A DNA stretch of 36,694 nt from Candidatus Aquitaenariimonas noxiae (GTDB lineage: Bacteria; Omnitrophota; Gorgyraeia; Aquitaenariimonadales; Aquitaenariimonadaceae): the NCBI GenBank assembly GCA_002780005.1, contig PEWV01000037.1, positions 1-36,694 of the forward strand, written 5' to 3'. Shown here piece by piece: positions 1 through 36,694 of the stretch; position 1 is the stretch's first letter; the number at the start of each line of letters is the position of its first letter. A program made the translations under genes and the position numbers. Under the pieces are notes generated by a model, which did not search any database, was not told where the DNA came from, and saw only the letters and a list, made by a program, of their open reading frames with translations.

Positions 1-81
1 GATGAAAATCGTGCGGATGGACCTAAGTACATATTTACATTGATCGAAGAACCTAAACACGAAAGCGTCCAATTATCTTGA
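1..81 (+). CDS. 3' end of an unidentified gene (partial)
   Basis: Frame 1 is open from the first base of the window and stops at TGA 79-81. The last 26 codons read as protein and end in EEPKHESVQLS. The fragment is too short to assign a family. The stop overlaps the first base of a TTGACA-like string at 78-83, and the next gene begins 117 bases later behind its own promoter. It probably belongs to the same sugar-related neighbourhood, but nothing in the fragment proves that. Confidence 0.5.
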   Translation, partial: DENRADGPKYIFTLIEEPKHESVQLS

Positions 82-103
82 CACTACTTTTTTATTTTTT
101 TAC

Positions 104-133
104 TTGCTTCAATTTTAAAGAAAATGCTATAAT
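104..133 (+). promoter_or_regulatory. Putative sigma-70 promoter for the first symporter
   Basis: TTGCTT at 104-109 and TATAAT at 128-133 are separated by 18 bases. A TGC immediately upstream of the -10 box makes it an extended -10 promoter. The surroundings are very AT-rich. Predicted transcription starts near 140, giving a leader of about 60 bases before the ATG at 199. Confidence 0.5.
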
Positions 134-198
134 AATCAAACAATTTTATAACTAATTATCATATAAAAGGTTATAAAAAATAAAGAAAGAGAGGTGCT

Positions 199-1989
199 AT
201 GGACGGTTTCTTGATGGTTCTTTCAAAAGTAGATTGGGCTATTATTATAGGCTACATGCTCATCTCTGTCTCCATAGGTATGTATTTTACAAAAAAGGGT
301 TCAAAGAGTATTGTAGATTATTTTGTCGCGGGACGGGAGGTGCATTGGCTTTTAGCTGGGACTTCAATCGTTGCCACAAGTTTCGCAGCAGACACACCGC
401 TTGCGATTTCCGCGATCGTGAGAACGCGAGGGCTCCAGGGTAACTGGTACTGGTGGAGTGGCGTTATGGGCGGGGTTTTATGCGTATTTTTTTACGCGCG
501 TCTTTGGCGCAGGGCGAAATTGATAACCGACGCAGAATTCATGGAAATAAGGTATCACGGTAAACCCGCAGCATTCTTAAGAGGTTTTCACGCCGCTTAT
601 CGCTCTATATTTTGGAACTCGGTCGTGCTCGGGTGGGTAATTCTTGCTATGTATAAAGTTGTCCACGTGCTTTTGGGATGGCCAAAGGTCTTGACAACGT
701 GGAGCTTGATTTCCATCGCTGTTATATATATTTCATTCTCTGGATTATGGGGTGTTCTCGCGACAGATTTTTTCCAGTTTATATTGGCAATGACCGGTTG
801 TATAATACTCGCCGGTATAGTCCTGGTCAAAACAGGAGGGCCTGCAGCATTGGTCGAAAAGTCCGTTGCCGCAGCGAACGCCCTACAAGGCGCACATCTC
901 CAGTCAAATATTGCTGACGGATCCCAGCTTGCCAGCATCTTTCCCAACGTGGAATCATCGACCCTTGCCGTTATAACATTTTTGGTTTTCATTCTTGTGC
1001 AGTGGTGGGGCGGAGGCGAAGGCGGCGGATTTTTAGCCCAGAGATTATTTTCATGTAAGAACGAAAAACATTCTCTTTACGCCGTATTATGGTTTAATTT
1101 CGCGCACTACGCAATACGGCCGTGGCCCTGGATCATAGTAGGGCTTGGGTCAGTGATATATTTTCCTAATCTTGCCGACCCTGAAACAGCCTTCCCTTGC
1201 ATGATGATCAAATTCTTGCCGAACGGCTTGAGGGGGATGATGGTCGCCGCGTTTTTTGCGGCGTTTATGTCGTGCACGGTCACGCATATAAACTGGGGCG
1301 CGTCATATCTTGTTAACGACATTTACAAAAGATTTTTATTTAAGAAAGGGACGGAGAAGCATTATCTTTTTATGTCCAGGGTAGCCATTATTTTGATGAC
1401 GTGCCTAGCAGGAACCGCGTGCATGATGATGACCTCTATTTATTCCGCGTGGCTTTTTATTATGTCGCTTATGGTCGGTACAAGCGCTATCGTGCTTTTG
1501 CGCTGGTATTGGTGGAGGATCAACGTCTGGTCCGAAATCACGTCTTTAATCTCCAGCGCTGTTATTTCGATCCTGCTTTTACAGCCTTCTTTCAGCAAGT
1601 TTGTCGGCATGCCGCGTTTGTGGACGGACGAGTATTATCCAATAAGGCTTGTGATCACACTTTTCGCATGCACCGGGCTTTCTCTTCTTGTGGCATTTTT
1701 AACGCCGCCCGAACCCGACGACCACCTCGAGAAATTCTTCAGACGAGTGCGTCCCGGTGGCTGGTGGGGTCATATCGCCGAACGTTGCAAGGATGTGAAG
1801 AAACTTCATTTAGGCTGGCCCGAAGCGGTGAACTGGTTATTGACTGTGATTAGTATCTACGCGGCACTTTTCGGATTAGGCTGGCTTGTCATGGGCAAAT
1901 ATTGGCGCGGCACGATCTCTATGATAATCAGCTTCGTTACCATTAGGCTCATAGTGAGGCTTATCGATAAGATGGAATGGGATCATTAA
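199..1989 (+). CDS. Sodium:solute symporter (SSS family), copy 1
   Basis: This 596-residue polytopic membrane protein belongs to the sodium/solute symporter (SSS) superfamily, which imports sugars, amino acids or other small solutes with Na+. The N-terminus carries the typical run DYFVAGREVHW followed by GTSIVATSFAADTPLAI, and about 13 hydrophobic segments follow. A hydrophilic stretch near residues 507-545 (PPEPDDHLEKFFRRVRPGGWW) precedes the last helices. GAGAGG lies just before the ATG at 199; an ATG at 214 is an alternative that aligns better with the start of the paralogue. Next to it is a second copy about 70% identical by eye. The neighbours (glycosidase-like protein, ROK regulator, GH94 phosphorylase) suggest a sugar substrate, but the substrate cannot be read from the sequence. 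Confidence 0.88.
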   Translation: MDGFLMVLSKVDWAIIIGYMLISVSIGMYFTKKGSKSIVDYFVAGREVHWLLAGTSIVATSFAADTPLAISAIVRTRGLQGNWYWWSGVMGGVLCVFFYARLWRRAKLITDAEFMEIRYHGKPAAFLRGFHAAYRSIFWNSVVLGWVILAMYKVVHVLLGWPKVLTTWSLISIAVIYISFSGLWGVLATDFFQFILAMTGCIILAGIVLVKTGGPAALVEKSVAAANALQGAHLQSNIADGSQLASIFPNVESSTLAVITFLVFILVQWWGGGEGGGFLAQRLFSCKNEKHSLYAVLWFNFAHYAIRPWPWIIVGLGSVIYFPNLADPETAFPCMMIKFLPNGLRGMMVAAFFAAFMSCTVTHINWGASYLVNDIYKRFLFKKGTEKHYLFMSRVAIILMTCLAGTACMMMTSIYSAWLFIMSLMVGTSAIVLLRWYWWRINVWSEITSLISSAVISILLLQPSFSKFVGMPRLWTDEYYPIRLVITLFACTGLSLLVAFLTPPEPDDHLEKFFRRVRPGGWWGHIAERCKDVKKLHLGWPEAVNWLLTVISIYAALFGLGWLVMGKYWRGTISMIISFVTIRLIVRLIDKMEWDH

Positions 1990-2017
1990 AAGAAATATTC
2001 AGATATCAAGAACAAGC

Positions 2018-2049
2018 TACAGCGGTTATTCGAAAGGGTAATCGCTGTA
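2018..2049. repeat. Inverted repeat of the TTACAGCGATT family
   Basis: TACAGCGGTTA at 2018-2028 pairs with TAATCGCTGTA at 2039-2049 over 11 positions with one G-U, around a 10-base loop. It lies between the two symporter genes. The arm sequence resembles the repeats at 4672-4786, so this looks like a dispersed element or operator rather than only a terminator. The T-rich tail after it is weak. Confidence 0.55.
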
Positions 2050-2081
2050 ATTTGTTTACGGCATAAAAGGACACAGCGGCT

Positions 2082-3854
2082 ATGTTAATGACATTATCAG
2101 GATTAGATTGGGGCATTATCATTCTCTATATGCTGATCTCTATCGGTATCGGCCTCTATTTCACAAAGACAGGCTCGAAAGGAATATTGGAATATTTTGT
2201 AGCCGGCAGAGAAGTGAACTGGTGGCTTGCCGGTACCTCGATAGTCGCTACAAGTTTTGCCGCAGATACTCCGCTTGCAATAGCCGCAATCGTGAGGACG
2301 AAAGGGTTACAGGGGAATTGGTACTGGTGGAGCGGTGTCATGGGCGGGGTTTTATGTGTTTTCTTTTATGCGAGGCTTTGGCGCCGGGCGGATCTTATTA
2401 CGGACGCAGAACTTCTGGAAGCCAGGTATTACGGGAAGCCGGCAGCGTTTTTAAGGTCTTTTTATGCGTGCTACCGTTCTATATTCTGGAATTCTGTAGT
2501 GCTCGGATGGGTGATATTAGCGATGTACAAGATCGTACACGTTCTCTTAGGTTGGCCTAAAGTGTTTTCAACATGGACCCTGGTTCTTATCGCCTTGGTC
2601 TATATTTTTTTCTCGGGTCTCTGGGGCGTTATAGCGACAGATTTTTTTCAGTTTATATTGGCGATGGGAGGATGTATAATATTGGCAGGTATAATTCTCG
2701 CTGATGTCGGAGGGCCTTCGGCGCTTATTACAAAATCTGTAGCCGCCGCAAAACTCGCAAATACCATGCCGCTTCAGTCAAGTGTCGTGGATTCTTCTCA
2801 GCTCGTTAACGTATTTCCCAATTTTCAGTCGTCCAGCCTTGCTATAATAACATTTCTGATTTTCATGCTGGTGCAGTGGTGGGGAGGGGGAGAGGGCGGC
2901 GGTTTTCTGGCGCAGAGGTTATTTTCCTGTAAAAATGAGAAACATTCGCTTTTAGCCGTTCTTTGGTATAATTTCGCGCACTACGCGGTGAGGCCATGGC
3001 CCTGGATAATCGTGGGCCTCGCGTCATTGATATATTTCCCTAATATCAAAGATCCGGAAACTGCTTATCCCATGATGATGATAAAATTCCTCCCTAACGG
3101 GTTGCGCGGTTTGATGATCTCGGCGTTTTTAGCGGCGTTCATGTCGACGGTGGTCACGCATATAAACTGGGGGGCGTCGTATATCGTAAACGATCTTTAT
3201 AAAAGATTTTTCGTAAGAAATGCTTCCGAGAGGCATTACGTGTGGATATCGAGGCTCTCAATAGTTTTTATGACGGCGCTCGCGGGATTTGCCTGCCTCG
3301 CTATGAATTCTATTTATTCGGCCTGGCTTTTTATCACAGCCCTTATGATGGGAACATCCTTTGTGATACTGTTGCGCTGGTATTGGTGGAGGGTAAACGT
3401 TTGGGTCGAGATAGCGTCTTTGGCGTCGACTATTTTTATTTCACTTGCCCTTTTAAGAGTGCCCGTGCTGAATACGGACGACTACTATCCGATAAGGCTT
3501 GTTATAACGCTCGTTTTTTGCACAGGGGTTTCTATTATTGTAGCCTTTTTAACGCCGCCTGAACCGATGGAACACTTGGAAAAATTTTATAGAAGAGTGA
3601 GACCGGCCGGATGGTGGGGGCCTGTGGCCATGAGGTGTAAAGACGTGGAAAAATTTCATGTAGGCACGCCTGAAATATATAGCTGGGTTTTGACTGTAGT
3701 GAGTATTTACGCAGCGCTCTTTGGGTTGGGTTGGCTCATCATGGGTATGTACTTAAGAGGTATAATAGCACTCATACTCTGCGTTCTAACGGTAATAGCT
3801 ATACTGAAAGAGATTGAAAAAATGGACTGGAAAGATGTAAAATATAAAGGTTAA
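2082..3854 (+). CDS. Sodium:solute symporter (SSS family), copy 2
   Basis: This 590-residue protein is a tandem paralogue of the preceding symporter. It shares long identical blocks, such as YWWSGVMGGVLCVFFYARLW and QWWGGGEGGGFLAQRLFSCK. The largest difference is a shorter loop before DDYYPIRLVITL and a longer, charged C-terminus. AAGG at 2067-2070 precedes the ATG at 2082; a second in-frame ATG at 2088 aligns with the other copy. The pair probably arose by local duplication. Retaining both suggests different substrates or affinities, for example a mono- and a disaccharide, which is inference. A HAD phosphatase follows 21 bases downstream, so the three genes may be co-transcribed. Confidence 0.88.
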   Translation: MLMTLSGLDWGIIILYMLISIGIGLYFTKTGSKGILEYFVAGREVNWWLAGTSIVATSFAADTPLAIAAIVRTKGLQGNWYWWSGVMGGVLCVFFYARLWRRADLITDAELLEARYYGKPAAFLRSFYACYRSIFWNSVVLGWVILAMYKIVHVLLGWPKVFSTWTLVLIALVYIFFSGLWGVIATDFFQFILAMGGCIILAGIILADVGGPSALITKSVAAAKLANTMPLQSSVVDSSQLVNVFPNFQSSSLAIITFLIFMLVQWWGGGEGGGFLAQRLFSCKNEKHSLLAVLWYNFAHYAVRPWPWIIVGLASLIYFPNIKDPETAYPMMMIKFLPNGLRGLMISAFLAAFMSTVVTHINWGASYIVNDLYKRFFVRNASERHYVWISRLSIVFMTALAGFACLAMNSIYSAWLFITALMMGTSFVILLRWYWWRVNVWVEIASLASTIFISLALLRVPVLNTDDYYPIRLVITLVFCTGVSIIVAFLTPPEPMEHLEKFYRRVRPAGWWGPVAMRCKDVEKFHVGTPEIYSWVLTVVSIYAALFGLGWLIMGMYLRGIIALILCVLTVIAILKEIEKMDWKDVKYKG

Positions 3855-3875
3855 TAGAAACAGGTCGAGGGTAAA

Positions 3876-4661
3876 ATGAAAAAGAAATATTTGTTTGTGT
3901 CGGATTTTGATAAAACTCTAAGTGTTGAGGATAACGGCGAACTTCTTTGCGCAAAGCTCGGGATTTCCGTACAGGATTTTTATGCCAAGATAGAGGAGAT
4001 CAGACGCCGGAATATTGTCCAGCTAGGCGGCGAACTTACATATTTGTTAACAAGAGATAAAGATTTTATCGGCAAGGTGAATAAAAAACTTCTATATGAA
4101 GTAGGCAGGGAGATAAAGTTAAAGAAGAATATCCCGGAACTTTTTAAGATACTAAATGACGGGATAGGAGATTTCACATTCAGTTCTTACGTGGTTTCGG
4201 CAGCCCCTCAGGAAATAGTGGACGAGGCGTTAAAAGGTATGTTGCCCCATGACCATATCTTTGGCACAAAATTTACATATGGTAAAAATGAAACGATCAT
4301 AGATGTGGAAAGAACGAACGCCGCTCACGCTAAAGTAGCGACGGTAGACATGTTAAAAGACAGAGAAAAAGTTCCGCATGACCGTATAATATATGTCGGC
4401 GACGGGGCGAGCGATATACACGTAATGCTCCACCTGCTTTCGTATAGGGGATATCCTATCACGGTTTCCCAGGCCCCTTACATGGGACATATCTGCAGAA
4501 GGACCGTCATATCGGATAATGTATTAAGCATTCTTATCCCGATCCTGGAGGATATCGTTAAGCTCTCTGAGGATGAAATCAGAAGTTTTTTTGAAGAAAG
4601 AGGTCATTCGGTCAAGGATTGGAGCAGGACAAAGACAGAGTGGATTGATCTGGAGGAATAA
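3876..4661 (+). CDS. HAD-superfamily phosphatase, phosphoserine-phosphatase-like
   Basis: This 261-residue cytoplasmic protein has the HAD nucleophile motif DFDKT at residues 10-14 (D10 nucleophile, D12 acid/base) and the metal-binding motif GDGASD at 175-180. Between them are a helical cap region and a segment SSYVVSAAPQEIVDEAL that carries the motif II Ser/Thr. The architecture resembles HAD subfamily IB (phosphoserine phosphatase or MtnX-like). The expected reaction is hydrolysis of a small phosphomonoester. Lying 21 bases after the second symporter, it may remove phosphate from an imported or released sugar phosphate, but no motif fixes the substrate. Confidence 0.75.
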   Translation: MKKKYLFVSDFDKTLSVEDNGELLCAKLGISVQDFYAKIEEIRRRNIVQLGGELTYLLTRDKDFIGKVNKKLLYEVGREIKLKKNIPELFKILNDGIGDFTFSSYVVSAAPQEIVDEALKGMLPHDHIFGTKFTYGKNETIIDVERTNAAHAKVATVDMLKDREKVPHDRIIYVGDGASDIHVMLHLLSYRGYPITVSQAPYMGHICRRTVISDNVLSILIPILEDIVKLSEDEIRSFFEERGHSVKDWSRTKTEWIDLEE

Positions 4662-4671
4662 AAATATAAAT

Positions 4672-4786
4672 ATGATTACAGTGATTTCCCTATACTGATA
4701 AGGAGTTATTCAGATTACAGCGATTGTGTTTTTATCACTGTAATCTCTTTTGTATATTTTTATAAACAAATAATCACTGTAATCAT
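4672..4786. repeat. Nested inverted repeats, GATTACAGYGATT family
   Basis: Four copies of a 12-13-base word lie in this intergenic region. GATTACAGTGATT (4674-4686) and AATCACTGTAATC (4772-4784) form an outer inverted pair that extends to 15 perfect bases (4672-4686 with 4772-4786). GATTACAGCGAT (4713-4724) and ATCACTGTAATC (4734-4745) form an inner hairpin with one mismatch and a 9-base loop. The arrangement could be a small non-autonomous repeat or a cluster of regulator sites. A related inverted repeat lies at 2018-2049. Confidence 0.7.
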
Positions 4787-4811
4787 CCATTGGAATTAGT
4801 TAGGAGAAAAT

Positions 4812-5852
4812 ATGAAAACAGGCGTTAGCTACTTCGCAAGGTCCAGACTCAAGCACATGCAAGAGGACATGGAAGAAATAAAAAGGAATAACTGCAATTT
4901 TGTGGTCCACACCTTTTCCGAGCAGGATCTGGAATTCTACAAAGGCACTATCCAGAAATTGGTCGAGATCTCAAAGATCGCAGGCCTTGAGGTCTGGCTC
5001 GATCCGTGGGGCGTCGGAGGTGTTTTCGGAGGAGAAAGCTACTCTCAATTCGTGTCAAAAAATTTAGATGCAAGGCAAATCTCGGCAGAAGGCAATTCTA
5101 TTCCCGCAGCCTGTTTTAATAACGATAAATTCAGGTCTTTTATGCAAAAGTGGATAGATGCGGCCGTAGAAATAGGTGCCAATAATATTTTTTGGGACGA
5201 GCCGCATTTCTATATTTTCGAGGAGAATGTTGAAGAGAAAATAGGTACAACGAAATGGTCCTGTCGGTGCGATTCCTGTGCTGCTTTATTCAAGAAAAAA
5301 TACGGTTACGAAATTCCCAAAGAAATGAATAAGGATATTCAGGATTTTAAAGAATTCTCGGTTGCAAATTTCATAGAACAAATGAGCTCATACGCGGCGA
5401 AGAGTAACGTAAAGAACAGCTTTTGTTTTCTTCCTCTGGAAGGGCACGTGGGCGGTATAAGGAACTGGTCTGCCATAGCAAAAATAAGGACTTTGGATAT
5501 CATAGGGACGGACCCTTATTGGCCTACAAGTAGGAGTGTCACAGAAAAAGAGGTGGCTCTGCGTGTTTCGTCTTTCTCAAAAAAAATAAAAGCCCTATCC
5601 GATGAATTTAAAAAGGAAGCCCAGATCTGGATATTGAATTTCAGAATAAAAAATGGCACGGAGAATAACGTAAGATTAGCGGTGGAGACCGCCTATAAAG
5701 AAGGCATACGTAATATAGCGGCATGGAGTTTCTACGGGACAGAAATGATGACCAGCCTCGCAAGCGACGATCCTTTGCTTGTTTGGAAGACCTTAGGCGA
5801 TGCCTATAAAGAAGCGGCCTCGAGGGAAGAAGTACAAAAAATGAGGCAATGA
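4812..5852 (+). CDS. Putative TIM-barrel glycoside hydrolase-like protein
   Basis: This 346-residue protein has no signal peptide. Alternating hydrophobic strands and helices suggest a (beta/alpha)8 barrel. Strand-end motifs include GLEVWLDPWG, NNIFWDEPHF (a candidate acid pair), DIIGTDPYWP and IAAWSFYG. The segment CRCDSCAALFKKKYG is a small cysteine cluster of a kind seen in barrel proteins annotated as hypothetical glycosyl hydrolases, where it often sits after the fourth strand. AGGAG at 4802-4806 fixes the ATG at 4812. Its position between a HAD phosphatase and a ROK regulator fits carbohydrate processing. Family and substrate are not recognised with certainty, and a non-catalytic barrel remains possible. 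Confidence 0.5.
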   Translation: MKTGVSYFARSRLKHMQEDMEEIKRNNCNFVVHTFSEQDLEFYKGTIQKLVEISKIAGLEVWLDPWGVGGVFGGESYSQFVSKNLDARQISAEGNSIPAACFNNDKFRSFMQKWIDAAVEIGANNIFWDEPHFYIFEENVEEKIGTTKWSCRCDSCAALFKKKYGYEIPKEMNKDIQDFKEFSVANFIEQMSSYAAKSNVKNSFCFLPLEGHVGGIRNWSAIAKIRTLDIIGTDPYWPTSRSVTEKEVALRVSSFSKKIKALSDEFKKEAQIWILNFRIKNGTENNVRLAVETAYKEGIRNIAAWSFYGTEMMTSLASDDPLLVWKTLGDAYKEAASREEVQKMRQ

Positions 5853-5889
5853 ATAGGGGCTGCGCTTATTGAACCTCAAGAATATATAG

Positions 5890-5918
5890 TTGACAAAAGC
5901 ATACCTATGTGCTATATT
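5890..5918 (+). promoter_or_regulatory. Sigma-70 promoter of the ROK regulator gene
   Basis: TTGACA at 5890-5895 and TATATT at 5913-5918 are separated by an optimal 17 bases, and TGC directly before the -10 makes it extended. Transcription would start near 5925, about 70 bases before the ATG at 5995. A tandem 10-base duplication (AGATTTAATA at 5931-5940 and 5941-5950) lies in the leader just after the start point and could be an operator or a replication-slippage product. Confidence 0.65.
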
Positions 5919-5994
5919 TTGAATAGAATAAGATTTAATAAGATTTAATAATGGTTTTAGAAAAATTATAATATAAATAATAGGAGGTGCAGCG

Positions 5995-7206
5995 ATGGCA
6001 TCTTTGGATTTAAGCGATGAGGTACTAACAGACCACGCTCGCAAGAATCTCTCGATTTTAGAAGCCATTAGAAGAAATAAAACCATTTCAAGAACCGATA
6101 TCTCCAAGATTACCAAATTAAATATCGTAACAGTATCCAATTATGTAAATAATTATATAGAGCAAGGCCTAGTGTCAGAGAAGGGGCTTGATATTTCAAG
6201 CGGCGGAAGAAGGCCCACCATGGTGGAGCTTAATCCGCAGTTTGGCTATGTAGTAGGAGTAGATCTCGGGCTCAAACGAATAATCGCCACCTTGACGGAT
6301 CTAGAAGCTAATCCTCTTGCAAAAACCATTATGCGCCGCCCGACAGAAGGAGAGGAAGAGGTCGTCCAGACGCTCATAAAAGCTATAAATGAAGTTATAG
6401 ATAAAGCTCAAGTCGACACCTTTAAAATAAAAGGGATTTGCATAGGCGCGTCAGGCGTAATTGATAAGGAAGCCGGGACCATACATTCTACGGCGGGTAC
6501 TGTCAGCATTTACGTTCCGATTACAAGCGTTATAGAGCAGAAATTTAATATTCCGGCGTATCTGGAGAATGACGCCACCGCTGCCGCCTACGGCGAATGG
6601 TCGCTGGGATTAGGGCATACTGCCGACATAAAAGTATTGCTCTATATGCATTCAGGAGTAGGGTGCGGTATAATAATAGACGGAGAGATATACGCCGGCG
6701 CAAGCGGCACAGCCGGAGAACCAAGCATAAAAGAACCCGAAGTAGAGCATGTACCTTGCTGGATAGGTAAAAAATGTCCCGTAGCTCCTTGGACAGAAGA
6801 TATATGGATGGCAAATGATGCAAAAGAGGCTATCTTAAAAGGGGTTGAGTCAAGGATAAAGAGCCTGGTCAAGGGTGACTTAGAAAAGATAGATATGTAT
6901 ACGATCTTCGAAGCGGCAAAAGATAAAGATGAGTTGGCGATGAAAGTGCTTGAAGATGCCGGAAGGACGCTGGGAGTAAAAATAGCGTTCTTAATAAATC
7001 TTTTTAATCCCTCGTTGGTTGTTATAGGCGGCGGGATAGAACAAGGCGGCGCTATATTTTTAGATGGCGTGAAAGAGATGGTTAGGAAATACGCTTTTGA
7101 AGAGATGGCGAATGCCGTAAAAATAGTTCCTGCCAGGCTTGGTGGAGACTCAGCATGCTTAGGCGCAGCTTCTCTAGTTATAAGAAGGGTCTTTACTCAC
7201 ATGTAA
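5995..7206 (+). CDS. ROK-family transcriptional regulator
   Basis: This 403-residue protein has an N-terminal winged helix-turn-helix (about residues 15-75, including ISRTDISKITKLNIVTVSNYV) followed by an ROK sugar-kinase-like fold. Visible ROK blocks are VGVDLG, GICIGASGVID and LENDATAAAYGEW. Two functional motifs are degenerate. The kinase ExGH signature reads GEPSIKE, and the zinc motif CxCGxxGCxE is reduced to PCWIGKKCP, so kinase activity is unlikely and the metal site is altered. AGGAGG at 5982-5987 supports the start. By analogy with NagC, Mlc and XylR it should sense a sugar or sugar phosphate and repress the neighbouring transport and phosphorylase genes; the effector is unknown. Confidence 0.88.
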   Translation: MASLDLSDEVLTDHARKNLSILEAIRRNKTISRTDISKITKLNIVTVSNYVNNYIEQGLVSEKGLDISSGGRRPTMVELNPQFGYVVGVDLGLKRIIATLTDLEANPLAKTIMRRPTEGEEEVVQTLIKAINEVIDKAQVDTFKIKGICIGASGVIDKEAGTIHSTAGTVSIYVPITSVIEQKFNIPAYLENDATAAAYGEWSLGLGHTADIKVLLYMHSGVGCGIIIDGEIYAGASGTAGEPSIKEPEVEHVPCWIGKKCPVAPWTEDIWMANDAKEAILKGVESRIKSLVKGDLEKIDMYTIFEAAKDKDELAMKVLEDAGRTLGVKIAFLINLFNPSLVVIGGGIEQGGAIFLDGVKEMVRKYAFEEMANAVKIVPARLGGDSACLGAASLVIRRVFTHM

Positions 7207-7310
7207 CCCCAGCAAAACAATGCGGTAGGATGTCCTTATAGACTCTACAATCAAAATAGGCTTGTTTTGTCTTTTGCCCATAAAAACTGATTTCAGAGGA
7301 GGATAAATTA

Positions 7311-9677
7311 ATGAAATACGGAAAATTCAGCAAGGATGGCCGGGAATACATAATTGAAGATCCCGAGACCCCTAGGCCATGGTTTAATTATCTTTTTAAT
7401 GACGTGTATCACGCGTTGGTTTCGCAAACGGGCGGAGGGTACAGTTATTATAGAGACCCTAAATCGAACAGGATCTTGCGCTACGACCATATTCAGACGG
7501 ACAGGCCAGGCCGGTATCTCTTCATAAGGGACGAAGATTCAAATAAGGTGTGGTCATGCAACTGGCAGCCGTTAAAAAAGAAACTCGATTTCTGGCAGTG
7601 TACCCACGGATTCGGCTACACGAAAATTCAAAGCAAATATAACAAGGTATCATCAGAGATCACGTATTTAGTATCTTTGCATGATCCGGTCGAAATGTGG
7701 ATTGTGAAGATAAAGAACGAAGACAAAAAGAAAAAGAATCTAAAACTATTCCCGTATGTTGAATTTGTGGCCGGCGATATAGAATTAGAGGCTTGCTACA
7801 GGAACATCATAATGCTTTATAACCAGGCGGACTTTGATAAGAAAAGCAAGGCAATAATTGCGTTTAAACATCCGTTCAGAAGAGAACAGAAAAGAACCTA
7901 CAGTTTCTTTTCCACGGGCCTGCCGATAAAAAGATACGACACCAGAAAAGACCAGTTTTTAGGTATATACAACGACATCCAGCATCCCAAAGCAATTATG
8001 GAGGACGGCAAGTGCGCTAATAGTTTTGTCAGGGGCGAGGATATGATAGGTGTCTTCGAGTCCGATTTGACCCTGAAGCCCGGAGAAGAGAAACAATTTG
8101 TCGTAGTGATGGGCTCTACGGATGATAAAGATAAGATACCGGGCTATCTGAAAAAGTACAATAATGTAAAAGGCGCCAAAGAAGAGCTCGGTAAAATAGT
8201 AAAGCATTGGGACAAAATTGTTGAGCAGATAAAGGTTTGCACACCCGACCCTGAATTTAATCTTATGGTTAATATGTGGGGCAAATATCAGTTATGCGCC
8301 ATAACACATTGGCGCGGGACTTCACAATATCACGGAGTAGAAGGCGGGCTTGGTTACCGCGACACAGCCCAAGATAGTGAAGGGCTCCTTTCTTTAGAGC
8401 TTGATGTCGCGAGAAGGAAGATGGAAAGGATATTGCAATATCAGTATAAATCGGGCCATGCTGTCAGCGGGTTTTCGGAAACAGAAGGGGCCTGGGATTT
8501 AGTTTATCAAACCGGCGTGATAGGCAAAGCCGATGTCGTAGTATGGCTTCCCTACACAGTCGTATCCTATATTAAAGAAACAGGCGACGTAGCCTACCTG
8601 GAGAAAGAATTCAGATTTTGCGACGGCGATAAGGCGACGGTGTACGAACATATTTTAAGAGCCGTTAGGTATTTATATAGCAAGCGCGGAGAGCACAAGT
8701 TGCCTTATATCCTGAAAGCGGACTGGAACGACGCCTATGACCATGTCGGCATAAAGGGAAGAGGGGAAAGCGTTTGGCTTGCAATGGCGCTTTGCCGGGC
8801 ATGTAAGCAGGTCGGAGAGCTCGCCGGTTTTATAGGCGACAAGGTTGTTGAAAAAGAAATGGAGAAGAAGTACGACGAGCTTAAGGAGATAATAAATAAA
8901 GAAGGCTGGGACGGCAACTGGTATATAGCCGCGTATAACGATGAAGGAGTGAAAATAGGCTCGAATGAGAATAAGGAAGGAAAAGTTCCTCTCAACAGCC
9001 AGACATGGGCGATATTGAGCGATATAGTTCCGCCCGACAGGCTTAAAAAGGTTTTGGACAAAATCGATAATTATCTTGATACGCCATATGGGCCGGCGCT
9101 GTTTTTGCCGAGTTATACCTCTTTTAATCCCGGCATCGGTAGGGTTACGGCTTTTGCCGAAGGCACAAAAGAAAATGCTGCGGTCTTTAGCCACGCGTGC
9201 GCCTTTAAGATCGTTTCGGATTGCTATATAAAAAGAGGCGATAAGGCGTACGAAACGTACAGGAAACTTTTACCGATGAATTCCGCTAAGGAGGATCATT
9301 CAAAATACAAGGTTGAGCCGTATGTATGGGCAGAATATATAATAGGCCCTGGCTCAACTTATAGATTCGGCGAGGGCGCCTTTACATGGAACACGGGGAC
9401 GTCTTCCTGGATGTTTATCGCAGCGACCGAATGGATACTCGGAGTAAGGCGAGATTTCGGAGGCCTTTTTATAGATCCTTGCCTGCCGCATAAGTGGAAG
9501 GAATGCTGGATACGGAGGCCTTTCAGAGGCGCTATTTACGAAGTGACTATAAAGAATCCTAAAGGCGTTCAGTCAGGTGTCAAGAAGATAACCGTAGACG
9601 GGAGAGAGCAGAAATCGAATGTCATCAGGCCTCACGGCGACGGTAAAGTCCACAACGTAGAAGTGGTGATGGGGTAG
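7311..9677 (+). CDS. GH94 family glycoside phosphorylase (cellobiose phosphorylase-like)
   Basis: This 788-residue protein matches the usual length of GH94 disaccharide phosphorylases, which split a beta-glucoside with inorganic phosphate to give a hexose 1-phosphate. The N-terminal beta-sandwich opens with PWFNYLFNDVYHALVSQTGG and contains WQCTHGFGYT. The (alpha/alpha)6 catalytic barrel carries GLGYRDTAQDSEG and the Asp-rich DWND at residues 471-474, which holds the catalytic acid in this family. TGTSSWMFIAATEWILG near the C-terminus is also typical. It has no signal peptide, so it acts in the cytoplasm on an imported disaccharide. GGAGG just before the ATG supports the start. The acceptor (cellobiose, chitobiose, laminaribiose or cellobionate) cannot be decided here. 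A phosphohexomutase follows downstream, consistent with use of a sugar 1-phosphate. Confidence 0.88.
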   Translation: MKYGKFSKDGREYIIEDPETPRPWFNYLFNDVYHALVSQTGGGYSYYRDPKSNRILRYDHIQTDRPGRYLFIRDEDSNKVWSCNWQPLKKKLDFWQCTHGFGYTKIQSKYNKVSSEITYLVSLHDPVEMWIVKIKNEDKKKKNLKLFPYVEFVAGDIELEACYRNIIMLYNQADFDKKSKAIIAFKHPFRREQKRTYSFFSTGLPIKRYDTRKDQFLGIYNDIQHPKAIMEDGKCANSFVRGEDMIGVFESDLTLKPGEEKQFVVVMGSTDDKDKIPGYLKKYNNVKGAKEELGKIVKHWDKIVEQIKVCTPDPEFNLMVNMWGKYQLCAITHWRGTSQYHGVEGGLGYRDTAQDSEGLLSLELDVARRKMERILQYQYKSGHAVSGFSETEGAWDLVYQTGVIGKADVVVWLPYTVVSYIKETGDVAYLEKEFRFCDGDKATVYEHILRAVRYLYSKRGEHKLPYILKADWNDAYDHVGIKGRGESVWLAMALCRACKQVGELAGFIGDKVVEKEMEKKYDELKEIINKEGWDGNWYIAAYNDEGVKIGSNENKEGKVPLNSQTWAILSDIVPPDRLKKVLDKIDNYLDTPYGPALFLPSYTSFNPGIGRVTAFAEGTKENAAVFSHACAFKIVSDCYIKRGDKAYETYRKLLPMNSAKEDHSKYKVEPYVWAEYIIGPGSTYRFGEGAFTWNTGTSSWMFIAATEWILGVRRDFGGLFIDPCLPHKWKECWIRRPFRGAIYEVTIKNPKGVQSGVKKITVDGREQKSNVIRPHGDGKVHNVEVVMG

Positions 9678-9685
9678 GGCAGAAA

Positions 9686-9804
9686 AAATCACAAATTACA
9701 AACAATAAACAATATACAATTTACAAAAAGAAATCAGGGGTTTTGGTTATTGTAATTTTGGTATTGTGATTTGTTTGTATATTGGAATTTGTTATTTGTG
9801 ATTT
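9686..9804. repeat. AT-rich intergenic inverted repeat (TTTGTTATTTGTG type)
   Basis: In the 164-base gap between the phosphorylase and glmM, a 17-base arm at 9686-9702 is complementary to TTTGTTATTTGTGATTT at 9788-9804 with one mismatch. The bases between are further degenerate copies of ACAAA/TTTGT words, mostly ACAAA-like on the left and TTTGT-like on the right, so the whole gap is roughly palindromic. No convincing coding region or promoter is seen inside it. Confidence 0.6.
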
Positions 9805-9841
9805 ATAAGTTTGTAATCTGGAATTTTGAGGATAGAAAAAG

Positions 9842-11176
9842 ATGCTCAAGATAAGCGTATCGGGCGTAAGGGGCATTGTCGGCGAATCGCTGACCCCTCA
9901 AGCAGTATTGGAGTTCGGCCTCGCGTTCGGCACTTTTACTAAAGGTTCAAAAATAGTGATAGGCCGGGATACAAGAATAAGCGGCCAGCTCGTAAGAGAC
10001 GCGCTTGTTTGCGGCCTTGAATTTTCAGGCTGCAAGATAATAGACCTTGGAATATGCCCGACACCGACCGTTCTTTTTATGGCGCGCAAATTCCGCTCTA
10101 ACGGGGTTATTATAACAGCGAGCCATAATCCAATCGAATGGAACGGATTGAAATTCGCGAAAAAAGAAGGTATATTTTTAAACAAACAGGAAATGGAATC
10201 GCTCTTTCGCATATATAAAAGCAAAAAATTCGCTTTTATAAGGGAGTTGAGCGACGACGATGCAATTGTAAAAAAATTTGATAAGGCCAAGGCATTGCAC
10301 ATAGATGCCGTTTTAAAAAATATCGATAAGGGCTTGATCAAGAAAAGAAAATTCAGGATCGCCTGCGACTTCTGCAATGGCACCGGCGCGGTCATAACTG
10401 AATCTTTTTTAAAAAAATTAGGGTGTAAGGTGTATGCGGTCAATGCCTCACCCGATGGCCGTTTCGCCCATAATCCCGAGCCAAATACTAAAAGCTTGAA
10501 GACATTTTCAAATTTTGTTAAAAAAAGTAAAGTAGATCTAGGCTTGGCGCAAGACCCGGATGCCGACAGGGTTGCCCTCTGCGACGAAAATGGTGTATTG
10601 ATAAGCGAGGAGTTTACGCTGGCAATTGTGGTAAAGGCAATATTAATGAAAACAAAGGGCAAAGTAGTTGTGAACCTTTCCACCTCCCGGATGATAGATG
10701 ATATTGCAACTGAATTCGGCTCAAAGCTTTTAAGGACGCCTGTTGGGGAGATAAATGTTGTTGAAAAAATGCGAAAGGTTAACGCGCTAGTCGGCGGAGA
10801 GGGTAACGGCGGCGTTATATATCCGAAAATAAATTTTTGCCGGGATAGCTTGGTGGGAATAGGCATCGTCCTGGAATATTTGGCCCGCACAGGAAAAAGT
10901 TTAAGCGAAGAAACGAGTGAGATGCCGCATTATAAAATGGTGAAGGACAAGCTTGCCTATTCAAGCGAAAAGGCAAAGATCGTGATTAATAAATTGAAAA
11001 GTAAATATAAAAATGAGAAAATTGATTTACGGGACGGTATAAAGATTGAATGGACAGGCGGTTGGGTCCATTTGCGGGTTTCAAATACAGAGCCTATAAT
11101 AAGGATAGTTGCCGAGGCGAAGACAGACGGCGAAGTTAAACGGCTATACAATCTGGTTAAAAAAGATATAAAGTGA
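9842..11176 (+). CDS. glmM: Phosphoglucosamine mutase / phosphohexomutase
   Basis: This 444-residue alpha-D-phosphohexomutase interconverts hexose 1- and 6-phosphates through a phosphoserine. The active-site loop TASHNP places the phosphoserine at S94. The metal loop DPDADR is at 238-243, the sugar-recognition loop GEGNGG at 319-324, and the phosphate-binding loop RVSNTEP at 412-418. GEGNGG rather than GEMSGH, the short length and the start SVSGVRGIVGESLTP match phosphoglucosamine mutases of the archaeal type. The enzyme may make glucosamine 1-phosphate for cell-wall precursors. Lying downstream of a GH94 phosphorylase, it could also channel glucose 1-phosphate into central metabolism. Specificity between GlmM, PGM and PMM is not certain. 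Confidence 0.85.
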   Translation: MLKISVSGVRGIVGESLTPQAVLEFGLAFGTFTKGSKIVIGRDTRISGQLVRDALVCGLEFSGCKIIDLGICPTPTVLFMARKFRSNGVIITASHNPIEWNGLKFAKKEGIFLNKQEMESLFRIYKSKKFAFIRELSDDDAIVKKFDKAKALHIDAVLKNIDKGLIKKRKFRIACDFCNGTGAVITESFLKKLGCKVYAVNASPDGRFAHNPEPNTKSLKTFSNFVKKSKVDLGLAQDPDADRVALCDENGVLISEEFTLAIVVKAILMKTKGKVVVNLSTSRMIDDIATEFGSKLLRTPVGEINVVEKMRKVNALVGGEGNGGVIYPKINFCRDSLVGIGIVLEYLARTGKSLSEETSEMPHYKMVKDKLAYSSEKAKIVINKLKSKYKNEKIDLRDGIKIEWTGGWVHLRVSNTEPIIRIVAEAKTDGEVKRLYNLVKKDIK

Positions 11177-11186
11177 GGTGACAGAT

Positions 11187-12032
11187 ATGAATTATTTAAA
11201 AACAGGGATACTTCTTGTGGTGTTGACCATGCTTCTTGTGTGGATCGGCGGCATGATAGGCGGACAGCAAGGAATGGTAACCGCTTTTATTTTCGCCCTA
11301 TTGATGAATTTTGGGGTCTATTTTTTTAGCGATAAAATAGTTCTCGCCATGTACAGGGCGCAGGAGATTGCCGAGGCCAAGATGCCCGAACTTTATGCTA
11401 TCGTTAGAGAACTTACCAGCGAAGCGAATATCCCAATGCCAAAACTCTACATGGTTCCTCAAAACGCCCCTAACGCGTTTGCTACCGGGAGGAATCCAAA
11501 GCATGCTGTTGTGTGCGTGACGAGCGGCATTATGGATATACTAAGCCGCGATGAACTGAAAGGTGTTCTTGCGCATGAGCTCGCGCATGTTAAAAATAGA
11601 GATACTCTTATAATGACTATTACCGCGTCAGTTGCCGGGGCTATAATGATGATAGCGAATATGGCCAGATGGGCTGCGATATTCGGCACCGGCGGTAGAG
11701 ATAGGAACAGGGGCAACTCGAACCTTATTGGTTTACTTATTGTAAGCATCCTGGCGCCGTTAGCCGCTATGATCATTCAGCTCGCCATATCCAGAACAAG
11801 AGAATATGCGGCTGATAACAGGGGCGCCCGATTTGCTCATTCCCCATACGGGCTGGCAAATGCGCTTAAAAAATTGGATGAATCAACAAGATATCGGAGC
11901 CTTAACGCGTCTCCGCAGACAGCTCATATGTTCATAGTAAACCCTTTGCGCGGAGAGGGCGTGATGAATCTATTCAGCACGCATCCGCCGATAAAGGAAC
12001 GCGTGCGGCGCTTAGAGGGAATGAGTATTTAG
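11187..12032 (+). CDS. htpX: HtpX-type membrane zinc metalloprotease
   Basis: This inner-membrane M48 protease degrades misfolded membrane proteins. Counting from the ATG at 11187 it has 281 residues. Two N-terminal helices (about residues 4-45) precede the protease domain with HELAH at 130-134, two more helices (about 145-195), and the third zinc ligand in EYAAD with E206. Near the C-terminus is STHPPIKERVRRL, typical of HtpX. GTG at 11178 is a possible earlier start, but GAGG at 11175-11178 is well placed only for 11187. The binding site overlaps the glmM stop, so the two genes are translationally close. Confidence 0.9.
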   Translation: MNYLKTGILLVVLTMLLVWIGGMIGGQQGMVTAFIFALLMNFGVYFFSDKIVLAMYRAQEIAEAKMPELYAIVRELTSEANIPMPKLYMVPQNAPNAFATGRNPKHAVVCVTSGIMDILSRDELKGVLAHELAHVKNRDTLIMTITASVAGAIMMIANMARWAAIFGTGGRDRNRGNSNLIGLLIVSILAPLAAMIIQLAISRTREYAADNRGARFAHSPYGLANALKKLDESTRYRSLNASPQTAHMFIVNPLRGEGVMNLFSTHPPIKERVRRLEGMSI

Positions 12033-12162
12033 GTTTTAAATGTATGCTTCCCTCGTGTCATGCAGTTAACATATAGACACTCGGGACTGCGCGGGAGGAT
12101 TCACTAGAAGGTAAGCTAGGGCGAATTACTCAAATAGTGCTATTATAAACAAAAATAATCTT
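12033..12162. other. Intergenic region with a GC-rich, structure-prone stretch
   Basis: This 130-base gap is unlike the AT-rich gaps around it. The stretch 12048-12125 contains short complementary words (GTGTC with GACAC, CAGT with ACTG, CTAG with CTAG) that could fold. I see no tRNA fold, no recognisable cobalamin or SAM riboswitch core, and no open reading frame of note. It may be a structured leader or a terminator for htpX. Confidence 0.3.
12138..12146 (+). promoter_or_regulatory. Possible extended -10 promoter for the methyltransferase gene
   Basis: TGC TATTAT at 12138-12146 has an extended -10 form but no recognisable -35 box 17 bases upstream. If used, transcription would start near 12152, leaving about 11 bases before the ATG at 12163. 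No Shine-Dalgarno sequence is visible there, so the message would be nearly leaderless. Confidence 0.3.
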
Positions 12163-13197
12163 ATGGAACGAAAATTTAATTTTTCTCCAACATGTATCGG
12201 AAGTTTTCCGCATACCGACCCCAGGCAGATTTGCGATAAAATTTTAAATAGCTTTACTGAGATCCCATTCTGGCCTCAGCTTCCTAAAAGGTCTTTTTTT
12301 GAAAATATGTACGCCCAATACAGCGAAGGCCTGCCCGGAGTGCAAATAGACGATAAGAATAAAACAATATATCTCGAGGCATCAAAAAATTTAAGTTCCG
12401 AGATAGAAAGAACATACGAAAAATACCTGGCCGGTGATCTAGAATACTTTGCCATCACTAAAGAACGCGCCGCAGGATTTTATGAATTTACGAGACAGCT
12501 CGAAGCCAGGAAGACAGACGGTTTAAAATTTATAAAAGGACACGTCACCGGGCCCGTAAGTTTCGGCCTTGCCATAACGGATGAAAGCAAGCAAGCCATA
12601 TTCTATAACCAGGAATTGCAGGAAGTTTTAACTAAAGTGTTAGCTATGAAAATAAGATGGCAGGTGCGAAAGCTGAAATCCATTTTTGATAAAGTCATAA
12701 TTTTTATAGACGAGCCATATATGGTGTCGATAGGTTCAAGCTACGTGAATATAAAACCGGATGAGGCAATGAAAAGGATAGGGGAACTGGTTAAGGAGGT
12801 CCATAAGGAAGGTGGGCTGGCAGGGATCCATTGCTGTGGCAACACGGATTGGGGATTGCTTTTAAGAACAGATATTGATATAATAAATTTCGACGCGTAT
12901 AATTTTATCGAATCTATTTCTCTTTATCCAGAAGAGTTGAAACAATTTTTGGCGTTAAATAAATCCATCGCGTGGGGAATAGTGCCGACGTCAAGCGACG
13001 CCAAAGAGGATGCGGGCTCCCTTCTGGAACGGCTTGAAAAAGGCTTCGATGTATTAGCAAAAAAAGGCGTTGCTAGAAAAGATCTCTTAAGATCTTCTTT
13101 AATTACGCCAAGCTGCGGCTGTGGAACGCTTTCGATCGATAAGTCTGAGGAGATCTTGTCGCTAACTTTAAAAATCAGCGAGAGATTGAGAAAATAA
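12163..13197 (+). CDS. MetE C-terminal-like (cobalamin-independent methionine synthase core) methyltransferase
   Basis: This 344-residue single-domain protein resembles the catalytic half of MetE and the UROD/MetE barrel fold. The zinc-thiolate pattern is visible: H223-C224-C225 in GIHCCGNTDW and C318/C320 in TPSCGCG, corresponding to the HxC and distal Cys zinc ligands of MetE. IGSFPHTDP at the N-terminus and IFIDEPY are also typical. Full-length MetE is about 750 residues, and the folate-binding N-terminal half is absent. Stand-alone core MetE proteins can take the methyl group from a corrinoid, so this may methylate homocysteine from methylcobalamin or a corrinoid protein. The sulfide/homocysteine-linked genes at 18249-19392 fit that reading. 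It ends 2 bases before the agmatinase start. Confidence 0.7.
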   Translation: MERKFNFSPTCIGSFPHTDPRQICDKILNSFTEIPFWPQLPKRSFFENMYAQYSEGLPGVQIDDKNKTIYLEASKNLSSEIERTYEKYLAGDLEYFAITKERAAGFYEFTRQLEARKTDGLKFIKGHVTGPVSFGLAITDESKQAIFYNQELQEVLTKVLAMKIRWQVRKLKSIFDKVIIFIDEPYMVSIGSSYVNIKPDEAMKRIGELVKEVHKEGGLAGIHCCGNTDWGLLLRTDIDIINFDAYNFIESISLYPEELKQFLALNKSIAWGIVPTSSDAKEDAGSLLERLEKGFDVLAKKGVARKDLLRSSLITPSCGCGTLSIDKSEEILSLTLKISERLRK

Positions 13198-13199
13198 AG

Positions 13200-14072
13200 A
13201 TGAAAAATTCGCTTAATTTCGCAAAAATCGACGAGGAAAGGTATTCTAATCTTAAAGATTCAAAAGTAGTTATAATACCTGTTCCGTACGACGCTACGGC
13301 TACCTATAAAAAAGGTACGAAACTAGGGCCGGCTGCCATAATCGATGCCTCTCGGTATATGGAACAATTCGACGAAGAGTTGAATAAAGAGACATACAAA
13401 ATCGGGATACATACCGCTAAACCTTTAAACGTAAAAAGGCTGTCTCCCAAAAAAATGACTTTAAAGGTACAGGATGCCGTAAAATCAGTGATCGAAAAAG
13501 ATAAGTTTCCGGTAATATTGGGAGGGGAACATTCTATATCTGTCGGAGCTGTCAGGGCTATAGCCAAAGCAGTGGATCATTTTTCCATATTGCACTTGGA
13601 CGCGCATTGCGACTTAAGGAATGAATATTTTGGCTCGAGGTATAACCATGGGTGTTTTGCTCGTCGTGTTATAGAGCTTGCGCCCATTGTCCAAGTCGGA
13701 ATAAGAAGTTTAAGTAAAGAAGAAAAAGATTTCCTGCCTCATCCGAAGATAAGGATAATAAGCGCATATGATATTCAAAACGACAAAGAATGGATAAAAA
13801 AGGCCTGCGATACCCTTTCCGAAAATGTATACGTTACGATAGACGCAGATGTATTTGACCCCAGCGTGGTACCGTCTGTGGGAACGCCCGAGCCTGGCGG
13901 AATAGGGTGGTATGATGCAATAAATCTATTTAAAATGCTTACAAAAAAAAGACGCGTTATAGGTTTTGATGCAATGGAACTTTGCCCTCAAAAAGGGGGA
14001 GAGGCTTCAGATTTCTTAATGGCGAAACTTATATATAGGTTTTTAGGTTATATATTCGATAATAAAAAATAA
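13200..14072 (+). CDS. speB: Agmatinase (ureohydrolase family)
   Basis: This 290-residue ureohydrolase hydrolyses agmatine to putrescine and urea at a dinuclear manganese centre. Metal ligands are visible: H111 in GGEHS; D134, H136 and D138 in HLDAHCD; and D215 and D217 in IDADVFD. PSVGTPEPGG follows as in the family. Arginase and formimidoylglutamase share these motifs, but the next gene encodes arginine decarboxylase, whose product is agmatine, so agmatinase is by far the best fit. The gene starts 2 bases after the methyltransferase stop and is followed by pdaD after 15 bases, giving a compact operon. Confidence 0.88.
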   Translation: MKNSLNFAKIDEERYSNLKDSKVVIIPVPYDATATYKKGTKLGPAAIIDASRYMEQFDEELNKETYKIGIHTAKPLNVKRLSPKKMTLKVQDAVKSVIEKDKFPVILGGEHSISVGAVRAIAKAVDHFSILHLDAHCDLRNEYFGSRYNHGCFARRVIELAPIVQVGIRSLSKEEKDFLPHPKIRIISAYDIQNDKEWIKKACDTLSENVYVTIDADVFDPSVVPSVGTPEPGGIGWYDAINLFKMLTKKRRVIGFDAMELCPQKGGEASDFLMAKLIYRFLGYIFDNKK

Positions 14073-14087
14073 AGAAAGGCATATGAT

Positions 14088-14660
14088 ATGTTGATGATAA
14101 AATCGAAAAATAAATTACTTGTTCCAAGAAGTGTATTCTTTACAAAAGGTGTGGGCACGCACAAAGAAGAAATACGTTCGTTTGAGCTTGCGTTAAGGGA
14201 CGCCGGAATTGAAAAATGTAATCTTGTGACAGTATCAAGCATTCTTCCTCCCGGCTGCAACTGGATCTCAAAAAATGAGGGCGCAAAGGGGCTCATACCA
14301 GGAATGTTGACATTTTGCGTCCTGGCGCGTGCCTCAAGCAACGAACCGCACCGTCTCATAGCGGCGTCAGTAGGTTGCGCGGTCCCGGCAGACCCGAACG
14401 CGTACGGATATCTTAGCGAGCACCATGCCTTCGGCGAGAATGAAAAAACATCTGGTGACTACGCCGAAGACCTCGCAGCAGCCATGTTGGCATCCACACT
14501 CGGTATAGAATTTGACGAAGATAAAAGCTGGGATGAAAATAAAGAAGTATACCGTATAAGTGATAAAATAGTCAAAGCGACCAACGTAACCCAATCTACC
14601 GTCGTTGGATCTGGCGGCCCGTACTCTACGGTTATCGCAGCGGCAGTGTTCTTATTCTAA
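14088..14660 (+). CDS. pdaD: Pyruvoyl-dependent arginine decarboxylase
   Basis: This 190-residue proenzyme decarboxylates arginine to agmatine with a pyruvoyl group made by self-cleavage, not with PLP. The cleavage motif TVSSILPPG places the scissile bond between S50 and S51, where S51 becomes the pyruvoyl residue. N-terminal [22 protein letters not shown] and internal [21 protein letters not shown] are typical. Length fits the archaeal and Chlamydia enzymes. With the adjacent agmatinase it completes arginine to putrescine. AAAGAAAGG about 10 bases upstream serves as the ribosome binding site. Confidence 0.93.
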
Positions 14661-14708
14661 GATCAAAGAATAAGCTTTTAGTTACGGAACGATTACTTTA
14701 TCCTCATT

Positions 14709-15845
14709 ATGCGCACCATGACACTCCCTTTCAAAATTAAAGACGGAATTCTTGCCTGCGGGGCGGATCTTAAATCGAAGTTCTGCTTTACAAAAGGCGG
14801 TCGGCTTTACATCAGCGATGATTTTGGCGATCTTAGCCGTATAGATAATATGGAAAATTATGAAAAGGCTATGAAGGAAGCCATCCGGGTATACAAGGTA
14901 AGACCGAAAATAATCGCCTGCGACATACATCCGGGATATTTTTCAACGAAGTTTGCCCAAAATTATGCGGCCAATAACCCGCAGTGCGTATTATACAAAG
15001 TTCAACACCACTATGCCCATATTGCCAGTTGCATGTTGGATAATGGTATTAAAGGCAAGGTAATAGGCGTGAGCTTTGATGGTACCGGTTTTGGGACCGA
15101 CGATAATATTTGGGGCAGCGAAATTCTCTTGGCGGATTTGAGGGGGTTTAAACGCATGGCGCATCTGGATTATATACCTATGCCGGGAGGGGAGTCTGCC
15201 GTACGGGAGCCCTGGCGTATGGCATTTTCTTATCTATACAAAACATATAATCATAGACTTTTTAATTTAGGCATCCCTTTTATGAAAAAAATCGGCAGAG
15301 AGAAAAGCTCGGTTCTATCCAAAATGATAATGAATAAAATAAATTCTCCTCTCACATCAAGCATGGGCAGGCTCTTTGACGGGGTCTCGTCTATTTTGGG
15401 AGTTTGTGACAAAATTACATATGAGGCAGAAGCGGCGATCGAGCTCGAGCGGATCGCGGATGTTAATTGCGAAGAAAAATACGCCTATAAAATACAGAAT
15501 GGTTTTGAAGATTCTGCCATAAGGATAGGGGAAATCATACGCGGCATAGTTAATGATATTAAAAGAAATGAAGAGAATTCTATAATTTCTGCGAAATTTC
15601 ATAACACAATAGCTCATTTTGTAAAAGATGCGGTTTCGCGCATAAAGAAAAAAGAAGGTACAAGTAAGGTTGTTTTTAGCGGTGGAGTTTTTCAGAACAA
15701 ATATTTAGTTATGAGGGTTAAAGAGTTTTTTAGCGAGTCAGAATATAAGATTTATTTTCATAACGTATTTCCGCCAACTGATGTCTGTATTGCCTTAGGA
15801 CAGATTGCTGTAGCGGGCGGGCAAAGCGAGAAAGGCAGGCGCTAG
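14709..15845 (+). CDS. hypF: HypF C-terminal (Kae1-like carbamoyltransferase) domain protein
   Basis: At 378 residues this is only the C-terminal half of HypF, which normally exceeds 700 residues. It starts at the Kae1-like domain boundary (ILACGADLKSKFCFTKGG) and keeps QHHYAHIASC (H100, H101, H104), GVSFDGTGFGTD, MPGGESAVREPWRMA, FSGGVFQN and FPPTDVCIALGQ. This domain transfers the carbamoyl group from carbamoyl-adenylate to the C-terminal cysteine of HypE for the CN ligands of the NiFe site. The acylphosphatase, zinc-finger and YrdC-like domains are missing, and the upstream in-frame sequence stops within about 40 bases. hypCDE follow at once, so the gene is probably functional with a separate N-terminal partner elsewhere. 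Confidence 0.85.
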   Translation: MRTMTLPFKIKDGILACGADLKSKFCFTKGGRLYISDDFGDLSRIDNMENYEKAMKEAIRVYKVRPKIIACDIHPGYFSTKFAQNYAANNPQCVLYKVQHHYAHIASCMLDNGIKGKVIGVSFDGTGFGTDDNIWGSEILLADLRGFKRMAHLDYIPMPGGESAVREPWRMAFSYLYKTYNHRLFNLGIPFMKKIGREKSSVLSKMIMNKINSPLTSSMGRLFDGVSSILGVCDKITYEAEAAIELERIADVNCEEKYAYKIQNGFEDSAIRIGEIIRGIVNDIKRNEENSIISAKFHNTIAHFVKDAVSRIKKKEGTSKVVFSGGVFQNKYLVMRVKEFFSESEYKIYFHNVFPPTDVCIALGQIAVAGGQSEKGRR

Positions 15846-15849
15846 TCAT

Positions 15850-16068
15850 ATGTGTTTAGGGGTACCAATGAAAATCGCAGAGATAATCGGCAATGAGGCT
15901 GTGGTGGAAAGCGGCGGATTAAAGAAAAAAATAGGATTACACCTGGTTAGAAACATCAGGATAGGTGACTACGTAATAGTGCACGCTGGTTTTGCGATCG
16001 AGAAACTTGATAAAAAACGCGCGCAAGGGACACTGAAAATACTTAAAGAAATGGGCAGCGGGCGATGA
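15850..16068 (+). CDS. hypC: Hydrogenase maturation chaperone HypC
   Basis: This 72-residue HypC/HybG chaperone carries the Fe(CN)2CO precursor with HypD and delivers it to the hydrogenase large subunit. The sequence starts MCLGVPMKI with the essential C2 (exposed after Met removal), and GDYVIVHAGFAIEKLD is the conserved OB-fold strand and turn. It starts 4 bases after the hypF stop, and its stop overlaps the hypD start (ATGA at 16065-16068), so translation is coupled. Confidence 0.95.
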   Translation: MCLGVPMKIAEIIGNEAVVESGGLKKKIGLHLVRNIRIGDYVIVHAGFAIEKLDKKRAQGTLKILKEMGSGR

Positions 16069-17165
16069 AGTACGTCGACGAATTTCGAGATATTGGAATA
16101 GCTAAAAAGATACTAAAGGATATTTCCTGTCACGTAGACGGCGAATATAAAATAATGGAAGTGTGCGGCACCCATACTCAAAATATATTTAGATACGGAC
16201 TTCGTCAGCTTCTACCTAAAGAAATAAAGCTTTTTTCAGGGCCCGGGTGCCCGGTTTGCGTGTCTCCGACCAGTTTTATTGATAAGGCGATCGCGTATTC
16301 GAGAATAAGTAGTTTTATCATAGCTACATTCGGGGATATGCTAAAAGTCCCGGGTTCGAGTTCTTCTTTGGAAAAAGAAAAATCCAAAGGCGGCGACATA
16401 AGGATTGTGTATTCGAGCTTAGACGCGATAGGGATCGCCGCAAGAAATCCAGGGAAAAAAATAGTATTTTTAGGCATAGGTTTTGAGACAACAATTCCTA
16501 CTGTTGCGGCATCTGTTATCGAGGCAAAGAAAAATAGGATAAATAATTTTTATGTTCTTTCCGGGCACAAGATCATGCCGCCTGCGCTAGAGGCCTTGCT
16601 GGAAGATAAAAAAATCAGTATAGACGGTTTTATACTTCCGGCTCATGTCAGCGCTATAATAGGTTCTGTTCCTTACGAGTTCATACCGAATAAATTTAAT
16701 ATAGACTGCGTTATCGCCGGTTTTGAACCGCTTGATATCCTGCACGGCATCTATATGCTGTTAAAATCAAGATTCGACGGCTTGAAGCCGAGGGTAAGGC
16801 TGCAATATACGCGTGTCGTGAAAAGGAAAGGCAATCGAAAAGCCATCGGTCTTATAAAAGAAGTTTTTAGGCAAACCGATTCCGAATGGAGAGGGTTAGG
16901 CAACATACCGGGTAGCGGTCTAGTTTTAAGCAATGCGTATAAACAGTTCGATATAGAGATGAATAGAAAAATCATTGTAAGCCGGCCAAAAGAAAACCCG
17001 CTCTGTTTATGCGGAGAAGTTCTCAAAGGATTAAAGGTACCTCTAGAGTGTAAACTGTTCGGCAAGAGATGTACGCCCCAGGCTCCCGTAGGCGCGTGTA
17101 TGGTCTCAGGCGAGGGCACATGTGCGACATATTATAAATACGGAGAAGGAGGTCTAACGGGATGA
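16065..17165 (+). CDS. hypD: Hydrogenase maturation scaffold HypD
   Basis: This 366-residue HypD is the iron-sulfur scaffold on which Fe(CN)2CO is assembled. Conserved cysteine motifs are C34 in VCGTHTQN, C62 and C65 in GPGCPVC, and the C-terminal 4Fe-4S cluster region CLCGEV, ECKLFGKRC and GACMVSGEGTC. Length matches the family (about 360-370). It overlaps hypC by 4 bases upstream and hypE by 4 bases downstream. The last codons (GEGGLTG) double as the ribosome binding site and AGGTCTAACGGG element of hypE. Confidence 0.96.
   Translation: MKYVDEFRDIGIAKKILKDISCHVDGEYKIMEVCGTHTQNIFRYGLRQLLPKEIKLFSGPGCPVCVSPTSFIDKAIAYSRISSFIIATFGDMLKVPGSSSSLEKEKSKGGDIRIVYSSLDAIGIAARNPGKKIVFLGIGFETTIPTVAASVIEAKKNRINNFYVLSGHKIMPPALEALLEDKKISIDGFILPAHVSAIIGSVPYEFIPNKFNIDCVIAGFEPLDILHGIYMLLKSRFDGLKPRVRLQYTRVVKRKGNRKAIGLIKEVFRQTDSEWRGLGNIPGSGLVLSNAYKQFDIEMNRKIIVSRPKENPLCLCGEVLKGLKVPLECKLFGKRCTPQAPVGACMVSGEGTCATYYKYGEGGLTG
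17146..17161 (+). promoter_or_regulatory. Ribosome binding site and AGGTCTAACGGG element before hypE
   Basis: AAGGAGGTCTAACGGG at 17146-17161 runs directly into the hypE ATG at 17162. The AGGAGG at 17147-17152 is the ribosome binding site. Bases from AGGAGG or GGAGG to the start are the same as before the hydrogenase large subunit (26311) and the flavoprotein (35038). No upstream complementary arm is seen here because the element lies in hypD coding sequence. Confidence 0.6.
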
Positions 17166-18163
17166 ATATTATTACTTTGGCCCACGGAAGCGGCGGAGTG
17201 CTTACCCATAAATTAATAAAAGAAATAATATTGAAAGAATTTAACAGCCCTATACTTCGCGAGCTTACCGACGCTGCTGTGTTGAAGGTGGGGAAAAACA
17301 CAATAGCCTTAACTACCGATTCATATGTGGTAAAACCGCTTTTCTTTCCCGGCTCGGATATAGGAAAAATGGCAATTTACGGAACAGTTAATGATTTGTC
17401 TGTGTGCGGGGCAAAGCCTTTATTTATTTCATGTGGGATTATAATTGAAGAAGGCTTGGAAGTTGATGTGCTAAAAAATGTGATCCATTCGATGAAAGAA
17501 GCCTCTTTTGTAGCCGGCGTAACCATAGTAACCGGAGATATCAAAGTGGTCGAGCGAGGGAAATGCGACAAATTGTATATAAACACAAGCGGTATCGGGG
17601 TGATGGGTCAAAATATAAAACTTTCGATTGATAATATAGGAATCGGAGACAAAATAATAACGAGCGGTAGCATAGGAGACCACGGCATAAGTGTATTGTC
17701 TGCCAGGGAAGGTATAAATTTCGGAGGCTCTATTAAAAGCGATGCTGCTCCGCTTAACAAGTTAATATCAAAGATACTGCGTGCCGGAGGTGTGCGTTTC
17801 ATGCGCGACCCGACGAGGGGCGGAATTGCCTCTACCTTAAACGAGATAGCAGAAGACAGGAATTTTGGCATTATTATAGAAGAAAGCTCAATACTTGTTA
17901 AGCAAGGTGTCTATGCGGCCAGCGAATTGCTCGGCTTGGATCCTTTATACATAGCGAACGAAGGCAAGATTATAGTGGTTGTCTCAAAAGATAGCGCTTC
18001 TAGGATCCTAAGGATTATGCGCAATGACAAGCTCGGAAGAGACGCGCGAATAATAGGAGAGGTGGTAAAAAAATATAGCGGTAAAGTGATTTTGAAGACA
18101 AAGGTAGGCGGTAGTAGAATAGTTGATATGCCTCAAGGCGAGTTGCTTCCGAGAATATGCTAG
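17162..18163 (+). CDS. hypE: Carbamoyl dehydratase HypE
   Basis: This 333-residue HypE accepts the carbamoyl group from HypF on its C-terminal cysteine and dehydrates it with ATP to thiocyanate, which is passed to the HypCD-bound iron. The protein ends in PRIC, with C333 the essential thiol. AIR-synthase/PurM-type ATP-binding blocks are present: TDAAVLKVGKNTIALTTDSY, GTVNDLSVCGA, GSIGDHGISVLSAREG and RDPTRGGIASTLNE. The start overlaps the hypD stop and has a strong AGGAGG. HypA and HypB, for nickel insertion, are not in this window. Confidence 0.96.
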   Translation: MNIITLAHGSGGVLTHKLIKEIILKEFNSPILRELTDAAVLKVGKNTIALTTDSYVVKPLFFPGSDIGKMAIYGTVNDLSVCGAKPLFISCGIIIEEGLEVDVLKNVIHSMKEASFVAGVTIVTGDIKVVERGKCDKLYINTSGIGVMGQNIKLSIDNIGIGDKIITSGSIGDHGISVLSAREGINFGGSIKSDAAPLNKLISKILRAGGVRFMRDPTRGGIASTLNEIAEDRNFGIIIEESSILVKQGVYAASELLGLDPLYIANEGKIIVVVSKDSASRILRIMRNDKLGRDARIIGEVVKKYSGKVILKTKVGGSRIVDMPQGELLPRIC

Positions 18164-18165
18164 CT

Positions 18166-18195
18166 AGCGTTTAGCGGTTAGCGTATAGCGATTAG
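18166..18195 (+). repeat. 30-base direct repeat, copy 1
   Basis: This stretch, composed of degenerate TTAGCG words (starting AGCGTTTAGCGGTTAGCG and ending ATAGCGATTAG), is identical over 30 bases to 23656-23685. It begins 3 bases after the hypE stop codon. It has no obvious hairpin. Copy 2 occupies the same kind of position, just after a stop codon. Confidence 0.8.
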
Positions 18196-18248
18196 ATTGC
18201 TATTTAGTCTGGTGTTGTCAGATTTGTATGGTAAAATAAAAGGACAAG

Positions 18249-18971
18249 ATGCAGGAAGCGCCTTTTTATAGAAAATGGGTGAATGCGGAGGATTTGACCC
18301 CCTTTAATGTCGCAGAAAAAGAAACAGATCTTTTGATATTGGCAGATAGGGTTTTGGAAAAAGAGGCTAAAGAGCTAGCTTTAAAATATAGAAAAGACAT
18401 CGAAGGTTATATACGCCGGTATCCCGAGTTCAGGACTTCACTTATTCCTATTGAAGATAACGATGCCGCGCCGGCCATAGTTAAGGATATGTTGCGGGCA
18501 GCCATCTCTAGCGATGTAGGCCCCATGGCTGGAGTGGCCGGAGCTGTTTCAGAGTATGTGGGACGAGGCCTCTTAAAATTTTCAACAGAAGTTATCGTAG
18601 AAAACGGCGGAGATATATTTTTGAAAATCAATAAACCTAGAGTGTTAGGGGTGTTCGCCGGAAAATCTAAATTTACAAAAAGAATAGGCATAGAAATAAC
18701 CCCGCAGGACACGCCTATAGGCGTGTGTACTTCGAGCGGAACAGTGGGGCACTCTTTAAGTTTCGGCCTTACCGATGCGACTATTATTGTTTCCAAAAAT
18801 ACAGCCCTTGCAGATTGTGCGGCGACCAGAGTTGGGAATGCAGTGAAGACGGCAGCTGACGTTGAAAAGGGGATAGATTGCGCAAAATCCATTAAAGGAG
18901 TCATGGGCGCTGTCATTATAATAGGTGACAAGCTTGCAGGCTGGGGAGAAGTGAAATTAGTTTCTATATAA
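18249..18971 (+). CDS. UPF0280 family protein (COG2122, ApbE-like fold)
   Basis: This 240-residue soluble protein belongs to the UPF0280 family, as shown by GPMAGVAGAVSEYVG, EVIVENGGDIFL, PIGVCTSSGTVGHSLSFG and NTALADCAATRVGNAV. The fold is related to ApbE flavin transferases. In Methanosarcina a COG2122 protein supports efficient sulfide assimilation, alongside a COG1900/NIL-ferredoxin pair that makes homocysteine. A NIL-ferredoxin gene follows here after 13 bases, which supports the same role. The usual third partner (COG1900) is not in the window. No catalytic residue can be assigned. Confidence 0.82.
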   Translation: MQEAPFYRKWVNAEDLTPFNVAEKETDLLILADRVLEKEAKELALKYRKDIEGYIRRYPEFRTSLIPIEDNDAAPAIVKDMLRAAISSDVGPMAGVAGAVSEYVGRGLLKFSTEVIVENGGDIFLKINKPRVLGVFAGKSKFTKRIGIEITPQDTPIGVCTSSGTVGHSLSFGLTDATIIVSKNTALADCAATRVGNAVKTAADVEKGIDCAKSIKGVMGAVIIIGDKLAGWGEVKLVSI

Positions 18972-18984
18972 ATAAGGAGGAATT

Positions 18985-19392
18985 ATGGTTTCAAAAAGAT
19001 TAGTTCTCACATTTCCGCACAAGCTGTTGGATAAACCCATAGTTTACCAACTAGTGAAAGAATACGATCTCGTGTTTAATATACTCCAGGCAAGGGTTAT
19101 GCCAAATGAGCAGGGCCTTTTAGTTCTAGAGATCACGGGCAATAAGGAAAATTACGCTAAAGGCGTTAAGTATCTTACGGATTTAGGCGTAAAGATCCAG
19201 CCGCTGAGCAACGACGTAAGAAGAAATGACGCAAGATGCACTCATTGCGGAGTCTGTATTAGCGTATGCCCGACAGAAGCACTTAGTATAAATAAAAAGA
19301 CCATGAAAGTGGATTTTGATCTTGCGAAATGTATTGCCTGTGAACTTTGTGTAAGGGCTTGCCCGGTCAGGGCAATGGAGGTTAAACTTTAG
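18985..19392 (+). CDS. NIL-domain 4Fe-4S ferredoxin
   Basis: This 135-residue protein has an N-terminal NIL domain (about residues 3-75, an ACT-like fold) and a C-terminal two-cluster ferredoxin with CTHCGVCISVCP and CIACELCVRACP. The same architecture functions in methanogens with COG1900 proteins in reductive sulfur transfer to homocysteine. AAGGAGG is well placed before the ATG. The stop codon (TAG 19390-19392) overlaps the stop of the convergent GGDEF gene by 4 bases, leaving no room for a conventional terminator between them. Confidence 0.85.
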   Translation: MVSKRLVLTFPHKLLDKPIVYQLVKEYDLVFNILQARVMPNEQGLLVLEITGNKENYAKGVKYLTDLGVKIQPLSNDVRRNDARCTHCGVCISVCPTEALSINKKTMKVDFDLAKCIACELCVRACPVRAMEVKL

Positions 19393-20756
19393 GTGTCTGA
19401 CTCTTTTTTACTGGTATCGGAAGCTGATGGAACCCTTTCTTTAGTTCTTTTGTCTAAGAAGTAAACACTTTTAGGGATAGATTTTACCTTCTTCTTGACA
19501 TCCGCATCTATATTAGTCACTTCCGCGTAACTTTCTAGCGGGCGGTATAAATTGCTTACGCCTGACAAAGATATAGTCATGATAGGAAATTTAGTTATTT
19601 TTCCTTCGCGATTTTTCGTTACGATATAGCCCCGCTCAAGATCCTCTTTTTTGTAAAGCAGCCGGATTCTTCTATCAAACTCTTGTATAATATAATTCGA
19701 AACATCATCGGTAGTGTCAACGGAGGATACAAATACGAAATCGTCTCCTCCGCTATGGCCTAAGAAGTCATTAGGTGCCCCCTTCTTTTTTAAAGCATCT
19801 TGAACTACAGAGCTCGTTATTTTTATCGCCTCGTCTCCTCGATGAATTCCGTATTCGTCATTAAATTCCTTAAAATTATCCAAATCGGCATGTACTACAA
19901 CAAATTTTTCTCCTTTATCTATCCTTTTTTCTATTTCTTCGCGGATTACGTTATTTCCGGGAAGCTTGGTTAGGGGATTTGCATTCTCGGCGCGTTCTTT
20001 CATTTTTTTCAAAGCCACTGCCATATCGTTAAATGTATCCGCTAATTCCTGAAGCTCGTCTCCTGTTGTGAGATTTACGCTCAAATCAAAATTTCCGCTC
20101 GCTATATCTTTAGTAGCCTTGTTTAATAGCGTAATAGGCCCTACAATGGTCCTTGAAAGTATAAAACCAAACGCAACTACTATTAATATTACGCTTATGA
20201 CCGTGAATATTATAGGTATATAAGCCTGCTTAAGGACTTCTTGCATATTTCCTAATGAGAAGGTCGTCCGTACAACATAATTTTCGGCGTTTCCCGCAGC
20301 GATGGGAATGTACATAAAAAGCGTCTTTGTAGGTCTGTCTATGTAGTTTAAAATTTCTTTTGTTTTTCCTATCGACTCAAACACCTCTTTTACTGTTCCT
20401 GCCTCTTCAGGTATGATTGGCTTCCCTATCAGCGAGCGGTCTAAAGATGCGATGATACGATTTTCTCTTGATGTGGCGATCCAATCTTCTATAAGCCCGC
20501 TTTTCCCGAGGGAATTAAGAGACTCGGTAAGTATATTGCTTACCTCGGTAGGGGATGTTACGTTTTCTAAAATTTTATTAATAGTGACTTTTATAAATAA
20601 TGCGCTTACCTTAGCCCTATATGAATTGTAATTTGTAACGGTTTTAAGCTGGTTATCTACTTGGATTATGGTGAAGGCGCTGATTAAAAGTATTACAAAT
20701 ATTATTATAAAATTTGTTATCCTACTTTGCAGGGTTAACCTTATTTTTTCGTTCAT
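19389..20756 (-). CDS. Membrane HAMP-GGDEF protein (putative diguanylate cyclase)
   Basis: This 455-residue sensor has helices at about 14-33 and 183-205 flanking a roughly 150-residue periplasmic domain, then HAMP (about 205-260) and GGDEF (about 270-430). The GGDEF domain includes NPLTKLPGNNVIREEI, DLDNFKEFND and RGDEAIK. The signature reads GGDDF at 336-340, so the fourth residue is Asp instead of Glu, which may weaken catalysis. The RxxD inhibitory I-site is absent (APND). If active it makes c-di-GMP in response to an external signal. A PilZ receptor gene lies 9 bases upstream in the same operon. Confidence 0.85.
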   Translation of the reverse strand: MNEKIRLTLQSRITNFIIIFVILLISAFTIIQVDNQLKTVTNYNSYRAKVSALFIKVTINKILENVTSPTEVSNILTESLNSLGKSGLIEDWIATSRENRIIASLDRSLIGKPIIPEEAGTVKEVFESIGKTKEILNYIDRPTKTLFMYIPIAAGNAENYVVRTTFSLGNMQEVLKQAYIPIIFTVISVILIVVAFGFILSRTIVGPITLLNKATKDIASGNFDLSVNLTTGDELQELADTFNDMAVALKKMKERAENANPLTKLPGNNVIREEIEKRIDKGEKFVVVHADLDNFKEFNDEYGIHRGDEAIKITSSVVQDALKKKGAPNDFLGHSGGDDFVFVSSVDTTDDVSNYIIQEFDRRIRLLYKKEDLERGYIVTKNREGKITKFPIMTISLSGVSNLYRPLESYAEVTNIDADVKKKVKSIPKSVYFLDKRTKERVPSASDTSKKESDT

Positions 20757-20765
20757 CGGATCAAC

Positions 20766-21122
20766 CTATTCTTTTTTATAACTTGCGGCACAATTTTTTA
20801 ATATTTTCAAAAGCTTATATTGCTCGCCCAGGTCTATCTTTGAGAACTTTATTCCCGCGTCCAAGTTTTCATTATACCTGTCCGTGCTTTCCTTGACCCA
20901 CACAACTTTGCCATGCGTAACAATTGGCGTTTGTTCATGAGGGGGGTTTATCTCTATTTTTAATTTAGTCCCCTTTTTTATTAATCTATTAATTGGAAAC
21001 TGTATGCCGGATATGCTTATATCCTTGCTTTTAGTCTTTGAGCCTATTTCGATTATACCCTTGGTAGTATATTCTATATCAAATGATGCCTTAAAACGTA
21101 CAGCCCTTCTTCTTTCCTTCAT
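20766..21122 (-). CDS. PilZ-domain c-di-GMP binding protein
   Basis: This 118-residue single PilZ domain has both ligand motifs: RRAVR at residues 5-9 (RxxxR) and DISISG at 34-39 (DxSxxG). It should bind c-di-GMP and act as a small effector, target unknown. It overlaps the preceding membrane-protein gene by 4 bases and is followed after 9 bases by the GGDEF gene, so sensor, cyclase and receptor are co-expressed. Confidence 0.85.
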   Translation of the reverse strand: MKERRRAVRFKASFDIEYTTKGIIEIGSKTKSKDISISGIQFPINRLIKKGTKLKIEINPPHEQTPIVTHGKVVWVKESTDRYNENLDAGIKFSKIDLGEQYKLLKILKNCAASYKKE

Positions 21123-21610
21123 TTTTGTTCGCTCCTTTTAAAAAATAGATTATAATTAAGCAAAATATAGAATAAAATCACAAATCCTACGAAAATATTT
21201 AAGGTATGAACGCTTATATGATTAAGAGTATATCCTATGCCAGTACCGTCGTCAAGCGATTCCGCGTTTATATTTACTAATTGAAGCAGGGGGGGGATGA
21301 CGGATGAATCATGCAGGGCGTCGTAAATAGTAAATATGCTATTAATTATAAAGAACGAATGATAGGACAAAACGATAGAGAATAATCCAGGCCCGGGTTT
21401 TTCAAAAGCAATGTACATATAGAGCGGTAACAAGATAAAAAGGAATTCTGCAAAGAACAACCCTATGGGCGGCAAGCTGATTCCAACCAGCATTATGCCT
21501 ATATATTTGTGAAATATAATAAACGTGACAGTCGCAAGCAATGCGTTCAGTAGATAAAAAAGTCGTAATGCCGAAATCCAATGTGCCTGATTTTTTAAGC
21601 CGCTGTCCAT
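21119..21610 (-). CDS. Hypothetical polytopic membrane protein
   Basis: This 163-residue protein has four or five hydrophobic segments (about 14-33, 37-67, 74-97 and 133-153) and a short charged C-terminus. A conserved-looking histidine-bearing stretch GIGYTLNHISVHTLNIFVG lies before the last helix. I do not recognise the family. It is first in the minus-strand c-di-GMP operon and overlaps the PilZ gene by ATGA, so it may be the signal input or target of that module. Confidence 0.65.
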   Translation of the reverse strand: MDSGLKNQAHWISALRLFYLLNALLATVTFIIFHKYIGIMLVGISLPPIGLFFAEFLFILLPLYMYIAFEKPGPGLFSIVLSYHSFFIINSIFTIYDALHDSSVIPPLLQLVNINAESLDDGTGIGYTLNHISVHTLNIFVGFVILFYILLNYNLFFKRSEQK

Positions 21611-21632
21611 TTATATGCCCAATATCAAAAAA

Positions 21633-21661
21633 AGTATATCACTATAAGGCAATTTTAGCAA
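21633..21661 (-). promoter_or_regulatory. Promoter of the minus-strand c-di-GMP operon
   Basis: Read on the minus strand, TTGCTA (21661-21656) and TATACT (21638-21633) are 17 bases apart, and TGA directly precedes the -10 as an extended element. Transcription would start near 21626, about 16 bases before the ATG at 21610. The promoter is back to back with the hydrogenase promoter at 21681. Confidence 0.5.
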
Positions 21662-21680
21662 TGCATTTCTATCTTTAGCC

Positions 21681-21708
21681 TTGACAGCTAGAGGGGTTAT
21701 GTTATAAT
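21681..21708 (+). promoter_or_regulatory. Sigma-70 promoter of the hydrogenase operon
   Basis: TTGACA at 21681-21686 and TATAAT at 21703-21708 are both consensus, with a 16-base spacer and an extended TGT before the -10. Transcription would start near 21716, about 30 bases before the ATG at 21745, with GGAGAAG as ribosome binding site. It is the best-looking promoter in the window and faces the long operon ending at 34974. Confidence 0.7.
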
Positions 21709-21744
21709 AAACTTTACTTTTAATACGTTTAAGGACAGGAGAAG

Positions 21745-22767
21745 ATGGTAAGCTATTTTGTAAAAAAAAACGAAATAAATAATCTGCTCAATTTTATACA
21801 ACAGGCTTTTGAGTTGTTTGTAATAAAAGAAAAGGGAAGTAATCTTTATTGGACGCGGTTCGATCCTGAAAACTCAGACGAAATTATAATAAATAGACAT
21901 AGGCCCGCCGAACCCCTGAAAGGGTTCATATTTAAATCTAAAGAAAAAATCTTAAACAATTTCAACTCAGAAAAGACAAAGCCCAGCGCGATACTCGGCG
22001 CCAAAGCGTGTGATCTGCAAGCCCTTAAAATCCTAGATTATGTATTTCTGGAAGGCGAATTTAAAGATCCTTTTTACAAAAAGACGAGAGAGGAGACTTT
22101 GCTTATATCCGGAGATTGTACTTCATTTAAAGACGTATGCTTCTGCTTGGGTATAGGCGTAGAGCCCTTCCCCAAAGAGAATTTTGATTTAAATTTCAGC
22201 GAACTAAATGAAGGTTTTATCATCACAGTAGGTTCACAAAAAGGCGATAAGATATTGGCGAAATCGGGTATCCCGATAAACAAAGTTACAGCCGAGCAGA
22301 TGGAGGAATCGGAACAAAGAAAAAAGGAGTTTTTAGATAAATTACAAGCGAGTATATGCCGAATGGCGCTTCCCCCAAAAGATTCTTTTAAACTAGGGGT
22401 GCAGTCTAATTTTAAATCGGAACTTTGGACTAACTTCGCCTTAACATGCGTTGAATGTGGAGGCTGTAATACAGTGTGCCCGACTTGCCATTGTTTTTTT
22501 CTCGTAGACCAAAACGCAGAGGATAAATATCAGCGTTTGAAGGTTTGGGATTCCTGCCTTCTCAAGCGGTTCGCTAAAGTTGCAGGCGGGGCAAATCCCA
22601 GGAAACATCTTAGTGCAAGGTTAAGAAATAGATTTGTGAAGAAATTTGATTTTTTTCCTGAGATTTTGGGATTATACGCGTGCACAGGGTGCGGCAGGTG
22701 CATCGAAACCTGTCCCGGCGATATAGACCTGCGCGAAATATTGAAAGAGGCGTGTAAGTCCCGCTAG
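21745..22767 (+). CDS. 4Fe-4S electron-transfer subunit, AsrA / sulfhydrogenase beta (HydB)-like
   Basis: This 340-residue protein has two C-terminal 4Fe-4S sites: C235, C238, C241, C245 (with C248 close by) in CVECGGCNTVCPTC, and C313, C316, C319, C323 in CTGCGRCIETCPGD. The N-terminal two thirds (AILGAKACDLQALKILD, ISGDCTSFKDVCFCLGIG) match the AsrA/HydB family, which relays electrons between the FAD subunit and a catalytic partner. Length agrees with AsrA and HydB (about 345). No AsrC or soluble hydrogenase alpha/delta subunits follow. Instead a membrane-bound hydrogenase does, so it is likely a diaphorase adaptor for that complex. Confidence 0.82.
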   Translation: MVSYFVKKNEINNLLNFIQQAFELFVIKEKGSNLYWTRFDPENSDEIIINRHRPAEPLKGFIFKSKEKILNNFNSEKTKPSAILGAKACDLQALKILDYVFLEGEFKDPFYKKTREETLLISGDCTSFKDVCFCLGIGVEPFPKENFDLNFSELNEGFIITVGSQKGDKILAKSGIPINKVTAEQMEESEQRKKEFLDKLQASICRMALPPKDSFKLGVQSNFKSELWTNFALTCVECGGCNTVCPTCHCFFLVDQNAEDKYQRLKVWDSCLLKRFAKVAGGANPRKHLSARLRNRFVKKFDFFPEILGLYACTGCGRCIETCPGDIDLREILKEACKSR

Positions 22768-22832
22768 AGATATCGTGCCTATTAACTTGTAAAGCAAGAT
22801 CTCTGGTGCGATAAGCTTAAAACCGAGATAAA

Positions 22833-23651
22833 ATGGATAATCCGTATAAAACTATAGAAGCCGAAGTTATTGATATAACCGAAGAAACCGCAGCCATAAA
22901 GACATTCATTTTTAAACCAAAGGAAGAATTTTCTTTTAGAACTGGCCAGTTTGTGGAATTGGCAATCCCCGGGTTTGGCGAAGCGCCGTTTACTCCGTCG
23001 TCAAATCCAAGCGAGAAGGAATATATAGGTATTACAATAATGAATACCGGAAGGGTTACGAAAAAACTGCACGAGTTGCGCCTTAAAGACAAAGTGGGAA
23101 TCAGGGGGCCTTATGGTAAGGGTTATCCTTTAGGTGAATTCAAGGGTAAAGAAGTGCTTATTGTTGGAGGCGGTGTGGGGCTCGCTCCACTTAGAAGCCT
23201 TTTATATGCCTTATTCAATGAAATCGCGAGTTTCAAAAAGATAATACTGAAATACGGAGCCAAAACGCCAAAAGACATAGTTTACAAGAAAGAGATTGAG
23301 GAATGGTCCAGGTCTAGCGAAAAAGTCGATGTTAAAATAACGGTGGATGTTGGCGACGAGACATGGAAAGGCAGAGTAGGCCTCGTAACTACCTTATTGG
23401 ATAATCTCGAAGTAGATATAAAAAATAGCGTGGCTATAGTCTGCGGCCCGCCTATTATGATGAAATTTGCTACTTTTAAATTGATCAATATCGGTTACGC
23501 ACCGCAGGATATATATCTTTCTATGGAAAAAAATATGAGTTGCGGTATAGGTAAATGCGGGCATTGCAGGATGGGGAAGTATTATGTTTGCAAGGATGGT
23601 CCGGTTTTTACCTATGACAAGCTTAAGGATTTGCCGGAAGTTTGGGACTAA
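22833..23651 (+). CDS. FAD/NAD(P)-binding subunit, AsrB / sulfhydrogenase gamma (HydG)-like
   Basis: This 272-residue ferredoxin-NADP reductase-like protein has an FAD barrel (residues about 1-100, with GRVTKKLHELRLKD and GIRGPYGKGYPL), an NAD(P) domain starting LIVGGGVGLAPLRSLL, and a C-terminal 2Fe-2S site C237, C242, C245, C253 in CGIGKCGHC and VC. This is the PyrK/AsrB/HydG family, and its length equals typical AsrB. It should oxidise or produce NAD(P)H and exchange electrons with the adjacent iron-sulfur subunit. Whether NADH or NADPH is used cannot be read with confidence. It follows the AsrA-like gene after 65 bases. Confidence 0.85.
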   Translation: MDNPYKTIEAEVIDITEETAAIKTFIFKPKEEFSFRTGQFVELAIPGFGEAPFTPSSNPSEKEYIGITIMNTGRVTKKLHELRLKDKVGIRGPYGKGYPLGEFKGKEVLIVGGGVGLAPLRSLLYALFNEIASFKKIILKYGAKTPKDIVYKKEIEEWSRSSEKVDVKITVDVGDETWKGRVGLVTTLLDNLEVDIKNSVAIVCGPPIMMKFATFKLINIGYAPQDIYLSMEKNMSCGIGKCGHCRMGKYYVCKDGPVFTYDKLKDLPEVWD

Positions 23652-23655
23652 AAAC

Positions 23656-23685
23656 AGCGTTTAGCGGTTAGCGTATAGCGATTAG
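23656..23685 (+). repeat. 30-base direct repeat, copy 2
   Basis: Identical over 30 bases to 18166-18195 and again located immediately (4 bases) after a stop codon, this time between the AsrB-like gene and the polyferredoxin gene. It fills most of the 41-base gap and leaves only a weak ribosome binding site (GGAAAG) for the next start. Confidence 0.8.
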
Positions 23686-23692
23686 GAAAGAA

Positions 23693-24169
23693 ATGAAACG
23701 GTTACTTATAGATTTGGACATGTTGGAACAGGATAAAAGTGCAAAAATAGAATGCGAGTATTTTTATCATCCGAACAATAACGGTTTAGTAAGAATTTAT
23801 GAACTTGTAAATTTTGCTGTTGTTTGCAGAAAATGCAAAGACGCGCCGTGCGTTGCATCGTGCCCGAAGGACGCTTTGGAAAAAGATGAGAATAATATAT
23901 TGAAACGCTATTCAATGAGATGCGTTTCCTGCAAAACTTGCAGCCACGCTTGCCCATTCGGCACTATTTACCCGGAGACAATACCGTATCTTATATCTCA
24001 GTGCGATTATTGTGTGGGGCGATTACAGAATGGTACCGTACCGCTCTGCGTCATGACATGCAAATCCGGAGGGATAAAATACGGGGATTTCCATCCGGAT
24101 GAAAAGAATGGTATATACTCCATGAGCGATGCCATTCTTGTTAAAGTTAAGAAATGGGATAGGGTGTGA
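23693..24169 (+). CDS. HycB/CooF-like polyferredoxin
   Basis: This 158-residue electron-transfer protein has three cysteine sets: C45/48/53/57, C77/80/83/87 and C104/107/119/123. That spacing is found in HycB, CooF and DmsB-type proteins. The first cluster motif of the four-cluster relatives (near residue 21) is reduced to a single cysteine, so three 4Fe-4S clusters are predicted. Its position between the diaphorase-like pair and the membrane hydrogenase suggests it bridges electrons between the two, as HycB does between formate dehydrogenase and hydrogenase 3. Confidence 0.8.
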   Translation: MKRLLIDLDMLEQDKSAKIECEYFYHPNNNGLVRIYELVNFAVVCRKCKDAPCVASCPKDALEKDENNILKRYSMRCVSCKTCSHACPFGTIYPETIPYLISQCDYCVGRLQNGTVPLCVMTCKSGGIKYGDFHPDEKNGIYSMSDAILVKVKKWDRV

Positions 24170-24170
24170 A

Positions 24171-24206
24171 TTAGTAGTTAGTAGTTAGGGATTAGGGGTT
24201 GGGGAA
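24171..24206 (+). repeat. TAGTAGTTAGGG-type intergenic spacer, copy 1
   Basis: The gap between the polyferredoxin and NuoH-like genes is filled by degenerate TTAG words (TTAGTAGTTAGTAGTTAGGG and further). The final GGGGAAG acts as ribosome binding site. Similar spacers follow the stop codons at 25715 and 34450. Confidence 0.6.
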
Positions 24207-24208
24207 GA

Positions 24209-25135
24209 ATGAAAAATTTACTTTATTTTTTAATATTTCCGGGATTTTTATTTACAGCCATATGCGGTTTAGTAGCAAGCTGGGTTGACCGCAAGCTTAC
24301 CGCAAGGCTTCAGTGGAGAGTCGGCCCTCCGTGGTATCAACCGTTTATAGATATACTAAAACTTTTAGGAAAAGAAACAATTGTACCCAAGGGTGCCTCA
24401 AAATTGACATTTCTATCGGCGCCTTTGGTAAGCTTGGCGAGCGTAACGTTGGTATCGACGATTGTATGGATGGTTGATTTAAACCCGTCAAAAAGTTTCG
24501 TAGGAGATATTATTGTTGTCATATATCTTTTAACTATTCCTTCAATAGGCCTTATGATAGGAGGTTTTGCCTCACGCAATCCGCTAGCCTCTCTTGGAGC
24601 GTCAAGAGAAATGAAACTCATTCTTTCGTATGAGTTGCCGTTCTTATTAGCGATAATCGTCCCTATTATAAAGACAAGCGGGGCGATAAGAATAGGGGAG
24701 CTCTTAACTTATCAGCTCGGAAATGGGTTGATAGTAAAAAACCTCTCGGGCATGATAGCGTTTTTTGTAGTCATCTTTGTCCTTCAGGCAAAATTGTCCT
24801 TGGCGCCTTTTGATATTCCTGAGGCGGAAACAGAACTTATGTCCGGGCCGATAGTCGAATATTCAGGAGCGCCCCTGGCTATTATAAAATTGACAAAGGC
24901 CATGATGCTTTTTACTCTGCCCATATTTTTAATTGTTATGTTCCTGGGAGGAATTTCGACTGACGGAATAAATATAGTATGGGGAATTTCTAAATATATC
25001 GGACTCCTTGCATTGGTTTCTATAATAAAAAATACCAATCCCCGGCTAAGGGTTGACCAGGCCTTGAAATTCTTTTGGGGGCCATTGACGGTACTGGCGA
25101 TAATAGCGGTTGTATTGGCGTGTATGGGGTTATAA
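24209..25135 (+). CDS. mbhM: Group 4 hydrogenase membrane anchor (NuoH/EchB/MbhM-like)
   Basis: This 308-residue integral membrane subunit has about eight helices. Conserved family blocks are GPPWYQPFIDILKLLGKE in the first cytoplasmic loop, ASREMKLILSYELPFLLAI, and the acidic loop APFDIPEAETELMSGPIVEYSGAPLA. In complex I and Mbh this subunit anchors the hydrophilic arm and forms the start of the ion-translocation path. It is followed by the small, NuoC-like and large hydrogenase subunits in order. Confidence 0.88.
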   Translation: MKNLLYFLIFPGFLFTAICGLVASWVDRKLTARLQWRVGPPWYQPFIDILKLLGKETIVPKGASKLTFLSAPLVSLASVTLVSTIVWMVDLNPSKSFVGDIIVVIYLLTIPSIGLMIGGFASRNPLASLGASREMKLILSYELPFLLAIIVPIIKTSGAIRIGELLTYQLGNGLIVKNLSGMIAFFVVIFVLQAKLSLAPFDIPEAETELMSGPIVEYSGAPLAIIKLTKAMMLFTLPIFLIVMFLGGISTDGINIVWGISKYIGLLALVSIIKNTNPRLRVDQALKFFWGPLTVLAIIAVVLACMGL

Positions 25136-25137
25136 AT

Positions 25138-25279
25138 GAAAAATACGAAATTCGAAGCACGAAATACGAAACAATATCTAATGACGAAAATTCAAATGTT
25201 CAAAACGTTAGGTTTTGAACATTCAGATATTCAAATTTCGGATTTGTTTCGAATTTCGGATTTCGGGTTTCGAATTTAA
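25138..25279. repeat. Large palindromic repeat, TTCGAAATTCGG family
   Basis: This 154-base gap is a near-palindrome. The centre is a perfect 12-base stem, AATGTTCAAAAC (25195-25206) with GTTTTGAACATT (25212-25223), around a 5-base loop. The left flank is rich in ACGAAA/TTCGAA words and the right flank in their complements (TTTCGAATTTCGG). An in-frame TTG-started extension of the next gene runs through it but is rejected as coding. Confidence 0.7.
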
Positions 25280-25289
25280 GAGTAACCAT

Positions 25290-25715
25290 ATGAACTTAAA
25301 ATTAAAAGCATTATTAAAATCTCCATGGGTTTTTCACGTAGCAACAGGTAGCTGCAATAACTGCGATATAGAAATAATAGACTGCCTTACACCGCGCTAT
25401 GATATTGAAAGATTCGGAATGGTTTTAGCCGGCAGTATAAGGCACGCCGATATTCTGCTTTGCACAGGGATAGTTACAAAGCAATGCGCGCCCAGGCTTA
25501 AACGCGCATACGAACAGGCGCCAAAACCGGTAATTGTAGTAGCGATAGGGGCATGCGCGTGCAGTCAGGGTATTTTTAAGGACAGCTACACGGCAACCGT
25601 GCCTATGGACCAAGTCGTCCCTGTGGATGTTTACATACCGGGATGCCCGCCAAAACCTGAGGCAATAATTGCGGGTGTGACAAAGGTGATAGAGAAGATT
25701 AGAAAAAGTAGCTAG
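25290..25715 (+). CDS. mbhJ: NiFe hydrogenase small subunit (NuoB/EchC/MbhJ-like)
   Basis: This subunit holds the proximal 4Fe-4S cluster next to the NiFe site. The ATG at 25290 gives 141 residues. The upstream extension to a TTG at 25215 is translated from the palindromic repeat and is not believed. Cluster ligands are C22 and C25 in TGSCNNCDIE, C89 in GACAC and C119 in PGCPPKP. DCLTPRYDIERFG is typical of group 4 small subunits. Length matches the Ech and Mbh equivalents. Confidence 0.9.
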   Translation: MNLKLKALLKSPWVFHVATGSCNNCDIEIIDCLTPRYDIERFGMVLAGSIRHADILLCTGIVTKQCAPRLKRAYEQAPKPVIVVAIGACACSQGIFKDSYTATVPMDQVVPVDVYIPGCPPKPEAIIAGVTKVIEKIRKSS

Positions 25716-25748
25716 GGGTTAGTAGGCAGTAGGTAGGGAGCAGAGGAT
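25713..25748 (+). repeat. TAGTAGTTAGGG-type intergenic spacer, copy 2
   Basis: The 34-base gap begins in the stop codon of the small-subunit gene and consists of CTAGGGGTTAGTAGGCAGTA-like words. It resembles the spacers at 24171 and 34448 in composition and position but is not an exact copy. Confidence 0.5.
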
Positions 25749-25749
25749 A

Positions 25750-26202
25750 ATGGATAGAAAAGAGATTCTAGAAAATATACAAGGCGTTTTAGGTAATAAA
25801 ATTAAAAAATTCTACGAGAAGTCAGAAAAACGTGTTTATATAGACATAGAACCGAAAGACTTGATCGAAACAGTTACGTTTATATTCAAAAAATTAGGCG
25901 CGAGATTCAGCATAGCTAGCGCTATTGACAGACCGGATGGGACTGAAATTATGTACCATTTTTCATTCGATCAATACGGAATGATCGTTTCATTCCGTGT
26001 CTTTATGAAAGAAAGGATCGGGGTCAAGGTCGACTCTATTACGCCGATATTTATAGGAGCGGAATGGATCGAGCGCGAGATGCATGAACTTTTTGGTATA
26101 GATTTTATCGGGCATCCGAATCTCAAGCGCCTGCTGTTACCGGACGATTGGCCCTCTGATAAACACCCTTTGAGGAAGGATTATAAGAATGAGTTCCGTT
26201 AG
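25750..26202 (+). CDS. mbhK: NuoC-like hydrogenase subunit (EchD/MbhK-like)
   Basis: This 150-residue 30-kDa-subunit-like protein has the signature [33 protein letters not shown] at residues about 116-148, as in complex I NuoC and Mbh. It is a structural subunit that packs between the small and large subunits and has no cofactor of its own. Its TAG stop lies inside the left arm of the CCGTTAGACCT inverted repeat at 26196-26206. Confidence 0.88.
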
Positions 26203-26310
26203 ACCTTTTAAAGAAACTTTGTGTATGTTCGATTTTATATTTAGAAGAATTCTTTATATGATTATGTTCATGAAAACGGTTACATTAATTTATATGGGAG
26301 GTCTAACGGG
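26196..26310 (+). promoter_or_regulatory. Inverted repeat covering the ribosome binding site of the large-subunit gene
   Basis: CCGTTAGACCT at 26196-26206 is perfectly complementary to AGGTCTAACGG at 26299-26309, with 92 bases between. The right arm overlaps the last bases of the ribosome binding site GGGAGG (26296-26301) and ends one base before the ATG at 26311. The left arm contains the stop codon of the upstream gene, so ribosomes finishing that gene would open the stem. The 108-base gap holds no other gene. Confidence 0.6.
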
Positions 26311-27501
26311 ATGAGCCATAGGACTATAATACCTATAGGCCCATATCACCCACTGCAAGAAGAGCCGGAATTTTATCAGCTTCTGGTGGAAGGGGAGAAA
26401 GTCATCGATATAGATGTCAGGATCGGGTATAATCATAGGGGAATAGAGAAACTGTCCGAATCTAAATCGTTTGATAAAGCGGCATATCTTGTGGAAAGGA
26501 TATGCGGTATATGCTCGACAAGCCACCCTCTTGCTTTTGTGCAGGCCGTTGAAAATATATCTAATATAGAAGTGCCTGAAAGGGCCCTTTACATAAGGAC
26601 GATAATCGCCGAGCTGGAGAGGATTCATTCTCATCTTTTGTGGGTAGGCTTGGCAGGCCATTTTCTCGGATATAATACAATTTTCATGTGGGCTTGGAAG
26701 TATAGAGAATCCATTCTTGACGTTTTTGAAACTATTTCTGGAAACAGGAATCACTATGGCATGATGAAGGTCGGCGGCGTGAGACGGGATATGTATGAAA
26801 AAGACTTTCCATGGATTACGCGGGAACTTGATAAAGTAGTAGATAAAGTTATTATGCTTAAAGGCGCCGTCTTGGACGACCCGGTCATTCACGCACGCAC
26901 AAAAGGGGTCGGAGTTTTGACAAAGGACGATATTATAAATTATTGCGCGCTCGGCCCAACGGCAAGAGCGTCCGGAGTTGATATTGATGTGAGGCGAGAC
27001 GATCCCTATGCTGTTTATAATAAACTAGATTGGAAAGTTATAGTGCGACAAGAAGGAGATGTATTCGCAAAGACAGTTGTAAGGGTTTTGGAAACATTGG
27101 AATCTTTAAAAATAGTAAAACAGTGCCTAGAGAATATGCCGAAAGGTGAAATAGACTCCAAGCCAAAAGATATACCGCCGGGCGAAGGTATAGGCCGCGC
27201 CGAGGCGCCAAGAGGCGAGGTTATACACTACGTGAGGAGCGACGGGTCGAACTCAGCGGTCCGTCATAAGATAAGAGCGCCGACATTCATGAATTTTCCT
27301 ACTTTTAAGAAATCAATTGTCGGCCAGACAGTTACGGATGCCACTATCATACTTGCTGCGATAGACCCGTGCTATTGTTGCACAGAGAGGCTAACCGTTA
27401 TAGACGCAAAATCGAACAAAGAAGTCATGGGAAGTAGGGAATTGATAAAACTCTCGCAAGAAAAAACAGCTTTGCTTAAAAAAGAAATGGGTATCGAATA
27501 A
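26311..27501 (+). CDS. mbhL: Group 4 NiFe hydrogenase large subunit (NuoD/EchE/MbhL-like)
   Basis: This 396-residue catalytic subunit binds the NiFe(CN)2CO centre. Both cysteine pairs survive: R63-I-C65-G-I-C68 with H72 in RICGICSTSH, and C354 and C357 in DPCYCCTER (352-360). It is therefore a true hydrogenase and not a quinone-type or sulfane-type NuoD relative. A tail of 36 residues follows R360, consistent with removal by the maturation protease encoded at 34486. SRHR/NRNHYGMMKVGGVRRD-like and PRGEVIHYVRSDGS blocks are typical of group 4. The stop overlaps the next start by one base. Confidence 0.93.
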   Translation: MSHRTIIPIGPYHPLQEEPEFYQLLVEGEKVIDIDVRIGYNHRGIEKLSESKSFDKAAYLVERICGICSTSHPLAFVQAVENISNIEVPERALYIRTIIAELERIHSHLLWVGLAGHFLGYNTIFMWAWKYRESILDVFETISGNRNHYGMMKVGGVRRDMYEKDFPWITRELDKVVDKVIMLKGAVLDDPVIHARTKGVGVLTKDDIINYCALGPTARASGVDIDVRRDDPYAVYNKLDWKVIVRQEGDVFAKTVVRVLETLESLKIVKQCLENMPKGEIDSKPKDIPPGEGIGRAEAPRGEVIHYVRSDGSNSAVRHKIRAPTFMNFPTFKKSIVGQTVTDATIILAAIDPCYCCTERLTVIDAKSNKEVMGSRELIKLSQEKTALLKKEMGIE

Positions 27502-29153
27502 TGTTAAAACAAGAGTTTTTTAAATTTGATAAGCTATCCGTTTTTGTAGCCATATTCATAATTTTCTTTACGGCCGTAGTGTTGCTATATTCTTCCGGGT
27601 TTATGCGCCGGAGAAAAAATCTTATTTTTTATTATCTCTATCTGATCCTTACGTCGATAAGCGCGCTTGGCGCTGTTTTTTCTGAAAATCTTTTATTATT
27701 TATGGTATTTTGGGGATTTTTAGGGGTACTTCTTTATTTATTGATAGGGTTCGGCGACAAAGACCGCACGTCAAGCACGGCCAAGAAGACTTTTATAATA
27801 GTCGGCGGGTCGGATGCAATTATGCTTTTAGGATTGGCGCTTGTATGGCGAATTTCAGGTTCTTTGCAAATGAGTCAGTTGAGTATAACCTTGGATACGA
27901 GAATAGCGATTTTGGCGTATCTATGCCTGGCTATAGGGGCATTTGCAAAAGCAGGGGTTATGCCTTTTCATACATGGGTCCCTGATACCGCAGAGGATGC
28001 TCCTGTCCCCGTTGCCGCATTTTTGCCGGCGTCTTTAGATAAACTTCTGGGAATATATTTTCTTGCGAGAATTACACTTTATATGTTCAAGATGGATTTA
28101 GCGATGAATATGATTTTAATGGCAATAGGCAGTTTCACGATCGTAGCCGCAGTTATGATGGCCCTTATACAGCATGATCTCAAAAGATTATTAGGGTATC
28201 ATGCAGTAAGCCAAGTCGGATATATGGTATTAGGGATAGGGACAGGCAACCCGGTTGGAATAGCCGGCGGGTTATTCCATATGCTGAATAACGCGATATA
28301 TAAAAGTTGCCTTTTTCTTTCAGGCGGTGCGGTCGAGAAAAAAGCCGGGACAACTGATTTAGAAAATTTGGGTGGTTTTGCTAAATACATGCCCATCACA
28401 TTCATCACGTTTTTAATAGCCTCGTTTGCCATATCGGGCATTCCGCCTTTTAACGGTTTTGTCTCTAAGTGGATGATCTATCAAGGAATAATCGAGACCG
28501 GCAAAAATGGCGGGTATTCCTGGATATTGTGGCTTGTTGCTGCGATGTTCGGGAGCGCATTGACGCTTGCCAGTTTTATGAAATTGATACATTCAGTATT
28601 TTTAGGCCAGCCGTCCGCCAAACAAAAAATTTCAGATTTGAAATACCAGGAAACTGTCCCTACAATGTGGATCCCTGCAGTAATTCTGGCATCTTTATGC
28701 GTAATCTTTGGCGTGTTTGCTTATAGTATACCGCTTAAGATGTTCATTTTTCCAAGCCTGAAGGAGAATGTTTCTTTTTACGGCGTGTGGAATGCCGGCC
28801 TCGCAACGGTTTTGATACTGGCCGGAATTATTCTAGGCCTTATTATATATTTTATAGGCACAATAGCCAGGACGAGAGATTCAGATGCTTTCATAGGGGG
28901 AGAGGTTTTAGAAAAAAATCCTGACATGAGAGTTTCAGGAACCGAATTTTACGACACGATCAAGGATGCGGGCATATTGAAGATATTTTATAGATTAGCC
29001 GAGAGAAAGGTATTTGATATTTATAATATCGGAACAAGAATAACTTTCGGTTTCAGCGGAGTCCTCCGCTCTATTCATAATGGCGTATTGCCTTCGTATT
29101 TAGCGTGGTGCCTGCTCGGGCTTTTATTTTTGTTTTACAAATTGTTCAGGTGA
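27501..29153 (+). CDS. Antiporter-like membrane subunit (NuoL/M/N, MrpD family), divergent
   Basis: This 550-residue subunit is related to ion-pumping NuoL/M/N and MrpD proteins. It keeps the half-channel lysines in AIGAFAKAGVMPFHTWVPDT and ASLDKLLG, and YHAVSQVGYMVLG. Three features are odd. It begins at the third family helix (FDKLSVFVAIFIIFF), so about two N-terminal helices are missing. The helix-5 glutamate is replaced by G72 in FMVFWGFLGVLLYLLIGF. And it has a C-terminal extension from about residue 445 (GGEVLEKNPDM, FYDTIKDAGILKIFYRLAERK, two helices) that may act as a lateral helix, like MbhI or NuoL. It may be a structural linker and not an active pump. Confidence 0.8.
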   Translation: MLKQEFFKFDKLSVFVAIFIIFFTAVVLLYSSGFMRRRKNLIFYYLYLILTSISALGAVFSENLLLFMVFWGFLGVLLYLLIGFGDKDRTSSTAKKTFIIVGGSDAIMLLGLALVWRISGSLQMSQLSITLDTRIAILAYLCLAIGAFAKAGVMPFHTWVPDTAEDAPVPVAAFLPASLDKLLGIYFLARITLYMFKMDLAMNMILMAIGSFTIVAAVMMALIQHDLKRLLGYHAVSQVGYMVLGIGTGNPVGIAGGLFHMLNNAIYKSCLFLSGGAVEKKAGTTDLENLGGFAKYMPITFITFLIASFAISGIPPFNGFVSKWMIYQGIIETGKNGGYSWILWLVAAMFGSALTLASFMKLIHSVFLGQPSAKQKISDLKYQETVPTMWIPAVILASLCVIFGVFAYSIPLKMFIFPSLKENVSFYGVWNAGLATVLILAGIILGLIIYFIGTIARTRDSDAFIGGEVLEKNPDMRVSGTEFYDTIKDAGILKIFYRLAERKVFDIYNIGTRITFGFSGVLRSIHNGVLPSYLAWCLLGLLFLFYKLFR

Positions 29154-29156
29154 TTT

Positions 29157-29705
29157 ATGATGCAGATATATCTATTATTGGGAGCGATGATCGTAGTAGC
29201 TATATTGGCGGTGGAGCTTAAGGATTTACTCTCTTCGATTGTCGCCTTGGGGGCAGTAGGGCTATTATTGTGCATAGCTTTCATAACGCTGAAAGCCCCG
29301 GACGTGGCTATTACCCAGCTTGTCGTAGAAATTCTATGCCTTATCATATTAATTAGGGCTACGTTAAAAAGAGACCTTCCTTTTTCAACGACCGGAAGAT
29401 GGTTTCTTAACACGCTTATTGCCGTTATTTTTATAAGCGTATTCTTGCTCGTCGCGGCGAAATGCCTAAAAGATCTACCTCAATTCGGTTATCCGATTAT
29501 GCGGGTTGCCGGCACATACCTGAAAGAGGGGATGACTAAAACCGGAGCCGCTAATATAGTTTCATCGATAGAACTCGATTACAGGGCATATGATACTTTA
29601 GGCGAGGCAACTGTTTTATTTGCAACAGTCATAGGTATTTTAGCGATCGTTAGGAAATCAGGCGTAAAAAAGGAAGGCGAAGAGGATAGCGAAGAAAATG
29701 AATAA
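29157..29705 (+). CDS. MrpA C-terminal-like subunit (MbhD and MbhE fused)
   Basis: This 182-residue membrane protein has about five or six helices. The first part (KAPDVAITQLVVEILCLIIL) matches MbhD/DUF4040. The second (GAANIVSSIELDYRAYDTLGEATVLFATVIGI) matches MbhE. Together they correspond to the C-terminal region of MrpA, which in Mbh is two separate proteins. In Mrp and Mbh this region forms part of the sodium path. It ends 8 bases inside the mrpB start. Confidence 0.85.
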   Translation: MMQIYLLLGAMIVVAILAVELKDLLSSIVALGAVGLLLCIAFITLKAPDVAITQLVVEILCLIILIRATLKRDLPFSTTGRWFLNTLIAVIFISVFLLVAAKCLKDLPQFGYPIMRVAGTYLKEGMTKTGAANIVSSIELDYRAYDTLGEATVLFATVIGILAIVRKSGVKKEGEEDSEENE

Positions 29706-30147
29706 AACAAACGAAAAGGGCATGTCATTGATAGTAAAAACAATCACCCGTCTTACGGTTGGTATTATGCTTCTTTACGGCATCTATATCATCTCTCACG
29801 GACATCTTACGCCTGGCGGCGGTTTTGCCGGAGGGGTGATTATAGCGCTTTCTTTCGTTAACCTTATGCTGGCATACGGTAAAGAAGTTACCTTAAAAAA
29901 ACTGCCTAAGGGGGTGGCATCTTTTTTTGAAGGCATGGGTGCCATATTATTTTTAGGGATAGCGCTCCTCGGGTTTACGGGCGGATATTTCTTTTTTAAC
30001 TTTATAGCCAAGGGGGAGCCTTTCAGGCTTTTTAGCGCCGGCATAATACCGCTGTTTAATATTGCTATAAGCCTTAAAGTTGGTGCCGGACTTTTTGCCA
30101 TATTTATTTCTTTAGTTCTATTAAAAATTGAGGCTGAGAAAAAATAA
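29698..30147 (+). CDS. mrpB: Mrp antiporter subunit B (MnhB/MbhF-like)
   Basis: This 149-residue protein has four helices and carries the MnhB signature YIISHGHLTPGGGFAGGVIIALSFV. It is part of the Mrp-type cation/proton module of the hydrogenase and overlaps the preceding gene by 8 bases. Confidence 0.92.
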   Translation: MNKTNEKGMSLIVKTITRLTVGIMLLYGIYIISHGHLTPGGGFAGGVIIALSFVNLMLAYGKEVTLKKLPKGVASFFEGMGAILFLGIALLGFTGGYFFFNFIAKGEPFRLFSAGIIPLFNIAISLKVGAGLFAIFISLVLLKIEAEKK

Positions 30148-30172
30148 TGAGTTATTCACGCGAGGTCGTATT

Positions 30173-30511
30173 ATGAAAGTGTATTTACTTTGTCTCGGGT
30201 TATTCTGTATAGGCCTTTACTGTATTTTAAGAAAACGCAATATCATAAAGATTATTCTTGGTTTTATCATAGCCGAGTATGCCGTGAATTTATTTTTTAT
30301 ATTGGCCGCTTACCGCATGGAAGGCCGCTCTCCTATATTTGCGCCGGACGCTAAGATAGTGAATATGGTTGATGCGCTGCCGCAAGCGTTAGTGCTTACG
30401 GCGATAGCTATTGGTTTGGCAAACGTAGCGCTATTGATAAGCATCGCCCTCCGGATATATGACAAATACGGTACTTTTGATATAACGAAGATCAGGGAGC
30501 TTAGGGGATGA
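30173..30511 (+). CDS. mrpC: Mrp antiporter subunit C (MnhC/NuoK/MbhG-like)
   Basis: This 112-residue three-helix NuoK-like subunit contains LGFIIAEYAVNLFFI (with the conserved helix glutamate), DALPQALVLTAIAIGLAN and LRIYDKYGT, all typical of MnhC. The ATG at 30173 is chosen because GAGG at 30162-30165 is correctly spaced. The longer TTG-started frame from 30128 would overlap mrpB without a binding site. The stop overlaps the next start (ATGA). Confidence 0.92.
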   Translation: MKVYLLCLGLFCIGLYCILRKRNIIKIILGFIIAEYAVNLFFILAAYRMEGRSPIFAPDAKIVNMVDALPQALVLTAIAIGLANVALLISIALRIYDKYGTFDITKIRELRG

Positions 30512-32016
30512 AACTATTTGTTGATATAATACCGCTTTTTGTAGCCGTTCCTATGGCAGGGGCGTTTCTTATTGCGCTCGTCGCAAGAAAGATAAAATGG
30601 CTGCCCGCGCTTATCACGAATATAATAACTATAGGCCTGGTTTTTGTTTCTTTTTTTGCGGTTAAATTGATAAATATTCACAAGGTTTTAGTATATGACG
30701 TAGGCGCGTGGAAACCGCCGATGGGTATAGGAATGGTCTTGGACGGTTTTACTGTCTTCATGCTTACGACAGTTAATTTAGCGGCGTTTTTTGTCGCCAT
30801 CTACTCGATAAATTATGTGGAGCGTTTCACTTCTAAATGGAAATTTTATACGCTTTTCTTATTTATGATCGCAGGCGCTAACGGTGTTGTCATAACCGGC
30901 GATATATTCAATTTATTTGTCTTTCTTGAGATAGCATCTATAGCCAGCTGTTCCCTAATCGCATTCGGAACAGAAAAACATGATCTGGAAGCAGCATTCA
31001 AATACGCGGTTATGAGCGGGGTTGGTTCGCTTTTTATTTTGCTCAGTATAGTTTTATTATATAGCTACACTTCAACGTTAAATATGGCGGATATATCCAA
31101 TGTATTGGCGCAAAAGGACCCTAATAACATTATTCTTATGATTAGTGCGCTATTAATAATGGGTTTCGGGCTGAAGGCAGGCCTCGTGCCTTTTCATGGG
31201 TGCCTGCCGGATGCCTATACTTCGGCCCCGGCACCCGTATCAGCAATGTTGGCAGGTGCAATAACAAAATCATTAGGTTTGTACGCTATTTTTAGAATAT
31301 TTTATAATGTGATCGGAATGAATCAGGCATTGTCTTCTATTTTTATGTTTTTTGGCGCTTTGTCTATGATTGTCGGAGTTATCTTGGCAATAGGGCAGTG
31401 GGATTTTAAGCGCCTTTTAGCATATCACTCTATAAGCCAAATGGGCTACATTGTTATGGGGATAGGGCTCGGTACGCCGCTCGGGATATTAGGCGGATTA
31501 TTTCATCTTTTTAATCACTCGGTTTTTAAGACCCTCTTGTTCTTGAATTCCGGCTCGATAGAATATGCGACAGGGAAGCGCGACCTTCAAAAAATGGGAG
31601 GGCTAAGCGAACAAATGCCGGTGACAAGCGGAACATGCCTGGCAGCATCAATGGCAATATCAGGGATTCCACCTTTCAATGGTTTTTGGAGCAAATTTAT
31701 TATTATCATTGCGGCAGTTCAGGCAGGCAGATATGGGTACGCCTTCTTGGCTGTTTTGGCAAGTATTTTGACATTGGCATCTTTTACAAAAGTTATGAAA
31801 TACGCATTTTTTGGCAAACTGAAAGATGGGGCGAATAGCGTAAAAGAAGCTCCTTTTCTGATTAAGCTATCTATGACGTCCTTGGCCGTTATATGCATTA
31901 CCGGAGGAATCCTGCTTGCGCCTGGGGTATATGAACATTTTTTAAAAGAAGCCGTAGACGTTATTTTGGAAGGAACTAAATATTCTTCCGTAGTCTTACA
32001 GGCGGTGCTTAAATGA
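30508..32016 (+). CDS. mrpD: Mrp antiporter subunit D (MnhD/MbhH-like)
   Basis: This 502-residue protein with about 14 helices is a canonical ion-translocating subunit. E141 in NLFVFLEIASIAS is the conserved helix-5 glutamate. GLKAGLVPFHGCLPDAYTSAPAPVSAMLAGAITKSLG holds the helix-7/8 lysines, and YHSISQMGYIVMGIG follows. Unlike the related protein at 27501, nothing essential is missing, so this is the likely pump. It overlaps mrpC and mrpE by 4 bases each. Confidence 0.92.
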   Translation: MKLFVDIIPLFVAVPMAGAFLIALVARKIKWLPALITNIITIGLVFVSFFAVKLINIHKVLVYDVGAWKPPMGIGMVLDGFTVFMLTTVNLAAFFVAIYSINYVERFTSKWKFYTLFLFMIAGANGVVITGDIFNLFVFLEIASIASCSLIAFGTEKHDLEAAFKYAVMSGVGSLFILLSIVLLYSYTSTLNMADISNVLAQKDPNNIILMISALLIMGFGLKAGLVPFHGCLPDAYTSAPAPVSAMLAGAITKSLGLYAIFRIFYNVIGMNQALSSIFMFFGALSMIVGVILAIGQWDFKRLLAYHSISQMGYIVMGIGLGTPLGILGGLFHLFNHSVFKTLLFLNSGSIEYATGKRDLQKMGGLSEQMPVTSGTCLAASMAISGIPPFNGFWSKFIIIIAAVQAGRYGYAFLAVLASILTLASFTKVMKYAFFGKLKDGANSVKEAPFLIKLSMTSLAVICITGGILLAPGVYEHFLKEAVDVILEGTKYSSVVLQAVLK

Positions 32017-32513
32017 AAAAGAGCAAAATAATATTATTTATCTTAGCATTCATCATATGGATTTTTTTAAATTGGAAACCGGATTGGCAGCATCTTCTTG
32101 TGGGTTTCTTCATAGCGGTTTTTGTTTCTTACATAACAGGCGACTTGTTTATATATAGGGCTTATATTTTAAAAAATCCTCTTCGTTACTGGTATTTCGC
32201 ATTTTATTATATTCCGATATTTTTATGGGAGTGCGTAAAGGCAAATTTTGACGTTGCCTATCGGGTGATACATCCGGCGCTGCCGATTAATCCCGGCATT
32301 GTCAAAGTGAAGACGAGCCTGAAAACAGACACGGGCCTTACATTTTTGGCCAATTCTATAACACTTATGCCAGGGACATTGGTCGTTGATGTCAATAGGG
32401 AAGAAGGTGTTTTATACGTGCATTGGATCGACGTAAAGTCGAAAGATGTCGAAGCGGCCACAAAAATTATTGTTGAGCGTTTTGAAAAAATACTTAAGAA
32501 AATATTTGAATAG
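32013..32513 (+). CDS. mrpE: Mrp antiporter subunit E (MnhE/MbhA-like)
   Basis: This 166-residue protein has N-terminal helices (about 7-50) and a soluble domain containing KTSLKTDTGLTFLANSITLMPGTLVVDV and YVHWIDV, the MnhE signature. It is needed for assembly of Mrp complexes, and its equivalent in Mbh is MbhA. The start overlaps the mrpD stop (ATGA). Confidence 0.93.
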   Translation: MKKSKIILFILAFIIWIFLNWKPDWQHLLVGFFIAVFVSYITGDLFIYRAYILKNPLRYWYFAFYYIPIFLWECVKANFDVAYRVIHPALPINPGIVKVKTSLKTDTGLTFLANSITLMPGTLVVDVNREEGVLYVHWIDVKSKDVEAATKIIVERFEKILKKIFE

Positions 32514-32527
32514 GATATAATTCACAT

Positions 32528-32905
32528 ATGAAATTGGGAAAAATTCTTAGATGGATTTTAGGGGTATTCGTTTTCGGAGGGGTGCTTGCCGTTATTATTT
32601 TAAAACCCCTGCCTTTTCTTTTCTATCACAACCTTCCGCGCCTAGGTTTTCTTGGGAGGGCTATTTATATTTTTATTTTAGCGTCTTTTATGTGTATATA
32701 TCGCATAGGAAAAGGCCCGACTGGCGCTGACCGTATCGTGGCTTTAGATATTTTAGGCATCATGATCGTTGGGTTATGCGCAATACTCACGATTTCCACG
32801 GGTAGGTCGTGGTATATAGATATAGGGATAGCATGGGTGCTTCAGAGTTTCATAAGCACGCTGGCGCTCGCCAAATATTTAGAGGGTAAGGGCTTCGATG
32901 AATGA
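32528..32905 (+). CDS. mrpF: Mrp antiporter subunit F (MnhF/MbhB-like)
   Basis: At 125 residues it is longer than typical MrpF (about 90) because of an extra N-terminal helix (about 8-28). The family core starts near residue 40 and includes RIGKGPTGADRIVALDILGIM, with the conserved aspartate. It is part of the sodium path in Mrp and overlaps mrpG by 8 bases. Confidence 0.9.
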   Translation: MKLGKILRWILGVFVFGGVLAVIILKPLPFLFYHNLPRLGFLGRAIYIFILASFMCIYRIGKGPTGADRIVALDILGIMIVGLCAILTISTGRSWYIDIGIAWVLQSFISTLALAKYLEGKGFDE

Positions 32906-33224
32906 TCTTATAGGATTTATATTAATAAGTATCGGCTTAGTCTTTGATCTGCTAGGCTGCGTGGGCCTTGTGCGCCTTCCTGACGCGTACAATCGCCTGC
33001 AAGCGGCCACTAAGTGCGTTACCATGGGTACCTGCAGTATCCTATTCGGAACATTACTAGTTATCGGCTTTACAGCCGCAGGCATGAAAGTTATATTATG
33101 CATGATATTTCTTATACTGACATCTCCGGTGGCATCGCACGCTATAGCCAGAGGCTCCCATAAGTCAGGGGTAAAGCTTTGGGAGGGCAGCGTTTGCGAT
33201 GCATACGCCGAAGATAATAAGTAA
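32898..33224 (+). CDS. mrpG: Mrp antiporter subunit G (MnhG/MbhC-like)
   Basis: This 108-residue three-helix protein contains VGLVRLPDAYNRLQAATKCVTMG and the C-terminal LTSPVASHAIARGSHKSG, the MnhG signature. It completes the Mrp set A(C-term)-B-C-D-E-F-G, leaving MrpA's N-terminal NuoL-like part as the only missing piece; the subunit at 27501 may take that place. Confidence 0.93.
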   Translation: MNDLIGFILISIGLVFDLLGCVGLVRLPDAYNRLQAATKCVTMGTCSILFGTLLVIGFTAAGMKVILCMIFLILTSPVASHAIARGSHKSGVKLWEGSVCDAYAEDNK

Positions 33225-33233
33225 GGGGAATCT

Positions 33234-33848
33234 GTGGAATTAAAAGAATTAAAAAGTAATATCATCGATATGGCTAGAGAGGTTGAGGAGATCATAGATT
33301 TGATCTCAAAAGGTTTCATTGAAAATAAATCCGAGTACCTTGATGAGGCGCTAGATAAAGAAAAAGAGGTCAATATCCTTGAAAAGAGCCTTACCAAAGG
33401 CATTCTTAATATTTCTCGCCAGACTTTTGATAAAGATTTTAAGGAAGAGCTTGTAGTATTGTCGCAGGTAATAGAGAGTTTAGAGAGAATGGGGGATGAG
33501 TGCGCGGGTTTGATCGAGCGGATAGAAATAAAAATACAGGAAAAGTTGCTATTTCCTGATATAGGCGTTGAAGAATTCAATGAGGTTTATAATATGATGA
33601 AAGTTTCGGTAGCGGGTATGATCAAGATTTTAAGGCACCCTAAGGGTGAAGTTGAAGCGAAAGAAGTTATCTCCAATGGCTTTAAAATCAAAGACCTTAT
33701 AGAAAGATATAGAAAGGCCCACGCTGAAAGGCTTGTTAAAGGGATGTGCGACCCAAGGGCATCAAATATGTATTTTGATATGCTTGACTTTACAGGAAAT
33801 ATAGCGCGCCATTCGTCTAATATAGTAAAAACATTAATCGCAAAATGA
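33234..33848 (+). CDS. PhoU-like helical protein
   Basis: This 204-residue all-helical soluble protein has a PhoU-like pattern: long amphipathic helices with the acidic clusters ESLERMGDECAGLIERIE and FDMLDFTGNIARHSSNIVKTLI, which in PhoU bind metal clusters. The start is GTG with AGGGG 5 bases upstream. PhoU domains regulate phosphate transporters or sit on Na/Pi symporters. Its place inside a hydrogenase operon, between mrpG and the NuoI-like subunit (which it overlaps by 4 bases), suggests an accessory or regulatory subunit of the complex. This is inference. Confidence 0.6.
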   Translation: MELKELKSNIIDMAREVEEIIDLISKGFIENKSEYLDEALDKEKEVNILEKSLTKGILNISRQTFDKDFKEELVVLSQVIESLERMGDECAGLIERIEIKIQEKLLFPDIGVEEFNEVYNMMKVSVAGMIKILRHPKGEVEAKEVISNGFKIKDLIERYRKAHAERLVKGMCDPRASNMYFDMLDFTGNIARHSSNIVKTLIAK

Positions 33849-34450
33849 GATATCCAAAACTGCGGGAACTGGGAGAAGCTTTAAGGTCTTTATTCTTTAG
33901 GCCTTATACATCATCTTTTCCAAAAGTTCCACATAAACCTGCTGAAAGATTCAGGGGTAAGCCGGAATATTTTGAAAAATATTGCGTCGGCTGCCTGGCT
34001 TGCGAAGAGGTGTGTCCCGCGAATACAATAGAGCACGAAGATATAACAGAAGGGAACAAGCCGATAAGGCGGATAACGCTGCATCTTGATGTTTGTCAAT
34101 TCTGCGGAAACTGCCAAGCTAATTGTATAACGGAAAAAGGTATACAGTTGACGCAAAAATTCGAATTATCTACATTTGACAGAAAAGACGCCACCAGCGT
34201 CGTTGAGAAGGAACTTGTACTGTGCCAGGATTGCGGAGAAATTATTGCATGCAAGGACCATCTTGTTTGGATAGCAGAAAAAATAGGCCCGCTTGCCTTC
34301 TCTAACCCGACGCTATTTTTGTCTAAACTAAAGGTTTTAGGCATTGTAGACAAGGATCTGGGAAGGACAGTAATCGAAGGCCTTACGCGCGGTGACCGCA
34401 TGAAAATCATATGCGCCAAATGCCGCAGGAAAACGACGTTTGAAGACTAG
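33845..34450 (+). CDS. mbhN: Hydrogenase ferredoxin subunit (NuoI/EchF/MbhN-like)
   Basis: This 201-residue two-cluster ferredoxin has C47/50/53/57 in CVGCLACEEVCP and C84/87/90/94 in CQFCGNCQANC, the NuoI pattern that passes electrons to the proximal cluster of the small subunit. The C-terminal extension carries further CxxC pairs (CQDCGE and CAKCRR), a possible zinc or extra cluster site also seen in other hydrogenase ferredoxins. In Mbh this subunit accepts electrons from soluble ferredoxin. Confidence 0.85.
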   Translation: MRYPKLRELGEALRSLFFRPYTSSFPKVPHKPAERFRGKPEYFEKYCVGCLACEEVCPANTIEHEDITEGNKPIRRITLHLDVCQFCGNCQANCITEKGIQLTQKFELSTFDRKDATSVVEKELVLCQDCGEIIACKDHLVWIAEKIGPLAFSNPTLFLSKLKVLGIVDKDLGRTVIEGLTRGDRMKIICAKCRRKTTFED

Positions 34451-34482
34451 TAGTTAGTAGCTAGGGGCTAGTAGTTAGGGGG
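34448..34482 (+). repeat. TAGTAGTTAGGG-type intergenic spacer, copy 3
   Basis: Starting in the stop codon of the NuoI-like gene, the 35-base gap is built of TAGTTAGTAGCTAGGGGCTA-like words. It resembles 24171-24206 most closely. GGGGG at the end may serve as a weak ribosome binding site for the protease gene. Confidence 0.6.
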
Positions 34483-34485
34483 CGT

Positions 34486-34974
34486 ATGGAAGAAACCTTA
34501 AGCGATGTTAAATCAGAATTGATTAAATGCGTAAACGGAAAGAAGGTTGCCATTGTCGGTATTGGAAACCTTGAGAAGGGCGATGATGGGTTTGGAGTTC
34601 TTTTAACCGAACGGTTAAAAACCAGACTTAAAAATACGGCGCTTTTTGAATGCGGAACAGCCCCGGAAAATTATTTAGGCCCGATTATCAGATCGAACCC
34701 TCAAGTTTTATTGGTACTAGATGCGGCAAATTTAAGAGCCGAACCGGGCCATGTTCATATCCTGGAAGCGAAGGAGATCGCCGACTTGGGACTCTCGACG
34801 CACGATTCGTCGTTAAATCTTTTTATAAAATTTCTAAGGCACGAACTTAAGGAAGTGGATATTTTTTTGGTGTGTATGCAACCCAAAAATACGGATTTTG
34901 GAAAATGCATAAGCAAAGAATTAGAAAAACATCTGTCAGAACTTGAAAAAATACTTGTAGAGATGTTATCATGA
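34486..34974 (+). CDS. Hydrogenase maturation endopeptidase (HycI/HybD family)
   Basis: This 162-residue nickel-sensing protease removes the C-terminal tail of the NiFe large subunit after nickel insertion. The N-terminal motif is GIGNLEKGDDGFG (residues 25-37), VLLVLDAANLRAEPG carries the central Asp ligand, and LSTHDSSL the His ligand, as in HybD and HycI. It is the last gene of the hydrogenase operon, and its natural substrate is the 36-residue tail predicted on the large subunit. Confidence 0.9.
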   Translation: MEETLSDVKSELIKCVNGKKVAIVGIGNLEKGDDGFGVLLTERLKTRLKNTALFECGTAPENYLGPIIRSNPQVLLVLDAANLRAEPGHVHILEAKEIADLGLSTHDSSLNLFIKFLRHELKEVDIFLVCMQPKNTDFGKCISKELEKHLSELEKILVEMLS

Positions 34975-34975
34975 A

Positions 34976-35038
34976 CCCCGTTAGACCTTATGATGGGTGT
35001 AGTGGGGGATTTATTATTATAAAGGAGGTCTAACGGGG
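34976..35038 (+). promoter_or_regulatory. Inverted repeat covering the start of the flavoprotein gene
   Basis: CCCCGTTAGACCT at 34976-34988 is perfectly complementary over 13 bases to AGGTCTAACGGGG at 35026-35038, with a 37-base loop. The right arm includes the last three bases of the AAGGAGG binding site (35022-35028) and the first base of the GTG start. The left arm starts 2 bases after the protease stop. The same element precedes the genes at 26311 and 17162. Confidence 0.65.
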
Positions 35039-35616
35039 TGAAAAAGGTCCTAGCTATATTAGGCAGCCCTAGAAGGTGGGGAAATGCAGAACTTCTTTTG
35101 GAAGAATTCCTAAAAGAATTCAAAAAGAAGAGGTTTACCGTAAAAAAAATAATTGTAAGCGAACTCAATATAAAGCCATGCACTAATTGCGGCCGTTGTG
35201 CTAAAACAGGCCGGTGCGTCATTAGGGATGATATGGATAAGGTGTATGAAGAGCTTAAAGATGCAAATTGTCTTGTTATAGCAAGTCCGATATATTTTAC
35301 AAGCCTTCCCGGACAATTGAAGATATTGATCGATAGATGCCAGGTATTCTGGGCCAGATTTTTTGTACTTAAGAAACCCGTAAAATTTAAGGACAAAAGA
35401 TACGGGGTGTTTTTGTCGGTATGCGGATACCGCTTGCCGAGAATGTTCAATTGTGCTATAGTTATGGTCAAAATATTATTCAAGGTTCTTAATTTTGAAT
35501 TTTATGGAAAGGTGGTCGTTCCTAACATAGATAAAAAAGGAGATATATTGAAAGAAACAAAAATGCTTTCGAAAACTAGGAAACTAGCTAAAAAACTTAT
35601 AAAGGAGATTGAATAA
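35038..35616 (+). CDS. Iron-sulfur flavoprotein / NADPH-dependent FMN reductase family
   Basis: This 192-residue flavodoxin-fold protein has the FMN-binding start LGSPRRWGNAE and SPIYFTSLPGQLKILIDRC. The cysteines C48, C51, C54 and C60 in CTNCGRCAKTGRC match the compact 4Fe-4S motif of iron-sulfur flavoproteins. These proteins move electrons between ferredoxin and small acceptors such as O2, H2O2 or quinones in anaerobes. The GTG start has a strong AAGGAGG. It follows the hydrogenase operon and may be co-transcribed, but the hairpin suggests separate translational control. Confidence 0.82.
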   Translation: MKKVLAILGSPRRWGNAELLLEEFLKEFKKKRFTVKKIIVSELNIKPCTNCGRCAKTGRCVIRDDMDKVYEELKDANCLVIASPIYFTSLPGQLKILIDRCQVFWARFFVLKKPVKFKDKRYGVFLSVCGYRLPRMFNCAIVMVKILFKVLNFEFYGKVVVPNIDKKGDILKETKMLSKTRKLAKKLIKEIE

Positions 35617-35617
35617 A

Positions 35618-36217
35618 ATGTCAAATACGATTGCAGCGGCGCTGAATAAAGATGTCGTTAAAAGCAAGGCAATATGTAATGTAATAGGTGTCCTTAGCTT
35701 TATTATTTTAACAGCAATCGGCGCTTATGTGAGAATTCCGCTCCCTTTCACCCCGGTCCCCATCACGCTGCAGACATTTTTTGTTATTTTATCGGGAGCT
35801 ATTTTAGGTTCAAGGCTCGGCTTTTGTAGCCAGGCCGGATATCTGGCCTTAGGCGCATCTGGCCTTCCCATCTTTCAGAATTACGCCAGCGGCTTAGCGC
35901 CTTTAGCTGGTCCGACAGCAGGTTACTTGGTAGGATTTACCATAACCCCGCTAATTATAGGGAAGCTAATTTCTTTTAAAAAAGAATCTACGTTTAGTTG
36001 GGTTGTATTCGCAATGGCAGTAGGTTCAATTTTTATACTTCTTTCAGGGACAGCTTATCTGATGAATTTTATTCACTTGGGATTTAAGAAAGGTCTGATG
36101 CTGGGAACCCTCTGCTTTATACCCGGGGATTTCGTAAAAACAATATCCGCGGCCTTAATATACAAAACCCTTCATAAAAAAGCCATAAGAATTTTTAGAT
36201 TAAATTCCTCAAATTAA
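35618..36217 (+). CDS. bioY: BioY biotin transporter (ECF S component)
   Basis: This 199-residue membrane protein has about six helices and the BioY blocks IPLPFTPVPITLQTFFVILSGAILG, GYLALGASGLPIFQN, GPTAGYLVGF and LCFIPGDFVKTISAALI. It imports biotin, alone or with an ECF energising module encoded elsewhere. AAAGGAG at 35601-35607 selects the ATG at 35618; an upstream TTG at 35609 would be too close. No biotin ligase or biotin synthesis gene is in the window. Confidence 0.93.
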   Translation: MSNTIAAALNKDVVKSKAICNVIGVLSFIILTAIGAYVRIPLPFTPVPITLQTFFVILSGAILGSRLGFCSQAGYLALGASGLPIFQNYASGLAPLAGPTAGYLVGFTITPLIIGKLISFKKESTFSWVVFAMAVGSIFILLSGTAYLMNFIHLGFKKGLMLGTLCFIPGDFVKTISAALIYKTLHKKAIRIFRLNSSN

Positions 36218-36220
36218 ATT

Positions 36221-36580
36221 TTATTGCGCTGGTGTTACTGCTGGCGGCGTTGCCTCTGTTGCTGGCGGCGTTATTTCCGTACTACCCGTGAGATTTTCAG
36301 CTCCCTTGAGGAGCGTTTGCTTTTCGGTATTTAAAGTTTCTATTATATTGTTCGCCTCATCCAGGCTTTTTTGCAGAGTTTCTATCTTATTTGCCTGCTC
36401 AGCCAATTTCATATCGTCTGTCTTAACCGCTTTTAGTTTATGGTTTAAATATGAGATATCGGCTTGAAGCTGCTGCTGGGCCGACATGGCAGCCACGTTC
36501 TGCGAATACATTGCAACTATAGACAGCAATAAAACAATGTATGCAACAGTAGGTATCCAATTTTTACTTACATTTTCCAT
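36221..36580 (-). CDS. Small membrane-anchored coiled-coil protein, unknown function
   Basis: This 119-residue protein has one N-terminal helix (about 10-29), a charged heptad-like coiled coil (about 33-92) and a low-complexity Pro/Thr/Ala tail (PPATEATPPAVTPAQ). AAAGGGGG lies 5 bases before the ATG. The topology resembles small cell-envelope or division-associated proteins, but no family is recognised. It converges on bioY with only 3 bases between the stops. Confidence 0.6.
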   Translation of the reverse strand: MENVSKNWIPTVAYIVLLLSIVAMYSQNVAAMSAQQQLQADISYLNHKLKAVKTDDMKLAEQANKIETLQKSLDEANNIIETLNTEKQTLLKGAENLTGSTEITPPATEATPPAVTPAQ

Positions 36581-36606
36581 TTAATCCCCCTTTCGTTAGT
36601 TATACT

Positions 36607-36635
36607 AAAATACCAATTTTTTTCGTTTTTGTCAA
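36607..36635 (-). promoter_or_regulatory. Promoter of the minus-strand coiled-coil gene
   Basis: On the minus strand TTGACA (36635-36630) and TATTTT (36612-36607) are 17 bases apart, with an extended TGG before the -10. Transcription would start about 20 bases upstream of the ATG at 36580. The remaining bases to the window end show nothing else. Confidence 0.5.
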
Positions 36636-36694
36636 AGATAGTGTAAAATATTTTGGACGGTTTTAATCTTAAAAGTTCTTTGAAATGTAAATAA

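Follow-up and report, generated by a model that had tools for sequence, protein, structure and literature searches.

Short palindromic elements with 4-bp target duplications in genes and at stop/start junctions of Candidatus Aquitaenariimonas noxiae and other bacteria

Described relatives and the copies in the window

The nearest known kinds of sequence to the elements analysed here are the Rickettsia palindromic elements (RPEs), bacterial MITEs and REPs. RPEs (Ogata 2000, 2002; reviewed in PMC10969869 and PMC2229807) are about 105-150 bp long, have been described from Rickettsia and carry a CGTC tag at one end (PMC3733652); table 1 of PMC2229807 gives no established target duplication for them. 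Our elements resemble RPEs in being palindromic, non-autonomous and inserted without a frameshift (here 25 of 26) in protein-coding genes, some of them conserved, but differ from them in their CCCCGTTAGA ends, their size (mostly 29-53 bp in the public set, among the matches listed), their sharp 4-bp duplication and their spread over several phyla; the CGTC tag (a feature taken from PMC3733652) is absent, and the family ends are CCCCG/CGGGG. MITEs such as Correia/NEMIS, RUP and ERIC (PMC2229807) are likewise short and transposase-less, with terminal inverted repeats and a target duplication, but differ in that their interior is conserved and many have a parent insertion sequence, whereas the new family has a free interior, no parent that we found, and mostly shorter members. 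REP/REPIN sequences (PMC3733652; PMC3116915) share with it a length of tens of bp, a hairpin and tens of copies per genome; in contrast to them, the new elements have a flanking duplication, do not adjoin RAYT genes and are often intragenic, and the GTAG end tetranucleotide (PMC3733652) is absent from their ends. In the open-access literature our search met no description of the element sequence, of the peptides that it encodes or of palindromes from Omnitrophota or candidate phyla, and an earlier description in subscription journals is possible. Mobile repeats of comparably small size, some tens of bp, have reportedly been described from cyanobacteria (SDR) by Elhai and others.

The window, the whole 36,694-nt stretch of Ca. 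A. noxiae DNA that we analysed, holds a 118-bp and a 63-bp copy (Table 1). An initial annotation had described inverted pairs at both places, with loops of 92 and 37 nt and arms extended to 13 bases before the flavoprotein gene, all of which are found in the sequence: the 63-bp element has perfect 13-bp arms (CCCCGTTAGACCT at 34976-34988, AGGTCTAACGGGG at 35026-35038) around a loop of 37 nt. It had also placed each right arm over the end of a ribosome binding site, reaching the start codon, and this is seen at both pairs. The right arm of the 118-bp element carries the Shine-Dalgarno sequence GGGAGG and the first base of the hycE ATG (26311), and the last G of the 63-bp element is base 1 of the flavoprotein GTG (35038). 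The left arms, said to lie at or just after the upstream stop, begin just past the hycI TGA in one case and enclose the nuoC TAG in the other. By domain content, the first junction joins a nuoC-type gene (PF00329) to that for the hydrogenase large subunit, hycE (PF00346, PF00374), and the second a hycI protease gene (PF01750) to one for an FMN reductase-type flavoprotein (PF03358).

A solo 11-mer right arm before hypE (17150-17160), missing from the initial annotation, has no left partner and forms no hairpin by sequence scan and RNA folding; since the left arm is absent, this is probably a truncated copy. The 11-mer pair is present in a third full copy on another contig (C72), where yggT lies on one side and a gene for a nucleoside phosphorylase on the other. 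A scan of the window against Rfam 15 at gathering score gave no RNA family match.

Table 1. Positions of the element copies and their parts in the window
Feature	Coordinates	Strand	Basis or remark
Left 4-bp target duplication TGAG, nuoC/hycE junction	26190-26193	+	Sequence; identical to 26312-26315
118-bp palindromic element TTCCGTTAGACCT...AGGTCTAACGGGA, nuoC/hycE junction	26194-26311	+	Sequence; relatives show element-free ATGA overlap
Left arm CCGTTAGACCT of 118-bp element	26196-26206	+	Sequence match
nuoC stop TAG within left arm of 118-bp element	26200-26202	+	
Right arm AGGTCTAACGG of 118-bp element	26299-26309	+	Sequence match; loop 92 nt
Right target duplication TGAG, from base 2 of hycE start codon	26312-26315	+	Sequence
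Left target duplication TGAA, including hycI stop TGA (34972-34974)	34972-34975	+	Sequence
63-bp palindromic element CCCCGTTAGACCT...AGGTCTAACGGGG, hycI/flavoprotein gene junction	34976-35038	+	Sequence
Right target duplication TGAA, from base 2 of flavoprotein GTG	35039-35042	+	Sequence
Right half alone (AGGTCTAACGGGA), last hypD codons into hypE ATG	17150-17162	+	Sequence

The window also contains a separate repeat class, intergenic degenerate 7-nt arrays (18166-18195, 23656-23685, 24172-24204, 25707-25752 and 34448-34480) made of units AGCGTTT, AGCGGTT, AGCGTAT and AGCGATT or TTAGTAG, TTAGGGA and TTAGGGG; two arrays are identical over 30 nt. The gap before the hydrogenase small subunit gene (25141-25277) consists of CGAAATT-type units arranged as an imperfect inverted repeat of 66 nt.

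The family, its target duplication and its empty sites

The 11-mer pair first reported is real, yet its extent had been underestimated: CCGTTAGACCT/AGGTCTAACGG is one variant of a larger palindrome family, CCCCGTTAGA...TCTAACGGGG, 22 to about 126 bp long and flanked by a 4-bp duplication. The exact 11-mer occurs at 8 sites in the 1.93-Mb assembly, compared to 0 for a reversed control, and a mismatch-tolerant search left only TCTAACGGGG and its complement as the fixed part. In Ca. A. noxiae this 10-nt core is found at 17 sites in forward and 16 in reverse orientation (reversed control, 0 and 1). Thus, chance is excluded by counts far above those of the controls. Nearly all of these core sites stand in facing pairs, and the genome has about 18 intact copies, while a genome of the same class from another family (G014) has 84 forward and 84 reverse core sites and about 84 copies. 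Where one arm is perfect, so is its partner in 30/33 cases in Ca. A. noxiae and 62/67 in G014. One exact 11-mer in coding DNA (C59:4225) has no partner arm and is taken as a chance match.

The outermost base pair of the element is C-G or T-A, and the inner stem bases vary yet pair (ATT/AAT, CCT/AGG, GAT/ATC, ACT/AGT, AAG/CTT). The matches listed include 87 distinct public elements that are 30 nt or longer; in these, Watson-Crick pairing at inner positions 11, 12 and 13 is found in 82, 72 and 57 elements, compared to shuffled means of 36, 41 and 28, and falls to chance level deeper than position 13. The compensatory changes in the arms that the initial annotation had proposed to look for are therefore present, as covariation of the inner stem positions. 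Like MITEs, the elements have terminal inverted repeats, here 10-nt perfect ends continued by the paired inner stem. Tandem pairs with just one 4-nt spacer between the two elements, as well as three-armed copies, also occur (L086, L092, L094, L101 and L105 in G014; L096 and L103), and look like the outcome of insertion of elements into one another or of recombination between them.

The second MITE feature, a target site duplication, is exactly 4 nt long here. Flanking direct repeats of exactly 4 nt were found for 72 of 140 distinct elements from public genomes and viral contigs (among the matches listed), when 13.4 were expected from re-paired flanks; repeats of exactly 3 nt and 5 nt were found in three cases and one, respectively. 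The duplication accompanies 13/18 copies in Ca. A. noxiae (2.6 expected) and 28/39 in G014 (8.2 expected). The duplicated target is YNNR, with Y first and R last in every case and T and A at these positions in 88%; the words are mostly TTTA/TAAA or TTCA/TGAA, often with G before and C after. In the window, for example, positions 34972-35042 read TGAA-CCCCGTTAGACCT...AGGTCTAACGGGG-TGAA. About half of the public copies among the matches listed have no exact duplication, and among these are hairpins of another kind, phage terminators for instance; the copies in one genome (G054) are mostly intergenic and mostly without duplication.

Empty sites were found in two settings. One locus (L209) has three tandem pilin genes, two with an element at TTTA and one without, such that the empty site atgaaaaaatcatttacgttggttgaa can be compared to the filled site atgaaaaaatcattta[53-bp element]tttacgctgatcgag. 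At the hycE junction, about 12 of 29 orthologues in the class start with an ATGA that overlaps the upstream TGA and have no element, several of them reading ATGAGCCATA; removal of the element and one TGAG copy from the window leaves ATGAGCCATAGG. The nuoC reading frame in the window differs from that of element-free relatives, with its stop now in the left arm; thus, this stop is not simply that of the relatives. The orthologues of the C72 phosphorylase gene showed no clean empty junction, because the gene neighbourhood differs.

Within Omnitrophota the distribution is patchy inside genera, with exact copies in 75 of the 384 genomes (none for the control). At least 119 stretches of GTDB genomes contain the long pattern without mismatch; they come from Omnitrophota, Patescibacteria, Nitrospirota, Desulfobacterota-type bacteria, Planctomycetota, Elusimicrobia, Bacteroidales and further groups. 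Since base-count arithmetic predicts about seven chance matches in 257 Gb, single hits without duplication (e.g. Rhizobium) were given no weight. Twenty stretches of IMG/VR contigs also match, several of them terminator-like; in four viral contigs (L225, L226, L231, L232) the stems extend outward, one with T runs, and these are probably terminators that share the core. One contig filed under Aenigmatarchaeota (L131) carries bacterial-type chemotaxis genes beside the archaeal hit and may be mis-binned.

Insertions in genes and at stop/start overlaps

Copies inside genes preserve the reading frame. For public elements among the matches listed, element length plus 4 was divisible by 3 in 25 of the 26 lying inside ORFs of at least 150 aa, compared to 41 of 95 elsewhere (p=3e-7). 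The peptides added in frame are NPVR..SNGV or TPLE..LTGF, and the proteins that carry them include IF-2, PNPase, DNA polymerase I, ETF-beta, a RACo-type activator, a pyridine nucleotide oxidoreductase, a GH57 protein and pilins. Solved homologues of PNPase and ETF-beta have a gap where the peptide is inserted, and in the pilins the target lies within the processing motif, GFTLIE becoming FTPLE..LTGFTLIE.

We conclude that the paired arms are very probably the ends of a non-autonomous mobile palindrome that duplicates a YNNR target and is tolerated in frame within genes and at stop/start overlaps. The mobile palindrome that the initial annotation had offered as one of two explanations finds strong support in the 4-bp duplications, the empty sites, the multi-phylum spread and the in-frame insertions in genes, but not its confinement to start codons: 11 of 18 copies in the Ca. 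A. noxiae genome have no start at the edge. In the mechanism that we propose, an element whose fixed parts are CCCCGTTAGA and TCTAACGGGG, with a stem that runs a few bases further inward through compensatory changes, inserts into a 4-bp YNNR target and thereby duplicates it. From the duplication of the target over 4 bp, we infer an enzyme whose cuts in the two strands are staggered by 4 bp. Two of the three frames on each strand are open in the element, and an intragenic copy is thus tolerated as an in-frame peptide when 3 divides its length plus 4.

At gene junctions, an upstream stop at the left edge combined with an element whose last base is base 1 of the start codon occurs in 6/17 copies in Ca. 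A. noxiae and 11/38 in G014, and the outermost pair, C-G or T-A, determines whether the start is GTG or ATG. Under a looser rule, for which a start at the element edge was sufficient, a Shine-Dalgarno-like arm was found in 5/7 such copies in Ca. A. noxiae compared to 0/11 other copies (p = 0.0025), and in 22/22 compared to 11/17 in G014 (p = 0.004). All five Shine-Dalgarno-bearing copies in Ca. A. noxiae have GGAG in the start-facing arm and lack it in the opposite arm. This arrangement suggests that start-facing arms became adapted as ribosome binding sites: either the site was improved after insertion, or copies of this kind were retained. In Ca. A. noxiae and G014, a variant with AGG/CCT (or AGT/ACT) inside the core occupies TGAA or TGAG at ATGA stop/start overlaps. 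There the left duplication or left arm retains or supplies a stop, while the right arm, ending in G or A, restores the Shine-Dalgarno sequence and the start codon, such that overlapping genes are separated with both left intact.

The other explanation first offered was a selected RNA hairpin that couples translation. In such a hairpin the left arm would mask the ribosome binding site, and a ribosome finishing the upstream gene would open it. Several observations fit a role of this kind. RNA folding gives the hairpins z-scores between -2.5 and -5.0, the arms covary, the upstream stop lies at the left arm and the Shine-Dalgarno sequence in the right, GGAG is on the start-facing arms, and arm pairing (30/33, 62/67) outlasts the duplications (13/18, 28/39). 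However, the element cannot have originated as such a hairpin, since a start at the edge is lacking in most copies and many are intragenic, with arms equally well paired there; it predicts neither the 4-bp duplication nor the empty sites, and the right arm before hypE stands alone. As a secondary use of the mobile palindrome, coupling is possible, though we tend to doubt it. Masking holds in the sense that the folded stem takes in part of the Shine-Dalgarno sequence; a ribosome at the left-arm stop might cover that arm, and the RNA hairpin could in this way keep translation of the two genes coupled.

Candidates for the mobilising enzyme

Movement of the elements as REP/REPIN sequences by a RAYT (Y1 tyrosine transposase) seems unlikely. 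They are indeed short multi-copy palindromes, and Y1_Tnp (RAYT) genes are present in 11/13 distant element-bearing genomes and in 10/12 element-bearing Omnitrophota, but these genes are nearly as common in element-free Omnitrophota relatives (8/12), and some element-bearing genomes (incomplete assemblies) have no Y1_Tnp match. Moreover, an element lies within 1.5 kb at only 3 of 60 RAYT loci and on both sides at none, the GTAG tag is lacking, and variable but matched 4-bp duplications are unexpected from single-strand transposition. DDE_Tnp_1 is missing from Ca. A. noxiae and other element-bearing genomes, and showed no linkage at 20 loci.

Among the loci examined, no transposase gene was flanked by element copies, and no autonomous insertion sequence with the same ends was found there, at unpaired arms, or at the 60 RAYT and 20 DDE_Tnp_1 loci. 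The search for autonomous copies, in which arms 130-4500 bp apart with equal 4-mers were sought, gave only separate short elements, pilin pairs and the 105-bp and 40-bp elements of one contig (L191). Of these last, the 40-bp element (1791-1830) resembles an internal deletion of the 105-bp element (about 3429-3533). The unpaired arms in G014 and G041 have variant or decayed partners.

Intrinsic transcription terminators, which would account for the G+C-rich stem and for some IMG/VR matches with longer stems and T runs, are a very improbable explanation of the family, given that the sequences downstream of the window copies are GATGAG and GTGAAA rather than T runs and that these copies are located within operons or genes. 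Integron attC sites have the box order RYYYAAC ... GTTRRRY. GTTAGAC/GTCTAAC resembles these boxes and the CCT variant fits both 7-mers, but the order here is reversed (GTTRRRY first), the commonest variants (GTTAGAA, GTTAGAG) do not match the box and there are intragenic copies flanked by 4-bp duplications, such that an attC origin is barely credible.

Our fullest account is of a single family of CCCCGTTAGA-ended palindromes with 4-bp YNNR duplications, moved within and between many bacterial phyla, perhaps in recent time, by an undescribed enzyme encoded elsewhere than beside the elements, with one lineage whose built-in ribosome binding site and start base allow it to split overlapping genes and assume their coupling. 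We regard this combination as plausible, while leaning slightly against its holding in every part. As a transposable unit the family is very small, it shows a clear target duplication and a multi-phylum range, and its enzyme can now be sought. The recurrent NPVR..SNGV and TPLE..LTGF peptides in proteins of uncultivated bacteria are explained as insertions, which is relevant to annotation and structure work. Finally, the junction copies illustrate how overlapping gene ends can accommodate mobile DNA, which there turns into a ribosome binding site.
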